The notes beneath the pieces are model-generated. The model searched no databases, was not told the DNA's origin, and worked only from the letters and a program-made list of their open reading frames with translations. Shown piece by piece: positions 1-64,000 of a DNA stretch of 64,000 bases; within the stretch, counting starts at the first letter, position 1, and every line of letters begins with the position of its first letter. Location: positions 3,420,001 to 3,484,000 of the forward strand of contig NC_019701.1 of NCBI RefSeq assembly GCF_000317065.1, given 5' to 3'. Position numbers and translations under genes: made by a program. The DNA is from Pseudanabaena sp. PCC 7367 (GTDB lineage: Bacteria > Cyanobacteriota > Cyanobacteriia > Pseudanabaenales > Pseudanabaenaceae).

Positions 1-14
1 TATTTCCGAGTTTT

Positions 15-1301
15 ATGGCAAGTCAAGATCAGAAACATGCCTACCGCGATCGCACTGCCTTTGAGCGATTGCTGTTGTTGATTGCTGTTTTACTAAAGCA
101 TCCTGGCATTGGTAGCAATGAGCCGGAGCTATCGGGTGGAGCGGATCTTAAGTCACTTAAGTCACTTAAGTCAGTCAGTGGGCAAAGCTCTCTGCCAAAG
201 CAGCAGCAAGCTAAACAGTTTAGTAAGCAGTCGGCAAAGCATCACGATGCCCTGATGCCAGTGGCGAACAAGATGCAAGAACTAGCGACGCAGTTGCATA
301 TTGACCTGCCCAATTGTTCCATCGCTGCTCTGCGCAAGGACTTAAGAACGCTAAGACAATATGGCATCTTGGCTGCCGATCAAAAGTTCCGCTGGGGGTA
401 TTACCTGGGTACAGGGGTTCTACAGCAAGAAGAATTAAAGATTGCGCTCCAGACTTTCTATTCCCTGGCCGAATATCAAAAAGACCCCAAAATTAGCGAG
501 ATTTATCAACGCCTCCGCCGTCGCTTGCAGGCGCAGAAATGGGAGGAAGGGAAAGAGCTTTATCACTCTAGGGTGTTGTTTAATCGGGTGATTACCCACA
601 CCAAAACAGAAGAGACGATCGAGCAGGGGGTTTTTAGCAAGAACCTCAATCTCTACCACCAGATCGATCGAGTGGAGCGAGCAATCCGCCAGGGGGAATG
701 CTTAAGACTAACGCGGCATAGCAATCCTTACCAGACAGATCAGGTGGGCGATCTGGAAATTTACCCACTCCAGTTCATTTACTACAACATTGCCTGGTAT
801 CTGCTATTTGAGCATTCGGATAGTGGCCTGTTGGCGATCGAACGGGTCGATCGTTTTGCTGATCAGTTCCAGGTGATCGCTGCCCAATCACGATCGCTTA
901 CTATTCAACGACAACGACTGAAATCAGCCCATAAGCTACTAGACCTGGGTTGGGACTTGCATCTAGGTAATTCAAAAAAAGAGCAAGAGGATGAGCTGAG
1001 TGGGAAACTAAAGCCAATCAAGGTAACTGTTCGTTTTTCTGCCCAGGTTGCCCCATTTATTTCCGAGGGGGATTTACGCCATCCCAGCCAGCAGGTTAAG
1101 GAAGTAAAGGAAAACGGCATTTTAACTTATGTGGAATATACAGTTTATCTGCCACGGCGATCCTACGGTGAATTTAGACGTTGGGTGCATCGCTTTATGG
1201 CGGATGCGATCATTGTTGAACCTACTGAATTAGCTACGCAACATTTCAAAGATGCTCAGGCTCTTTACAAAAAGCTGGCAGCGTTGAAAGAAAATACCTA
1301 A
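15..1301 (+). CDS. WYL-domain transcriptional regulator-like protein
   Basis: A 428-residue soluble protein. The family signature is the WYL-type segment with NIAWYL around residues 258-263, followed by the LLAIERVDRF stretch and a WCX-like C-terminal region. WYL proteins are mostly ligand-responsive DNA-binding regulators. An N-terminal winged-helix region is plausible (residues 10-40 and 85-125) but is interrupted by a low-complexity linker rich in K, S and Q. That linker carries a 9-bp DNA repeat in three copies (147-173) coding Leu-Lys-Ser units. The ATG at 15 is used; the frame is open upstream to the window edge, so an earlier start cannot be excluded. The target genes are not deducible. 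No defence or mobile genes are nearby. Confidence 0.8.
   Translation: MASQDQKHAYRDRTAFERLLLLIAVLLKHPGIGSNEPELSGGADLKSLKSLKSVSGQSSLPKQQQAKQFSKQSAKHHDALMPVANKMQELATQLHIDLPNCSIAALRKDLRTLRQYGILAADQKFRWGYYLGTGVLQQEELKIALQTFYSLAEYQKDPKISEIYQRLRRRLQAQKWEEGKELYHSRVLFNRVITHTKTEETIEQGVFSKNLNLYHQIDRVERAIRQGECLRLTRHSNPYQTDQVGDLEIYPLQFIYYNIAWYLLFEHSDSGLLAIERVDRFADQFQVIAAQSRSLTIQRQRLKSAHKLLDLGWDLHLGNSKKEQEDELSGKLKPIKVTVRFSAQVAPFISEGDLRHPSQQVKEVKENGILTYVEYTVYLPRRSYGEFRRWVHRFMADAIIVEPTELATQHFKDAQALYKKLAALKENT
147..173 (+). repeat. 9-bp tandem repeat x3 inside the WYL gene
   Basis: Three perfect head-to-tail copies of CTTAAGTCA, in frame, coding repeated Leu-Lys-Ser. The unit is a multiple of three, so copy-number change would not shift the frame. 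Confidence 0.9.
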
Positions 1302-1530
1302 AAAACAAAATTCCCCTGTCCAGTGTTTTTTCAAGCAAGGTATTGGGCAAGCTCAATGTAACTACAGGGTAACTACAGGTGATTGAACTCAGGCAATCGT
1401 TATTCTTGCCAAAATTCTTGTCAAAGAGGTCTCTTATCGAAATTATCTTGTCTTGGCCTGAGTTGAGATATGAAATACGCTGTAGGATTGCTTCGGGTTA
1501 ATATGAAACGGCTAGACCAGAGTTTTAAGC
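1302..1530. repeat. Spacer with two tandem duplications and an inverted repeat
   Basis: The spacer holds an exact 11-bp duplication GTAACTACAGG at 1358-1379 and a 12-bp duplication with one mismatch (ATTCTTGYCAAA) at 1402-1425. It also has a perfect 9-bp inverted repeat, AACTCAGGC at 1386-1394 with GCCTGAGTT at 1456-1464. The arms are about 60 bp apart with no T-tract, so this is not a standard terminator. Confidence 0.75.
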
Positions 1531-2796
1531 ATGTTCCCCTTTAAGTTACGCAAACCAAAGTCAAAGACGGTTAGATTTTTGTGGGCAACATGCATAGCGA
1601 TCGGCCTGTTTTTGCTGAGTGCCTATGCTCCCTTTGCTCTACAAACCACCTCCGCACAGTCAGGGCTACAACCGATCGCCCCACCAGAGCAAATCCGGGG
1701 CGTATGGTTAACCAATGTAGCCAGTGGCATCTTTTTTGTACCCTGGGGAATCAAGCGATCGCTGCAACAGCTTGCCCAGCTTAATTTTAATACGATCTAT
1801 CCAGTGGTCTGGAATCGCGGCTACACCCTCTATCCCAGTGCGATCGCCGCCCCACTAACCGGCAAAAAGCAAATGCCCTGGCTAGGTCTAATGCATCTGG
1901 GTCAAGATGTTTTAGCCCAAACTATCAATCAAGCCCATCAATATGGCTTGCGCGTGCTGCCCTGGTTTGAATATGGCTTCATTGTGCCCACGGTTTCACA
2001 AATAGCCCAGCAACACCCGGAATGGCTCACCCATACTCTGGCGGAAAGTCAACAACAGCAAGGCAATCGCCATGTACAAGCAGCATTAGTTGCGGCAGAT
2101 TTTCCTGAAGCGGTTGATCAACCCCTAATTCCGCAATCCTGGCTCAATCCATTTCATCCCCAGGTACAAGAATTTATGTTGAACTTAATTCTTGAGGTGG
2201 TGAATAACTACGATATTGATGGCATCCAGTTTGATGATCATTTCAGTTTGCCAGTGGCCTATGGCTATGATTCATACACGATTGAACTTTATCAACAGGA
2301 ACATCAAGGCCAACTTCCGCCTGAAGATGCTAGCGACGAACAATGGGTAAGCTGGCGATCGCAAAAGATCTCTGAGTTTATGCAGCGGATCGCTACCGCC
2401 GTGCGTGAAGTCAAACCAGAGCTAATTATTTCCCTTTCGCCCAACTCCTACAACTTTGCCTATAAATACCATTTGCAAGATTGGCTTACCTGGGTAGAAT
2501 CTGGCTGGGTGGATGAATTGATTTTGCAGGTCTATCGCAGTGATCTTGCTAGTTTTAGCGCTGAATTGGGGCAATCTGCCTTGCAAACCGCACGCCAGCG
2601 TATTCCTGTAGCGATCGGCATCCTCACTGGTACATTGGGTAAGCCGATTGCGATCGAGCAGGTGCAGCAACAGGTGCAGACAGTGCAAGATCTGCAATTT
2701 AATGGCATCTCTTTCTTCTATTGGGAAACGATGTGGGGCTACTTTACACCAGAATCCCCCTATCAGCGGCGAGAGGGCTTTGCGCAGTTGTTTTAA
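1531..2796 (+). CDS. GHL10 (DUF187) glycoside hydrolase-like secreted protein
   Basis: A 421-residue protein with an N-terminal basic stretch and hydrophobic segment (about residues 15-40) followed by an Ala-Gln-Ser site, so it is probably exported. The mature part starts with IRGVWLTNV (about residue 54), the hallmark of the glycosyl hydrolase-like 10 family. A TIM-barrel strand DGIQFDDHF lies near residues 230-238, where acidic catalytic residues are expected. Length fits cyanobacterial members. The family is thought to act on cell-wall or extracellular polysaccharide; the substrate is unknown. It stands alone, with a 229-bp spacer upstream. Confidence 0.85.
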   Translation: MFPFKLRKPKSKTVRFLWATCIAIGLFLLSAYAPFALQTTSAQSGLQPIAPPEQIRGVWLTNVASGIFFVPWGIKRSLQQLAQLNFNTIYPVVWNRGYTLYPSAIAAPLTGKKQMPWLGLMHLGQDVLAQTINQAHQYGLRVLPWFEYGFIVPTVSQIAQQHPEWLTHTLAESQQQQGNRHVQAALVAADFPEAVDQPLIPQSWLNPFHPQVQEFMLNLILEVVNNYDIDGIQFDDHFSLPVAYGYDSYTIELYQQEHQGQLPPEDASDEQWVSWRSQKISEFMQRIATAVREVKPELIISLSPNSYNFAYKYHLQDWLTWVESGWVDELILQVYRSDLASFSAELGQSALQTARQRIPVAIGILTGTLGKPIAIEQVQQQVQTVQDLQFNGISFFYWETMWGYFTPESPYQRREGFAQLF

Positions 2797-2933
2797 TTGG
2801 TATTTTGACTGTTGTTTTGAAATTGAGCATGTTATAGAAATAATCTTGAGCAAGCAGTTTGAATCAGTCTTGCTCCCATCAAGGAAAACTCATATCAGTG
2901 CGTTACTGCTTTGAAATTAAGCATGATAATTAA

Positions 2934-3563
2934 GTGAAGACGGTTAAGTTAGGCTGTGGATTTTGGCTGCTGTGGACAATCCTGACCCTGGTTGGGTTTG
3001 GTGCTAGTTTGTATTGGGTTGAGGTGGGTGAAAGTCCCTATTTGGGAGCAAAGGCAGGTTTAATTGGCGGCCTTGCGATCGGCACCTGTCAAGCGATCGC
3101 CCTGCGTCCATTGGTGCCCAGGTTTTGGGTGTGGATTATGATTAATGCCCTAGTTTGGGTGATCTTAGGGATTAGCGATATTGGTGCGATCGGCTGGATT
3201 GCACCACGCACGGGCTCACTGGCGGTGCGATTAATTTATGGCCTGGTTTATGGCAGTATCACCGGTTTATTTCTGGGTGGTTGCCAATGGGTGGGATTAC
3301 GAATGGAGATGCGTCAGCAAGCTCCTGCTCTATTCGCCTGGCTAGTTGGTAATGGTGTAATCTGGTCAGTTGCTCTGGCGGTGGGTTGGCTAGTTGGTGG
3401 CTGGCTGAGGGCATTTTCTAATTTATTCCTGGGTGAGGTGCTGGGCTTGGTCATGACCTGGGCGATCGTGGCTGGTTTGAGTGGTTGGTGGTTGGTCTGG
3501 TGCATTAATGTTAAAAGTGGCGATCAAGCTGCCCTGGCGATCAGCATCGATCAAAATTCCTAA
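2934..3563 (+). CDS. Hypothetical multi-pass membrane protein
   Basis: A 209-residue, very hydrophobic protein rich in Gly and Trp with about five or six predicted membrane helices (roughly residues 7-29, 36-56, 64-84, 98-120, 132-155 and 165-190). The GTG at 2934 gives a natural MKTVKLG start; no ATG lies close. I recognise no catalytic motif. It reads like the small cyanobacterial membrane proteins with no assigned role. It lies 38 bp upstream of pyrF on the same strand and could be co-transcribed with it. Confidence 0.65.
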   Translation: MKTVKLGCGFWLLWTILTLVGFGASLYWVEVGESPYLGAKAGLIGGLAIGTCQAIALRPLVPRFWVWIMINALVWVILGISDIGAIGWIAPRTGSLAVRLIYGLVYGSITGLFLGGCQWVGLRMEMRQQAPALFAWLVGNGVIWSVALAVGWLVGGWLRAFSNLFLGEVLGLVMTWAIVAGLSGWWLVWCINVKSGDQAALAISIDQNS

Positions 3564-3601
3564 TTTCAATAAACTAATCACAATCAAATAGCTAAGAATT
3601 T

Positions 3602-4351
3602 ATGAGCAATCAACCAGCCACCCAACCGGAAAAATCTGAGCCGACCAACCTGCAAGAACGGATTATTGTGGCGATCGATGTGCCGACAATCGATGCGGCG
3701 TTGGCTCTGTGCGATCGACTGCCTCAGGTTGGTTTCTGGAAGGTTGGCTTGGAATTATTCGTTAGCACTGGCGCGGAAATATTAACCGAGCTAAAACAGC
3801 GCCAGAAAAAAATCTTTCTCGATCTTAAGCTCCATGACATCCCCAATACCGTCGCGGCAGCAACCAGAGCAGCGGTTAAATATGAGGTGGATTTCCTTAC
3901 CGTTCATGCGGTCGGTGGTCGCAACATGCTTAAGGCTGCTCAGGCGGAAGTTGTTGATAGCAATACTAGATTATTAGCGATCACCTTGCTGACCAGTCTT
4001 AGCTCCAGGGAACTGGCATTTGATTTAAAAATCCCGCTGGAACTACCTGAATATGCTTTGCAAATGGCATTGATGGCGCAGGATTGTGGTTTATATGGGG
4101 CGGTTTGTTCACCGTTGGAGGTAAGCGGCTTGCGATCGCTGTTGCCCCCTAATCCTACTGGCGCTGAATTTGGCCTGGTTACTCCCGGCATCCGACCAGC
4201 GGGCTCTGAGCAGGGCGATCAGCGGCGCACCATGACCCCAGCTCAGGCGATCGCGGCAGGCGCTAGCTATCTTGTGATTGGGCGACCAATTACCCAGGCA
4301 GAAGATCCGGCAGCGGCCTGGCAGGAAATTTGTGCTCAGTTAAGCAATTAA
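3602..4351 (+). CDS. pyrF: Orotidine 5'-phosphate decarboxylase
   Basis: A 249-residue enzyme that decarboxylates OMP to UMP, the last step of de novo pyrimidine synthesis. Seen: IIVAIDVP near residue 21, the catalytic-core [12 protein letters not shown] (Asp-Leu-Lys-Leu-His-Asp, about residues 77-88), and a phosphate-gripper region with GLVTPGIRP (about 195-203) and SYLVIGRPI (about 223-231). The length is typical of group I bacterial PyrF. The first 20 residues are a short polar extension. ATG at 3602. Confidence 0.96.
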
Positions 4352-4535
4352 ATAGTCAATATTTTGGCTCAGACACAGGTAATTGAAATCAAACAGGCAT
4401 ATCTAGGTTAATTGTTGGTGTAGGGCAAAAAATCGCTAGCTATCAGGATTTGTCATATATCTATGCATATCTATGCAATGGACTCTGAGCCTGGCATATG
4501 ATCATAGCGATCGCAAAAATCTCAACTAGGCTTGT
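4352..4535. repeat. Convergent spacer with an exact 10-bp duplication
   Basis: This lies between pyrF (+) and the methyltransferase (-). It holds two exact copies of ATATCTATGC at 4457-4476. No convincing terminator hairpin is visible. Confidence 0.7.
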
Positions 4536-5150
4536 TCAATCCTTAACCGCCACGCCCTGATAAAAATAGCCAGCGATCTTGGGAGTGTTTGGCATATAGA
4601 ACTCTTCTAATTTTTCGATTCGTAGATGGCGCGAGATTAGCTCCGAGATATTTCGATTCAGGTTGCAACCATCACCAATCACCTTTTGAATTGGATTGAA
4701 GCGATTTTGCCACTTTTGTACTTCTGGTTCTGGGCTCAAGCCATGCTCAATAAAATAAAACTTGCCGCCAGGTTTGAGCACCCGGGCGATCTCACTAAGT
4801 GCCTGCTCCAGATTCACAATGCTACAAAGTGTCCAGGTGCTGACTACCGCATCAAAACTGCGATCGGGCATTGGCAAAACTTCGCTATTTAAAATCTGGC
4901 TCTCTACGGCGATCTTTGCTGCCTCAACTCGCTTTTTGGCTCTCGCATTCATGCCGGGATTGGGATCAACTACCACCAGCTTATTAACCTGAGCAGGATA
5001 ATGGGGCAGATTTAGGCCAGTACCAAAGCCAATTTCCAAAACATCACCACTGACCTCGGCTAGAACCTGCTGGCGATATTTGCTGATTTCTGGACTGGAC
5101 ATTGACCAATCCATCAGAGCGGGGAAAATATAGCGTGAGTAGATGCCCAT
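4536..5150 (-). CDS. Class I SAM-dependent methyltransferase (METTL7/UbiE-like)
   Basis: A 204-residue protein starting MGIYSRYIFP. SAM-binding motif I is VLEIGFGTGLNLPHYP (about residues 37-52). An acidic ribose-binding residue follows in VVVDPNP. Post-I motifs FDAVVSTWTLCSI and RVLKPGGKFYFIEHG are clear. The N- and C-terminal context resembles METTL7-type small methyltransferases, which act on thiols or lipids; the substrate here is unknown. The protein is soluble. Single gene, convergent with pyrF. Confidence 0.88.
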   Translation of the reverse strand: MGIYSRYIFPALMDWSMSSPEISKYRQQVLAEVSGDVLEIGFGTGLNLPHYPAQVNKLVVVDPNPGMNARAKKRVEAAKIAVESQILNSEVLPMPDRSFDAVVSTWTLCSIVNLEQALSEIARVLKPGGKFYFIEHGLSPEPEVQKWQNRFNPIQKVIGDGCNLNRNISELISRHLRIEKLEEFYMPNTPKIAGYFYQGVAVKD

Positions 5151-5530
5151 ATGGCGGTTTTGGTTTTAGCTAGTGGCAATACAATGCGGTTAAATGCTTT
5201 TTCAAGGATGGTATCGAACAAGATTGATATAAAGATTGATATTAAGCAGCAATATTTGTACTTAGGCGTATCTAGGCATACCTAGGCGATCGATTGCGAT
5301 CGATGCCAGCAACATCAAAGGTCTTGCTCAAAAGGTTTACCAAAGTCGCATTAGCGGATTTCAATAAATTTGGAAAATCAAAAAATACCAATTCGATTAT
5401 GTGGGTATGCCCCAATCAGACGAGTGGACGTGTGATCGATAGCAATATTATGCCATTCATGAATTATGCAATACCCAGGTTTGAGTTTGGCTAAATATCA
5501 TAGATCTAGAGTAAGAAAATTTTTGTAAAA
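5151..5530. other. Divergent spacer, repeat-bearing, no supported gene
   Basis: The 380 bp between two divergent genes should hold both promoters. Two tandem arrays are visible: a 12-bp duplication (AGATTGATATWA) at 5221-5244 and a degenerate 10-bp triplet based on CTAGGCRTA at 5261-5290, followed by overlapping GCGATCGAT words. A 66-codon open frame at 5294-5494 has no recognisable sequence and no ribosome-binding site, so I do not call it. Confidence 0.6.
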
Positions 5531-6760
5531 ATGCGATCGCCAGAAAAATTACCAGCTTTGAAAATATTATGCGTAGCCAGTCCGGCTGGAACTCTGGCAG
5601 ATGGGGCAGTAGGTGGAGTGGCATTAGATCTCTATGGCATTGCCACGGAATTACAACGGCGAGGACATCTACTTAAAATCGTTGCGCCCAAGGGTTCCGC
5701 GACAGCAAGTTTGTTTGCCAACATGGCGATCGTGGAAATTGAGGGGGAATTTCAGCCGCTTGCCCCTAATCAAACATATGATGATCCAGTGGTGATTCCA
5801 GCTAATGCAGTGCTAGCAAATATGTGGGACTATGCCCAACAGCATCAGTATGAATATGACCTGATTATTAATTTTGCCTACGATTGGCTGCCATTTTATT
5901 TAGCGCCGTTGTTCGATCGGCCAGTGTTACATCGCCTGAATCTTAGCTCCTGGACATTGGCAATGGATCGGGTAATCAGCCGAGTGGCCAAGCTCCGTCC
6001 TGGCACAATAGCAGTTTTATCAAAAGCTCAGGCGCTTAGTTATGAGCGTGCTTTTACGAATCTGGTGAAGCTAGATGTTAATCAATCCAACTCTCAATTC
6101 AACTCTATCGATCGCAGTCACATTAAAACCAAAGAGCTGGAAATAGTCGATCGCTTCAGATGCCTGGGGGGTGCGCTGCAGGTTGATAATTATGATTTTC
6201 AGGCTCAGTCAAGTAAGAGTTTGGCAGTGGTGGCCAGAATCTCCCCAGAGAAAGGGATCGAAGATGCGATCGCTGCTGCTACCAAAGCTAATTTACCAAT
6301 TAAGATATTTGGCTTTATTCAAGATCAGGCCTACTGGCAAAACATATTAGCTGCTAATCCACAAGCCTCGCAAACCCAGGTGGAATATATGGGATTTTTG
6401 CCTGCCCAAAGATTGCAACAAGAACTGGGCAAATGCCGCGCCCTGTTGATGACCCATAAATGCATTGAAGCCTGGGGAATGGCCGCGATCGAAGCTTTGG
6501 CCTGTGGTGTGCCGGTGATTGCCTATGCCAAAGGTGGTCCGGCGGAAATCATTGAACATGGCAAAAGTGGCTGGCTGGTGGAGCCGGATCAGGTGGCGGG
6601 ATTGGTGGAGGCGATCGCAAACCTAGACCAGATCGATCGTCATTATTGCCGATTGCAAGCGGAAACTAAATTTTCATTGCCAGCTTTGGGCGATCGGCTG
6701 GAAGCCTGGTTTAAGGATGTTCTGGCGCAACCTGGTCAGAATATTGGTAAGGTTCAATAA
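5531..6760 (+). CDS. GT4-family glycosyltransferase
   Basis: A 409-residue GT-B-fold retaining glycosyltransferase. The N-terminal domain opens with KILCVASPAG and a Gly-rich GGVALDLYGIATELQRRGH loop (about residues 30-47). The C-terminal domain has VARISPEKGIEDAI (about 236-249) and the GT4 EX7E motif within EAWGMAAIEALACGVPVIA (about 314-332). Length is normal. Sugar donor and acceptor cannot be read from sequence. A Nudix gene follows after 15 bp, so the two are probably one transcript. Confidence 0.9.
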   Translation: MRSPEKLPALKILCVASPAGTLADGAVGGVALDLYGIATELQRRGHLLKIVAPKGSATASLFANMAIVEIEGEFQPLAPNQTYDDPVVIPANAVLANMWDYAQQHQYEYDLIINFAYDWLPFYLAPLFDRPVLHRLNLSSWTLAMDRVISRVAKLRPGTIAVLSKAQALSYERAFTNLVKLDVNQSNSQFNSIDRSHIKTKELEIVDRFRCLGGALQVDNYDFQAQSSKSLAVVARISPEKGIEDAIAAATKANLPIKIFGFIQDQAYWQNILAANPQASQTQVEYMGFLPAQRLQQELGKCRALLMTHKCIEAWGMAAIEALACGVPVIAYAKGGPAEIIEHGKSGWLVEPDQVAGLVEAIANLDQIDRHYCRLQAETKFSLPALGDRLEAWFKDVLAQPGQNIGKVQ

Positions 6761-6775
6761 GTTTAAGCGAACAAA

Positions 6776-7231
6776 ATGGCTGAGTTAGTGACTAAGACTA
6801 ATCAAACTAAGCAAACAAAACAATTTCCCCTCACCACCGTGGGCGCATTAGTAACAGGGCCTAGCGATCGGGTACTGATCGTCAGAACCACCAAATGGCG
6901 AGGCACTTGGGGTGTACCCGGTGGCAAGGTCGATTGGGGCGAAACCCTGGAAGCAGCCCTGATTCGTGAGTTTCAAGAAGAAGTGGGCTTAAACCTGACC
7001 GATATTAAGTTTGCCCTGCTCCAAGAAGCCGTTCTGGATCAGCAATTTCACAAACCAGCCCATTTTGTGCTGTTGAATTATTATGCCCGCAGCGATCGGG
7101 AAGCAATTACCACCAACGAAGAGATCGCCGAGTGGGCATGGGTGGAGCCGCACACCGCCTTGGAATATCCCCTTAATACCTTTACTCAGGTGCTAGTGAA
7201 AGATTACCTGGCTAAGCATCAAATGCTTTGA
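6776..7231 (+). CDS. Nudix hydrolase
   Basis: A 151-residue protein with a full Nudix box GX5EX7REXXEEXGX from Gly in GGKVDWGE through REFQEEVGL (about residues 46-68), which binds Mg2+ and cleaves nucleoside-diphosphate-X bonds. The N-terminus is a short polar stretch ([11 protein letters not shown]) that is not part of the fold. With an upstream glycosyltransferase 15 bp away, a nucleotide-sugar or dinucleotide substrate is plausible, but that is inference. Residues 30-40 ([11 protein letters not shown]) fit the ADP-ribose/NMN-type Nudix subgroup only loosely. Confidence 0.92.
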
Positions 7232-7301
7232 AAGCCATAAGCCTGATTAAAATCGACCGTTGCACCTTGGCATGACTTGAAGATTTGATCAATCATCTAA
7301 A

Positions 7302-7352
7302 CTGAGATCGCACTGAGAGCGCACCAATGATCTAGTGATCTAGAGATCTACC
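7302..7352. repeat. Adjacent tandem duplications upstream of the SDR gene
   Basis: An 11-bp unit CTGAGAKCGCA in two copies (7302-7323, one mismatch) is followed by an 8-bp unit GATCTAGW in three degenerate copies (7329-7352). Confidence 0.7.
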
Positions 7353-7495
7353 GAAAGTGATAGCAATAGATTTCCCGATCGGGCGTTGCCAGTTTAGCCG
7401 CATGTTGAGTATGTATTATGAGTAAATATTACTAAACATCAAAATTACTCCATTCTGGTTAGATTAGCTAGACATTTTCAGCACAAACAAAATAA

Positions 7496-8215
7496 ATGCT
7501 CAAAAAAGCACTCGTAACTGGTTCTGCGGTTGGTATTGGTAAAGCGATCGCCCTCGATCTGGCCAGCAAAGGGTTTGACCTTGCAATTCACTATCGCCGT
7601 AGCATGGAACCGGCGAAGCAAGCCTGCGCAGAAGCGATCGCCATGGGGGTGAAGGCAGTGCCGATCGCGGCAGACGTAACCGATCCACAAGCAGCCGAGT
7701 CCTTGGTAAACCAGGCCGCAGACCAGCTTGGTGGACTATCGGTGGTGGTTAACAACGTGGGCAATTATGTAGAAATCCCGACCCTGGAATTGGGCATTGA
7801 AGACTGGCAGGAGATGATTAACTCTAATCTTAATGCCACTTTTTATGTGACGCGGGCAGCAATCCCCCACCTGGAAAGTGCTGGCTGGGGCAGAATTGTG
7901 AATATCGGTTTTGCCAGTGCCCAGAACCTGGTTGCCCGTAAATACATTACTCCCTATGTGATTGCCAAAACTGGGGTGATGATCTATACCAAGTCGATCG
8001 CCAAAGATTTAATCACCAAAAATATTACCGCCAATGTGGTGTCGCCTGGGGTGGCCGAGAACTCGATCGATCTAGAAGAATTCCTTGGTAATTTGCCCAC
8101 GGGAAGGCCAGCTACACTCAAGGAAATGACCGATGCGGTATGGTTTTTCATCAATCCCGACTCTGGTTATGTCACTGGCCAGATTATTGAAGTTGCCGGG
8201 GGCTGGAATCTCTAG
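7496..8215 (+). CDS. Short-chain dehydrogenase/reductase (FabG-like)
   Basis: A 239-residue classical SDR. It has the cofactor motif TGSAVGIG (residues 8-15), NNVG (about 86-89), and the catalytic Tyr-Lys pair in YVIAK. The catalytic Ser (in GFAS) lies 13 residues before the Tyr, as expected. The C-terminal GQIIEVAGGW is typical of 3-oxoacyl-ACP reductase relatives. Dinucleotide folding is complete, so the enzyme should be active. It could act in fatty-acid or pteridine reduction; the substrate is not settled. It is convergent with the SulP gene, with 17 bp between the stops. Confidence 0.92.
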   Translation: MLKKALVTGSAVGIGKAIALDLASKGFDLAIHYRRSMEPAKQACAEAIAMGVKAVPIAADVTDPQAAESLVNQAADQLGGLSVVVNNVGNYVEIPTLELGIEDWQEMINSNLNATFYVTRAAIPHLESAGWGRIVNIGFASAQNLVARKYITPYVIAKTGVMIYTKSIAKDLITKNITANVVSPGVAENSIDLEEFLGNLPTGRPATLKEMTDAVWFFINPDSGYVTGQIIEVAGGWNL

Positions 8216-8232
8216 AAATCTATAAAAACAAA

Positions 8233-10485
8233 TTAATCCGGTAGCCCAGTGGTGGTTTGTGCAAGGCGATCGGACATGAGCCGCACAATAAAACGATGGA
8301 ATGCATTGGCTAACTGAGGTGACTCAATCTCCATCCGATAAAAATCTTGTTTACGCAGCAACCGCAGCACACAATCCTGACGTGCCATCACCGTTGCACT
8401 GCGGCGACTATTGAGATAAATACTCATCTCGCCCACCACCGTTCCTTCGCACTGAATGCGGAGCGATTGACGATCGCCGTCGGGAAGTTCTTTAAATATT
8501 TCCACCATGCCCGATTCAATGAAATACAACCCATTACATTCATCCCCATGACAGAACAATAAATCACCAGCTTTTATTTGCACTGGCTCGGTATATGCCA
8601 TAAACTCAACAATCGCTGCCGCCATTTCCGTAATCGAGGTTTCAATCCGCAAAGCATCCACCAGCAGCATTTTGAGGGGCACTGTATTATGCTGACTAAG
8701 GCCAGAACTTGCCAGAATTTGATCCTCACACCACAGTGTGCCACTTTGCAGATCCGGAAATATTTGTAGCAGGGGTGAACTAAAGTCAATGCTGCCATTT
8801 GCCCGCATTGGCTGTTGAAGCGATCGATTTAGGTTAGTGAATATTAAGTTAATCTCTTCGCGTTCTGCGAATTGCATTAATTTGACAAAGCTAAACACCG
8901 CAGACGAGTCCAAGCCATTAACCAGGGAAAAATCCAGCAAGATAAATTTGACTGGCTTATGTTTCGGTAGGCTGGCAATCTGGCTGCGAATCCGACTGAA
9001 CAGAGTTTCCGATGTGCCAAAAAACAAATAGCCCTGTAACACCAGCACCAGGAGCTGGCTGCCGTGGTTCGAGAGGGCTTGTTGATGCTCAAACGATCGC
9101 TCAAACACACTAAAGCGGCGATCGCCAGAGAGTTCTTGCTTAACAACTTGAATATTGCTGTATTTGACTACAAACAGCAGACAGGCAATCAGAATACCAA
9201 TGATTACGCCGGACAAGAAGCCAGAAGTAGCCACAATAATTACAATTAGCACCACCAGGCCATAATCAGACAGGGGCAGCTTGTTATGGGCATCATAAAT
9301 CCAGTCGTATAAAAACCTTAATCCCGTATAAAATAGCAGGCTACCCAACACAAATTTGGGCACATAGGCCAGGAAGCCAGGATCAAGAAAAACGATCGCC
9401 GCACATACAGTACCAGTGATGATTCCAGCCAGGCGCGTTGTGGCTCCAGCGTTATAGTTAATTAAGCTGCGATTAAATGACAAAATTCCCACCATGCCAC
9501 TGCCAAGGGCGGAGAGCAAATTGGCGATCCCCATTACCTTCAGCTCATGGTTAACATTGGATTCAGCCTGGGTATTAATTTCTAGGCCAGTAATATTCAA
9601 TAAAGTCGTGATCGCTAATACAGCCAGCATGGCAAACAGGTTGCCACTTTGCGCTAGCAATATCTGCCAGTCTACCTGCCCCAAACTTGCGAGTACGGAG
9701 GTAGGGACGGTGCTATCGATGGTAATGCTTTCTAGCAGCCAGCCCTGGGCGCGCACAACTTCAATCTCAGTACCACTGAGCCAAATCACCAGATAGGCGA
9801 TCGCCGTACCGCAGGCTAGCAAAGTGGGAATCAGGATCGCCTGACGAAAACGGCGGGTGACTGCCCACATAATCACCGCCAGGACGACACCAGGCAACCA
9901 CAGGCGAGCGATGTTCCACTGAAATAGTTGGGGCAGTTCCATCAAGCTGATCGCCCTGCCAGTCATCACCTTCATTGCGCCATTGGCAGTTAGCCAACCA
10001 ACCCCAGCCGTAAAGCCACCCACCACTGGATAGGGAATGTAGCGCACAATATAACCCAATTCCAGTTTGCCCATGGCATAAAGAAACAAGCTGGCCGCCA
10101 GCGCACTGATGCTAATCATTACCCATACGGTGGGCAAGATTGCTTCGATCGCTCCCTGCTGCAAAAGTTGACTGGTCACTCCAGCCGCCACCACCGCCAA
10201 AATAGTAGCAGCCTGGCTATCTGGCCCTGCGATCGCAAAGGGAAAACGGCTCAAACTGGCTACCGAAATCGCCACCACCGCTGCTGTAATCAGAAAAATC
10301 TGCACCCCGCTGGCAAAGTGAATGGCCAGATCGCCAGAAAAAATTAGCGCTGCAAATGAAATGCTATTGGCCAGCATCACCAGGCTAGAGACAATTCCAG
10401 CCATGAGGTTGGGCAACAACCGCCGTGGGTGTAAAATCTCTAAACTGCCTTTGAGATTCTGGACAAAACTAGGCTGATTTGACAT
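8233..10485 (-). CDS. SulP/SLC26 anion transporter with STAS and cyclic-nucleotide-binding domains
   Basis: A 750-residue inner-membrane protein in three parts. Residues about 20-430 form a 12-14-helix SulP transport core. Residues about 465-575 form a STAS domain (KFILLDFSLVNGLDSSAV). Residues about 620-740 form a cNMP-binding domain with the phosphate-binding cassette GEMSIYLNSRRSATV, including the key Glu and Arg. SulP proteins move sulfate, bicarbonate or other anions. The fused cassette suggests gating by cAMP or a similar nucleotide, which is inference. It is not obviously BicA, which lacks the cNMP domain. Single-gene unit; the spacer upstream is 379 bp. Confidence 0.93.
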   Translation of the reverse strand: MSNQPSFVQNLKGSLEILHPRRLLPNLMAGIVSSLVMLANSISFAALIFSGDLAIHFASGVQIFLITAAVVAISVASLSRFPFAIAGPDSQAATILAVVAAGVTSQLLQQGAIEAILPTVWVMISISALAASLFLYAMGKLELGYIVRYIPYPVVGGFTAGVGWLTANGAMKVMTGRAISLMELPQLFQWNIARLWLPGVVLAVIMWAVTRRFRQAILIPTLLACGTAIAYLVIWLSGTEIEVVRAQGWLLESITIDSTVPTSVLASLGQVDWQILLAQSGNLFAMLAVLAITTLLNITGLEINTQAESNVNHELKVMGIANLLSALGSGMVGILSFNRSLINYNAGATTRLAGIITGTVCAAIVFLDPGFLAYVPKFVLGSLLFYTGLRFLYDWIYDAHNKLPLSDYGLVVLIVIIVATSGFLSGVIIGILIACLLFVVKYSNIQVVKQELSGDRRFSVFERSFEHQQALSNHGSQLLVLVLQGYLFFGTSETLFSRIRSQIASLPKHKPVKFILLDFSLVNGLDSSAVFSFVKLMQFAEREEINLIFTNLNRSLQQPMRANGSIDFSSPLLQIFPDLQSGTLWCEDQILASSGLSQHNTVPLKMLLVDALRIETSITEMAAAIVEFMAYTEPVQIKAGDLLFCHGDECNGLYFIESGMVEIFKELPDGDRQSLRIQCEGTVVGEMSIYLNSRRSATVMARQDCVLRLLRKQDFYRMEIESPQLANAFHRFIVRLMSDRLAQTTTGLPD

Positions 10486-10864
10486 GCAATGGGACTGCTT
10501 TGAATATGGTGTGGGGCGATCGATGATCGCAAAGTCTACAAATAGGCCAAATAGGCAAGGATATTATTAACCAAATTTTAGAGTTAGACAATCCGGTTAG
10601 GGTTTAAATTTACGGTCACAAATTTGTAATAAGTTCTCAATCCAGTCGATCGGATCGATCGGAGCTAATCCCAGACTGGCCTTATATCAATAGAATTGAC
10701 AAATAAAATTCTGGTAGAGAGGTTGGCATAGAGACATGGCAAGATTCAGCGATCTGCCATACCTAATTTGCTTATTAATAATATTTACTAATATCTGGCT
10801 ATCTAGTCTGATTAGAGGGAAGCAGAAATTCCTCTACTTGCCAAAAACATATCTCGAAGTTTTC
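10486..10864. other. Spacer with two exact 9-bp duplications
   Basis: Upstream of the SulP gene and downstream of the WD40 gene. It holds exact duplications CAAATAGGC (10539-10556) and TCGATCGGA (10646-10663). No gene or RNA is recognised. No clear terminator for the WD40 transcript is visible. Confidence 0.6.
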
Positions 10865-12019
10865 CTAAGCAAAGCCGCGTTTAGTTCTTTTTAGTTTACC
10901 TTTGTCTTGCCCTGGCTCTAATTCTCGATTTAAGAGCGATAGAACAATTAATTCACCCGATCGCCCACCGATCGCTAGCCTCTGTCCTTGATGCTCCCAG
11001 GCTAGACAGGCGCAGCCATCTTTGAGCCCAGTATAGAGCTGTCGGCTTTTCTGGGCATTTTGCCACAAATAAACATCACCATCCGTTGCCGTTGAAGCCA
11101 GGTGATTAGTATGGGGCTGAAAGGCGATCGCCTGAACAAACCCTTCATGTTTTTCTAATACTTGACTCTGCCAAGCTGCGCTGGGGTCATGCTGTTGCCA
11201 GATCGTGATGCCATCAATGCAGGCCGCTGCGATCATGGGCGGTTTGGTTGGGGGATTTACCATCGACCAAGCCAAATGCTGCACCTTGCCAGGAAAACCT
11301 TGCATCAACCAGGGCGGTGGGCTTTGCCATTTCAGCACTGACAGGGTGCGATCGAGGTTGCCAGAGGCCAAATATGCGCCATCAGCAGTCCAGGCACAGC
11401 TCAAACTTGCTCCCGGTACTTGCAAAACATAATCCGGTTCTTGCCAGTTTTGCGATGACCATACCTTTACGCCGCCATGACCACTGGCCGCAAGATACAT
11501 ACCGCCAGGATGCCAGGCCAAATCAAAAATTGAAGAGGCCTTAAAATCTAGCTCGGCCATTTGCTTTTGGGCGCTAATCTGCCAGAGGATTATTTTACTT
11601 CCCTGGGAAAAGGCCAATAAATCAGCATCAGGACTCCAGGCTAAATGCTCGATCCAGGCATCGTTGTTGTTGATCACATAAGTAGGCTGATTGATTTTAG
11701 CGGTGTCAGCATCAGCAGTTAAGTCTAAATCTGCTACCCGCCAGATTTTCACCTGCCGATCTTGACCACCTGCCGCCAGATATTGGCCATCTGCCGAAAA
11801 TTCCAGACAGCTAATCCATTGCCCATCAGCCGATCGCAAGCTAATTAAATCTTGCCCCTGCCAAACCACCACCTCCCCGGCGGCGGAAGCTGCGGCCAAG
11901 ATGGAAGTATTGTCATTATCCTGCTCCTTTTTGCTACTTGCAGGCAACCAGGCGATCGCCCTGACATAATCTTGCAAGCTCGATTGCCATAGCACCTGGG
12001 CTAGATTGGCATTGACCAT
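10865..12019 (-). CDS. WD40-repeat beta-propeller protein
   Basis: A 384-residue cytosolic protein made of about seven WD40 blades. Repeated patterns include LEFSADGQYLAAGGQDRQVKIW (given here as a pattern), LAWHPGGMYLAASG.GGVKVW and IAFQPHTNHLASTATDGDVYLW; spacing is about 40-45 residues. No enzymatic domain is fused, so it is probably a protein-interaction scaffold. It starts 25 bp after the G3E GTPase gene, indicating co-transcription. It may bind the GTPase or its client, which is inference from position only. The C-terminus is a short basic tail (KGKLKRTKRG). Confidence 0.88.
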   Translation of the reverse strand: MVNANLAQVLWQSSLQDYVRAIAWLPASSKKEQDNDNTSILAAASAAGEVVVWQGQDLISLRSADGQWISCLEFSADGQYLAAGGQDRQVKIWRVADLDLTADADTAKINQPTYVINNNDAWIEHLAWSPDADLLAFSQGSKIILWQISAQKQMAELDFKASSIFDLAWHPGGMYLAASGHGGVKVWSSQNWQEPDYVLQVPGASLSCAWTADGAYLASGNLDRTLSVLKWQSPPPWLMQGFPGKVQHLAWSMVNPPTKPPMIAAACIDGITIWQQHDPSAAWQSQVLEKHEGFVQAIAFQPHTNHLASTATDGDVYLWQNAQKSRQLYTGLKDGCACLAWEHQGQRLAIGGRSGELIVLSLLNRELEPGQDKGKLKRTKRGFA

Positions 12020-12044
12020 ACTTAAACCACACCTAAAACTATCC

Positions 12045-13013
12045 CTAGACTAAACAAGCCTTAAAGTCTGCTCTGAGCTTTTCTTCCTGCAAATCTCGGC
12101 CAATGAAAACCAGTTCATTTTTGCGGGTTTCGGTTGGTTTCCACTGGCGATCGGGTGCGCCTTCAAAAATCATATGCACGCCTTGAAACACAAACCTGCG
12201 ATCTTCACCAGCAATATTTAAAATCCCCTTCATCCGGAAAATATTTGGCCCTTGTTTTTGTAATAGCTCACTGATCCAGGCATTGAGCTTATTTAAGTCC
12301 AATTCACCGGGTTCGGCGATCGCAAAGGAAAACACCGATTCATCGTGCTCATGGGCATCTTCACCCAGAAATTGCGGATCGATCTCCAAGGCTCGTTCCA
12401 GGTCAAAGGCTTTTACACCCAGGATCGCATCCATACTCACATCACATTGCTTGGTATGAAATAGCTTTACCAGGGCATTCATTTCCCGAATTTTTTGCTC
12501 TAGCTCGGCTAATTGCGCTGCCGAGACTAAATCAGTTTTGTTGAGTAAAATTACATCCGCAAACGCGATCTGCTCCTGGGCTTCGTCACTATCCCAATGA
12601 TCCCAGATATGCTTGGTGTCTACTACGGTGACTACCGCATCAAGATCGAGTTGGGCTTTGATTTCTTCATCCACAAAGAAGGTTTGAATCACCGGAGCCG
12701 GATCAGCTAAACCAGTGGTTTCAATCACCAGATGGTCGAATTGGTCGCGTCGCTGCATTAAATTACCAATAATCCTGATGAGATCGCCGCGCACGGTGCA
12801 ACAAATGCAACCATTATTCATCTCAAAAATTTCTTCATCGGCATCGATCACCAACTGATTATCAATGCCCACCTCGCCAAACTCATTCATGATCACCGCT
12901 ACTTTTTTGCCATGCTCATGGGTGAGGATGCGATTGAGTAGGGTGGTTTTACCTGCACCCAGGTAGCCGGTTAACACTGTCACGGGTACTGCTTTTGTTG
13001 TTGCGATCGCCAT
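12045..13013 (-). CDS. G3E-family GTPase (CobW/ZNG1-like metallochaperone)
   Basis: A 322-residue P-loop GTPase. Walker A is GYLGAGKTT (residues 16-24). The metal-binding CXCC motif is Cys69-Ile-Cys71-Cys72 (GCICCTVRGD), followed by ETTGLADP and the NKTDL guanine-specificity motif (about 156-160). The C-terminal CobW-C domain ends with a basic segment. Family members insert or deliver Zn, Co or Ni. The CXCC motif fits the Zn/Co branch, and there is no His-rich UreG/HypB-type tail. It sits between a small CX4C protein gene and the WD40 gene. I saw no Zur-type or cobalamin control element upstream. Confidence 0.92.
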   Translation of the reverse strand: MAIATTKAVPVTVLTGYLGAGKTTLLNRILTHEHGKKVAVIMNEFGEVGIDNQLVIDADEEIFEMNNGCICCTVRGDLIRIIGNLMQRRDQFDHLVIETTGLADPAPVIQTFFVDEEIKAQLDLDAVVTVVDTKHIWDHWDSDEAQEQIAFADVILLNKTDLVSAAQLAELEQKIREMNALVKLFHTKQCDVSMDAILGVKAFDLERALEIDPQFLGEDAHEHDESVFSFAIAEPGELDLNKLNAWISELLQKQGPNIFRMKGILNIAGEDRRFVFQGVHMIFEGAPDRQWKPTETRKNELVFIGRDLQEEKLRADFKACLV

Positions 13014-13224
13014 TGCTTTTACCGCCTTTGCTTGTGGATTTTTGCTTTATTAAGTCTGCTTCAATCTCTCTGTATAGTTGATTGTGGTATGACCATCTGG
13101 TATATGACGATACCAAAATATTGATTGCAGGTGTTTACTTAAATTGGTATGACATGCTGCCCTAGATATCTAAGTATCAAAAGATATCAAATTCGCTAGC
13201 TAAACAGCTATACAACCAATAAAG

Positions 13225-13485
13225 TTAATCAGCCGGGGAAAGATTTTGAGTAATATCGATCGCTTCGATCGCTGCCACTGACTTATGAATCTTGAACTTC
13301 TGGACAGGATTTGTCATCACTGCGATCACAGTTTCCAATGGCGGACAACCCGGTTCACTGCAACGGAGCTGACTAACTGAGATTGGTGTTTCGCGGGTGA
13401 GTTGTAAATGCGCATAAGTCCAGGTTTTGATCTGATTGATCTTGTCTAGATCCGGTTTTTCACTGGCTGATGAAAATAGATTCAT
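13225..13485 (-). CDS. Small conserved protein with CSEPGCPPLET motif
   Basis: An 86-residue soluble protein. Its one striking feature is RCSEPGCPPLETVI, with Cys42 and Cys47 in a CX4C arrangement followed by Pro-Pro and Glu. The motif looks conserved and could bind a metal or a thiol cofactor. I recall the CxEPGCPPxET pattern from small unnamed bacterial proteins, not as a named family. It lies 211 bp upstream of the G3E GTPase gene on the same strand, suggesting a functional link. Function unknown. Confidence 0.65.
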   Translation of the reverse strand: MNLFSSASEKPDLDKINQIKTWTYAHLQLTRETPISVSQLRCSEPGCPPLETVIAVMTNPVQKFKIHKSVAAIEAIDITQNLSPAD

Positions 13486-13673
13486 GGCAATTGAAAAGTG
13501 CAGTCAATTAGTTAGCTCAACTATGCCCAAACACATAGTAATTTGGCCGTGGAATAGGATTAAGAATTTTCAGTAAATGGAAACTTAACTTGGTTCATTC
13601 TTAATCTCATCACTAAATTATCTCAATTTTGCACCAGCCTCTAATTTGAGAGTAACAGGTTTTTCTCTACTAG

Positions 13674-14201
13674 CTACCGCGATCGTACCTTAGGAACCTG
13701 TTGATCTAGCTCCGCTAGGGTCATACGATCGTAAACCTCAAATGGTTGACGCACCCAGGGGCTATCGGGCAGATAATCCACATAAAAATCCGGTTTAAAA
13801 ATCGATTGTGCCTTATACCAAACCACAGCGGTTTTAACTTCATTGACCACATAGCGATCGCTATTTTCCAGCCATGCTACTGTTTCTTGCAGCGTAATCC
13901 CAGAATCAGCCAGGTCATCTACCAAAAGAATATTTGCTCCCAGGCTGGCCGTCGTCATGCTAATGCTCTGGGCGATCGTCAGTTGGTGGCGACTTCGTCC
14001 TCCATCACCACCATAGGAAGAAGCAGATAGGATCGCCAATGGTTTTTCATAGATCCGCGAGAAAATGTCCCCAGCCCTGAGACCACCCCTGGCCAGACAG
14101 AGAATTTGGTCAAAGTGCCAACCGGAGCGATATACGATCGCGGCTAATAACTCAATTTTTTGATGATATTCCGACCAGGAGACACGTATTTCTTCTGTCA
14201 T
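13674..14201 (-). CDS. Phosphoribosyltransferase (Gpt/xanthine-hypoxanthine-like)
   Basis: A 175-residue type I phosphoribosyltransferase. The PRPP-binding motif is ILLVDDLADSGIT (residues 91-103), and CLARGGLRAGD (about 35-45) is the PPi-binding loop. Such enzymes attach a purine base to PRPP. The sequence resembles the hypoxanthine/xanthine salvage group more than pyrR or pyrE, but the C-terminal hood region (YVDYLPDSPWVRQPFEVY) does not let me fix the base. It lies 30 bp downstream of the cyanophycinase gene on the same strand, so co-transcription is possible. Confidence 0.88.
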   Translation of the reverse strand: MTEEIRVSWSEYHQKIELLAAIVYRSGWHFDQILCLARGGLRAGDIFSRIYEKPLAILSASSYGGDGGRSRHQLTIAQSISMTTASLGANILLVDDLADSGITLQETVAWLENSDRYVVNEVKTAVVWYKAQSIFKPDFYVDYLPDSPWVRQPFEVYDRMTLAELDQQVPKVRSR

Positions 14202-14231
14202 GGGGTGTGGTTGACAACTATGTTATTAAAC

Positions 14232-15047
14232 CTAAACCGATGGGCTGATCGGTACTCGCTTAATCAAATTGTACTCAGCACCCGCCGCCAGGATATGTAT
14301 GCGCAAATTATGCACCGTCAGTGGCGCTGTATTGCTAACCCAGAGTTGATTACTATAGGACATTTCCACCGGGTCAATGATCGTCACCGCGCCTCGGCCT
14401 ACGACCTTGATTAAATTATCATGCTCAAATACAGCAGCAGTATCTTCATCAATGCCCACACCCAACATCTCCGGATGGGAAGAGATCGCCGTCATCAATC
14501 GACACATACGATTGCGATTGTGGAAATGCTGATCGACAATAATTTCTGGCAAAATGCCCAAACCAGTGGCCATATTCACAATTTCTTTGTGGGGCGTTTC
14601 GCCACTACTGCCACCGGAAATCATATGATGCCCCATTGCTGCCGCGCCAGCACTTGTGCCTGCTAAAACAAGCCGCTTTTGATGCACCCGTTCCCGCATC
14701 GCAAGCGCAAATGGGGTATCGCCAATAATGGCACAGAGGCGTAGCTGATCGCCACCGGTCATGAACACCCCGGTAAAGTCATCCAGCAATCTGCCGGGAT
14801 CATCCTGGTAACGATCGCGGCGATCGCGGATATCAAAAACATCGACAAACTCAGCACCCAAGTCCCTGAATATATCGCTATATATACGCCCGATGATGTC
14901 TGGCTCGCGCGATGCCGAGGGAATAATCCCAATCCGAGCAGACGTACCGCCTGAGCTTTCTACAAAAGCCCTGAGTATTTTCCGATCCTGAACTTTGTCC
15001 TCTCCGCCGCCAATAACAATTACTGCAGCTTTTGTGGGTTGAGACAT
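14232..15047 (-). CDS. cphB: Cyanophycinase
   Basis: A cytoplasmic serine-type exopeptidase that cuts cyanophycin (multi-L-arginyl-poly-aspartate) into beta-Asp-Arg dipeptides. Seen: VIVIGGGEDK near the N-terminus, FMTGGDQLRL, and the nucleophile elbow AGTSAGAAAMG. The frame is open to an ATG at 15326 (364 residues). I choose the ATG at 15047, which gives 271 residues and puts the nucleophile at Ser132, matching the length and numbering I recall for the characterised Synechocystis enzyme. The extra 93 residues have no family resemblance. No cyanophycin synthetase gene is in the window. Confidence 0.9.
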   Translation of the reverse strand: MSQPTKAAVIVIGGGEDKVQDRKILRAFVESSGGTSARIGIIPSASREPDIIGRIYSDIFRDLGAEFVDVFDIRDRRDRYQDDPGRLLDDFTGVFMTGGDQLRLCAIIGDTPFALAMRERVHQKRLVLAGTSAGAAAMGHHMISGGSSGETPHKEIVNMATGLGILPEIIVDQHFHNRNRMCRLMTAISSHPEMLGVGIDEDTAAVFEHDNLIKVVGRGAVTIIDPVEMSYSNQLWVSNTAPLTVHNLRIHILAAGAEYNLIKRVPISPSV

Positions 15048-15326
15048 GCCTGTTTCCGACGCTATTTCCCGATCTAGTTTTTGATCCAATTCTCGATCCA
15101 AACGATCTAAGTTCAGCATACTAGCAGATTGACGGGCAAATTGTTTAAGCCGCTCAATTTGCGATAGGTTTGGTCTCAGGTGTCCTTCTGTATTGCCCCC
15201 CAAGATATTTTTCGCCTCCATAAAATTAGCTTCCATGCTGCCTAGTCGCTTAGGATTTCTATTAAACCACTCTAGGCTTAACTTTGACAAAGTCAAATCA
15301 TTACTACTTAATACTGTTTCATGCAA
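15048..15326 (-). other. In-frame upstream extension of the cyanophycinase frame
   Basis: An open stretch of 93 codons continuous with cphB, starting at ATG 15326. It codes a Leu/Asp/Arg-rich helical segment with a repeated LDR pattern (LDRLDRELDQKLDREI). It may be translated as an N-terminal extension or be a 5' leader. No ribosome-binding site is evident before either start, so the choice rests on family length. Confidence 0.4.
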
Positions 15327-15355
15327 TCTGGCTCAACTAGTTTGCTAAACAGCAT

Positions 15356-15383
15356 GTTATCGCTTCTTCGCACATGCGATAAC
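15356..15383. promoter_or_regulatory. Perfect 8-bp palindrome upstream of cphB
   Basis: GTTATCGC (15356-15363) and GCGATAAC (15376-15383) form a perfect inverted repeat with a 12-bp spacer, directly upstream of the longer cphB frame. It could be an operator or an RNA hairpin. No T-run follows on either strand. No known regulator site matches. Confidence 0.4.
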
Positions 15384-15729
15384 TTAGCGCGATCGCAATT
15401 ACATAAATCGCTATCCACCTAACAGCAAATGTATCGCGGTGATTGATCAGATAATTTTTAGTCAGATCATGTTCAAATAGCTAGAACAATCTAGGCTTAA
15501 GAATCAATTAAATAGAAGATTCTAAACAATTAGATTGCCAACTAATAAAAGCCCCCACGGAGTGCTTAATACTAAGAATACTAAGGCTAGCTAGCCAATG
15601 AATAAAAGAATCGACTGAATCCCTAGCTAAAGCTGGTAGTTATTTCTAAACCAAAAGCTCAGACTCACTGTTAATTTATTGGGATAGCTTAAAAATACTT
15701 AATAGTTGATCAACCGTTAAAAGCTGCTG
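15384..15729. other. Spacer between DUF4327 gene and cphB
   Basis: AT-rich. It contains a 9-bp duplication ATACTAAGR (15569-15586) next to the palindrome GGCTAGCTAGCC. No gene recognised. Confidence 0.5.
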
Positions 15730-15951
15730 CTAATCATTAGCCCAGTCTTCATGGCTGAGAAGTTCGCACAGGCGATCGCGGAGTAAAAACTGATTAATTT
15801 CCAGTTCATGTTCAATGCAATTCCATTCCCGATCGGAGAAAAATTTGCACAGCGCATGGATCGGTTGATGGCGATTTAGCTTTCCACCATCAATCAATTG
15901 ACGAGCCTCATCACGAATAGCCCCGATAGAATATTGTGCTGACTGAAGCAT
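15730..15951 (-). CDS. DUF4327 family protein
   Basis: A 73-residue protein recognised as the cyanobacteria-restricted DUF4327 family. It starts MLQSAQYSIGAIRDEARQL, then QPIHALCKFFSDREWNCIE and LLRDRLCEL, with an acidic C-terminal EDWAND. Two conserved Cys residues and Trp-Asn are present. No function is established for the family. Single gene with long flanking spacers. Confidence 0.85.
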   Translation of the reverse strand: MLQSAQYSIGAIRDEARQLIDGGKLNRHQPIHALCKFFSDREWNCIEHELEINQFLLRDRLCELLSHEDWAND

Positions 15952-16630
15952 ATATAAATAATTCCCTTATTTATGGCTCAATTTCGAAAAACCAAAGTTA
16001 TGTTACTAATGATACAAAACAAATCCTGTTTTCTGCAGATACATAAGTAATCACAATTATTAACAATCGATTGCTGGCAGGCTAAGAGTAAACAATATGT
16101 AATGTCTTAGATAAGCAAAAGCTATCTCAAGGTAATTACCAAACTGCTATTAATACAAGCGCTTCTAAGCTTTCCTGCTACTTTACGTTGCTTAAATACA
16201 ATCCTGCCTAACCCTTAGCTAGAGATACATTGCCCCTATTTGGGGGAGTGGCTCATTCAAGCCATTAGTCGATCGACTGGTTTGGTTATGGCACTCTGGC
16301 TATTAATCGCCGCCGTTGTTGCAATCGCTACAGCTAAGGCTATGAAGGTGTTTGAGCGATTAAAGATATAAGTCTAAAAGCTGAACGATTTTAACAATTG
16401 CGGTAAATACTAAATTTAGCGGCTGATCCAACGTTTGTTTAGCACTGTGTTGCGATCGGAGCAAGGTATGAATAAGCATAGCTATAGGTTCTAGCGATTT
16501 GCAACTTCTTGCCAGAAAACGTGAAACCAAATTATTTTGCTTAATCTTGCTTGAATGGATTTAATCTTTTCTTAAAATAGTTGCATAGCTGGGAGATTAG
16601 AAATATTAATACATCGGCAATATGCAGGGG
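15952..16630. other. 679-bp spacer with a possible small membrane ORF
   Basis: This lies between DUF4327 and the TPMT-like gene, both on the minus strand. The only coding signal is a 27-codon plus-strand frame at 16288-16371, listed separately. The rest is AT-rich. I see no tRNA, terminator or known small RNA. Confidence 0.5.
16288..16371 (+). CDS. Possible 27-residue single-helix membrane protein
   Basis: ATG at 16288 and TAA at 16369-16371 code MALWLLIAAVVAIATAKAMK plus VFERLKI. This is one hydrophobic helix with a basic C-terminus, the architecture of tiny thylakoid subunits. It does not match PetG, PetL, PetN, PsbM, PsbT, PsbX or PsaM well enough to name. The frame stays open upstream to a stop at 16216-16218, so a TTG at 16240 or 16282 could be used. 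No good ribosome-binding site is present. It may be a chance frame. Confidence 0.3.
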   Translation: MALWLLIAAVVAIATAKAMKVFERLKI

Positions 16631-17248
16631 TTAGGCAGGTTCATCAAAATGCTTGGCCTGGAATATGCCAATATACTCATCTCCAGCCCTCTTGGGGATT
16701 GAGTTAGCTGCCGGGGTGAAGGAAAGCTGCTCAAAACTACTGGCCATAAGTTGACTTAGCTCAGCGATCGAACCGCCATAGGGAGGTCCACCAGGGCGAT
16801 CGTGGAGCCAGAATAAACCAATTAGCTTGCCTTGGGGTTTAAGTAGCGATCGTACTGCCTTGACATAGTCTGACCTCTGGCTAGGCGCGATCGCACAAAA
16901 AAAAGTATGTTCAATCACATAGTCAAACTGCCCCATTAGTTCTGGTTCCAGGTTAAAAATATCCCGTTGCAAGAAATCAGCTTCAAGCCCCAACTGCTTT
17001 GCTTGCTGCTGGGCAAAGTCGATCGCGCTGGGGGCAAAATCCAACCCTGTTACCGTAAATCCATGCTGCGCAAATAAAAGGGCATCATGGCCATTGCCAC
17101 AACCTAAAACCACTGCCCTGCCGGGTTCCAGGCTCGAATCATGCTCAAGCAAACTGACTAGTGGTGGTGCAGGCTGCCCCATATCCCAACCTGTAGTCCC
17201 GACTTGGTAGCGATTTTCCCAGGACTGCCAATCGAGTATTTCTGACAT
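16631..17248 (-). CDS. TPMT-like SAM methyltransferase
   Basis: A 205-residue protein of the thiopurine methyltransferase superfamily. It starts WENRYQVGTTGWDMGQPAPP (about residues 10-29), the family's N-terminal signature. SAM motif I is AVVLGCGNGHDA (about 45-56), with an acidic residue in VTGLDFAPSAID. YVIEHTFFCAI and GLFWLHDRPGGPPYG follow. In bacteria such proteins methylate thiols, selenium/tellurium compounds or halides. The substrate is unknown. Single gene; a MITE-like element lies about 100 bp upstream of its start. Confidence 0.88.
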   Translation of the reverse strand: MSEILDWQSWENRYQVGTTGWDMGQPAPPLVSLLEHDSSLEPGRAVVLGCGNGHDALLFAQHGFTVTGLDFAPSAIDFAQQQAKQLGLEADFLQRDIFNLEPELMGQFDYVIEHTFFCAIAPSQRSDYVKAVRSLLKPQGKLIGLFWLHDRPGGPPYGGSIAELSQLMASSFEQLSFTPAANSIPKRAGDEYIGIFQAKHFDEPA

Positions 17249-17667
17249 GCTCTGATCCTGTTGTTCAAGTTATTGTTTTGCGCTCTGGCAACAGTAACAG
17301 TAATTGAACCACTTTGTGATTATGTACCTCCACTAGGGTTAATTGGTAGTGGTATAGAAGTAAGGAGTTTTAGCAAATGACTCTTAAGTCGATGTGGATA
17401 TTTAACTATCTCCTAAATCCTTACTTGTTCAGCACCACCGATGATTAATTGAAGCTTAGCTCTCTTTTTTAAGCTCTTTCTCAGGCTTTCATGTTTAACT
17501 GATATCTGGCGAAATGGTTAGAGGTTAAACGCGATCGCACAATCCGTAGTTATTGGCGTTGCGTAAATCAATAGAATGATGCTGCTAAGACACAACAAAC
17601 GCAAACAATTTTAAACTTGTCATGACTATGCCGGGTTCAACCATTCATTCCCAAATTTAGCTTTTCT
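17249..17667. other. Divergent spacer carrying a MITE-like element
   Basis: The 419 bp between the TPMT-like gene (-) and pstC (+) contains the element at 17345-17439. The region between the element and pstC should hold the pst promoter. One Pho-box-like octamer, TTTAACCT on the minus strand (about 17521-17528), is present but has no correctly spaced second or third copy. Confidence 0.6.
17345..17439 (-). mobile_element. MITE-like element, copy 1 (95 bp)
   Basis: A non-coding element with imperfect terminal inverted repeats: GGTAGTGGTATAGAAGTAAG at the left and CTTACTTGTTCAGCACCACC at the right. On the minus strand its first 45 bases match the first 45 of the element at 35867-35979 with three mismatches. 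The interiors then diverge, and the far ends agree again. Length is 95 versus 113 bp. No exact target duplication remains; GGTTAATT on the left and a shifted ATTAATTG on the right are only similar. No transposase is encoded. Confidence 0.75.
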
Positions 17668-18729
17668 ATGTCTGAGCCTCCTTTTCCACCATCATCACCA
17701 ATTGAGCCTGTGCTTGAAGCCGAAAATAGCCCGATCGCAAATTTGAGCAGCAATCGCGGTGAGCGAGTCTGGCTGGATCAGGGATTTACTGGTCTGGTCT
17801 GGTTCTTTGCTTTTCTGTCTGTCGCCGTACTGGTTTATATCACTGCGGTAGTTTATGAAGGGGCACAGCCCGCGATCGCTAAATTTGGCCTGGGTTTCCT
17901 GTGGAGCCGAGAATGGAATGTCCCAGAATTACAATTTGGGGCTCTGCCATTTATCTATGGCACCCTGGTTACCTCTGCTTTGGCACTCTTGTTTGCAGTG
18001 CCGCTGGGTGTTTCGGTGGCGATCGTGACCAGTGAGGATTTTTTACCAGAATGGGTAAGGTCGCCAATTGGTTTTGCGGTTGAGTTGATCGCGGCGATCC
18101 CCAGTGTGATTGTGGGTTTATGGGGCATTTTTGTAATGATTCCAGCATTGTTGCCTTTTCAGGTGTGGCTGTTTAATCACTTAAGCTGGATTCCTTTCTT
18201 TAAGGGCGATTGCTTTAGCTACCCCGATGAAACAGGTGCAATGGTTCAAGATTGCTACGAACCGGCGGGGCGATCGCTTCTGGTGGCAGGAATTATTCTT
18301 ACAATTATGATTCTGCCCACGGTGGCCGCCGTCAGCCGTGAAGTTTTACGGGCGATCCCCAAAACCCTGCGCAGTGCTTCGATGTCATTGGGGGCAACTC
18401 GCTGGGAAACAATCTGGCGTGTAATATTACCAACCAGTGCGTCAGGAATTGTGGGTGCTTCGATTCTGGCATTGGGTCGGGCACTGGGCGAAACCATGGC
18501 GGTGACAATGGTGATTGGTAACACTGCCCAAATTACCGAATCGCTGCTGTCACCTGGCTATACAATTCCAGCGGTATTGGCCAACGAGTTTGCGGAAGCC
18601 CTCGATGATGCCCATGTGGGTGCTTTGATGTATTTGGCACTGGTTTTGTTTGTGGTGACGCTGGTGGTGAATTTAATCGCCACTTTTGTAGTTAAGCTGG
18701 TGGCCACTGGTGTAGGGGATGGGGATTAG
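17668..18729 (+). CDS. pstC: Phosphate ABC transporter permease PstC
   Basis: A 353-residue inner-membrane permease of the high-affinity phosphate importer. There are about six helices, with the EAA-type cytoplasmic loop around SLGATRWETIWRVILPTSASG (a pattern; about residues 234-254) that docks on PstB. The first 35 residues are a Pro/Glu-rich cytoplasmic extension. Between helices, near residues 176-202, is a polar loop with two cysteines (about 182 and 196) that is longer than in E. coli PstC. The unit continues with pstA after 195 bp and then pstB. No pstS lies in the window. Confidence 0.94.
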   Translation: MSEPPFPPSSPIEPVLEAENSPIANLSSNRGERVWLDQGFTGLVWFFAFLSVAVLVYITAVVYEGAQPAIAKFGLGFLWSREWNVPELQFGALPFIYGTLVTSALALLFAVPLGVSVAIVTSEDFLPEWVRSPIGFAVELIAAIPSVIVGLWGIFVMIPALLPFQVWLFNHLSWIPFFKGDCFSYPDETGAMVQDCYEPAGRSLLVAGIILTIMILPTVAAVSREVLRAIPKTLRSASMSLGATRWETIWRVILPTSASGIVGASILALGRALGETMAVTMVIGNTAQITESLLSPGYTIPAVLANEFAEALDDAHVGALMYLALVLFVVTLVVNLIATFVVKLVATGVGDGD

Positions 18730-18924
18730 AGATTCACAGCGATCGAAGTTAAGCCGGATCGTTATCAAATTCTAATTGCGTTGGCCTCTAAGTCATCTAA
18801 ATGCAACAGATATAAATTCAGTAAGTTTGTTCTCGTTGTCTAATTGTCTAAAGTATTTCCATTTGCTTAGCCCCAAACCGTTGCAAAACTAATACCCCTC
18901 AATCAAAAATATCGATCAGAAATT

Positions 18925-19884
18925 ATGACTGCCAGCCAGTTTCCCAACCAGGAAAATATCACCGATTTAGATCTTACTGATGATTGTTTAGATCGCCCTT
19001 TGTCCTGGCAGCGCACCGCGTTTAGCTATGTCAACACCACGATCGCTTTTTTATTCTCCATCCTGGCCGTGATTCCCCTGGCATCGCTATTATTTGAAAT
19101 TTTGCGACGGGGAGCAGCGGGACTAAACTGGGATATTTTTGTGCACACTCCCGCTCCCGTGGGCACTGGCGATCCCACCGGGTTCATCAATGCGATCGTT
19201 GGCACGATGGTGATGGTGGCGATCGCGGCAATTATTAGCGTGCCGATCGGTATACTAACTGGCGTATTCCTGGCAGAATTTGGCCGTGGTTCCAGGTTAG
19301 GCGAATTTATCCGCTTTACCACTGTGGTACTAAGTAGTATCCCTTCGATTATTGCTGGCGTATTTGCCTATCGGATCATTGTGCGCGGCTCGATCAGCCT
19401 ATTTGGTTTTACGATCGCTGGATTTTCTGCCCTGGCTGGTGGCGTGGCGCTAGGCGTAATCATGCTGCCGATCGTGGCATTGACCACTACTGAGGCGCTT
19501 AAACTAGTTCCCAATTCCTATCGCCTGGGCTCGGCTGGCTTAGGTGCGGGAAGATTTCAAACTATTTTTCGGATTGTGATCCCCAATGCCCTACCAGCGA
19601 TCACCACGGGGATTTTGCTAGCGGTGGCGCGTGCTGCCGGTGAAACCGCACCCTTAATTTTCACTGCCCTATCCAGTCAGTTTTGGGCCGATTGGAGCAG
19701 TCCCCCAGATTGGTTCAACAACAATCCCAATCCTTCTTTGTCGGTTTACATCTATGAATTTTCTACCTCTTCGTTCAAGGAAGAAAACCAGCTAGCTTGG
19801 ACTGCTGCCGTTGTCTTAGTAGCATTAGTATTAGTCATCAATATTCTCGCGCGCCTGATTACCCGTAAACGCACCAGGAGTTAA
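18925..19884 (+). CDS. pstA: Phosphate ABC transporter permease PstA
   Basis: A 319-residue partner permease of PstC with about six helices. The conserved cytoplasmic loop is [19 protein letters not shown] (about residues 207-225), and [15 protein letters not shown] (about 236-250) is typical of PstA. The N-terminal 30 residues are acidic and cytoplasmic. ATG at 18925; the 195-bp gap from pstC is long for an operon and shows no hairpin. pstB follows after 11 bp, so these two are certainly co-transcribed. Confidence 0.94.
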
Positions 19885-19895
19885 ATAAACCAGCC

Positions 19896-20717
19896 ATGCC
19901 GTCTGAAGAAATGATCGAAGTTAAAAATTCTGCCACAGCCACTAAGCATATGCCGGCGATCGCGGCCAGTGATGTCAGCTTCTACTATGGCAAAAAGAAA
20001 GTGCTAGAGGCAGTTGATATGGAAATTTTGCCCAATCAGGTCACGGCTATGATCGGCCCATCTGGTTGTGGTAAGTCTACTTTTTTGAAGGCGATCAATC
20101 GAATTGGTGAACTTGAGGGTAAGGTCAAGGTTACAGGCAGGATCAAATTTTTTGGTCAGGATATCTATGCCAAAACGGTGAATTTAAATCGCCTAAGGCG
20201 GCAGATCGGCATGGTGTTCCAACGCCCTAATCCTTTCCCCAGTAGTATTTATGACAATGCGGCCTATGGGGTGCGGGTGTTTGGCGGCAAGCGCAAGGCA
20301 GAACTAGACCAGATTGTCGAGCATTCATTGCGATCGGCGGTGTTGTGGGATGAGGTAAAAGACGATCTCAAAAAATCGGCGCTAGGTCTATCCGGTGGCC
20401 AGCAGCAGCGGCTATGTATTGCCAGGGCGTTGGCGGTGAATCCAAAGGTGTTGCTGATGGATGAGCCATGCTCGGCGCTTGATCCAATTTCCACGATGAA
20501 GATCGAGGAGTTGATCCATAGCCTACGTGGCCAGTTGACGATCGTGATTGTTACCCACAATATGCAACAGGCTTCGCGGGTATCTGACTATACTGCTTTT
20601 TTCAATACCGATGAGAGCCGGATTGGGCGAGTAGTTGAATTTGCCACCACGGGAAATCTATTTAGCGATCCCCAGCAAAAGGAAACCAGGGATTATGTGA
20701 CTGGACGGTTTGGTTAA
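19896..20717 (+). CDS. pstB: Phosphate ABC transporter ATP-binding protein PstB
   Basis: A 273-residue ATPase. Walker [10 protein letters not shown] (about residues 52-60), Q-loop [11 protein letters not shown] signature LSGGQQQR (about 166-173), Walker [14 protein letters not shown] and switch His in VTHNMQQ are all intact. The PNPFP sequence after the Q-loop is diagnostic of PstB. The N-terminal 20 residues are a non-conserved extension, and the internal ATG at about 19911 is an alternative start. It is convergent with chlD, with only 21 bp between the stops and no clear terminator. Confidence 0.95.
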
Positions 20718-20738
20718 ATTTGTTTGTTTTGTGATTAT

Positions 20739-22790
20739 TTAGCGGCGCAGATCACCGATCGCATTGCGGGTCACATTGGTGATCGCCTCATCGGTGGCTT
20801 TGGGCAGGTGATAATAAGTCCCCATTGCCGCATTGGCTAATTCCTTCGCAAACCCAGTGGAGACAAACTTGTTCTCGGTATCGATCACCAGCAACGACAA
20901 CCCCAAACCGCGAATTTTTTTAGCAATATCCAGTAGTTCTTCCTTGATGTTGGGTTTATGTTCTGGATCGATCGTTTCACCCAGCGATCGCGCCAGGGAA
21001 ATATTACCCCGCCCATCGGTGATCGCCACGATCATCACCTGACCCACGTCACCGGATTGCTGCGCATTGATGCCAACTCGCACCGCCTGGGTTAGACCAT
21101 GCGCCAAAGGCGATCCACCGCCACAGGGCAACTGATCTAAGCGTTTTCGAGCCGCCTCGATCGATCGGGTTGGCGGTAACAATACGTCGGCCTGTTCACC
21201 GCGAAATGGAATTAATGACACCTGATCGCGGCTTTGATAGGCTTCGGTGAGTAATCGCAGCACAGAGCCCTTAGCCGATTGCATCCGATTCAACGCCATT
21301 GAACCAGAGGCATCCACCACAAACACAATCAAAGCGCCGGCTTTCCTGGCCATCAACTTCGATCGCATATCATAACTTTCCACAATTACCTTGCGCTTGG
21401 GGTTACGCAGTCGTCTGGCCTTTTGGAATGGCGCACAAGCTCGCAGCGTGGCATCAACCGCAATCCGATCGCCCTTGCCCTGGGGCAGCACTGGCTTGAT
21501 ATAGCGACCCCGCTCCTGGGAGTAAATTAAATTCCGCGATCCCGATCGCCCCTGCTTCCGCATCATCTGGGCAAAATACATCACCGATGGATCAAGGATC
21601 ACGCCTTCTGGATCAAATACAAATTCCTCTGGGATACTGGGTGGCTCCTGGGTTTCTTCCGGCTCATCCTCTGGATCATCTTCCTTATCCTCGTCGTCCG
21701 GTGATTGCTGCTGCTCCGAGTTATCTGGCGGCGGTGGCGGCGGCGGCGCATCAGGGGGCTGGAGCACGGTCGATCGCGGCACAATTACCAACTCCACCGC
21801 GATCCGCAGATCATCTGCATTTAATTCGGTGCGACTATCAAGGGCAGCATGGGCTTTGGCTACCCGCAGCGCAAATAATTCGGCTCGATGTCCCTGCACC
21901 CCACCGCGCAGGGCTTCCGCCACCAGATAGCGCACCTGATCTGGCTTGGCAGTCACATCCTTAAGCCATTCCCTGGCCAAAATAATCTGAGTGCGCAGGT
22001 TCTCAATATTCTCGCTATATTGGGCTAAAAAATTAGCGGGTGAATTAGCATAGCCGATCGCCAGATTTACGGCTTCGACCCGATCGTCTAGTCCCAAGAC
22101 TGAATCAGCGGACAGGGTGATCGCAATGCGATCGAGGAGATGATCGCTAAGGTTGCCCTCTTCTGGGTTGTAGGTGGCAATCAGCAACGGTTGACAGGGA
22201 TGCTGAAAACTAATTCCCTCCCGCTCGATCTGGTTATAGCCATTGGATAGCACCGCCAGGAGCAGGTTAGTGATCTGCGGATCAAGGAGATTAATCTCGT
22301 CAATGTACAACACGCCGCGATGGGCTTCGGCCAGCAAGCCAGGTTGAAATACTGTTTGACCCTGCTGCACCGATTTGCTCACATCCACTGAACCCAGCAG
22401 CCGATCCTCGGTAATGCTGAGGGGGATTTGTACAAATGGGGCGGGGATTACTCTTCTCTCTATGCTTGGCAAGCTACCACTGCCATTGCTTTCACTGGTC
22501 GAGTTATGGGCATTAAGCTGCTTGAGCAAGGCATCATCCCAGATCTCTGGCTGATCGGGATCGCAATTGCTAATTGAACCCACTGCTACTTCGATCGGTG
22601 GCAACAGGGCATGTACGCCCCTGGCCAAAACTGACTTAGCGGTACCACGCCTTCCGGCGATCGCCACACCGCCCAACCCCGGATCGATCGCGGCCAAGAG
22701 CAAAGCAGTTTTGATCGCCTCCTGCCCCACAACAGCGGCAAGGGGGAAAACTAATGGTGCTGAGGGTGAGTTTAGCTCAGTGGTGGTCAT
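20739..22790 (-). CDS. chlD: Magnesium chelatase subunit D
   Basis: A 683-residue subunit of the ATP-dependent Mg-chelatase (ChlD-ChlI-ChlH) that inserts Mg2+ into protoporphyrin IX, the first committed step of chlorophyll synthesis. It has an N-terminal AAA+ module ([10 protein letters not shown]-loop [13 protein letters not shown], then YIDEINLLD). A Pro-rich and acidic linker follows (about residues 345-395). The C-terminal von Willebrand A domain has MIDAS motif DASGSM (about 493-498). ChlI lacks the vWA part, so this is ChlD. No other chlorophyll genes are adjacent. Confidence 0.95.
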
Positions 22791-22959
22791 CGCTTAAGCA
22801 AATCAGTCGTTAGAGGTGCTTATCTAGAATAACCCACCTGGCCACCTGAGAGCCAAATCAAACTAAGTCAGACTTGGTGATCTAATCAATCTACATGAAT
22901 TACAGTCTGCAATTAATTACTATGAATGAAAGCCTGCCCACTTTCTACTTACTAGGCTT

Positions 22960-23853
22960 TTATTGACTGGCAGTAGGATCCATTTGCAAAAGCACCGGCA
23001 AATCACCATTACCACCCCCCAGAATAATCACCTTAGAATTAGGCGATTCGGCCAATTTTTCAGTCGCTTCGATCGACTTCAGTTGCAAAATCTCCGCCGT
23101 CAAGCCCTCCGCCAGGATCGTTTGGGAGTCAGCGATCCCCTTCGATTCAATGCGTTTGCGCTCCGCTTCTTGTTCTTCCCGCTCCAGCACAAACACCATT
23201 TGTTTGCTCTCTTGCTCCGCCTTTAATTTCTGTTGGATCGCCGCCTGCATTGTTTCTGGTAGCACCACTTCCCGCAGCAATACTTCTTCCACATCAAAGC
23301 CCAATGGCTCAATTTGCTCCCGCAGGCGAGTACGAATCTTATTACCCACTTCCAAGCGTTTCTCGGAATAAATCGCTTCGATCGGATAACCAGAGGTAAT
23401 TTCGCGCACGGTCGATCGAATCCGAGGGATCACAATCTGGCTCTCATCGGTGCCAATCCTTTCGTATACCTCAACCACTTTGCTCGGTTCCAGTTGATAT
23501 TGAATACTCACATCAATATTAAAGGCCAAGCCCTCTTGGGAAGTAGCTTCGATCGTTTCGGTGATATCCTTCAGCCGGGTCGAGAAATTAATCACATCCG
23601 CCAGGGGATTGATTACATAAAAACCGGGTTCTAGAACTTTTGTGGAAACCCGCCCCTGAAATTCTTCCACCCCCACATTCCCCACTGGCACCACTGTAAT
23701 TGTCCTGAGGAGCTGGACGATCACAGATAATACGCCAACTAGTAGCGACAGAGCCTGGACAATAAAAATAGCGCGGGAATCCTTGAGCTTGTGGGCACTA
23801 AAAAAAGTGAAAACACAAATCAGGGTGACCAGCAGGCTAATAATTGCTCCCAT
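22960..23853 (-). CDS. SPFH/prohibitin-family membrane protein
   Basis: A 297-residue protein with two hydrophobic segments at the N-terminus (about residues 1-20 and 29-48). An SPFH domain follows (TVVPVGNVGVEEFQGRV through IRSTVREITSGYPIEAIYS), then a charged coiled coil (AEQESKQMVFVLEREEQEAE). Prohibitin-like proteins form large membrane rings or microdomains and often modulate FtsH proteases. The C-terminus (KVIILGGGNGDLPVLLQMD) matches the usual prohibitin ending. It lies 75 bp downstream of a coiled-coil protein gene and is probably co-transcribed with it. Confidence 0.9.
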   Translation of the reverse strand: MGAIISLLVTLICVFTFFSAHKLKDSRAIFIVQALSLLVGVLSVIVQLLRTITVVPVGNVGVEEFQGRVSTKVLEPGFYVINPLADVINFSTRLKDITETIEATSQEGLAFNIDVSIQYQLEPSKVVEVYERIGTDESQIVIPRIRSTVREITSGYPIEAIYSEKRLEVGNKIRTRLREQIEPLGFDVEEVLLREVVLPETMQAAIQQKLKAEQESKQMVFVLEREEQEAERKRIESKGIADSQTILAEGLTAEILQLKSIEATEKLAESPNSKVIILGGGNGDLPVLLQMDPTASQ

Positions 23854-23928
23854 ACCTTGGCTCCTTATTGATGTTATTAACCAGAATAAATGGCGATCTA
23901 GCTTATTTGAATTTAGAGCTTACTCAAT

Positions 23929-24846
23929 CTAATCGACCCAGCCAATGTTGGCATCATTGATCTTGGGGGGAGTGCGATTTGGCATGATCGGCCGATTGAG
24001 AATTTCTCTTTCGATCGTGTGGGTGGGGGTGGCTTTAGGTTGTCCTTGGCTCGATGAATTCAGTCTTTTTGGGGTGGGCGATCGCCGCACGATCATCGAA
24101 GATCTTGAGGCTCGATTGGCAGGTTTTGGCCTTGGTGATGCTGCCTGTGCCTGTCTAGGACTAGGATTGCTATTTTTTTGGTTGGCCAATTCAGTAGTCA
24201 ACTTTTGATTTGTCTCAGCCAACTGGATATTTTCTTGCCTGACCCGATCGAGCTCTTCTTTGAGCTTAGAGGCTTGCTCCAGATAGGTTTTAATTTTCTC
24301 AACGTAGTCTTTATATTCCTGTAGCTGTGCTTGCAGTTTATTAACCTGGGTTTGGCGATCGGTTTCGCTCTGTTGCTTGCGATCCAGTTGCACTTGTAGA
24401 TCATCGACTTGAGCGGTGAGCTGTTGCTCTTGCTGCTCATGCTTAGCTTTTACCTGGGTCATGGCAGTTTGAATCTCGGTCAGCATCACTTCTAATTCTG
24501 CCTTAGTGGGGCTACGGCGCTTGGTTTTGTTTTTACGACTGGGTTCTTTTCGCGTTGATTGTGTTGATTGTGCTAATGGCTCTAATGGCTCAGTCGGTAC
24601 AGCTTGTTGGCTGGCCGGATCAGGCTCTGGCATGGTTAGCTCAGCTTGTTTATCTTTAAGATCGATCGACACAGTTGGTATCGCTGCCACAGGGCTGGCA
24701 TTATGTCCATTTTTATTTTTGTGGCTACTATCGCTCATGCTCTGGGGGATTGGCGTAGCTGTTTCAGGTACTAGGCGATCGCCGGTTGAAGCGGTGGCAG
24801 ATGCTTGATCCGACTTAGCAGCTTGAGTTGATTTTGAAGGTGACAT
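23929..24846 (-). CDS. Hypothetical coiled-coil protein with disordered ends
   Basis: A 305-residue soluble protein of unknown function. Residues 1-110 are low complexity (Ser, Thr, Ala, Pro, Gln). Residues about 115-225 form a long heptad coiled coil rich in Gln, Lys, Glu and Leu. Residues 226-305 are a Ser/Pro/Arg-rich basic tail ending NDANIGWVD. The DNA for the N-terminal part carries two adjacent 9-bp duplications (24554-24590). Position upstream of the SPFH gene suggests a membrane-microdomain or scaffold role, but that is guesswork. Confidence 0.65.
   Translation of the reverse strand: MSPSKSTQAAKSDQASATASTGDRLVPETATPIPQSMSDSSHKNKNGHNASPVAAIPTVSIDLKDKQAELTMPEPDPASQQAVPTEPLEPLAQSTQSTRKEPSRKNKTKRRSPTKAELEVMLTEIQTAMTQVKAKHEQQEQQLTAQVDDLQVQLDRKQQSETDRQTQVNKLQAQLQEYKDYVEKIKTYLEQASKLKEELDRVRQENIQLAETNQKLTTELANQKNSNPSPRQAQAASPRPKPANRASRSSMIVRRSPTPKRLNSSSQGQPKATPTHTIEREILNRPIMPNRTPPKINDANIGWVD
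24554..24590. repeat. Two adjacent in-frame 9-bp duplications in the coiled-coil gene
   Basis: GTTGATTGT is duplicated at 24554-24571 and CTAATGGCT at 24573-24590. On the coding strand they give Gln-Ser-Thr and Glu-Pro-Leu repeats. Confidence 0.85.
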
Positions 24847-25084
24847 GACTAACGCATCTTTTATGTATGTCTATCTTACTTGGTTATCCTGACCACAGGG
24901 CGATAACTTTTTGCGATCGGGGCTGGGTTTAGCTATATAAATCCAGGCAGAAAGGAGGTAATCCTTACTGGACAAGAGATGAAGCGAGTTTGATATATTT
25001 TGATATGCCCAACCACCCATCGATCGTAAATTCATATCAATGGGATTAGTTTTGTTTATCTTTTAACTCACTCCGTGATCAACC

Positions 25085-25117
25085 AACAATTAACTAACAA
25101 TTAACTAACAATTAACT
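25085..25117. repeat. 11-bp tandem repeat x3 at the Gfo/Idh stop codon
   Basis: Three perfect copies of AACAATTAACT. The last copy overlaps the stop codon of the minus-strand oxidoreductase gene (25116-25118). Confidence 0.9.
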
Positions 25118-26195
25118 ACCAATCCTCTACTACCACGCTGGAATTTTTGCTGCTTCCGGCCGCGACCACTTCCCGCACATTCAGATCGCAGCTTTGCGAT
25201 TTCCCATCGAGGGCAGTTTGTTCGATCAAGCTGGCCAGGCGTAATGTTTGCAAGGCTTGAAAACCACCGACCGAAGGCTGTTGACCACCACGCACACAAC
25301 TGACAAAATGTTCTAGCTCGGCATGGAGCGGTTCAATGTTGGTGGTATAAACCTTTTCGATCAAGCCATCCTGACGGTAGAGCACCTGGCCATAGTCGGT
25401 CATATAGTTGGCGGTGGTCTGGCGATGGATCAAAATCTCATGACTCAAGAAATCTGACTCCGTCAGGGAATTTTTACAATGGGCCACAATCCGCCTTTGT
25501 TTGCGATGGGTGATTTTGCTGGCGGTAAGTGTGGCGATCACGCCATTGTCAAAGCCGATCGTGGTGGTGACATAGTCCAAATAGCCAGAATCAGACACCT
25601 GATTACCGTGGGCACTCAGCCGCACCACCTGCTCCGGAACCAGCTCCAGCAGCAAATCAATGTCGTGGATCATCAAGTCAAACACCACCGATACATCATT
25701 GGCGCGGTGGGAATAGGGACTCATCCGGTGGGCTTCCACGGCCAGAATGTCTTCATGTTTTAGCACCTTGGCCAATTCCAGGAAGGCTGGATTAAACCGT
25801 TCAATGTGCCCAACTTGTAAAATGCGATCGCATTCAGCGGCAGTATTAACCAATGATTCAGCTTCAGCGATCGTGGCGGCGATCGGTTTTTCGATTAAAA
25901 CATGCACACCCGCCTTGAGACAGGTTACGCCCACATCATAATGTAACCGCGTAGGCACCGCGATACAGACCGCGTCAACTAGCGGCAACAGCTCATGATA
26001 GTCTTCAAAAAATAACACCCGATGCTTACTGGCAGTATCCAGACCACGATCGACACTGAGATCAGCAACGCCAATCAACTCTACATCCTTGAGCAAACTC
26101 AAAACCCTGGCGTGGTGTTGTCCCATGTTTCCCACACCAATTACACCCATACGGATAGGTTTTGGCTGACTACGATACGGATTCATATCCCTCAC
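25116..26195 (-). CDS. Gfo/Idh/MocA-family oxidoreductase
   Basis: A 359-residue NAD(P)-dependent dehydrogenase. The Rossmann motif is GVIGVGNMGQHHAR (about residues 18-31), and the family signature EKPIAATIAEAE (about 98-109) contains the Glu-Lys-Pro of the active site. The C-terminal alpha/beta domain has HDIDLLLEL (about 176-184), where the catalytic His-Asp pair is expected. Substrates in the family are sugars, inositols or biliverdin; this protein is longer than BvdR and gives no clear hint. Its start is 8 bp after the ppc stop, so it is co-transcribed with ppc. Confidence 0.9.
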   Translation of the reverse strand: MRDMNPYRSQPKPIRMGVIGVGNMGQHHARVLSLLKDVELIGVADLSVDRGLDTASKHRVLFFEDYHELLPLVDAVCIAVPTRLHYDVGVTCLKAGVHVLIEKPIAATIAEAESLVNTAAECDRILQVGHIERFNPAFLELAKVLKHEDILAVEAHRMSPYSHRANDVSVVFDLMIHDIDLLLELVPEQVVRLSAHGNQVSDSGYLDYVTTTIGFDNGVIATLTASKITHRKQRRIVAHCKNSLTESDFLSHEILIHRQTTANYMTDYGQVLYRQDGLIEKVYTTNIEPLHAELEHFVSCVRGGQQPSVGGFQALQTLRLASLIEQTALDGKSQSCDLNVREVVAAGSSKNSSVVVEDW

Positions 26196-26203
26196 ACATC
26201 TTT

Positions 26204-29140
26204 CTAGCCTGTATTTCGCATTCCGGCGGCAATACCATTAATGGTCAGTAGTGCGCCGCGCAGCAGTTCAGTTCTAGAATAACGCGATCGCAGATTGATT
26301 GGATCGGAATTATACTGGCGCAACCGTTTAATTAGGGCAGCCTGAATAAAGCCAAGCGGTACAATCGAGCCGTTACGCAACTGCACAGAGCGTTGCAGGC
26401 TAGGATCGCCATCTAGAAGCTGATGATGCCCGGTTATTTGCAATATTATCTTACAGGTACGGTAATATTCATTGGCAATCTGCTCAAACAATTGCATATA
26501 TAACTCTTGTTTGGCCGCTGGAGCCAACTCGCGCACATAATGTCTGGCGATCTGCAGGTCTGACTTGGCCAGGGTCATTTCCACCTTGGAGATGGTGGTT
26601 CTAAAGAAAGGCCACTTTTCGTAGAAAAACTGCATCAAGGTGAGGTGCTCTGGATGCTGTTGTAAAAACTCATCGATCGCAGTGCCCACCCCATACCAGG
26701 ATGGCAACAAAAAGCGGCTTTGGGTCCAGCTAAATACCCAGGGGATCGCCCGCAGGCTGGATAGATCCTTTTTACCAGCCGATCGCCGCGCTGGACGAGA
26801 GCTGATTTGTAAATGGCTGATTTCTTCGATCGGCGTTACCTCATGGAAAAAGTCCACCAGATTAGGATTCTCGTGGATCAGTTCCCGATATACCTGCCGC
26901 GATCGGGTGGCCAAATCTTCAAGGGTTTGCAGCCAACTACCCAGGGTGTCAGAGCTACTGGGCAATAGTGCGGCCTGAATCACGCCTGTGGCAACGGTTT
27001 CTAAGTTATGCAGGGCAATTTCCAATAAAGAATATTTAGAGGCCAGCACTTCGCCTTGCTCGGTGATTTTAATTGCGCCTTTGATGCTGCGCCCCGGTTG
27101 AGCCAGAATTGCCTGATAGGTTGGGCCACCACCACGACCAACCGATCCACCACGACCATGGAAAATGCACAGCCAGATGCCATATTGCTCGGCCAATTTT
27201 TGCAATGATAATTGAGCCTTATAAATTTCCCAATTGCTACTCAGGAAGCCCGAATCCTTGTTGCTATCAGAATAGCCCAGCATTACTTCCTGGCGATGCT
27301 CATGGTGGTTGAGGTAATTGCGATAGAGCCGCAGGTCGAACAATTCCTGCATGATTCGTTTGGCTCCTTGCAAATCTTCGACCGTTTCAAATAGGGGCAC
27401 CACTGAAACCGAGCCAGTACCAGTAGCAGGATTATATAAACCCGCTTCTTTGGCCAGAAGCAGCACTTCTAATACATCACTCACACTCTCGCTCATGCTG
27501 ATGATGTAGGTGTTGCAAATCTCGATCGAAAATTCCTGTTGCAGTTTCGCCAACATCCGAAAAGTTTCAATGATCTCATTGGTAAAGTCACCAAAATGCA
27601 GATCCGCTGGAATTAATGGCCGTAGGGTTTGCAGTTCTTTGGTAAGCCAATTTACTTTCTCAGACTCAGATAGCTGATCGTAGGGCGTATCCAGAATTTT
27701 TAAGCTGGAGGTGATCTCGGTGATCGCACCGCTATGTTTGCGGCTTTCCTGACGAATATCCAGATTAGCCAGATGGAAGCCATATACTTCTACCTGCCTG
27801 ATCAGGGTTTGCAGTGCCTTGCAATGGAGGCCAGAGCCCTTAAGACTATTGGCAACCAGCCGCAATTCTGTCTCAAAATCTTTGGCACCGCTATAAACAG
27901 AATGATCGGTGGGCTTGATCGGCATGACCTGATCGGCGGCCTGCCAGCCAATTTCGTTAAGTCGATCGTTGCGATCGCGCGTATTTCTGAGCCGCTTGAG
28001 AATATATTGCAGTTTCAGGCGATAGGGCTCTTGGCGATAGCGCACCGCAAACTGGTTATATACTTCGGGCATATGGGTTTGATCCTGCCCCAGCGAGGTT
28101 AGCAAATCGGTAGAAATATCTATCAGATTTTGCGACACCGATAACAAACGCACCAATCCATTGACGGAGCTAATATATTTCTCAATTACTAATCCCCTTT
28201 GATAGCAAGCGGTACGCCAGGTAATATCAGGCTTGACCGAAGGATTGCCGTCCCGATCGGAGCCCACCCAAGAGCCAAACTTGCAGAAATTATATTTAGG
28301 TGGATTGAGGTGAGGAAAAGTTTCAGTTAGGGCTTTCTCGACCCGTTCATACAGGTCTGGGATCGCATCGTAGAGCACCTCATCAAAATAATGCAGGGTG
28401 TAGTCGGCTTCATCAATGACGGTGGGCTTAGATTGATTTAACTCATCGGTGTGCCACCACAGCCTGATCTCATCGGCGATCTGCTCGCGTAGGTTTTCCG
28501 CCTCCCAACTGAGGGGCATCATCTGACCATAGTCAATATCATCGCTATAGGTGCCATCGGTGAGGCGATCGAGTTCTTTGAGCATCACCGCGATCTGACG
28601 TTGCTTATCCCGAATCGTATGCCGCACAATTTCGGTGGGGTGGGCGGTGAATACAAGCCGAATATCCAGCTTATCGATTAAATCTTGAATAAAACGAGGC
28701 GGTACATTCTGGCGCTTTAGTTCTGGGAACAGCCACCGAAAAGTGCCATCCAGGAACTTAGACTCGCCCTTAATCCGATCGATTTGCGCTTGCTGTTGTT
28801 CTTCTTGTTCGTATTGCTGCTCAATAATATTAATTAACTGAAAATAAATCGCAAATGCCCTGGCTGCTGTGATCGATTCCTCCAGGCTGAGGCTTTCAAC
28901 TACCTTTAATACTTCTTGGGCTGGATATTGGGGCGCTTGGCCTTCCGGCGAACACATCGATCGAAGCTGAAGGAGCAAATCTACCATTCCCTGGCCACAT
29001 TCTTGCACCAAAACCGACTGCCATAACTCTTCGATTATCTTGATCCGGTAACGCAAGCGTGAATCACTCAAGCGCAGGTCAGTTTCTTGGTTGACAATTT
29101 GGATCAATGACTCTGAAAGTGAAAAAGTCGGTGAACTCAT
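26204..29140 (-). CDS. ppc: Phosphoenolpyruvate carboxylase
   Basis: A 978-residue cytosolic enzyme that carboxylates PEP with bicarbonate to oxaloacetate, the main anaplerotic reaction. The catalytic His motif is [13 protein letters not shown] (about residues 162-174). The second signature is [13 protein letters not shown] (about 622-634), with the glycine loop [14 protein letters not shown] just after. The C-terminus ends MRNTG, the conserved terminal tetrapeptide form. No plant-type N-terminal phosphorylation motif is seen. Gene order ppc then Gfo/Idh with an 8-bp gap defines a bicistronic unit. Confidence 0.97.
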
Positions 29141-29642
29141 TAAATTTCTCCAATTTTCGGTGGCAGAATGACCTTGGCTGATTTATATATGTCGATTGCT
29201 AGGTATCTAGGTATATCTAGGTATATTTGTAGGTATATAGCGATCAAGGGCAAGGGCGTAGTCTAACTAGCTTAGGCAAACTAAATACTAACTTAAGTTA
29301 AATTTATTACTCTATTACCTTAAGATTTATAGCCATTGGCAGCTATGCAGATACTTTCTCTAGTTGATTAAACCTCTAATTCCCTACTACTGCGGTGACT
29401 GCAAGGCGGCGGTAGCAGACTCAACTGCGCAAATCCAATCTTATTGATTGATCATAGATTATTTACCACAAATATTATTTAACCTTATTTATGGAGATTT
29501 ATGGAGCTTTGATCCAAGCCTAAATTTATTTGGATAGATTCTAGTGGTTCGGCTTTCCTGGCCATATAACCTAGAAAAGGGATTATCTTAGAGATCAAGG
29601 ATTTTTGAAACTTTAGATTCTTTATTATTGCCAATTATTGCC
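29141..29642. other. Divergent spacer upstream of ppc
   Basis: About 500 bp that should carry the ppc promoter. A tandem array of CTAGGTATAT-type units lies at 29199-29240, within 60-100 bp of the ppc start (copies of 8, 10, 10 and about 12 bp). No gene or RNA recognised. Confidence 0.6.
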
Positions 29643-29912
29643 ATGCCCATGCCTCCTGCTACCACTCCGTTATATAACCACCCTCTGCCCGTAGTTGAAT
29701 ATTGGCTGCGATCGCAAGGTTGTACCCAGGCTCAAGACAGTCCTAGTCGCTGGTATGTCAAGCGGCCTGAATGGGAAGCGGATATTTATTTGGATGTGGA
29801 AGAGGTGCAGGTACGTTATATCAATGCCAGTGCGGGCAAAGATGTGATGCGAGCTTTTCCCTATTCCCTCAGCCGTCATGATATTGAGGATGCAATTTTT
29901 ACTGGGCCATAG
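29643..29912 (+). CDS. DUF3143 family protein
   Basis: An 89-residue protein. The LYNHPLPVVEYWLRSQGC start and the ADIYLDVEEVQVRYINA strand are the signature of the cyanobacterial DUF3143 family. Function unknown; related genes are often conserved across cyanobacteria and plastids. An upstream in-frame TTG at 29628 would add five residues; I prefer the ATG at 29643 because the added residues are not family-like. Confidence 0.85.
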   Translation: MPMPPATTPLYNHPLPVVEYWLRSQGCTQAQDSPSRWYVKRPEWEADIYLDVEEVQVRYINASAGKDVMRAFPYSLSRHDIEDAIFTGP

Positions 29913-30481
29913 CCCCTTGAGTTACAACTAGTTACCACTAGTCAACATTAGTATGTATGACCAGTATGCATCACCCGATCGCTGCTTGACTGAACCTGGC
30001 CGCAAGCCATATGATTATGTCTCTTAGATTGCGATGGTTGAAATAATTGCGATCGCAAATTGGTTTGAATTAATGGCATAGTAGTCATAGTTAAATAGTT
30101 AGGTAGTCAAGGCTTTTCAGCAAAAGACACTTGAATTAGTCTTGATCCCATGACTAGATCACACATTGCATCTGCAGGACATGAACGAGACAGCCTGACT
30201 TACGAGTTCCGAATTAAGTCCAGGTAAAGTCTTCTGAGCTTAGGGTTAAATGGATTAGGGCAGGTAAATTACGCCTCAATGCCTAATGTCTATACTATGC
30301 TTGCTCCAGAAAGGCGATCGATTATTCATCTTTGTCGATCAATCACCTACATCATTTTTGTTGGTATATCTCAACCCATAGGCAATCTACAAGTCTTTAT
30401 TAGCTGGTTTTATTTGTTTTCAATAATTTCATGAGTTTCAATCAAGAGTTTCAATATAGTGATCATGTGACAGGAGGATGA
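29913..30481. other. Leader region of asd
   Basis: 569 bp without a gene. A 10-bp degenerate triplet (GTTACAACTA, GTTACCACTA, GTCAACATTA) at 29921-29950 sits 9 bp after the DUF3143 stop. No riboswitch structure, for example a lysine-type leader, could be recognised. Confidence 0.55.
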
Positions 30482-30484
30482 TTG
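30472..30484 (+). promoter_or_regulatory. Strong ribosome-binding site choosing a TTG start for asd
   Basis: AGGAGG at 30472-30477 stands 4 bp before TTG 30482, which opens LSKPLNVAILGATG (read as Met). The nearer ATG at 30478-30480 is in another frame and stops after three codons, so it cannot serve. This decides the TTG start. Confidence 0.75.
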
Positions 30485-31510
30485 AGTAAACCATTAAATG
30501 TAGCAATTTTGGGCGCTACTGGGGCAGTTGGCACTGAGTTGCTGGCACTGCTCGCTGAGCGCAATTTCCCGATCGCCCAGCTTAAATTATTAGCCTCGGC
30601 CAACTCCGCCGGCAAACAAATTGACTTTGGTTCGCAGTCGATCGAAGTAGAAGAAGTCCAGGTCAACTCCTTTGATGGCGTGGATATTGTCTTGGCATCA
30701 GCAGGCGGTAGTACCTCAAAGCAATGGGCGGCCGCTGCCGTTGAAGCAGGCGCAGTGATGATCGATAATTCCAGTGCTTTCCGGATGCACCCGCAAGTGC
30801 CGCTGGTGGTGCCGGAAGTAAATCCCCAGGCCGCTGCGAACCATCAAGGTATTATTGCCAACCCCAATTGCACCACAATTTTGATGAATCTGGCGGTGTG
30901 GCCATTGCATCAAATTAAGCCAGTAAAGCGGATTGTGGCTTCTACCTATCAATCGGCCAGTGGAGCAGGAGCCAGGGCGATGAACGAGCTAAAGCAAAAT
31001 GCTCAGCAGGTTTTGGATGGTGAAACACCCCAGCCGCAGATTTTGCCCTATCAATTGGCATTTAATCTGTTTTTGCATAACTCCGAACTCGATGAGCAGG
31101 GCTATTGCACCGAAGAGATGAAAATGGTGAATGAAACCCGTAAGATCTTTAGCGATCCCAAGATCCAAATTACTGCTACCTGCGTGCGGGTGCCAGTTTT
31201 GCGAGCTCATTCCGAGGCGATCAATCTGGAATTTGCCGAGCCCTTTGATACCGAATCGGCCAGAGCAGCGATCGCCAAAGCCCCAGGGGTCAAGCTGGTA
31301 GAGGACTTCGCCAAGAACTACTTCCCCATGCCGATCGATGCCAGTGGCCAAGATGATGTATTGGTGGGTAGAATCAGACAGGATATTTCCAATCCCAATG
31401 CACTAGAATTATGGCTGAGTGGCGATCAGATCCGCAAAGGAGCAGCCCTCAACGCCGTACAGATTGCTGAGTTGTTGATCGAGCAGGATTTAGTTAGGGT
31501 AAACGCTTAG
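30482..31510 (+). CDS. asd: Aspartate-semialdehyde dehydrogenase
   Basis: A 342-residue enzyme that reduces beta-aspartyl phosphate to aspartate semialdehyde with NADPH, the branch point for lysine, threonine and methionine. N-terminal cofactor motif ILGATGAVGTELL. The nucleophile Cys lies in NPNCTTI (about residues 127-133), and STYQSASGAGARAM (about 157-170) is the substrate loop. Start is TTG 30482 behind AGGAGG. dapA follows on the same strand after 324 bp. The first unit of a 13-bp duplication (31508-31533) includes the stop codon. Confidence 0.96.
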   Translation: MSKPLNVAILGATGAVGTELLALLAERNFPIAQLKLLASANSAGKQIDFGSQSIEVEEVQVNSFDGVDIVLASAGGSTSKQWAAAAVEAGAVMIDNSSAFRMHPQVPLVVPEVNPQAAANHQGIIANPNCTTILMNLAVWPLHQIKPVKRIVASTYQSASGAGARAMNELKQNAQQVLDGETPQPQILPYQLAFNLFLHNSELDEQGYCTEEMKMVNETRKIFSDPKIQITATCVRVPVLRAHSEAINLEFAEPFDTESARAAIAKAPGVKLVEDFAKNYFPMPIDASGQDDVLVGRIRQDISNPNALELWLSGDQIRKGAALNAVQIAELLIEQDLVRVNA

Positions 31511-31533
31511 GATTGGCTAATAGGATTGGCTAA
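31508..31533. repeat. Exact 13-bp duplication across the asd stop codon
   Basis: TAGGATTGGCTAA occurs twice head to tail. The first copy begins with the asd stop codon TAG. Confidence 0.9.
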
Positions 31534-31834
31534 GGCGTAAAAGCTGATTTGGCACTTATTTGACAATTAGTTTGGCATAGTTTGGCACTTAAGTGATCGC
31601 TTAATTATTTACAGTTAGGTATTCTATTCGTTGATGTGCTAACTTTAATCTGGTTTCATTACAGCACTGGGCACAGTTGGGTTAATGATAAATGCAATTA
31701 GTTTAAGTTAATTCCTTAATTCCATTTAATCCATTTAAGATCCTGGCATCATAATTAGTGCTGTACATTGATATTGAGTCTAAGATATTGGATCTAACTA
31801 CTCGCCACCTTAAAATTACTTCGTCGTAATCTCT
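31511..31834. other. asd-dapA spacer
   Basis: 324 bp. Besides the duplication at the asd stop it holds AGTTTGGCAY x2 (31569-31588) and TCCATTTAA x2 exact (31721-31738). No terminator is seen, so read-through from asd to dapA is possible. Confidence 0.6.
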
Positions 31835-32737
31835 ATGAGTGCAATTGATTTTGGGCAAGTTTTAACCGCGATGATCACTCCCTTTAATAGCTCTGGGGAA
31901 GTGGACTATGCCGCAGTGGAAAAACTAGCCCATTACTTGATCAACAATGGCACTGATACATTGGTAGTCTGTGGCACTACTGGAGAATCGCCAACGTTAA
32001 CCTGGCAGGAAGAGTTTGAACTGTTTAAAATAGTCAAACAAGCCGCCCAGGGACGAGCAAAGGTGATCGCTGGTACTGGTTCAAATTCCACTAGTGAAGC
32101 GATCGAAGCAACTCAAAAGGCCGCCCATCTTGGTTTGGATGGTTCACTCCAGGTAGTCCCCTACTACAACAAGCCGCCGCAAGCTGGTTTATATAATCAT
32201 TTTATGGCGATCGCTAAATCCAGCCCCGATCTACCGATAATTTTGTATAATGTACCTGGGCGGACAAGCTGCAATCTGGAACCCGAAACGATCGCCCAAC
32301 TAGCCGAGCTAGATAATATAGTTGCGGTTAAGGATGCAACCGGAAATTTAGACACCGCTGGCCAGATTCGTTCCCTCACCCCGGCAAATTTTGCGATTTA
32401 CTCTGGCGATGACTCCCTGACCTTACCTTTGCTGGCAGTAGGAGCAAAAGGAGTGGTCAGTGTCGCTTCTCACCTGGTGGGTAAACAAATGCAAGAGATG
32501 ATTTCTGCATTCAAGCAAGGGCAGGTTAAACAAGCTACCGAGATGCATTTAAGATTACTGCCCCTATTCAAAGCTTTGTTCTATGTCACAAATCCGATCC
32601 CATTAAAAACAGCCCTCAATTTATTAGGTTTGGATTCCGGCGAAGTGCGATCGCCACTGGTCAAAGGTTCCGCCGAGTTAGCAGAAAAATTGAAACCGGT
32701 GCTTGAAAGTCTTCAGCTCAGCCTGGCGGCGATCTAG
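31835..32737 (+). CDS. dapA: 4-hydroxy-tetrahydrodipicolinate synthase
   Basis: A 300-residue TIM-barrel aldolase. It condenses pyruvate with aspartate semialdehyde, the product of the upstream asd gene, to start the lysine/diaminopimelate branch. Seen: [12 protein letters not shown] (about residues 43-54), [10 protein letters not shown] with the catalytic Tyr (about 138-147), and the Schiff-base Lys in [10 protein letters not shown] (about 164-173). Length typical. The asd-dapA order is common in cyanobacteria. Confidence 0.96.
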
Positions 32738-33827
32738 CCCTCAAATCTAGATTTCAATGATTGTTAAATGTGCGAGTTAATAAACACCTAACTAATCGAT
32801 TTTGCTAAATTCAACTAATCAGTTAATCAGTGAGTGCAATTTGCCGCATTTGTCTGGGGGGATTTGAGAAATATTTGCGCAAACCTATGAAGACTTATGA
32901 AGACTTAGTTAATAAGTGCGGGCGTAGTTAATTTAAATTATTGTTCATTTGAGCTTAAATAACCTTGAAGCGATTAAAACCACCCCAAAATCTGATATGT
33001 TTCTGCATTAATCTTCCTTCTCACTTAAGAATTATGCCTTTAGTGTTAGGTGTCAGGCTTAAAGGCAAAGTAAACTAAGGCATCACAATTTTAGTAAGTG
33101 ATTCTTGCTTGAATATCTAGTAGGTTTTAGGTTGGCTGTTCTATGAGCCTGTGCTTGATCAAAAAAAATTTGCAGTTGCCAAGTTATAGCTTTAGCCGAT
33201 TGGATATAGGTAATAGGTAATTGATTAGTTTTAGGTTGTAGATAGTAGATACAAATTTAGGCGCGATCGTAATAACCGCAATAACCGTAATATCCATCCA
33301 CTTTCAAATCACTTCATCAAGAACGCAGCAGTAGAAATTGAGTAAGTTAAACAATCCAATCGTTTTGTGAGTTTCAGTAGTTATTTAATAGTTGTAAAGA
33401 GGGCAAGTGCTTTTGCGGGTATCAGTAAACCTAAAATCTATTAGCACAGACGGAATGGGAAGTGAGAATCAACAGCAGCATTAGAAATAGCGATCATTAG
33501 CAACATTGGGATCAGTATCAGTATTAGTATTAGTAAAATCAATCCTCATCTATGAATCTATGAGTTTAGTTGAATTAGTAATTTCAGAGTTTTAAGTAAA
33601 GGTTGCCGTGTCAAGGCCAAAAGACAATTATTCTTGATTTTATTTCTCGATCGCTCCGCTAGAATAGGTTTTCATCACTTCGATCGATTTTTTAGATCTA
33701 TCCTGGCCGCCGCAGCTTTAGGTTTCAAAGTCTAAGTTTTCAAAGTTTAAGTTTTCAGTCCGAGCAATTAACCAGACAAGTTTACGCATTGTTTTTAGAA
33801 AGAGTAAAAGGAAAAGAAAAACATACT
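32738..33827. other. 1.1-kb AT-rich spacer/leader before RNase J
   Basis: The longest gene-free stretch here. It carries at least four tandem duplications: TATGAAGACT x2 (32886-32905), a 9-bp RYAATAACC-type triplet (33269-33295), a 6-bp AGTATY array (about 33510-33535) and a 15-bp TTTCAAAGTYTAAGT x2 plus partial copy (33723-33758). No open frame, tRNA, RNase P, tmRNA, SRP or 6S RNA signature was recognised. It may contain a long 5' leader of the RNase J mRNA. Confidence 0.6.
33723..33758. repeat. 15-bp tandem repeat before RNase J
   Basis: TTTCAAAGTCTAAGT followed by TTTCAAAGTTTAAGT and a partial third copy, about 70-100 bp upstream of the start codon. Confidence 0.8.
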
Positions 33828-35663
33828 ATGGCGAAGAAATCAGATTCACCAGCCCTCAAGATTATTCCCTTGGGCGGATTGAAGGAAATTGGTAAGAATA
33901 CCTGGGTATTTGAAATCAACGATGAAATCATGCTCCTAGATGGAGGTCTAGGCTTCCCTGGTGATGGTATGCATGGGGTGAATATTGTGTTGCCCGATAT
34001 GACCTACCTGCGCCAAAATCGCCACAAGATCAAAGGCATGGTGGTGACCCACGGTCATGAAGACCATATCGGTGGGATCGCCTTCCATCTGCGCCAATTT
34101 GATATTCCAGTGATCTATGGCCCCAGACTGGGGATGGCCTTACTAGAAGGCAAACTCAGAGAAGCGGGGGTATTGAATCGCACTGAATTACGCACCGTTG
34201 GTCCCCGCGATGTGGTGCGGGTTGGCAATAACTTCTTTGTGGAGTTCATTCGCAATACCCACTCGATGGCTGATAGCTTTACCGTGGCGATCAATAGTCC
34301 GGCTGGTTTGGTAATTCATTCCGGTGATTTCAAGGTAGACCACACGCCGGTTGATGGCGAATTCTTTGATTTCCAGCGACTAGCAGAGCATGGTGAAAAG
34401 GGTGTGCTGTGTTTGATTAGTGATTCCACTAATGCCGAAGTGCCAGGACATACCCCATCGGAAAGAGCGGTAGCCCCTGGTTTGGAACGTGCGTTTGCCA
34501 GCGCCAAGGGACGTGTGTTTGTGACTACGTTTGCCTCTTCGGTGCATCGCCTGAATATTATTCTCGAATTGGCTGAGAAAATGGGTCGTGTGGTTGGCGT
34601 AGTCGGCCGATCGATGCTAAATGTGATCGCCCATGCCCGCAATCTAGGTTATGTCAAATGCCGCGATGAATTGTTGCAGCCGTTGCAGAATCTTAGGAAA
34701 TATCGGGATGATCAGATTCTGATTTTGACCACTGGTTCCCAGGGTGAATCGATGTCAGCGCTGACCCGCATGGCTGAAGGCAGACACCGCCAATTGCAAA
34801 TCCGCGAAGGTGATACGGTGGTATTTTCCGCCAATCCAATTCCTGGCAATGTAATTCCGGTGGTACGCACGGTTGATAAGCTGATGAACCTGGGTGCGAA
34901 TGTGATTTATGGTAAAGACAAGGGCATTCACGTTTCTGGACATGGCGCGCAGGAAGACCAAAAACTAATGCTCAGCCTGACCAGACCTAAGTTCTTCTTC
35001 CCTGCCCACGGTGAATATCGGATGTTGAGGAAACATGCCAGCATGGCAGAAGCGATGGGAGTTCCAGGCGAGAATATCGTTATTGCTGAGAATGGCGATG
35101 TGATTCAGGTCAGCCAGGATGGTATTGGTGTGGCTGATAAGGTGCCATCGGGAATCGAATTGGTAGATGCCTCCCGCGAAGGGGTGGTGGATGGCGAAGT
35201 GTTGCGCGATCGCCAGACCATTGCTGGTGATGGCATTATCACCGTTGCTGCTTCCATTAATTTGGAAGGCAAGTTGGTAACCAAACCAGACGTTCGCCTG
35301 AGTGGTGTAGTGCTGCCAATGGAAATGTCACGGTTGACCAATTTCATTATCGATGCGATCGATGAAACGCTCAGTAATCAATGGGCTAAGCATGCCCGTG
35401 ATTTGGGTGAGATTGAAGTAGATTGGACAGGACTGCGCTATCAAATTGAGCGCGATATTAATCGCAAGTTGCGATCGCAGATGCAAAGCCGCCCTATGCT
35501 GGTGGTGTTGCTGCAAACTCCTGAAGGTGAGGATGCAACCAGTAATGGTAAAAAATCCGGCAAGTCTAAATCGAGTGCTAAGAATGCCAAGGATGCCAAG
35601 GATGATAAAACAACTACGCCTGCGGCTGGCAAGCGCAAACGTGCTACTGCTTCTGTTTCCTAG
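33828..35663 (+). CDS. rnj: Ribonuclease J
   Basis: A 611-residue metallo-beta-lactamase/beta-CASP ribonuclease with endo- and 5'-exonuclease activity in mRNA decay and rRNA maturation. Zn-binding motif THGHEDHIGG (about residues 72-81), HSGDFKVD (about 164-171), and the beta-CASP segment with SGHG (about 368-371) and FFPAHGEYR (about 386-394) are present. The C-terminus after about residue 565 is a basic Lys/Ser/Ala tail with repeated Ala-Lys-Asp, probably disordered and RNA-interacting. I take ATG 33828; an upstream TTG at 33789 would add 13 unsupported residues. A candidate terminator follows. Confidence 0.95.
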   Translation: MAKKSDSPALKIIPLGGLKEIGKNTWVFEINDEIMLLDGGLGFPGDGMHGVNIVLPDMTYLRQNRHKIKGMVVTHGHEDHIGGIAFHLRQFDIPVIYGPRLGMALLEGKLREAGVLNRTELRTVGPRDVVRVGNNFFVEFIRNTHSMADSFTVAINSPAGLVIHSGDFKVDHTPVDGEFFDFQRLAEHGEKGVLCLISDSTNAEVPGHTPSERAVAPGLERAFASAKGRVFVTTFASSVHRLNIILELAEKMGRVVGVVGRSMLNVIAHARNLGYVKCRDELLQPLQNLRKYRDDQILILTTGSQGESMSALTRMAEGRHRQLQIREGDTVVFSANPIPGNVIPVVRTVDKLMNLGANVIYGKDKGIHVSGHGAQEDQKLMLSLTRPKFFFPAHGEYRMLRKHASMAEAMGVPGENIVIAENGDVIQVSQDGIGVADKVPSGIELVDASREGVVDGEVLRDRQTIAGDGIITVAASINLEGKLVTKPDVRLSGVVLPMEMSRLTNFIIDAIDETLSNQWAKHARDLGEIEVDWTGLRYQIERDINRKLRSQMQSRPMLVVLLQTPEGEDATSNGKKSGKSKSSAKNAKDAKDDKTTTPAAGKRKRATASVS

Positions 35664-35780
35664 ACTAATTACTGATTGAAACTAATTGAATTAGTGAGGA
35701 TTCACGATCGTTTGTAGTTTTGACTAGCTATAAGCGATCGCTGTAGTTGCATTAACTTAATAAATTTAAAATTAATGGTT

Positions 35781-35838
35781 CCATTTCCTCTGCCGGATGT
35801 ATGCAGGTACATTTCCAAAGAGGATGGAGCTATTTTTT
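35781..35838 (+). terminator. Candidate intrinsic terminator after rnj
   Basis: CCAT and CCTCT (35781-35791, with a two-base bulge) pair with AGAGG-ATGG (35819-35827). The loop has its own small TGTA/TACA stem. GCTATTTTTTAT follows. It is 118 bp after the rnj stop. Confidence 0.55.
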
Positions 35839-35866
35839 ATTTGGTTCTAAATCTAAATCTAATTCT

Positions 35867-35979
35867 GGTAGTGCTGAACAAGTAAGGATCTAGGAGATAG
35901 TTGAATATCCATAACCCAAATAAGCTAAGCTCCGAATTTTAAATCGATTGCCAATTATCCTTACTACTGCATGACTACC
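35867..35979 (+). mobile_element. MITE-like element, copy 2 (113 bp) with 8-bp target duplication
   Basis: Terminal inverted repeats of about 23 bp: GGTAGTGCTGAACAAGTAAG at the left mirrors CTTACTACTGCATGACTACC at the right, perfect for the outer GGTAGT and for AGTAAGGAT. The flanks are exact 8-bp copies of CTAATTCT (35859-35866 and 35980-35987). Removing the element and one copy restores five consecutive hexamers (TCTAAA x2, TCTAAT, TCTAAA x2). It shares 42 of its first 45 bases with the inverted copy at 17345-17439. No open frame; mobilisation would need a transposase elsewhere. Confidence 0.85.
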
Positions 35980-36007
35980 CTAATTCTAAATCTAAAATCA
36001 TTCTGGC

Positions 36008-36913
36008 TTAAGTATCCCCAGGCTTTTCCTGCGTCTTGGCTGGTGGTGATTCAGTCTGGCTCTGGTGCTGATTCAGCTTGGCCAGAAATTCATTATCGTA
36101 GATCGCCTTTTCATATTCCTGTGCTTCAAACAGTTGCTCTGGTTTTAATCCCTTCGCTTTTGTGAAGTTGGTGAGCGATAAAAAAGAACCTTTTAAACTT
36201 GCACTACTAAAACTTGCGCCACCCAGATTCGCACCGCTTAGTTCGGCCTCCACGATCGCTGCCCCACTCAACTTCGCCTGTTTGATGCTGGCCACAAACA
36301 AATTTGCCTTAGTTAAATTCACGCGCCGCAAGTTAGCGCCATCCAGATTCGCCTCACTCAGATCAGCATTACTGAGATCGGCATTGCTCAAATCCGCACT
36401 ACTTAAATTAGCCCCAAATAGATTTGCCCCCCTCAGGCTAGCGCCACTCAAATTAGTGCCACTCAGGTTTGCTCGTCGTAGATCAGCCTTGTCAAGTTGA
36501 ATCTCGCGCAGATCGGCTTGATCGGCTGTCAATCCCGCCAAACTTACCTTGTCGCCATTGAGATCTTGTAATGCCATAATCCGGCCACCACTACCGCCTT
36601 GTCCTTGGGCAGAATTAATCACCTGCCAGGCTTCATAGTGCGATCGCTTTTTTTGGGCTGGAATGCCCACTGCAAACACAATTAACCCGGCTAAAATACT
36701 AATCGCCTCAATCTGGTCAAACAGCCTTGAATCGAGCCGTTTCAACAAAAATTGCTCAACGCCAGTGCCCTCGATCGAATCGATCGCGGCGATGATGCCC
36801 ATCAGTACCAGAAACACTGCCCCCCATTTAATAAATACTTGCCCAAAGGCACGTAGTTGTAATATCAGGCCGCCAAAGCGATCGTTAAATTGTTGATTTA
36901 ATTGCTTCCACAT
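36008..36913 (-). CDS. Pentapeptide-repeat protein with N-terminal membrane helices
   Basis: A 301-residue protein. Two hydrophobic segments lie near residues 28-50 and 65-85. From about residue 130 to 245 run some twenty A(D/N)LXX pentapeptides (LRRANLSGTNLSGASLRGAN and so on), which fold as a right-handed quadrilateral beta-helix. The C-terminal 40 residues are polar. Such membrane-anchored pentapeptide proteins are abundant in cyanobacteria; targets are mostly unknown. It is not a Qnr-type fluoroquinolone protector, which lacks membrane segments. Confidence 0.9.
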   Translation of the reverse strand: MWKQLNQQFNDRFGGLILQLRAFGQVFIKWGAVFLVLMGIIAAIDSIEGTGVEQFLLKRLDSRLFDQIEAISILAGLIVFAVGIPAQKKRSHYEAWQVINSAQGQGGSGGRIMALQDLNGDKVSLAGLTADQADLREIQLDKADLRRANLSGTNLSGASLRGANLFGANLSSADLSNADLSNADLSEANLDGANLRRVNLTKANLFVASIKQAKLSGAAIVEAELSGANLGGASFSSASLKGSFLSLTNFTKAKGLKPEQLFEAQEYEKAIYDNEFLAKLNQHQSQTESPPAKTQEKPGDT

Positions 36914-37341
36914 ATGGCGAAATTATTCCTTTAGTAAAAATACTGGCAAATTTGACCTTGGGGCATTTTTTATTTTGCCAGAGGTTCATCTCCCTCCCAT
37001 TAATGGATGGACAGTCTATGCCTACTCAGATTTCCTAGATCAGTTTTAGGATCTTATTAATCAAGTTAATCAAGTTATGGCGATCGCTATAATCGCTATA
37101 ATCGCTATATCGGACGATCTAAACCGATTTTGAGCATAATCATTGCAAACATAGCTTACGTGAACAAATATTAAGCAGATTTACATAAATTAAACTACAG
37201 ATAATTTGGCTTCTCTCTGGGCATACTCGATATTACCTACCACCGACGGAGCGATCGCCAGATCAGCTCATTCTAATGGTGGTTAACTATGTGACACTTA
37301 TCCGTTAGGATCATCTCAGCGTTACTAAAACAACATTCAAA
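36914..37341. other. Divergent promoter region between the pentapeptide gene and cysE
   Basis: 428 bp. A 9-bp duplication TCAAGTTAW (37061-37078) runs into a 9-bp CGCTATAAT array (37085-37110) that contains two perfect TATAAT hexamers. No other gene recognised. Confidence 0.6.
37085..37110 (+). promoter_or_regulatory. 9-bp array containing two TATAAT boxes upstream of cysE
   Basis: CGCTATAAT, CGCTATAAT, CGCTATAT in tandem. TATAAT falls at 37088-37093 and 37097-37102, nine bases apart, about 240 bp upstream of the cysE start. No strong -35 hexamer is seen 16-18 bp upstream (GTTAAT-like at best), so promoter activity is uncertain. Confidence 0.45.
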
Positions 37342-38100
37342 GTGTTTAAGACCCTAAGCGAAGATTTTAAGATCATTTTCGAAAGAGACCCCGCTGCCCG
37401 CAACTGGCTAGAAGTCTTACTTTGCTATCCAGGTTTGCATGCCATTTGGTTGCATCGTCTCGCCCATTGGCTTTATCTGGCTGGCGTTCCTTTCCTGCCT
37501 CGCTTCATTTCGCAGCTATCTCGCGCCCTAACTGGGGTTGAAATTCACCCCGGCGCTAAACTTGGCAAAGGTACGTTTATTGATCATGGCATGGGCGTAG
37601 TGGTTGGTGAAACCGCGATCGTCGGTGATTATGCGCTCATCTATCAAGGCGTAACCCTGGGTGGTACTGGCAAAGAAACTGGTAAGCGCCATCCTACCCT
37701 GGGTTGCAATGTGGTGGTTGGTGCTGGGGCAAAAATCCTTGGCAACATTAATGTCGGTAGTAACGTCAGGATTGGTGCTGGTTCGGTAGTGCTCAAGAAT
37801 GTACCTTCCGATTGCACTGTGGTAGGTATTCCTGGCCGCGTAGTCCATCGCCACGGTGAAGTGGTAGCGCCGCTTGATCATAGTCACGTGCCTGATCCCG
37901 AAGGTGATGTGATCAGGGATCTAATTGGCCGAGTTGAATCCCTTGAAAAACTAGTTCATCAGCAAAAAGCGCAATTAGCTAACAGTTACGTGATCGACGG
38001 TGATATCTTAAGAGATGTACGCCCCAAACACTTCATCTGTCCAGAAGAGGCTGATCGCCAGGCTAATAATGGAGAATTTGTTGAAGGTGCAGGGATCTAG
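37342..38100 (+). CDS. cysE: Serine O-acetyltransferase
   Basis: A 252-residue enzyme that acetylates serine to O-acetylserine, the cysteine precursor. It starts [20 protein letters not shown] with a GTG codon at 37342, matching the conserved start of cyanobacterial CysE. The C-terminal left-handed beta-helix has hexapeptide repeats: [20 protein letters not shown] (about residues 73-92) with catalytic His, and [20 protein letters not shown]. After the helix there is an extra 50-residue tail. A substrate-binding lipoprotein gene begins 50 bp downstream. Confidence 0.95.
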
Positions 38101-38150
38101 CGAATAGCTGGTTGTATGATTTAGCGAAGTGAACCTTTAACATCAAAAAT

Positions 38151-39272
38151 ATGAACAGAACTTTTTCCCCCCAGCCAACCGGCAAAAGTATGGCTAAAGT
38201 TGCCAAAGGTGTATTGTTCTCGCTCAGTATGGCTGCTTTAGCGGCCTGTGCCAGCCCACCGCCACCACCAGGTCAAACCCCTGGTACTAATGGCAACGAT
38301 ACACCTGCGGTTGAAGCGACTAATAGCCGATTGGATATTGTCTTAGAAAGGGGAGAATTAGTTTGTGGCGTAAGTGGTGAAGTGCCTGGATTTAGCTTCA
38401 TTGGCTCCGATGGTGAATATTCGGGTATTGATGTTGATATGTGTCGGGCGATCGCTGCAGCCCTATTTGATGACCCCACCGCAGTACAATACAAAAACCT
38501 AAATGCCAAAGAGCGATTTGCCGCCCTGCAAACTGGCGAAATTGACATTCTCAGTCGTAATACCACCTGGACTACCAGCCGTGATACTTCAGTGGGGCTG
38601 GAGTTTGCGCCGATTACTTTCTATGATGGCCAGGGCATGATGGTGCGCAAGGATAGCGGCATCACTTCGCTAGAAGATATGGCCGACGCTGACATTTGTA
38701 TTCAAATTGGTACTACCAGTGAGCTGAATTTAGCTGACCAAATGCGGAAGCGGGGGATTGAGTTCACGCCAATTAGCTTTGAAGGTGCGAATGAATCATT
38801 TAATGCCTATAACCAGGGGCGCTGTGTGGGGATTACTGCCGATCGCTCCGCCCTCAATGGTCGCCGGGTGCAACTTTCGGAACCAGATGCCCATATGTTG
38901 ATTGATGATGTGCTCTCTAAAGAGCCACTGGCTCCCGCGGTAGTTAATGGTGATGCTCGGTGGTCGGATGCGGTCACCTGGATTGTCTATGCCACGATCG
39001 CCGCAGAGGAATTGGGCGTTGATTCCACCAATATTGCCGAAATGAGTAGCAGCGACAATGCAGAAGTAAAGCGTTTCCTGGGCGCAGAAGGCGATCTGGG
39101 TACAAACATGGGTCTGAGTAATGACTTCGCAGCCAGGGTGATTAGCCACGTTGGTAACTATAGCGAAATTTACGATCGCAACCTGGGACCCAATAGCGAC
39201 TTTGCGTTGCCACGCGGCCAAAACCAGCTCTGGAGTGAGGGTGGTTTGATGTATGCACCACCATTCCGTTAA
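38151..39272 (+). CDS. Amino-acid ABC transporter substrate-binding lipoprotein (AapJ/BztA-like)
   Basis: A 373-residue periplasmic binding protein. The signal peptide ends in the lipobox LAAC (Cys about residue 33), then a Pro-rich linker. The mature domain has GELVCGVSGEVPGFSF and DGEYSGIDVDMCRAIAAALF, then the long GITADRSALNGRRV region of general L-amino-acid binders. Family: polar amino-acid uptake (Aap/Bzt, cyanobacterial Nat/Bgt systems). No permease or ATPase gene is in the window, so it must use components encoded elsewhere. It is 50 bp behind cysE and probably shares its transcript. Confidence 0.9.
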   Translation: MNRTFSPQPTGKSMAKVAKGVLFSLSMAALAACASPPPPPGQTPGTNGNDTPAVEATNSRLDIVLERGELVCGVSGEVPGFSFIGSDGEYSGIDVDMCRAIAAALFDDPTAVQYKNLNAKERFAALQTGEIDILSRNTTWTTSRDTSVGLEFAPITFYDGQGMMVRKDSGITSLEDMADADICIQIGTTSELNLADQMRKRGIEFTPISFEGANESFNAYNQGRCVGITADRSALNGRRVQLSEPDAHMLIDDVLSKEPLAPAVVNGDARWSDAVTWIVYATIAAEELGVDSTNIAEMSSSDNAEVKRFLGAEGDLGTNMGLSNDFAARVISHVGNYSEIYDRNLGPNSDFALPRGQNQLWSEGGLMYAPPFR

Positions 39273-40022
39273 GCAGATTTAAGATCAACTATCAACTCAG
39301 GCAGGTAGTGTTTCAGGTAGTATTTAGGCGCAGGTTTAGCGATCGGCTCTTAGATGCTGCCTGTTTTAGATCTAGAGCAGATTTTGAGATCGAGATCACA
39401 CCGAAAGGCTGGCTCCAGAGCTAGAATAAATGCATAGTCAAAAAGGCTTAGAGGGTTTGAGAGAAGTTAAGCTATGTTTAAGCCCTGGCCAAATTCTTCG
39501 GCTATGTAGTTAGACTATTGAATGCTAAGCGATCGGCTTTAGCTCCAGGCTGAGTTTTGCAAGTTTTTAAAACTCCTAGCTTGTCGTTGTAGACATAACT
39601 TGATGTAACTCAGTTAACTAGTTGGGTTAATTTATGTCACATCTACTTAAGAATATATATACGCTGCTACATCTGAATCGAATGTATCCACGTATGATAC
39701 CTAAACCTAGTTCTAGTCTAAATTTAGTAGCAACTAGTAGCACTAAATCTAAAATCCAGGCCGAAATTCAGTCCGATCGGTGCGATCGCCATTATGAGCC
39801 CTAGTCCCAGATTGTCCAAAGGTGTAAAATTGGTCTGATTTTAGCAATCAAGTGAAGATTGTAATCAAGCTGGTAGTAACTTAATCCGGCTTAGTATCCT
39901 GGGAGTAAACTTAGCCAAGTTATTGACCTATGCTAAATTAGAAAATGAGTACCTGAAAATAACTAGCCTAGCTCCTTAATTATTAGTAAAGCTCTGCATC
40001 AACCTTCTTAAAATACATAGTT
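39273..40022. other. 750-bp spacer, no gene
   Basis: Between the binding-protein gene and ctp, both plus strand. It contains a 12-bp duplication CAGGTAGTRTTT (39302-39325) and a short palindrome AGTTTT...AAAACT near 39552-39573. It is rich in CTAG and TCTAAA words. No tRNA, RNA or ORF supported. Confidence 0.55.
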
Positions 40023-41303
40023 ATGGCAAAACGTGGTCTCATATTAAGTACAACTGCTGCACTTGCAAGTGCGGTTGCCGTGGTTGGGTTCCAACTCGCA
40101 ACGCCTAGCATTGCCGCGTTCCGAAACAGCCCCAAAGAAGTCGTCGATGAAGTGTGGCAGATCATCAATCGTGATTATGTTGATGGCACCTTCAACCAGG
40201 TCGATTGGCAGCAAACTAGGAATGAATATCTAAACCGTGAATATGCATCTAAAAATGAAGCATATTTAGCGGTGCGTGAGATGCTCGAAACCCTTGATGA
40301 TCCATACACTCGCTTCATGGACCCGGATCAGTTCAAGAGTATGCAGATCGACACCTCTGGTGAATTAACTGGGGTGGGTATTCAACTGGGCTTGGATGAA
40401 GAAACCGAAAGGTTAACGATAATTGCACCGATCGATGGTTCGCCAGCGGCAAAAGAAGGTTTGATCGCCAAAGACATGATTGTGACGATCGAAGGCAAAA
40501 ACACCGAAGGCATGGATCTCAATGAGGCGGTGAACCTGATCAGAGGGCCGATCGGCACCAAGATTACTCTAGGCATCCAGCGTGGTAGCCGGGTATTTGA
40601 TGTGGAGCTAAAACGCGCCAAAATTGAATTACATCCAGTTACCACTGATGTCCGCCAAACTAATCAAATTGGTAAGGTTGGTTATATCCGCCTCACCCAG
40701 TTTAATGCCAATGCCACCAGTGATATGCGCAAGGCGATCCTGGAGCTAGAGGACGAAGATGTAAATGGGTTCATTCTTGACCTGAGATCAAATCCAGGCG
40801 GTTTGCTCTATTCCAGTGCCGAAATTGCCAGAATGTGGATCGACAATGCCACAATTGTATCCACGGTCGATCGGGAAGGGGAAAACGAGCGCCTATCTGC
40901 TAATCGACAATCGCTGACCAAGAAACCGCTGGTGGTATTGGTCGATGGTGGTTCGGCTAGTGCCAGTGAAATTCTTTCTGGCGCATTACAGGATAATGGC
41001 CGCGCGATCATTGTGGGGACTAAAACCTTTGGTAAGGGCTTAGTGCAATCAGTGCATACATTGGGTGATGGGTCTGGCTTAGCCGTGACGATCGCTAAAT
41101 ACTATACTCCCAAGGGTACGGACATCAACCATGAAGGAATCGTTCCTGATGTGGTGATCGAACTAACTGATTCTGACAAGGAGCGCTTGATTGAAGATAG
41201 AGATAAAATCGGCACGATCGAAGATCCTCAGTATGCAAAGGCTCTAGAGATATTAACTCAGCAGGTTATAAACCCTCAAACGCCTTCTGTGAGTTTCAAT
41301 TAG
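40023..41303 (+). CDS. C-terminal processing peptidase (S41 family, Ctp)
   Basis: A 426-residue exported serine protease with a signal peptide or anchor (about residues 1-32, ending IAAF). It has a PDZ domain (about 100-180, GVGIQLG to GIQRGSR) and the catalytic core. The nucleophile Ser is in GGSASASEILSGAL (about 312-325), and the general-base Lys in KTFGKGLVQ (about 339-347). CtpA matures the D1 protein of photosystem II, while CtpB/C paralogues have other periplasmic roles. The sequence does not let me assign the paralogue. Confidence 0.93.
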   Translation: MAKRGLILSTTAALASAVAVVGFQLATPSIAAFRNSPKEVVDEVWQIINRDYVDGTFNQVDWQQTRNEYLNREYASKNEAYLAVREMLETLDDPYTRFMDPDQFKSMQIDTSGELTGVGIQLGLDEETERLTIIAPIDGSPAAKEGLIAKDMIVTIEGKNTEGMDLNEAVNLIRGPIGTKITLGIQRGSRVFDVELKRAKIELHPVTTDVRQTNQIGKVGYIRLTQFNANATSDMRKAILELEDEDVNGFILDLRSNPGGLLYSSAEIARMWIDNATIVSTVDREGENERLSANRQSLTKKPLVVLVDGGSASASEILSGALQDNGRAIIVGTKTFGKGLVQSVHTLGDGSGLAVTIAKYYTPKGTDINHEGIVPDVVIELTDSDKERLIEDRDKIGTIEDPQYAKALEILTQQVINPQTPSVSFN

Positions 41304-41873
41304 ATTATCTGCTCAGGGGTCAGATTTTATCGTCTGATTACCTTACTTGCGGAGGGCAACATCTAGCCAAAATAAAACAACTCAGGAGTTGGCAGATCGC
41401 TTACTACTTTGTCTCTGGGATGGGGTATCTGGTGGTGTTTCCAGCTACTTAGACCCATATCTTGGTCATATCTTGGTGTAGTGCCTGAGTGCCTGGCGCG
41501 ATCGGATTTTTTGTTTATGATGGCTTAAGCGTTGCCTCTCGCACATCATTTGTCTGGTTACTTTTAATTTATTTAACTTTGCGTGGGCTACCGATCGATG
41601 CCTGGTTCATTAGATTAGTTCATGATCAGGTGGTTGATTGCTCAAAATAAAATTGCAATGGTCTACTTGCAAGAGTTTGAGCTAGTTTATGATCACCGCA
41701 GCTAGACAATAGGATTAGCTAATTTGATGGCGTTGCACATCAGCGGGATGATTGGAGAAACAGAGTCAATGCTAACCGCGATTGATAATGGGTTTGGATT
41801 TTTGATGCTGACATTATCATCCCTGAATTATGCAATGCCAGTTTGATTTGATTTAAATGGTTTGGTGTTCAGT
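41304..41873. other. 570-bp spacer, no gene
   Basis: Convergent between ctp and a small minus-strand gene. A small hairpin TCAGA/TCTGA lies at about 41321-41338 without a T-run, and an exact 11-bp duplication CATATCTTGGT at 41456-41477, followed by GTGCCTGAGTGCCTGG. No gene is supported. Confidence 0.55.
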
Positions 41874-42152
41874 CTAGCTTACCGCCAGTTTTTCTAGGTT
41901 AAATTCTAGATTAAATGCTTGCTCTAATTCGATCGGTAGTGGGCACCAGATCTGATAATTATCTTTTCCCTTGACCACAATCGAAAATAAGCCCGCATCG
42001 AGATCGCGGCGACAGGCTAAGATCGCTGCTTTGAGATCCGCATAGATATCGGTGGCCAGGAAGGTTTTGCCTAAGTAGATGATAGCTATTTCGATCCCAC
42101 GGGGGGTAAGAATGTCGTAGTGCTTGACATCGGTGCTGGAAATCAAAATCAT
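41874..42152 (-). CDS. Hypothetical small protein
   Basis: A 92-residue soluble protein starting MILISSTDVKHYDILTPRGI. Alternating hydrophobic/polar strands (IEIAIIYLGKTF, LFSIVVKGKDNYQIWCPL) suggest a compact alpha/beta fold. No motif or family is recognised. Codon use and HIP1 content look native. It is isolated, with more than 400 bp of spacer on each side. Confidence 0.55.
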   Translation of the reverse strand: MILISSTDVKHYDILTPRGIEIAIIYLGKTFLATDIYADLKAAILACRRDLDAGLFSIVVKGKDNYQIWCPLPIELEQAFNLEFNLEKLAVS

Positions 42153-42589
42153 GAGCTTTAATCCTTTAACTCTGCATTATTACTATGCCAGGGGATAGAG
42201 GCGCGGGCAGTGATGATTACGAATGCCGATCGTGATTTCGATCACTTTTTATGAACCTGATGATCGATCCGCTGGCAATTTGGGTAAAATATGGCTCCTT
42301 TGTTTCACTTGGTAAAACCTAAGTAAGCTGACGCGCTCACAACCTATTTGTTGCAAGTTTCTTTCGATCGGATCAAATATCAATTAGCTAATTAATTGCC
42401 AATGTTGCTATTCAAGTGAAGCTTGGGTAATGAGTGAGATGGAAGCAAGGTCTCTTATTTTTTAGCTTTTTAGGAAAAGACTCTTGATCCAGTCTCGCTT
42501 CTATGGCCAAATGTCATTACAGATGCAGAGCAATCTCCGGTATCTTTGTCCTGCAATCAGTAAGCTGTTATTTAAATACCTAGAATTAA
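42153..42589. other. 437-bp spacer
   Basis: Between the deacylase gene and the 92-residue gene, both on the minus strand. AT-rich, with no tandem array or hairpin that I trust. Confidence 0.5.
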
Positions 42590-43657
42590 TTAGTCCAAAA
42601 CTGCCAGGTGAATAATCCCATCGCCTTGATTTACCAGTGGGTTCTGGACATTACCAATCACTAAGCCAGTAAAAGGCGCATAGATTTTAGTGCGTTGTTC
42701 GCCAAAGGCATCGGTTACCTCTGCCAAAAGTTGCTGTTTGTTTACCTGCTGGCCAAGGGTAAATCGAGCATGAAGCAGACCACTACGGGGCGATCGCAAC
42801 CATTTTGTTTGCTCCACTCGCCGCGACTCAGGAACAGCCAGATCATCACCCGTTAGCTCATACATACCGAGGCTAGCCATGACGCGCAGAATACCCCGCA
42901 CCCCAGCATCGATCGCTTTCGGGTCAAACCGCAACGCCTCGCCCCCTTCATAGAGCAAGATTGGAATGCCCAAATTAGCCGCCGCCTGACGCAAAGAACC
43001 ATCACGGGTATTGGCATGGATCATAATTGGTGCCGCAAAAGCCTGGGCACAGGCATAGGTTGCTGGATCATTTAAGTTGGCACGGATCTGCGGCATGTTG
43101 ATCCGATGACAAGCGGCGGTGTGCAGATCAATGCCGTGGGTACATTTTTTAACAATCTCATTGATAAATAAATGGGCGATCCTTGCTGCCAATGAGCCCC
43201 TTGGTGAGCCAGGAAAACAGCGATTGAGATCACGGCGATCGGGCAAATAGCGAGAATGCTCCAGAAAACCAAATACATTAATAATTGGCACGGCGATCAG
43301 CGTCCCCACCAAGTGATTGACATTAATCTGGTTCAAAACCTGCCGGATAATCTCTACGCCATTGATTTCATCACCATGAATCGCCGCACTCAGCCATAAT
43401 CTGGGGCCAGCGATCGCGCCATTGATTACCGTAATCGGCAGAGACATCATGGTCTGGGTTGGCAATCTGGCCACCGGCAGATCTAATCGATGCCTGGTTC
43501 TGGGCGCTATTGTGAGGCCACCAATAATCAGGGGTTGCTCAACCTTGGCGATCGTTGCACCGCGATCATCAACTTCAGCTTGCTCTAATTGTTCTGGGTT
43601 GGCCTTGGCTGTTGCACTATGCCCATTTGATTCAGCGGTTAATTCATTTTTGCTCAC
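42590..43657 (-). CDS. Succinylglutamate desuccinylase/aspartoacylase-like metallo-deacylase
   Basis: A 355-residue M14-related Zn enzyme. Metal ligands are in HGDEINGVE (His and Glu, about residues 94-102) and GIDLHTA (His, about 176-182). A CPGS-like loop (RCFPGSP) precedes the latter. AstE/AspA relatives remove acyl groups from Asp or Glu amino groups. The C-terminal region is a beta-domain (LLAEVTDAFGEQRTKIYAP). Position 54 bp downstream of rimK, with a peptidase on the other side, points to processing of glutamate-modified proteins. This is inference; the substrate is unproven. Confidence 0.88.
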   Translation of the reverse strand: MSKNELTAESNGHSATAKANPEQLEQAEVDDRGATIAKVEQPLIIGGLTIAPRTRHRLDLPVARLPTQTMMSLPITVINGAIAGPRLWLSAAIHGDEINGVEIIRQVLNQINVNHLVGTLIAVPIINVFGFLEHSRYLPDRRDLNRCFPGSPRGSLAARIAHLFINEIVKKCTHGIDLHTAACHRINMPQIRANLNDPATYACAQAFAAPIMIHANTRDGSLRQAAANLGIPILLYEGGEALRFDPKAIDAGVRGILRVMASLGMYELTGDDLAVPESRRVEQTKWLRSPRSGLLHARFTLGQQVNKQQLLAEVTDAFGEQRTKIYAPFTGLVIGNVQNPLVNQGDGIIHLAVLD

Positions 43658-43711
43658 CTAATTCACTCACCTAAGTTGATTAGTTCATTTGTTTAATTAG
43701 GCTCAAATTCC

Positions 43712-44617
43712 TTAATAGGGGATGCGATCGCGGGTTTTGCCAGTGGCAGCATTCTTTTCAATATATTCAATGATTTTGCCCGCCACATCTACATCGGTAG
43801 CCGCTTCAATTCCTTCCAAGCCTGGCGAGGAGTTTACTTCCATCACCACGGGACCATGATTCGATCGCAACAGGTCTACCCCAGACACCTTCAAACCCAT
43901 TGACTTAGCTGCCCGAACCGCGGTCGATCGTTCTTCTGGAGTAAGCTTAATTTTGTCAGCCTTACCACCGCGATGCAAATTAGACCTGAACTCGCCTTCT
44001 GCCCCCTGCCGCCGCATGGCAGCAATCACCTTATCATTAACCACAAAGCAACGCAGATCAGCGCCACCAGCTTCCTTAATGAACTCCTGCACCAAAATAT
44101 TGGCATCCAAGCCACGAAAAGCTTCGATCACCGAAGTGGCCGCCTGATATGTTTCCGCCAAAACTACACCAATTCCCTGAGTGCCTTCTAGTAACTTAAT
44201 TACCAATGGGGCTCCCCCAACGGTTTCGATTAGTCCGTCAATGTCTTTGGTGGAGTGGGCAAAGCCAGTTACAGGCAGACCAATTCCCTCTCTGGCCAAA
44301 ATTTGCAGACAGCGCAACTTATCCCGCGATCGAGAAATTGCCTGTGACTCATTGGCGGTAAACACACCCATCATTTCAAACTGACGCACCACCGCAGTGC
44401 CATAGAAAGTTTTAGAAGCACCAATGCGCGGAATGATCGCATCAATATCATTCAGCGGTTTGCCCTGATACATGATCGAAGGGCGATGAGATGTAATATT
44501 CATAAAGCAGCGCAAGTAGTCAACCACCCGCACCTGATGACCTTTGGCCTCAGCCGATTCCTTTAGCCGCTTCGTGGAATAGAGCGCAGCCTGTTGCGAG
44601 AGGATGGCGATCTTCAT
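43712..44617 (-). CDS. rimK: RimK-family ATP-grasp glutamate ligase
   Basis: A 301-residue ATP-grasp ligase. The start [18 protein letters not shown] matches RimK. Glycine loop [14 protein letters not shown] (about residues 144-157), [18 protein letters not shown] (about 175-192) and the Mg-binding [14 protein letters not shown] (about 268-281) are intact. E. coli RimK adds glutamates to the C-terminus of ribosomal protein S6 and can make poly-alpha-glutamate. Middle gene of a three-gene minus-strand set: upstream retropepsin-like protease (99-bp gap), downstream deacylase (54-bp gap). Confidence 0.93.
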
Positions 44618-44716
44618 ATTGTTACTTACCCTCGTGCTTATTCAGTTAACTAGGTACTAAACCAGATTTTTATCATACCTCGAATGATCTTGAATATGAG
44701 TTAAGTCAGGCAGCAA

Positions 44717-45208
44717 TCAAATGGGCTCATTCAGGAACGATTTGCCTGCATCCACCAGAAAACGATTGCGAATCGCCTGTCGCCCCAATAGCATCCTAAA
44801 ACCCATCACATCGCGGTTGGTCAAGGTTAATTCAATTTCCCAGCGATAATTACCCACCCCCACGATCGTTTTGACGGTGGGTCGCACCTGGGCTTTACCA
44901 ATGGAACTTTTCACCTCACGATGTTCTAATAATTCCGCCTCGGCTGATACGGTGCGCTCTCGATCGCGTTGATAGGGATGGACTTTGAATCGCACCATGG
45001 CAATGCCATCCTTAGTAAAATGACTGATTTCAAAAGCATGGAGCGCCGACGATCGTGCCCCCGTATCGATCTTGGCCTTGATTTGATCAATACCTAAATC
45101 TGGCAATGCAATATATTCGCGCCAGCCAATTAATGGTAATTGCCGCTGACGGCCTCGTTCATTTGGTCGGTTATTTGGTTGGTTATATGGGTTATTACTC
45201 AATGGCAA
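44717..45208 (-). CDS. Retropepsin-like ATP-dependent zinc protease (RimB-like)
   Basis: A 163-residue protein of the family often annotated ATP-dependent zinc protease. It has a retropepsin-like aspartic core: LPLIGWREYIALPDLGID then KIDTGARSSALHAF (about residues 45-58), where Asp-Thr-Gly is the catalytic triplet. MLLGRQAIRNRFLVDAG closes the domain. Homologues adjacent to RimK in pseudomonads (RimB) remove the added glutamates. The first 25 residues are Asn/Arg-rich and non-conserved. First gene of the rim-like set. Confidence 0.88.
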   Translation of the reverse strand: MPLSNNPYNQPNNRPNERGRQRQLPLIGWREYIALPDLGIDQIKAKIDTGARSSALHAFEISHFTKDGIAMVRFKVHPYQRDRERTVSAEAELLEHREVKSSIGKAQVRPTVKTIVGVGNYRWEIELTLTNRDVMGFRMLLGRQAIRNRFLVDAGKSFLNEPI

Positions 45209-45538
45209 AGTAGAATCAATTCAAAAGTAGAGGAGTCCTATGGCAAGGGGATTTTTGAGATTAACAACCTCGATCGCTATGATGACTCGATTTCTGGCAT
45301 TGCATCATCCAGGGGTGAAAATACTATTAACAAAAATCTCAAGCATATGGTTGAGATCAGTTTGACCGATCGCTTGATCGTTAAATCATCTTGCCAATGT
45401 ACAATGCCCAATTTCTAGTGTCACTGAGAATCAGAAAATGATAGGATAAGTCAGCTATAGGTATGATTACAGCCGTTTGAGTATTTAATCAATATGACAA
45501 ACATCAATCTGGCGATCGGATCACTATTTATATCATAT
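45209..45538. other. Spacer between the retropepsin gene and tRNA-Arg
   Basis: 330 bp, divergent. I see no repeat array or RNA. Open frames here have no support. Confidence 0.5.
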
Positions 45539-45612
45539 GGGGCTGTGGCTCAGCTGGATAGAGCAAGCGCCTCCTAAGCGCTAGGTCGGCGGTTCGAATC
45601 CGCCCAGTCCCG
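45539..45612 (+). tRNA. tRNA-Arg (anticodon CCT)
   Basis: A complete 74-base cloverleaf. Acceptor GGGGCTG pairs with CAGTCCC (one G-T wobble), discriminator G. The D-arm is GGCTCAGCTGGATAGAGC. The anticodon stem AGCGC/GCGCT has loop CTCCTAA, giving anticodon CCT for AGG codons. The T-arm is GGCGG-TTCGAAT-CCGCC. CCA is not encoded. ndhN starts 66 bp downstream. Confidence 0.96.
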
Positions 45613-45678
45613 CTCTTAAATTTAGCTTGATTAGTTTCAGTTAATAGTTTAGACAAGCAATTAAATTAGCAAGCGAAT

Positions 45679-46128
45679 ATGCCACTTTTTACCAGTAGAA
45701 AAATTCTTAAAGACCTTGAAAAGTCCAGTGCACTGGCGATGTCGGTGCCACCTGAAGGTGGCTATGAAGGGCGATACCGCCGTTTGCTGGAAGTTTCTGG
45801 CTATGACATTCTTTATATCAGTGCAAGGGGCTTGGGTGATATTTCTAGTTTCCTAACTGGGGTTCATGGCGTGAGGCCAGCCCACCTGGGTAAAAAGGAT
45901 GTAAGAACCTATTTTATTCCGCCAGAAATTTCCTATCGTTTGCAAAGTCTACCAAAAGACTCAAAAGGTCTAGTGGTGTGGTTGATCGAGGGTAAATACC
46001 TGGATAAGCAGGAGCTACGGGTGCTTAATCAGATTTGCCAGCAAGACCCAAGGGTCAAGGTAGTAATTGAGATCGCTAGCGATCGCAGTGTTAATTGGCG
46101 ACCATTAAGCGAGGCGATCGCAGCTTAA
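45679..46128 (+). CDS. ndhN: NAD(P)H-quinone oxidoreductase subunit N
   Basis: A 149-residue peripheral, membrane-associated subunit of the photosynthetic NDH-1 complex (cyclic electron flow, CO2 uptake and respiration), found only in cyanobacteria and plastids. It starts MPLFTSRKILKDLEKSSALA and contains GGYEGRYRRLLEVSGY and SLPKDSKGLVVWLIEGK, all matching NdhN. Length typical (about 150-160). It lies directly after tRNA-Arg and before a well-formed terminator, so it is probably monocistronic. Confidence 0.95.
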   Translation: MPLFTSRKILKDLEKSSALAMSVPPEGGYEGRYRRLLEVSGYDILYISARGLGDISSFLTGVHGVRPAHLGKKDVRTYFIPPEISYRLQSLPKDSKGLVVWLIEGKYLDKQELRVLNQICQQDPRVKVVIEIASDRSVNWRPLSEAIAA

Positions 46129-46632
46129 GCGCTTTTAACCCAAAACTTTAACCAAAAACCCTTATAAAAAACGATCCCCTCAAGATAGTCTAGAATTTAG
46201 ACCAACCTTGAAGGGACAATTGTTTTTAGGCATGGTAGAAATGAAAATTCAGTTCTACCTTTAATCCCAAAAACTCGCTCACGCAGAATTAGAAGACATG
46301 GGCGATCGATAGGCACAATCAAAAGTGATTTTACTCATAGCTAATGACCAGCTACCGATCGAACTCACAACTCCAGGATTACGCTCTTGGTATAGCTAGT
46401 TAGCATAGCTAAATATATATAACCAAGGTTAATTGCAAAACTCAAGCAGAAGCGAACTGAGTTTGCCCTGGATTGATGCCTAACCTAAAATTTAGAACCT
46501 GACTTGAAGACGTTTAAAAAACTCAAATCAAATAATCAAATTCAAAACTGACCTAACTTAATGCAAAAATGATGCAATTGTTTATGCCAATTCTCAGCGG
46601 AAGAACATTAATCCCAGGGCAATCAAGAGTGA
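46129..46632. other. Convergent spacer after ndhN
   Basis: 504 bp. It contains the terminator at 46176-46227. The remainder is AT-rich with TAGCTA words near 46390-46420. No gene recognised. Confidence 0.6.
46176..46227 (+). terminator. Intrinsic terminator of ndhN
   Basis: CCCCTCAAG (46176-46184) pairs with CTTGAAGGG (46207-46215) with one mismatch. A nested GTCTA/TAGAC stem (46188-46192 with 46198-46202) extends it. TGTTTTT follows at 46221-46227. It is 48 bp after the stop codon. Confidence 0.75.
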
Positions 46633-46899
46633 TTAGCTCCTGAATCCAGATCGGTTCTCCCTGGGTCTTGCCTTATTAACTTTAAGCGCTCTACCCATCC
46701 ATGTGGCTCCATTGAGGTTCTCAATGGCGTTATCTTCTTCGTCCTCATCAGACATATCAACAAAACCGAAACCCCGCATGCGACCAGTTTCGCGATCGGT
46801 AATTAACTGTACGCGCTTCACTGAGCCGTAGTCGTTAAAAATTTCTTCTACATCTTGTTGCGTAGCTTGGTAGGACAAATTGCCTATATAAATCGTCAC
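46633..46899 (-). CDS. RRM RNA-binding protein (cyanobacterial Rbp type)
   Basis: An 88-residue single RNA-recognition-motif protein. RNP2 is IYIGNLSY (residues 3-10) and RNP1 is RGFGFVDM (about 43-50). It ends PRENRSGFRS without the Gly-rich tail of cold-induced RbpA1-type proteins, so it resembles the tail-less RbpD/Rbp2 group. Such proteins bind AU- or U-rich mRNA and help target photosystem transcripts to thylakoid membranes. The long leader upstream (to 47265) may matter for cold regulation. Confidence 0.93.
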   Translation of the reverse strand: MTIYIGNLSYQATQQDVEEIFNDYGSVKRVQLITDRETGRMRGFGFVDMSDEDEEDNAIENLNGATWMGRALKVNKARPRENRSGFRS

Positions 46900-47265
46900 C
46901 GTGAATTTTCTCCGAAATCAAAACAATGCATTTTTCATGGTCAGGACTTCGGAGCAGAAATTGTTCAACATTGTTTTCGCAAAAAAGAGCCAAACACTGA
47001 GTACAGAAATCTTAGCCGAAACTTGACTCACTCAAACATTAGTGTAGCTCCTACCTAATTATTTGCATAGCTAGAGTTGCTTAAAAAGCGATTAAGAACT
47101 TGTCTTGGGATACAATTCTTAACCTTTTTGGCTGAGGGCTAACCAAAAATCCGTGGCGATCGCTATTTTTAGCAGAATAATTATGACTTCAGTAGCGATT
47201 TGAGCATTTAGGCCAGAAGTCTAATCATTAACTATTTAATTATGATGATTAATTATGATGATTAA
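46900..47265. other. Leader of the RRM gene and 3' end of perR
   Basis: 366 bp on the minus-strand path. An exact 13-bp duplication AATTATGATGATT (47238-47263) abuts the perR stop codon. No cold-shock structure could be assigned by eye. Confidence 0.55.
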
Positions 47266-47266
47266 T
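47238..47266. repeat. 13-bp duplication at the perR stop codon
   Basis: AATTATGATGATT repeated twice exactly, plus a partial third copy (AAT), touching the minus-strand stop codon at 47266-47268. Confidence 0.85.
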
Positions 47267-47694
47267 CAGCTTGGTTGGCGATAGCCATAGAACTCAATCC
47301 GATAGTCTGTAATCACGGTGTCGGTTTGTGCCTGCACCTGCTCAATGATTTCCGGTGGCAACTCAATCATCACATCCACGATCTCGTTACTATCATTCAG
47401 ATTGACATGGCTGTGCGAATCGGTCACATTGCCATATAGCCTGCCATCGGCTCGCTCAATACATTCGATTACGCCATTGGTGGCCAGTGCTTCCAAGTTT
47501 TGATATACCGAAGTATGCCCAATCGGTTTGCCATTGTGATTGAGGCGATCGTATATTTCTCTGGCCGACAGGTGCTTACGGGTTTCCCACAGTAATTCCA
47601 AAATATAGCGACGCTGCCGAGAAAGCCGCATACCTAAATCCTGGCAGCGGGTGAGCGCATCATCTAAAGTGGCAATCGGTTGGCTGTTTTCCAT
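47266..47694 (-). CDS. Fur-family regulator, PerR type
   Basis: A 142-residue metalloregulator. The winged helix is MRLSRQRRYILELLWE to HTSVYQNLEALATNGVIE (about residues 22-74). The dimer domain has the regulatory histidines in DSHSHVN (about 92-98). It lacks the CXXC pairs of the structural Zn site seen in FurA and Zur. The sequence, especially the LGMRLSRQRRYILELLW start and the FYGYRQP end, matches cyanobacterial PerR (FurC), which controls peroxide defence. A palindrome lies 220 bp upstream. PrxQ is encoded 9 kb away in the window. Confidence 0.87.
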   Translation of the reverse strand: MENSQPIATLDDALTRCQDLGMRLSRQRRYILELLWETRKHLSAREIYDRLNHNGKPIGHTSVYQNLEALATNGVIECIERADGRLYGNVTDSHSHVNLNDSNEIVDVMIELPPEIIEQVQAQTDTVITDYRIEFYGYRQPS

Positions 47695-48136
47695 CGCAAA
47701 CTTACTTACATGCTTTGACTTAAAAAGACTTAAATACCAAATACTTATTACCTAACTTATGACCTATGGCATCCTGGCAGCGATCGTCAACTCATCTTGA
47801 TCTGCTGGTTGGTGAGCGTTGGCCCAATCCAAAAGAGGACGATTAAGATTAGGTTTGGTTAGCACCTAAATCTAGCAACTAAGTCGTAGACGTTATGAGT
47901 TGAACATAGAATATTATGTATAGCATAACAATTTTGCTGGTTCTGTAGTGACAGTTGCCTATTGTAAATAGGATTTTCAAGCCTGTGCGATCGCAGTTGT
48001 CAATATTCCCCACCCTAAACGATGATAAACCCTAAAACTTGCGTGATCTCCCTAAAAATAGCAGGTATGATTATAGTTGAATGATTACTACGCCATTTTA
48101 TTGATCGACCAATTTGAGCAGGCTTGAACCAGTTGC
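47695..48136. other. Divergent spacer between perR and glycosyltransferase genes
   Basis: 442 bp with promoters for both directions. It contains the palindrome at 47914-47928. No tandem array of note. Confidence 0.55.
47914..47928. promoter_or_regulatory. Fur/PerR-box-like palindrome
   Basis: TTATGTATAGCATAA, a 15-base inverted repeat with arms TTATG/CATAA. Its outer four bases on each side match the 7-1-7 layout known for PerR boxes (TTATAATNATTATAA), but the inner bases do not. It lies between perR and the glycosyltransferase gene. Confidence 0.35.
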
Positions 48137-49501
48137 ATGAAAGAGCACCAGCAGCATCATAGCGATCGCCTCTTGATTTTTGAGTTGGGCTATGGTGGCC
48201 ACTACCCCAGCTATATTGGTTATTTATGTGACTATTGGCGCAAGCAGCAAACCCAACAATCCCCAGAAACGGCGATCGGGCAATTGGTGGTAGTGGTTTC
48301 ACCGCAATTTATGCAAAACCATCAGGACGTGGTGCAGGCGGCGACTAGAACCATAGAGGCTAGCGATCGCAATGATTTTGATTTAGGTAGTGATTCGAGT
48401 AATGCGCCAGAGCAAGGCAAACTAGATCAAACAGAATTGGAAGATCGAGGTAAACCGGCGATCGAGTTTGTGAGCATTTCCCAGGCCGAAGCCAGTCAGC
48501 TTACCCCCAGAACTTCACCGCCGACCAGAGCCAAACGCGCCCTGCAGGAATGGCAATTATTAGCCCAATACGCGCAGCGACTAGAAGCCACTCATTGCCT
48601 ATTGCTATATATAGACTCATTCCAAACCGCGATCGCAATGCGGCAAAAGCTGCCCTGCCCCTTCTCTGGGATTTACTTCCGCCCCACCTTCCACTACTGT
48701 GATTTTGCTGATTATGCGCCCTCCTACAAGGAAAAGCTGCAATCCTGGCGGGAGCGATTGATGTTGCCCAGGGTGTTGCACCACCCTCAATTACATACCT
48801 TTTTTTGCCTCGATCCCTTTGCGATTAAACCAATCAATCACCTGACGAATACCACCAAGGCGGTCTATTTGCCCGATCCAGTCCGTGCAGTTGCCCACAC
48901 TCCAGCTCAAATGGAGCAATTCAGATACCAACTGGCGATCGAGCCACAGCGCACTAGTTTCCTGCTGTTTGGGGCAATCTACGATCGACGCAAGGGATTA
49001 CCCCAGATTTTGGCAGCATTGATGGAGTTAGATGCTAAAAAGCAAGCCCAAATATGCCTGGTGCTGGCTGGGCAATTGTTTCGATCGCAAAAGCCAGACA
49101 TCGATCAACTCCTGAATCAACTAGCACAAAATACCCCGGTGCAATTGGTAATCCGCGATCAATATATTTCGGAAGCAGAGATGAAGCTGTTTTATGCCAG
49201 CGCTGATGTGATTCTGGCGGCATACCAAAAGCATGTGGGCATGAGTGGCATAGTGGTAGAAGCGGCAGCAGCAGGGCGACCGCTCATTTGCTCTAACTAT
49301 GGGTTGATGGGGCAGATTGTGCGGCAATATCATTTGGGCATCACTGTAGATGCCACCAAGCCGATCGCCATTGCCCAGGCAATTGAAAAATATTTGACCA
49401 CACCATTAGAGAAACTAGCCGATCGTGACCAAATGCAAAACTATGCTGCCCAGAATTCTACAATCCAGTTTACCCGCACTATTTTTGGAAACCTGACCTA
49501 A
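48137..49501 (+). CDS. Glycosyltransferase (GT4-like)
   Basis: A 454-residue protein. N-terminal Rossmann-like part begins LLIFELGYGGHYPSYIGYL (about residues 12-30), followed by a 100-residue polar insertion (about 65-150). The C-terminal GT-B domain has FLLFGAIYDRRKGLPQILAAL (a pattern; about 275-295) and KHVGMSGIVVEAAAAGRPLICS, an EX7E-like donor region with the first Glu missing. This missing residue makes activity less certain than for the next gene. First of three glycosyltransferase genes with 43- and 45-bp gaps, probably one transcript. Confidence 0.8.
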   Translation: MKEHQQHHSDRLLIFELGYGGHYPSYIGYLCDYWRKQQTQQSPETAIGQLVVVVSPQFMQNHQDVVQAATRTIEASDRNDFDLGSDSSNAPEQGKLDQTELEDRGKPAIEFVSISQAEASQLTPRTSPPTRAKRALQEWQLLAQYAQRLEATHCLLLYIDSFQTAIAMRQKLPCPFSGIYFRPTFHYCDFADYAPSYKEKLQSWRERLMLPRVLHHPQLHTFFCLDPFAIKPINHLTNTTKAVYLPDPVRAVAHTPAQMEQFRYQLAIEPQRTSFLLFGAIYDRRKGLPQILAALMELDAKKQAQICLVLAGQLFRSQKPDIDQLLNQLAQNTPVQLVIRDQYISEAEMKLFYASADVILAAYQKHVGMSGIVVEAAAAGRPLICSNYGLMGQIVRQYHLGITVDATKPIAIAQAIEKYLTTPLEKLADRDQMQNYAAQNSTIQFTRTIFGNLT

Positions 49502-49544
49502 CCAATCGTGTCCAATCACCTGACCACTTGATCTAACTTTTGAT

Positions 49545-50741
49545 ATGAGCAGCTTAATCCCTCCCACAGAGCGCGATCGTCACCAAGAATTGCGGATCGC
49601 CTGGTTATTGCAAGTTGCGGGGCATTATTGGCAACCAATCATGGGTGAATTTACTAGTTTGTTCCCACGGGCTAAGGTGTTTACTGCCAACTGGCCTGGG
49701 TTTATACCTGGGTTTGAAGATTCCTTTCAAGTGGAGCAGGTGGGCACCATCAAAGTCTATGCGATCGGCAATAAAACCAAGCAATCCAAGCAATCCAAGC
49801 AGGGCTATGGTTCTGCCTTTGCCTCCCTTTCCCTGCGTATTGGCAACTATTTGCTCAAATTTAAGCCGCAGGTAGTTTTCACCACTGGCTTTTCAATCTG
49901 GACAATCATTGCAATTTTACTTAAGGGCGTTGGCAACTGGAAGGTAGTAATTGTCTATGATGGCAGTACACCAGGGGTGGATTATAGTGACTCTACCTTG
50001 AGGCTGCGCCAGCGGCGATTGATGCGGCGATTTGTAGATGCATTTATTACTAATAATCAAGCGGGGCAAGCTTATTTAGTAAATGTGGTGGGGGCAGAGC
50101 CAGAGCGAGTATTTGCCAGACCCTATTTAATTCCCCACCAGAAAGCCTATGATTCTACGATCGAAACGGTGAATCCGGCGGTGGTCGATCGGCCTCGGCC
50201 AATTTTCCTATTTGCTGGGCAGGTAATTCCGCGCAAAGGATTACAGCAATTGCTCCAGGCTTGTGTGTTGCTGAATCAGCAGGGTTATCAGAACTATACA
50301 ATCCTGGTGGTTGGCGATGGGGCACAGCGCCAGGAGTTAGCGGAGTTTGTGGCACAAAATGGTTTGAGCCAACAGGTGGCATGGGCTGGCCATGCAGAAT
50401 ATACAGATATGGGAGCCTATTTCCACCATGCTGATGTGTTCATTCTTTCAAGCTTAGAAGAAGTCTGGGGACTGGTGGTGGTGGAAGCAATGCTATTCGC
50501 TAAGCCGATCCTTTGCTCGCAGGGGGCAGGTGCAGCGGAAATGATTAAAAATGGTGAAAATGGTTATGTGTTTGATCCACTCCAACCACAACAATTGGCG
50601 GACTTGATGCGGCGGTTTATTGATCAGCCTGACGCGATCGCCCAGATGGGGCAAAAGTCCCAGCAAATTATGACTGAGCATACCCCTGAGGCAGTGGCGC
50701 AGCATCTGGGGGAGGTTGTAGATTTTGTATTGTCAAGCTGA
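49545..50741 (+). CDS. GT4-family glycosyltransferase
   Basis: A 398-residue GT-B glycosyltransferase. C-terminal donor domain: FLFAGQVIPRKGLQQLLQA (about residues 224-242), then EEVWGLVVVEAMLFAKPILC with an intact EX7E (about 305-324). An N-terminal acceptor domain includes VVIVYDGSTPG. A Lys-Gln-Ser triplet in the N-terminal half comes from a 9-bp tandem repeat (49777-49801). Substrate unknown. Middle gene of the cluster. Confidence 0.9.
   Translation: MSSLIPPTERDRHQELRIAWLLQVAGHYWQPIMGEFTSLFPRAKVFTANWPGFIPGFEDSFQVEQVGTIKVYAIGNKTKQSKQSKQGYGSAFASLSLRIGNYLLKFKPQVVFTTGFSIWTIIAILLKGVGNWKVVIVYDGSTPGVDYSDSTLRLRQRRLMRRFVDAFITNNQAGQAYLVNVVGAEPERVFARPYLIPHQKAYDSTIETVNPAVVDRPRPIFLFAGQVIPRKGLQQLLQACVLLNQQGYQNYTILVVGDGAQRQELAEFVAQNGLSQQVAWAGHAEYTDMGAYFHHADVFILSSLEEVWGLVVVEAMLFAKPILCSQGAGAAEMIKNGENGYVFDPLQPQQLADLMRRFIDQPDAIAQMGQKSQQIMTEHTPEAVAQHLGEVVDFVLSS
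49777..49801 (+). repeat. 9-bp tandem repeat inside a glycosyltransferase gene
   Basis: CCAAGCAAT x2 plus a partial third copy, in frame, coding the Lys-Gln-Ser repeat. Confidence 0.85.
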
Positions 50742-50786
50742 ATTTAAAGAATTATAGCGATCGCCTTCATTTTCTTTTGAGTTCCT

Positions 50787-51713
50787 ATGTCCAATCAATT
50801 GCCTAATCTACGATCTAATCCATCATCTAATCGACAAGTAGAACCCGTTTATATTATTATTCCGGTCTACAATCGCAAAGACACCACCCTGGCCTGCATC
50901 GCTCACCTAGAGGCGATCGGCGATTTGGCTCGTTATCATGTGGTAATTGTGGATGATGGTTCCACTGATGGCACTGCCGAGGCGATCGCGCAAGCTTACC
51001 CTGATTATGCTCAAATCCATGTCCTGCCTGGTGATGGCGATCTATGGTGGACGGGGGCGATCGCTAAGGGAATGACCTATGCCCATGACCAAGGCGCTAG
51101 GTTTTTGATTTGGCTCAATGATGATAGTTTGCCTGCCAAGGGAACGCTGGCAAGATTGCTGGAATTTATGCGATCGCATCCAGATACAATCGCAGCACCA
51201 AGCTGTTATGCCGGAGAGGCCAAGCTAGAGAACTTGCAGCATAATGGTTTTCGTGGTCGAGAGGGATTTGCCGCCAAACCAGGTGAATTGCTTCCAGTGG
51301 AAGGCCTGTCCGGCTGGTGTGTGGGGATGCCGATCGCCGTTTATGACAAAATAGGCGCACCCAATGCCCAGAAATTTCCCCATTATGCCGGCGATGATGT
51401 CTACACCTTCCAGGCCACAAAGGCGGGATTTAAAGCATTTTTGCTGGGCGATCTGACCGTGGAATTAATTGGCCCGGTTCATGCCAAGCTGGGATTTGAG
51501 GACTATTTCAAGCCCGGTAGTTCGGCAGGGGCGATCTTTCATAATCTGTTCTGGCACAAAAAGTCTCCCTATCGATTGCCCACCCGCTATTTCTTCTTTC
51601 AAGAGCGCTATGGCTTATGGGTAGGCGCGGCTTTGTTTGCCACCAAGTTAAGTTTTTGGCTATTTCGCTGGGCACAGTTGCAGCTTTTGTTGAGCTTAAA
51701 AATCAAATCTTAG
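50787..51713 (+). CDS. GT2-family glycosyltransferase
   Basis: A 308-residue GT-A glycosyltransferase. N-terminal IIPVYNRKDTTLACIAHLE (about residues 24-42), VVIVDDGSTDGTAEAI (about 52-67), and the DXD-like metal-binding region in LIWLNDDSLP (about 111-120). The C-terminal part has FPHYAGDDVYTFQATKAGF. It resembles rhamnosyl- or galactofuranosyl-type GT2 enzymes only in general form. Its 3' end overlaps the convergent aroK by 11 bp. Confidence 0.9.
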   Translation: MSNQLPNLRSNPSSNRQVEPVYIIIPVYNRKDTTLACIAHLEAIGDLARYHVVIVDDGSTDGTAEAIAQAYPDYAQIHVLPGDGDLWWTGAIAKGMTYAHDQGARFLIWLNDDSLPAKGTLARLLEFMRSHPDTIAAPSCYAGEAKLENLQHNGFRGREGFAAKPGELLPVEGLSGWCVGMPIAVYDKIGAPNAQKFPHYAGDDVYTFQATKAGFKAFLLGDLTVELIGPVHAKLGFEDYFKPGSSAGAIFHNLFWHKKSPYRLPTRYFFFQERYGLWVGAALFATKLSFWLFRWAQLQLLLSLKIKS

Positions 51714-52293
51714 GCGGTTGTTGCGGTTGTTTGAGGCGATCGGGCACAATTGCTGCCGCCAGTTCTGCCATTAGGCAATCGCAGACCAGTTCTGCTGCCG
51801 AATCATCGGGGATCGCCACCTGTATATCCGCCTGTTGATACAAGGATAAACGTTGATTATAGAGATTAGTTAGCCTTTGCATAGGGTCTTCTACCTGTAA
51901 CAAAGGTCGCTTTCCATTATTTTTAGTTAAACGCTGATGCAACACCTCGATCGGTACATCCAACCAAGCCACCACACCACTGTGTAAGTGCGCCCAATTC
52001 TGGCGATCGACCACGATCCCGCCGCCAGTGGCCACCACCAGATTTCTATAGGCAGAAACCTGCATCAATACATTATGTTCAATCTGCCGAAACTCCGCCT
52101 CGCCAGAATCAGCAAATATTTGCGGGATGCTCTTACCGGCATAACTTTCGATCGTGTCGTCGGTGTCGATGAAATGATAGCCCAGCCGTTGCGCCGCCAG
52201 CTTACCAACGGTACTTTTACCAGCGCCCATCATGCCGATCAAAAATAAATTAACCCCTTGTAGCATTGAGGTCTGTTTTGATTTCAAACTCAT
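51703..52293 (-). CDS. aroK: Shikimate kinase
   Basis: A 196-residue kinase of the aromatic pathway (shikimate to shikimate-3-phosphate). Walker A FLIGMMGAGKSTVGK (about residues 17-31), substrate Asp in FIDTDD (about 41-46), the GGG loop VVATGGGIVV (about 86-95) and lid-region KRPLL are all present. A Pro/Gln-rich tail ends the protein and overlaps the 3' end of the GT2 gene by 11 bp. It lies 51 bp downstream of leuB. Confidence 0.95.
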   Translation of the reverse strand: MSLKSKQTSMLQGVNLFLIGMMGAGKSTVGKLAAQRLGYHFIDTDDTIESYAGKSIPQIFADSGEAEFRQIEHNVLMQVSAYRNLVVATGGGIVVDRQNWAHLHSGVVAWLDVPIEVLHQRLTKNNGKRPLLQVEDPMQRLTNLYNQRLSLYQQADIQVAIPDDSAAELVCDCLMAELAAAIVPDRLKQPQQPPKI

Positions 52294-52344
52294 TCCATTT
52301 ACATTCCAAGGAGCTTATTCATATTTTATTTGCATCTTAGAGGA

Positions 52345-53427
52345 CTAGAGAGCAGCCAGCAAAGCTTCACCCATCGCCTTGCAGCCCAACTTCTCGCAGC
52401 CATCGGCCATAATGTCGCCCGTGCGTTTGCCCGCATCCAAGACTTTTTCTACCACCCTTTCGATCGCCCCGGCAGCAGCAGCTTCGCCCAGACCATAGCG
52501 CAACATCATCGCTGCACTGAGTATCTGCGCGATCGGGTTGGCTAAATCCTGGCCAGCAATATCGGGAGCAGAACCATGCACTGGCTCAAACAAACCGGGC
52601 TTTTCTGGATCACCCAAACTTGCCGAAGGCAACATGCCAATACTGCCCGTGAGCATAGCTGCTTCATCGGAGAGAATATCGCCAAACAAGTTACCCGTAA
52701 CGATCACATCAAATTGCTTTGGCCAGCGCACCAGTTGCATCGCCGCATTGTCCACATACATGTGGGAAAGTTGAATATCTGGGTAAGTAGCAGCAAGGGC
52801 AGTGATCCGATCGCGCCACAATTGCGACACTTCCAGCACATTTGCCTTATCGACAGAAACCAACTTTTTGCCCCGTTTGCGGGCGGCCTCGAACGCCACC
52901 TTACCAATCCGATCGATCTCTGGCGCAGCGTAGGTCATCGAATTAACGCCGCGTTTGGTGCCATCTTCGTCGGCAAACACACCCTTGGGCTTACCAAAAT
53001 AAATCCCGCCAGTTAGCTCTCGCACCACCATAATATCTACCCCTTCGATCACCTCGCGCTTGAGGCTAGAAGCATCGATCAACTGGGGCAAAATTTTAGC
53101 CGGACGCAAATTGGCAAACAAGCCCATGCCACCACGCAAACCCAACAAAGCCTGTTCTGGTCGCAAATGGGAAGGAAGTGTATCCCACTTGTCACCGCCA
53201 ACCGCTGCTAATAGCACCGCATCACTAGCTTGGCAAAGCTTTAGGGTTTCCTCTGGTAGCGGATGCCCTGTTGCATCGATCGCCGCACCGCCAGCGAGCG
53301 CAGTTTCAAACTCAAAGCCAAGATCAAATTTAGGCGCGATTGCCTTGAGCAGATCGATCGCCACTTGAATGATTTCAGGGCCAATGCCATCGCCAGGAAG
53401 GAGGGTGATTTTATAGGTTTTGGGCAT
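52345..53427 (-). CDS. leuB: 3-isopropylmalate dehydrogenase
   Basis: A 360-residue NAD-dependent dehydrogenase of leucine synthesis. N-terminal [13 protein letters not shown] (about residues 7-19), substrate loop with Arg residues (LRPAKI), [12 protein letters not shown] (about 134-145), and the metal-binding [20 protein letters not shown] (about 244-263). The C-terminal ends normally. It is followed by aroK after 51 bp and preceded by mutM after 107 bp, all on the same strand. Confidence 0.96.
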
Positions 53428-53534
53428 GTTTTTTCTGTGCCAAGCTTATTGATTGTTTTGCGCGTTGCTGGTTACAACTGCAACTGTGTATTTTAGCGTT
53501 TAATGGTGACGCTTAATTCTAAATGGGTTGGTGT

Positions 53535-54500
53535 TTAAGGTGAAGATTGGCATTTAGGGCAAAAATGCGTCGATCGCCCGCCCACTTTGATCCGTTCGAT
53601 CGTGGTGTTGCAAACTCGGCAAGGTTGACCCTGACGGCGAAACACCCAGGCCGAGTAAATATAATTACCTTTATCTCCAGCCACATCCTGAAAATTACTA
53701 AACGTCGTACCACCGTGGGCGATCCCAGCTTGCAATGACTTAGCGATCGCATCGGGTAATCGTTTAATCTGCGCTTTGGTTAAACTCAGTGCCTTCTGTT
53801 CGGGATGGATTTTACTCAAAAACAAAGTTTCATCGGCATAGATATTACCAATCCCAGCTACGATCGCCTGATCGAGCAGGGCAGTTTTGATCGCGCGATT
53901 GCTCTTGCTCAGGCGTTTGGTCAGGTAAGCGGCTGATAGCTTGGGATTACGTGAATAATCAGCCAACAAAGGCTCAACGCCCAGCAATTGCAGCCCCGTA
54001 ATCACCTGTTCTGGTTCAACTCCTGGCGGCACCCACCACATTCGACCAAAGGTGCGCTGATCGGCGAATCTAAGTTCTTGCTCTAGAGAGTCTAGAGATT
54101 TATTTATTTGCGGCGATCGCGGATCAGAACCAGCCCCAGAATCCCTCAGACGTGGGCTTTTAGCTTGACCATTTAAACGATCGAGAAATAAACGGATTCG
54201 TGTATGGCTATGGATCGGTTCGTGCCGATCGACCATGAGCATTTGGCCAGTCATGCGTAGATGCACCCCTAGCCAACCACGATCGCTGCCCTTATGATCA
54301 CTTAGTTTTGCTAATAAATATTTGCCCCGTCGCTGCCAACCCTGAAAGATCGCCCCCTGCAATGCCTTGGCAAATTCAGCCGGATTATTGGGTGCAGCCA
54401 CCATCCGTTCTAGGATCACTTCCGTAGCGGCGATCGATCGGCCGATCGTGTTTTTACTCAGACCAACTCTAACGGTCTCTACTTCCGGTAATTCTGGCAT
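53535..54500 (-). CDS. mutM: Formamidopyrimidine-DNA glycosylase
   Basis: A 321-residue base-excision repair glycosylase/AP lyase for 8-oxoguanine and formamidopyrimidines. It starts MPELPEVETV, so Pro2 and Glu3 form the catalytic pair after Met removal. RRGKYLL supplies the conserved Lys. The helix-two-turn-helix region is AGIGNIYADE, and the C-terminal zinc finger is CRVCNTTIERIKVGGRSTHFCPKC. It is about 40 residues longer than usual because of a polar insert (about residues 109-140, Ser/Arg/Pro-rich) in the N-terminal domain. Confidence 0.95.
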   Translation of the reverse strand: MPELPEVETVRVGLSKNTIGRSIAATEVILERMVAAPNNPAEFAKALQGAIFQGWQRRGKYLLAKLSDHKGSDRGWLGVHLRMTGQMLMVDRHEPIHSHTRIRLFLDRLNGQAKSPRLRDSGAGSDPRSPQINKSLDSLEQELRFADQRTFGRMWWVPPGVEPEQVITGLQLLGVEPLLADYSRNPKLSAAYLTKRLSKSNRAIKTALLDQAIVAGIGNIYADETLFLSKIHPEQKALSLTKAQIKRLPDAIAKSLQAGIAHGGTTFSNFQDVAGDKGNYIYSAWVFRRQGQPCRVCNTTIERIKVGGRSTHFCPKCQSSP

Positions 54501-54885
54501 CTAGGTCGATCGATAATTAGGCGTAGTTTGACGATCAACCCGTCTGGAAGAGGTGATCCTGGCGATCGCAGCTAGATAGATGCTTGTGCTTAATTTTTTG
54601 CTCACGGATTTCGGTCTTAAAAATGCTTGAAAGTATTTGTTTATTAGTTATAGCAAGAGATCAGCCCATAAACCAAAATTGAGCAAGACATGATGCCTTG
54701 CTCAGCGCCCATTGATATTTAAATTGATAACCGAATAAATTCTTTATCAATAATTTTCAACAAACTAAATGAAAATATCAAACTAACTTAAATCTACTGC
54801 TCAGCCCCGCATGATCCACATATCTAACTAATTAAAACTAATTGATTAATTAAATATCCAGACCCAGAGCCAAACTTGAACTTAA
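54501..54885. other. psaE-mutM spacer
   Basis: 385 bp. It contains the hairpin at 54680-54704. No gene recognised. Confidence 0.6.
54671..54704 (-). terminator. Candidate terminator downstream of psaE
   Basis: TGAGCAAG and CTTGCTCA form a perfect 8-bp stem with a 9-base loop (54680-54704). Read on the minus strand, AATTTTGGTTT follows. It lies about 180 nt after the psaE stop and would separate psaE from mutM. Confidence 0.5.
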
Positions 54886-55077
54886 TTAGCTGACTTCTTC
54901 TAGTTCATCCAGGGCAAAGTTATTGGTCGCAATGTTGGAGTAGTTAACTTTGTCAAAGCGCACAATCACCGGATAGATGATGCCGCTCTTATCGACAGAA
55001 GCTACTGTACCGACATCACGATACCAATAGGACTCCTTGCGGAGGATACGGACTTTTGAACCACGATCGATTGCCAT
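54886..55077 (-). CDS. psaE: Photosystem I reaction centre subunit IV
   Basis: A 63-residue stromal subunit of photosystem I with an SH3-like fold, which helps ferredoxin dock and supports cyclic electron flow. It begins [20 protein letters not shown] and runs through [19 protein letters not shown], both diagnostic. Length is at the short end of the family (about 65-75). Probably monocistronic: a terminator candidate lies downstream and a 240-bp promoter region upstream, with an HLR1-like site. Confidence 0.97.
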
Positions 55078-55138
55078 AGGGTTTCCCTTCGTATGACTTC
55101 AAATGAACAATATAGAATAGATAATTACTATTTCTGGA

Positions 55139-55151
55139 AGCATATAATGCT
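55139..55151. promoter_or_regulatory. Small palindrome with -10-like core upstream of psaE
   Basis: AGCATATAATGCT, a perfect inverted repeat (AGCAT/ATGCT) around ATA. On the minus strand it offers TTATAT as a possible -10 for psaE, about 65 bp upstream of the start codon. Confidence 0.35.
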
Positions 55152-55189
55152 TAGGTTACTGCGTTGCGTCGATCGCTGTCCATGCCAGT

Positions 55190-55207
55190 GTTGTAAAGTT
55201 TTATGAC
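55190..55207 (-). promoter_or_regulatory. Degenerate HLR1-like site upstream of psaE
   Basis: Read on the minus strand, GTCATAAA-AC-TTTACAAC. The RpaB-binding HLR1 motif is two KTTACAWW half-sites two bases apart. The second half has one mismatch and the first two. Distance to the psaE start is about 115 bp. Such sites are established in promoters of photosystem I genes; this one is imperfect. Confidence 0.35.
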
Positions 55208-55261
55208 GTAAATTTTTGTTAAAAGATTGCAGGCGATCATTCATTCCCATTAAGCCCAATT

Positions 55262-55281
55262 CGTGATCTAACGTGATCTAA
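55262..55281. repeat. Exact 10-bp duplication upstream of psaE
   Basis: CGTGATCTAA repeated twice head to tail, between psaE and the 2TM gene. Confidence 0.85.
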
Positions 55282-55317
55282 TTTGTGTTCTAACTAGATC
55301 GAGCTACGGACACATAA

Positions 55318-55854
55318 TTACTCTTCGATCGGCTTGAGTAAGTCTTGCACCACCGTTGATACGCGGGTCTTAATTTCAGTGGTAAATCGATCGCGGTGGC
55401 GTTTGCGTTGCCATTTATGAAAGCGCTTTTCGTAGATGGTGCTGTCGGTTTGATAGGTTGACCAGGCATCGAGCGCCAAGCCCAAACCCCACGATAGCAA
55501 CACAATCAGCGACCAATCCAAGCCGCCAGAAGTGAGTAAATCTAACCCCATCAGGAACACATTAACCATGCCAAATTTGATCGCATGGTCACGGAAATGG
55601 CGTTTTTGATATTGGTCAAACTCAACCCGTTCCTTATCAACAATCTGGCTGGTCAACCATTCCTGTTCGGCGGCCACAAAGTCAGCCTGAGAGACCCCTA
55701 GCTCAGTGGCGATCTCATTGACCTGCTGTCTGGTGAGGCGATCGCCCTGGTTCGATCGGCGGGTCAGGGCGAGTTTCAGGATTTGTTGCACCTGCTCATC
55801 TGTATATAAATCCAGGGCGGGGGGGGCAGGTTTATTTTGATTTGACTCAACCAT
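55318..55854 (-). CDS. 2TM-domain protein
   Basis: A 178-residue protein. Residues 10-60 are polar and helical, with LTRQQVNEIATELGVSQADF resembling a small DNA- or protein-binding helix pair. A 2TM domain follows: HFRDHAIKFGMVNVFLMGLD then two membrane helices (about residues 98-116 and 121-138). The C-terminal basic region is KRFHKWQRKRHRDRF. 2TM domains occur in small membrane proteins and some sensor kinases; no function is assigned. Orientation is shared with psaE, 240 bp upstream of it. Confidence 0.8.
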   Translation of the reverse strand: MVESNQNKPAPPALDLYTDEQVQQILKLALTRRSNQGDRLTRQQVNEIATELGVSQADFVAAEQEWLTSQIVDKERVEFDQYQKRHFRDHAIKFGMVNVFLMGLDLLTSGGLDWSLIVLLSWGLGLALDAWSTYQTDSTIYEKRFHKWQRKRHRDRFTTEIKTRVSTVVQDLLKPIEE

Positions 55855-56544
55855 TGTCCGTGTTCCTAATGTTGTTACTACCTATTCCTGGCTTGCTATA
55901 TCTGGCTATATTTAGGCTATATCTGGGGTTGGGGGTGTTTTGAATTACTTTTAGGCTCTCTGGCTTTTAAAAGATCTCAAATTATCTAATTATGGGAAAT
56001 TATTTGCGGCGATGAATCCTGCATTCAGGCGATTAATTGGCAATTAATTCGGATGCTACTGCAGAAACTTGGCGATCGCTATATAAAGAGCTACTCAGCG
56101 CTATTTCAAAATAAGGCGTTCAAGCTACAGCACGACTATTTTGCTTGATCTAGATTTTTTTGATTTAAAGGTATCCTTTGTCAAAGAATTGTCTTAAATC
56201 CACGCTAGGCTAAACTTATTTCCACATTTTCTCAAGGATTAGTGAGTGGCAATACAATCCCGATCGCTACTTATTCTAATAATAGAACTCAAGAATCTAG
56301 CCAGTCAGTGAGGATAACCGTCAAGTCAATCTTTCCAATTGCGGTTATTTCGATCGGCCAGATCCACTTAAAATAATTTTGGTTGATAATTTTGGCTTGG
56401 TGATCTAGCTAACTCAAATATCAGCAATGCCAATATCTGAGCCAATATTTCATTCTGTCCAGTCAAGTTAATTTGACGATCGCAAATTCCCACAAATTTC
56501 CGCAATCTTTGCAAACCTAAGACTCTAAAAACTGCTAAGCACCT
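55855..56544. other. 690-bp divergent spacer with duplications
   Basis: Between the 2TM gene (-) and the PrxQ gene (+). A GCTATATCTG-type triplet lies at 55895-55925 and GGCRATTAATT x2 at 56028-56049. No gene, RNA or terminator recognised. Confidence 0.6.
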
Positions 56545-57009
56545 ATGACACTTAATCCTGGCGATCCCGCTCCCGACTTTACGCTCCAAGACACCGCAGG
56601 CAATACCGTTACCCTGTCTGAATTACGCGGTAAGCGGGTGGTCTTATATTTTTATCCCAAGGACGACACCCCCGGTTGCACCAAAGAAGCTTGCGGCTTT
56701 CGTGATAACTATGCCACCTACCAGGACAAGGACATGCTGGTCTATGGCATCAGCAAAGACGATGCTAAGTCCCATGCCAAATTTACGGACAAGTATCAAT
56801 TACCATTCCCGCTGCTGTGTGATACCGATACCACTGTGGCAAAGGCCTATGAAAGCTATGGCTTGAAAAAGTTTATGGGCAAGGAATTTGAAGGCACATT
56901 CCGGCATACGTTTGTGATCGATCCAGAAGGTAAGATCGAGAAAATCTATACGAAGGTAAAAGCCGAGCAACATGCGACAGATATTCTGGCGGATCTAGGT
57001 TTGGCCTAG
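56545..57009 (+). CDS. Peroxiredoxin Q / thioredoxin-dependent thiol peroxidase
   Basis: A 154-residue PrxQ/Bcp enzyme. Catalytic region YPKDDTPGCTKEACGFRD has the peroxidatic Cys followed five residues later by the resolving Cys (CX4C), typical of atypical 2-Cys PrxQ. It reduces H2O2 and lipid peroxides using thioredoxin. LGDPAPDFTLQD-like start (NPGDPAPDFTLQDTAG) and TFVIDPEGKI near the end are standard. Length normal. A divergent spacer of 690 bp lies upstream. Confidence 0.95.
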   Translation: MTLNPGDPAPDFTLQDTAGNTVTLSELRGKRVVLYFYPKDDTPGCTKEACGFRDNYATYQDKDMLVYGISKDDAKSHAKFTDKYQLPFPLLCDTDTTVAKAYESYGLKKFMGKEFEGTFRHTFVIDPEGKIEKIYTKVKAEQHATDILADLGLA

Positions 57010-57148
57010 TCCAGGCTTGCTTCGATCGCTAATTCGATCGTTAAATGCCCTAATCAGCAATATGCAATGCCAAGAAACTTAACCAGTTGCCGCGCTAAAT
57101 CAACCTAGTGAACTCCTAATAACCCCATTCATAACCAGGTTAATATCT

Positions 57149-58315
57149 ATGACTCTCAAACCCTGGCACATCCGCGATCGCACCTTTGCCTGGGGGACGC
57201 GCACCTATTTAATGGGCATCTTAAATGTCACACCTGATAGTTTTAGTGATGGCGGACTGCATGACTCGCTGGAAACGGCGATCGCCCATGCTAATCAAAT
57301 GGTGCCCTACATTGACATGCTCGATATTGGTGGTGAATCGACCAGGCCAGGGGCAGCAGCGGTTAGCGTTGAAGATGAGCTGGCGCGGGTAATCCCAGCG
57401 ATCGAAGCGATTAGAGTTTTGCATCCCGATCTGCCCATTTCGATCGACACCACCAAGGCAGAAGTGGCTGATGCGGCATTGCAAGCTGGGGCGGATCTGG
57501 TTAATGATGTGGCGGCTGGTCGGTTTGATCTGGAAATGTTGCCGATCGTGGCGAAGCACAAAGCGCCCTATATCTTGATGCATATGCAGGGTAGTCCCCG
57601 CACGATGCAGGCCAATCCTGTCTATGGCGATGTGGTGCAGGATGTAAAAAAATTCCTGCGGGATGGGGTGATGATTGCCCGTGCGGCGGGGATTGAACAT
57701 TTGGCGATCGATCCGGGGATTGGTTTTGGTAAAACCCTCGATCATAATCTGGCTTTACTGCGTGAGTTGGCCTGTTTGCAGGAGATTGCTACGCCAATTC
57801 TGGTGGGTGTTTCGCGCAAGAGCTTTATTGGTAAATTGTGCTGCCAACCCGATCCACAGCAACGAGTTCTGGGAACAGCGGCGGCCTGTGCGGTGGCGAT
57901 CGCCAATGGGGCAGATATTTTGCGGGTGCATGATCCCAAGGAAATCAGCGATATTTGCCGCGTAACCGATCCGATCTATCGCTCTAATTCTAATTATGTT
58001 GCACCTGAGCAAGCATCAATCGCAACTATTAAGAATGTCGGTAACTCCAATCCCAAACCGCACCAGGAAAATACAAACAATACCGAGGTTGGATCTGATG
58101 CCCAGATTTTGCCTGAGCCCAATCTAGATTCTGAATTAGATTCCGATCCAGAACAACAAAATAATGGGCTTGAGTTAGCAGATGAGCTAGTAATTAATAT
58201 TGATCAAGGTTCTGTTTCAAATGAGTTAAAAGTTAAGCCCAAAAAGAAATCCAGTAAGACCAGTAAGAAACGCAAACAGACAAAGAGTAAGGCTAGCAAA
58301 AATGCCGATCGCTAG
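57149..58315 (+). CDS. folP: Dihydropteroate synthase with long C-terminal tail
   Basis: Folate enzyme joining pABA to 6-hydroxymethyl-dihydropterin pyrophosphate. DHPS domain residues about 15-280: LMGILNVTPDSFSDGG (about 21-36), SIDTTKAEV (about 98-106), DPGIGFGKTLDHN (about 188-200) and VSRKSFIGKL (about 221-230). The total is 388 residues, about 100 more than normal. Residues 281-350 are acidic and Asn/Gln-rich, and residues 350-388 are Lys/Ser-rich (PKKKSSKTSKKRKQTKSK). The last codons overlap the next gene by 14 bp. Confidence 0.94.
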   Translation: MTLKPWHIRDRTFAWGTRTYLMGILNVTPDSFSDGGLHDSLETAIAHANQMVPYIDMLDIGGESTRPGAAAVSVEDELARVIPAIEAIRVLHPDLPISIDTTKAEVADAALQAGADLVNDVAAGRFDLEMLPIVAKHKAPYILMHMQGSPRTMQANPVYGDVVQDVKKFLRDGVMIARAAGIEHLAIDPGIGFGKTLDHNLALLRELACLQEIATPILVGVSRKSFIGKLCCQPDPQQRVLGTAAACAVAIANGADILRVHDPKEISDICRVTDPIYRSNSNYVAPEQASIATIKNVGNSNPKPHQENTNNTEVGSDAQILPEPNLDSELDSDPEQQNNGLELADELVINIDQGSVSNELKVKPKKKSSKTSKKRKQTKSKASKNADR

Positions 58316-59090
58316 ATATTTTCGCACCCTGAAGCTTTTCTGGGCCACGGCGATCGCCGCTGAGTTGGAATATCGGCTTAACTTTGTGATCGCTGCTCTC
58401 AGTAGTATTGGCAGTCTGGCGGGGAGCATTTTTAGTTTGTTTTTGTTCTATCGCACTGGCTATTCATTCCAAAATTGGAGTTGGGAAGAGGCGATGGTTG
58501 TGCTGGCGATCTTTACCTTGTTGCAAGGCTTTGCCCAAACTTTTCTAGCGCCAAACCTGAATCGGATTGTTGACCATGTGCAGCAGGGCACGCTGGATTT
58601 TGTGCTGCTCAAGCCAATTAGCAGCCAATTCTGGCTCTCGACCCGCACCCTGGCTCCGTGGGGATTGCCGGATCTCATTTTTGGTTTCATTATTCTTGGC
58701 TATGCGGGAGTGCGGCTGAATTTAACCCTGGGGAATTATGTAGCAGGGATTTTGCCACTGGCCTGCGGTTTAACGATTCTCTATAGCCTCTGGTTCATGT
58801 TGGGGGCAACGAGCATCTGGTTTGTGAAAATCTATAATGTGACCGAGGTGCTGCGGGGCATGTTGGAAGCTGGGCGATTCCCAATGGTGGCCTATCCGGC
58901 GGCGTTTCGCTTTTTCTTTACCTTCATCATTCCGATCGCATTTCTGACCACGATCCCAGCGCAGGCTTTTTTAGGCCGGGGTGAAGGATTATGGCTGGTG
59001 GGCGCAATTGGTTTGGCGATCGCTTTGCTAATTATTTCTAAATTGTTTTGGCAGTTTGCGCTGCGTTTTTATACCAGTGCCTCTAGCTAG
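58302..59090 (+). CDS. ABC-2-type transporter permease
   Basis: A 262-residue integral membrane protein with about six helices. The sequence (LNRIVDHVQQGTLDFVLLKPIS, then TLAPWGLPDLIFGFIILGYAG) fits the ABC-2/COG3694-type permease family, which usually pairs with a second permease (COG4587) and an ATPase. Neither partner is adjacent here. The start overlaps the folP 3' end by 14 bp, implying translational coupling. Substrate unknown. It is convergent with the creatininase gene. Confidence 0.85.
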   Translation: MPIARYFRTLKLFWATAIAAELEYRLNFVIAALSSIGSLAGSIFSLFLFYRTGYSFQNWSWEEAMVVLAIFTLLQGFAQTFLAPNLNRIVDHVQQGTLDFVLLKPISSQFWLSTRTLAPWGLPDLIFGFIILGYAGVRLNLTLGNYVAGILPLACGLTILYSLWFMLGATSIWFVKIYNVTEVLRGMLEAGRFPMVAYPAAFRFFFTFIIPIAFLTTIPAQAFLGRGEGLWLVGAIGLAIALLIISKLFWQFALRFYTSASS

Positions 59091-59137
59091 AGCTTGTTTC
59101 AATTGGTTTTAGGCGCAATCAAAGACTAATCACGAGT

Positions 59138-59941
59138 CTATGGCTGCTGTGGTTGGTGAAATTCATAAATATCCTTAATCAACTCCGCCCAACCATCGGC
59201 CAGGGATTCCCAAATTGCTTCCCCCTTCGCCACCGTAGCCGGAGTGGGATCACCGATCGTGCCGCTCTTGCTCAAGTCCCTGGTTACCCAGGCAAAGGGA
59301 TTTTTCCCTTCCATGCTCAACAAACTATCCTGGGGCAAGTTTTGGGGGTATTCGGCGATCGCTAATTCCATTTTTACTGTATCCGGCAACAAAGCCAGCA
59401 TCAAGCTAGTTTCCGCATCCCCAGCATGGATGCCCAATTCCTGCTCTTTGGCGGTCATCAGCGAACCAGCCAGATTAGGCACTCGCCAGGTAAACAGTGG
59501 GAATATCATAAAATCGGCATATTTTTGATGCAGATCCCTGGCCACCATTTCCAATACCTGTGGTTGGCCACCGTGGGAATTCATCAATACTAATTTGCGA
59601 AATCCTGCCCGATAGATGCTTTCCGCCGTTTCGGTTAATACTGCGGCCAGGGTTTGGCTACTGAGCGTAATTGTGCCGGGAAAGTGCCAATGCTCATTGG
59701 ATTTGCCATAGTAAAGAGGTGGCAAACTGTAGGCGGGAATTTCTGGAGCTAGCCTAGTCAGGGCTTTACCCAATACGCCCATGCTGATTGCCGAGTCCAC
59801 AACCAAGGGCAAATGATGACCATGTTGCTCGATCGCACCCAGGGGCTGAATGATCACGGTGTTTTGGCGATCGGGCAGGTTGGCAATTTCTGGCCAGGTC
59901 AAATAGGCAAAAAAGCGATCGGCGGGAATAAAACTATGCAT
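59138..59941 (-). CDS. Creatininase-family hydrolase
   Basis: A 267-residue member of the creatininase superfamily (Zn/Mn amidohydrolases). Metal-binding motifs: PLGAIEQHGHHLPL (Glu and His, about residues 33-46), VLMNSHGGQ (about 117-125) and GIHAGDAETSLML (about 170-182, Glu). Family members act on creatinine, on formamides in archaeal riboflavin/F420 synthesis, or in mycofactocin maturation. Substrate here unknown. A 10-bp triplet repeat lies just upstream of its start. Confidence 0.9.
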   Translation of the reverse strand: MHSFIPADRFFAYLTWPEIANLPDRQNTVIIQPLGAIEQHGHHLPLVVDSAISMGVLGKALTRLAPEIPAYSLPPLYYGKSNEHWHFPGTITLSSQTLAAVLTETAESIYRAGFRKLVLMNSHGGQPQVLEMVARDLHQKYADFMIFPLFTWRVPNLAGSLMTAKEQELGIHAGDAETSLMLALLPDTVKMELAIAEYPQNLPQDSLLSMEGKNPFAWVTRDLSKSGTIGDPTPATVAKGEAIWESLADGWAELIKDIYEFHQPQQP

Positions 59942-59960
59942 GGGGGTGATTGGAGAATTT

Positions 59961-59990
59961 CTTGATTAGACTTGATTAGATTTGATCAGA
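59961..59990. repeat. 10-bp tandem repeat x3 upstream of the creatininase gene
   Basis: CTTGATTAGA, CTTGATTAGA, TTTGATCAGA head to tail, within the 62-bp gap between the creatininase start and the acetyltransferase stop. Confidence 0.85.
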
Positions 59991-60003
59991 GCAAAGCAAA
60001 GCA

Positions 60004-60861
60004 CTATTGACGATCGGTCAGATCGGACAGATTTGACATAGCGGCATTGATTGAATTGGTCGATCGCCAGCGCATAAATGCAACCTGGAATCCCCACAAC
60101 CTCGGATGAGGTCGATAGCCGTTTAAGCTACTTTTGACGCGATCGGGAAGTTTTTGCCAGGTAACACTCACAAAACCCAGTCTAGTATAGAAACCCACCA
60201 ACCTTGGTTTGCAAACCAGATACAGGTCATTAGTAGCGACAGGATCTACAGATCGCCTGCCAGTTGGTCTGGAGTTGCGCAATTGTGGCTTGGTCTCAGG
60301 ACTAATTGGCGTAGCATTTTCTGGCATATTTTGCGATTGGATTGGGCGATTAGCTGACGATTGCCCTGCTTGCCGGGCTTGGTTAACCAGAGCGGAACCC
60401 AGGCCTTGCGATCGCCAGGATGGCTTTACATACAAGTTATAAATAATTGTGTGGGTCTGAAACCGGCGCATCGCCATGCAAGCGACCAGGGCGCGATTGC
60501 ATTCCACCACCACATATTTAGACCAATTTTTGGCACCACTAATAAACAAAAAAACAATACTCAGGCATAACAATAGCAATCTGAACAAAGCGATTAAAAT
60601 CAACAGGGCGATCGCTATCATTACCAAGATCGCAACTATGCCATCAAGGCGATCGAGGAATTGCCAACAAAATCCGGCTAAGCCTCCCCAAATCAGGGCT
60701 TCGACTAGATAATAACCAAATAATCGCACCTCAAAATTGAGCCCTTCACTTTTGATCAAACCCCGCAGCAGATTTTGGATCTGCCAGCGATCCGCTAATT
60801 TGGCAGGTCTAATCTGACACCCCAGGGGCAGGCGATCGCTACTGGTATGGCTGATATTCAT
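60004..60861 (-). CDS. GNAT acetyltransferase with inserted membrane segments
   Basis: A 285-residue protein. Residues about 15-45 form an N-terminal GNAT strand-helix unit (CQIRPAKLADRWQIQNLLRG). Two hydrophobic helices follow (about 47-65 and 70-108). The acetyl-CoA-binding core is then YVKPSWRSQGLGSALVNQAR (about 147-166, Q/RxxGxG/A). A polar Pro/Ser-rich insert and LVGFYTRLGFVSV end the fold. The GNAT domain is thus split by a membrane hairpin. Substrate unknown. Precedes the creatininase gene on the same strand. Confidence 0.85.
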   Translation of the reverse strand: MNISHTSSDRLPLGCQIRPAKLADRWQIQNLLRGLIKSEGLNFEVRLFGYYLVEALIWGGLAGFCWQFLDRLDGIVAILVMIAIALLILIALFRLLLLCLSIVFLFISGAKNWSKYVVVECNRALVACMAMRRFQTHTIIYNLYVKPSWRSQGLGSALVNQARQAGQSSANRPIQSQNMPENATPISPETKPQLRNSRPTGRRSVDPVATNDLYLVCKPRLVGFYTRLGFVSVTWQKLPDRVKSSLNGYRPHPRLWGFQVAFMRWRSTNSINAAMSNLSDLTDRQ

Positions 60862-60898
60862 AGGGATTTTTCGATTTTTGGGGATGAGAAGGTTCGGC

Positions 60899-61882
60899 TT
60901 AAGCCAGTTCTTGCCACAAACCTTCGGTTAGCTCTGCCATATCATCAATTTGGCAAGAAAGTGCAATGCAAGCAATTCGATTGCGCCCTTTTTGTTTAGC
61001 TTCATAGAGCGCCCGATCGGCGGTTTCGATCAACTGCTCCACTGATTGTTGCTGGATTGGCACCGTACAGGCTACGCCAAAGCTGAGCGTAATATATGGC
61101 TGAATCGAAGAAAATTTATGTTCGATCTGGCTGGCATGGACGCTGGCCATAATTTTAGTGGCGATCGACTTAGCATCAACGATCGACACATTCGGCAACA
61201 CGATCGCAAATTCTTCGCCGCCATACCTGGTGGCCAAAGTCGATCGATCCTTTAAGCTACTCTGAATCAAAGTAGCTACCTGCCGCAAACAGCCATCCCC
61301 CGCCAGATGGCCATAGGAGTCATTATAGGCTTTAAAAAAATCAATATCACTGAGAATCAGCGATAGGGGGGCATGTTCAGTGAGCAGTCGTTGCCATTCA
61401 TGGTGAATATATTCATCAAATCGGCGGCGATTGGGGAGCTGGGTCAAACTATCCACAAAAGCCAGTTGGCGTAGTTCTTTGATCGCCCAACCGGTTTGAA
61501 TTAATCGCCGTACCCGTTGCCGTAGCACCGCCCATTTGATTGGTTTGGTGACATAGTCGATCGCACCTACCTCAAAGGCCATATCGATCGATTTTTCATC
61601 ATCTAAAGCCGTAACCATCAAAACCGGCGGACAATCCTGACGATAGATCTGATGGAGTTGCTGACAACAATCAAACCCATCCAAAATTGGCATCTGGGCA
61701 TCGAGTAAGATAATATCTGGTAACTCTTTTTCGCAAAAATCCAAGCATTGTTGACCATCTTCGGCTTCACTAATTTGATAGCCATCCTGAGCCAAAACCC
61801 GATTTAACACTGAACGAATGATCCGCTCGTCATCAACAATCAGGACTCTTGGTATTTTCGCTTTAAGTAAAAAATCGTCCAC
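60899..61882 (-). CDS. Diguanylate cyclase response regulator (REC-GGDEF)
   Basis: A 327-residue soluble protein. REC domain residues about 14-128: VLIVDDERIIRSVL, phospho-acceptor Asp in IILLDAQMP, VTALDD, TKPI. GGDEF domain about residues 145-310: active-site RYGGEEFAIVLPN, preceded by LTQLPNRRRFDEY and DIDFFKAYND. The I-site position before GGEEF reads DRST instead of RXXD, so product inhibition is probably lost. It synthesises c-di-GMP under phosphorelay control. It begins 2 bp after the hybrid kinase stop, so the kinase is the likely input. Confidence 0.94.
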   Translation of the reverse strand: MDDFLLKAKIPRVLIVDDERIIRSVLNRVLAQDGYQISEAEDGQQCLDFCEKELPDIILLDAQMPILDGFDCCQQLHQIYRQDCPPVLMVTALDDEKSIDMAFEVGAIDYVTKPIKWAVLRQRVRRLIQTGWAIKELRQLAFVDSLTQLPNRRRFDEYIHHEWQRLLTEHAPLSLILSDIDFFKAYNDSYGHLAGDGCLRQVATLIQSSLKDRSTLATRYGGEEFAIVLPNVSIVDAKSIATKIMASVHASQIEHKFSSIQPYITLSFGVACTVPIQQQSVEQLIETADRALYEAKQKGRNRIACIALSCQIDDMAELTEGLWQELA

Positions 61883-61884
61883 AC

Positions 61885-64000
61885 CTAGCTACCTTGCAAC
61901 GCTTCATTTAATAGTTCTTGCAAAGCTGCTCTGGTCTGTGCACAAGCTTGTTCAAGCTGAGGCATTAATGCAGCCGTATTGTCTGTGCTACCCTGTTCGG
62001 CGATCGCTTCAATTTGGCTACTATATTTGGCAACGGCAACAGTACCGATCGAGCGGGAGATAGATTTAAGAGCATGAGCGGCAAATCTCAAGGCAACGGG
62101 ATCGTCCTGGTCGATTGCTTCATGAATTTCGGCTATATATTTGGGTGCGTCTTCTAGATACATTTGCACTATGTTAGGCAAAAACAATTGATCATCCCCG
62201 GCGACCTCATTAATACTACTAATTACTTCTAAATCAAGGATTCTATAATTACTACCAGAATCTGGCTCTAAATGCTTTAAATTGGGAGCAGTTAGATCGT
62301 TAGATGATTTGGTCGTATTAATACTGGTGTCAGAGGCTAAAAGCGTGGTTGTTGATAATTTTAATTCTTTCCTGACTGTTTTTTGAAATCGGTAGAGCGC
62401 TTCAATAATTGCCTCTAAATATACGGGTTTACTAATATAATCGTTCATACCTGCATCCAGGCAGCGCTGACGATCGCCTTTAAGAGCATTGGCAGTCATC
62501 GCAATGATCCAGGGATAGTCTTGTCGGCCAGTTTGCTGGCGCAGCGATCGAGTAGCCTCCAGGCCATCCATCTCCGGCATTTGCATATCCATAAATACCA
62601 CATCATAGTGGAGCTGCTGCACCGTGGTTACTGCTTCAAGACCATTGGCAACTACATCAGCGCGATAGCCCAGGCGCTTAAACATATTCAGGGCGACCTT
62701 TTGGTTGACCAGATTATCCTCTGCCAACAAAATCCGCAGCGGTAGGTCTGTGGCCAGATTTTGATAATTGTTGGTCAGTTTCGTTCTGAGGCTGACGGGG
62801 CTAGAAATTTCTGGCCTGACTGCTTGGAGTAGCGCATTATAAAGCTGTGATTGCTTTACGGGCTTGCGCAGGAAATTAACGATCGGGTATTTTTGGCGAT
62901 CGCTAGGACTGAGCAAATCACTGGCGGAGCTGAGAATAATAATTGGTAAATCCGCATAATGCTCGAGCTGAGCGATCGCTATGGCCAGACTCAGTCCATC
63001 CAGCCCAGGCATTTGCATATCTAAGACCGCCAAGTCAAATTCCGATCGTGGCGATTGTTTGAGGATGCTGAGCGCTTGATCGGGATCATTAAATGTTTGG
63101 GTCTGCATTTGCCAGAATTGCGCCTGGAGCCTGAGGATTTGGCAATTAGTGGCATTGTCATCCACAACTAGTAGCCTTTTCCCAATCAGAGAATGGGTTT
63201 GATGTGATAGCTTCTCTAGCTCATTATTGAGCACTTTGGCAGTGGTAATCGAGAAATAGAAGGTGGTACCGGGATGCTCTTGCTTCCGGTCATGGAGAAT
63301 GGGGCTATCCTGCCACAGCGATCGCCATGCATCTGTGGTTGGCGTGCCTGCCACTACACCATTACTCTCTACCCACATGTTGCCCCCCATCAGCCGACAG
63401 AGTTTTTGGCTAATTGCTAAACCAAGGCCAGTGCCGCCATATTTTCTCGTGATCGATGTGTCGGCCTGGGAAAAGGACTCAAACAATCGATTCATACTCT
63501 CTGGCGCAATGCCGATACCGGTGTCTTTAACTGCAAAGTGAATTTCATACTGTTCTGCGGTTAATTCGCGGGCAATGGCGCTGATGATGATCTCACCCTG
63601 CTCAGTGAACTTAATTGCGTTACCCAGCAGGTTAACCAATATCTGACGCAACCTAGTCACATCGCCTTTAATTACGCTTGGCACCTGGGTATCAACCCAC
63701 GTCGCTATTTCTAGTCCTTTATTAGCCACCTGGGCTGCCATCAGATCAACAGTGGCTTCAATGCAATCGAGCAGTGCAAATGGTTGTTCTTCTAGGGTAA
63801 GCTTACCGGATTCAATTTTAGAGAAGTCGAGAATATCATTAATAATCGTTAGCAGCGCATCGGCACTATTACGGATCGTTTCGGCAAAATCCCGTTGCTC
63901 AGGTGACAGCTGGGTATCCATCAAAAGACCCGACATGCCAATTACCGCATTCATTGGCGTGCGAATTTCATGACTCATATTGGCCAGGAATTCACTCTTG
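61885..64000 (-). CDS. Hybrid histidine kinase (partial; N-terminus beyond the window)
   Basis: The last 705 residues of a large sensor kinase. The frame continues off the window, and the N-terminal sensor is not seen. In order: HisKA with phospho-His in [14 protein letters not shown], HATPase with DTGIGIAP and [12 protein letters not shown]1 ([19 protein letters not shown]), REC2 ([35 protein letters not shown]), and HPt with [13 protein letters not shown] (phospho-His). This is a BarA/ArcB-like phosphorelay ending in HPt, expected to feed the adjacent REC-GGDEF protein. Confidence 0.93.

Follow-up and report, generated by a model that had tools for sequence, protein, structure and literature searches.

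What the segment at 35867-35979 of the window (the whole 64,000-nucleotide stretch of Pseudanabaena sp. PCC 7367 DNA analysed here) is, and how it came to lie within a tract of TCTAAA hexamers, is the question raised by this locus. The segment is placed in that tract between the 3' ends of two convergent genes, one ending at 35663 which, by eye from its sequence, we take to encode an RNase J-like protein, and the other a pentapeptide-repeat gene on the minus strand (36008-36913). Read directly from the sequence, it is 113 bp long and bounded on each side by an identical 8-mer, the whole of 35859-35987 running as CTAATTCT, then the element with GGTAGTGCTGAACAAGTAAGGAT as its first bases and ATCCTTACTACTGCATGACTACC as its last, then CTAATTCT again. 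Its 23-bp terminal inverted repeats are imperfect, and over 29 nt the inverted arms, flanks included, show 76% complementarity. Joining the flanks with one 8-mer removed gives TTCTAAATCTAAATCTAATTCTAAATCTAAAATC, that is five consecutive hexamers, the third TCTAAT and the others TCTAAA, just as the original prediction expected of a deletion of the element with one flanking copy; the length, imperfect repeats and exact 8-bp flanks it described hold to the base, and its statement that the element encodes nothing agrees with the lack of any ORF of at least 70 aa within it. The features concerned, including a relative of the element found elsewhere in the window, are:

17345-17439, minus strand: 95-bp relative of the MITE, its left half as in the MITE and its right half from a different repeat family whose ends are of like kind
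35846-35996, plus strand: TCTAAA/TCTAAT tract, split by the insertion into 35846-35866 and 35980-35996, as seen on rejoining the flanks
35859-35866, no strand: left 8-bp target-site duplication CTAATTCT, identical to 35980-35987
35867-35979, plus strand: 113-bp non-coding element, IS1-family MITE, with 27 full-length genomic copies 84-100% identical
35867-35889, plus strand: left terminal inverted repeat GGTAGTGCTGAACAAGTAAGGAT, 21 of 23 bases as in the left end of a 783-bp IS
35890-35950, plus strand: 61-bp interior (element positions 24-84), only short chance-level matches to the resident IS
35951-35979, plus strand: right end, 29 bp common to the IS (93% identity to the IS right end, E 3e-9)
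35957-35979, plus strand: right terminal inverted repeat, the last 23 bp of the IS-matching 29 bp
35980-35987, no strand: right 8-bp target-site duplication CTAATTCT, read directly

Since the insertion lies in a tract that is itself repetitive, the 8-bp flank at 35859 taken alone is weaker evidence than usual; repetitive flanks make an 8-bp repeat cheap, and the segment might then be a chance inverted repeat in a simple tract, or express a property of the tract itself. The multi-copy distribution refutes this and leaves it a negligible probability, since tens of dispersed copies carry independent 8-bp duplications at unrelated sites. BLAST gives about 30 dispersed matches to the element in its own genome, all on the 4.56-Mb contig. 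Full length is reached by 27 copies, 84-100% identical on oriented alignment (25 at 91-100%, and two only 85-88% identical), in a census by BLAST and by pattern searches that scored limited candidates and from which weak copies may be missing; the remaining matches are truncated or broken. One other copy is 100% identical to that in the window and several more stand at 99%, with their duplications intact. A strict end-pattern search of the genome returned 20 elements of the MITE size class and a control pattern returned none. Within the window the 23-bp end pattern occurs at four sites, against none expected in shuffled window DNA, these being both ends of the 113-bp element and both ends of the 95-bp element. 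The single-copy distribution that the original prediction named as counting against it is thus not what the genome holds. The 96 further genomes searched, 37 from the same family, gave no full copy of the MITE, only short matches, many covering its first 23 bp, as would be expected from IS ends.

Exact 8-bp flanking duplications bound 15 of the full-length copies and differ in sequence, and these differing perfect 8-mers settle the concern that the duplication in the window is a by-product of the hexamer tract. Of four further copies, one has a 7/8 match, one a match of 7 bp and two an 8-bp repeat displaced at the right end, the offset being one base or an 11-bp extension that two of the 27 full-length copies carry there. 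Taking MITE and IS copies together, 25 duplications average 82% A+T, against 53% for the window; the sequence is rich in GCGATCGC. With 27 full-length copies, most having 8-bp duplications of their own, and a resident IS with matching ends, the earlier reading of a MITE-like insertion with target duplication is borne out.

Some copies depart from this regular form. In copy L024 (G000:C2:1308717-1308829; near 1490-1612) the right end carries an 11-bp duplication and the flanking repeat is unusually long, about 15 bp (AGGATTAGAAATAAT) against the usual 8; copy L021 has a right-end extension like that of L024 but an ordinary 8-bp duplication. At G000:C2:3973383-3973553 (L003, L071) a full MITE adjoins, in the same orientation, a diverged 58-bp piece of a second copy, about 81% identical.

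The terminal repeats had at first been assigned to no named family, and a search was advised for a full-length IS with matching ends and 8-bp duplications. Such an IS is resident, and its ends and those of its relatives now allow the repeats to be named as of IS1-family type. It was recognised by extending those genomic matches in which only one end of the MITE was represented, all with the same 29-bp match, and is a 783-bp repeat in 13 copies (11 at 99-100% and two at 84%), three of which are identical to one another. Direct repeats of at least 8 bp lie at 8 of the 13, and the IS makes 8-bp duplications. It encodes two proteins, one of 103 aa with the InsA zinc ribbon and one of 133 aa with the IS1 transposase domain, the ORFs matching Pfam Zn_ribbon_InsA (1e-7) and DDE_Tnp_IS1 (4e-20) and NCBIfam transpos_IS1; against the NCBIfam full-protein cut-off of 100 bits the InsA half alone falls below at 82.5 and InsB passes at 107.5. 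Behind AAAAAAAAG (an A8G run) InsB follows in the −1 frame relative to InsA with no intervening stop, as IS1 itself is arranged, and frameshifting is predicted from the sequence. A length near 770 bp, GGT... ends, duplications of 8-9 bp and an InsA zinc ribbon with an IS1-type DDE transposase characterise the IS1 family, and the 783-bp element has them all. Similar GGTAGT-type ends occur in independent IS1 relatives that a protein search recovered from other, named genomes, mostly cyanobacterial, and among the 21 that could be delimited the duplications are of 8 bp in 18 and of 9 bp in three.

Certain IS copies bear traces of rearrangement. In an inverted full-length pair, G000:C2:1688917-1689698 (L084) and 1705199-1705981 (L075), the duplications GATTCATA and TATTTATT are swapped, each left flank being the other's right flank, which is the mark of recombination having inverted the roughly 16 kb that separate the pair. 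The copies G000:C2:3758193-3758975 (L078) and 4370747-4371529 (L079) share the 8-mer TATAGTTA, which stands on the left of one and on the right of the other, as if a rearrangement with a further copy had involved both.

In the same orientation the IS ends match those of the MITE at 91% over 23 bp and 93% over 29 bp. The genome holds a multi-copy element with IS1-type ends and 8-bp AT-rich duplications together with a resident IS having matching ends and duplications, and these marks of a MITE are seen here: a short non-coding element, terminal inverted repeats common to an autonomous one, and dispersed copies with target-site duplications. The element is very probably an IS1-family MITE of type I, a non-autonomous element that has the ends of a resident IS, and is moved in trans by the resident transposase. 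In the pathway proposed, −1 frameshifting on the resident IS would yield InsAB', which would bind the common 23-bp ends of the MITE in trans and would place it in AT-rich intergenic DNA via an 8-bp staggered cut, the window copy presumably having entered the run of TCTAAA hexamers that lies between the two genes' 3' ends.

Quite how the MITE arose is a separate issue. Between the ends its central 61 bp have no meaningful match to the 783-bp IS, and an interior foreign to the resident IS means that it was not made by simple internal deletion of that IS; the interior may derive from a lost relative or be other DNA that was captured. Those few end positions that differ from the IS are common to nearly all MITE copies, left-end positions 10-11 being GA in the MITE against AT in the IS (AA in its 84% copies). 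Given an interior not from the resident IS and ends differing at near-fixed positions, the true parent may be another IS1-family element, since lost. The same unrelated interior and the same GA at positions 10-11 would also fit the MITE having been moved by such a now-lost relative and not by the resident IS, with the present copies as fossils, but this seems unlikely when MITE copies 99-100% identical retain intact duplications and three IS copies are identical, near-identity of the copies on both sides pointing to recent activity of both elements. Mobilisation in trans by the resident IS1-type transposase is the preferred reading.

Whether the copies serve a function was addressed from their settings and their fold. 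None of the 30 copies analysed interrupts an ORF of at least 90 aa, and the inverted ends, through which the MITE is able to form a hairpin, fold better than shuffles (z −2.5), as might be seen were it a domesticated element selected as a terminator, RNA structure or regulatory site. Such avoidance of ORFs and such a fold are expected of any MITE, the 30 copies lie in varied settings (tandem for 12, divergent for 12, convergent for 5 and unassigned for 1, as judged from ORFs and not curated gene calls), and the MITE gave neither a terminator-like site nor an Rfam match, even at E 1, and the 29 pairs of its consensus fold hold no compensatory change, making domestication highly improbable. The copy in the window is most likely without a selected function at its site.

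The 95-bp element at 17345-17439 appears as a hybrid, with a left part of 43-49 bases that is for the most part 91-98% identical to the 113-bp MITE and a right part of 46 bases that has matches at six or more other genomic places (C2:3797502, 1665166, 426103, 3716926, 81974 and 4108585); no exact 8-bp duplication was seen by eye around it. Its composition points to a second family of MITEs whose ends are of the same kind and which would have recombined with the 113-bp family. A more general and rather doubtful proposal is that an IS1-family MITE lineage now active in trans swaps halves with this second family, recombination so yielding new hybrid MITEs.

The orthologous empty site was sought via the tail of the RNase J-like protein in 38 genomes of the family, where identity over that tail is only about 34-58% and no adjoining copy of the pentapeptide gene or of the intergenic DNA was found. 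The relatives searched include no second genome of the genus and the family locus is too diverged, and so the site was not recovered.

The kind of element is known, and the MITE itself is a clean but ordinary example of it; no paper on it was found in the open literature, which is no proof of absence. Its worth lies in being half of a clean IS1-family MITE/IS pair, here cyanobacterial, whose ends and duplications match; the pair can help in the annotation of such genomes and offers a small system in which to test mobilisation in trans by an IS1-type transposase. Like the IS1 family, of which E. coli IS1 and cyanobacterial members are examples, the MITE and its partner have GGT... ends of about 23 bp and duplications of 8-9 bp, and the partner has InsA and InsB with a predicted frameshift window, whereas the MITE is without genes and has only the ends in common with its partner. 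E. coli IS1 makes duplications of 8 or 9 bp, and a mini-IS1 with the ends alone transposes according to preliminary work mentioned in the same paper (PMC12428005). In Moraxella osloensis the ends of IS1-family elements are 24 bp long and begin with GGTGGT, and the insert flanked by these elements lies between 8-bp duplications (PMC6382973). Cyanobacteria commonly carry MITEs (PMC10969869, PMC3542288, PMC11448079). The 187-bp ISL3-linked MITE of Microcystis aeruginosa PCC 7806 is likewise short, non-coding, mostly intergenic and present in tens of copies with 8-bp duplications, but has ISL3 ends (GGCTCTTCG) (PMC11448079). The MITEs of Anabaena sp. 90, also short, non-coding, mostly intergenic and in tens of copies, differ in being unlinked to any IS of that genome (PMC3542288). 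ISHwa6 of Haloquadratum walsbyi, an IS1595-linked MITE of 165 bp in 7 copies, resembles the present element in its related IS family, 25-bp ends and 8-bp duplications, and differs in belonging to the IS1595 family and in having an archaeal host (PMC3852290).
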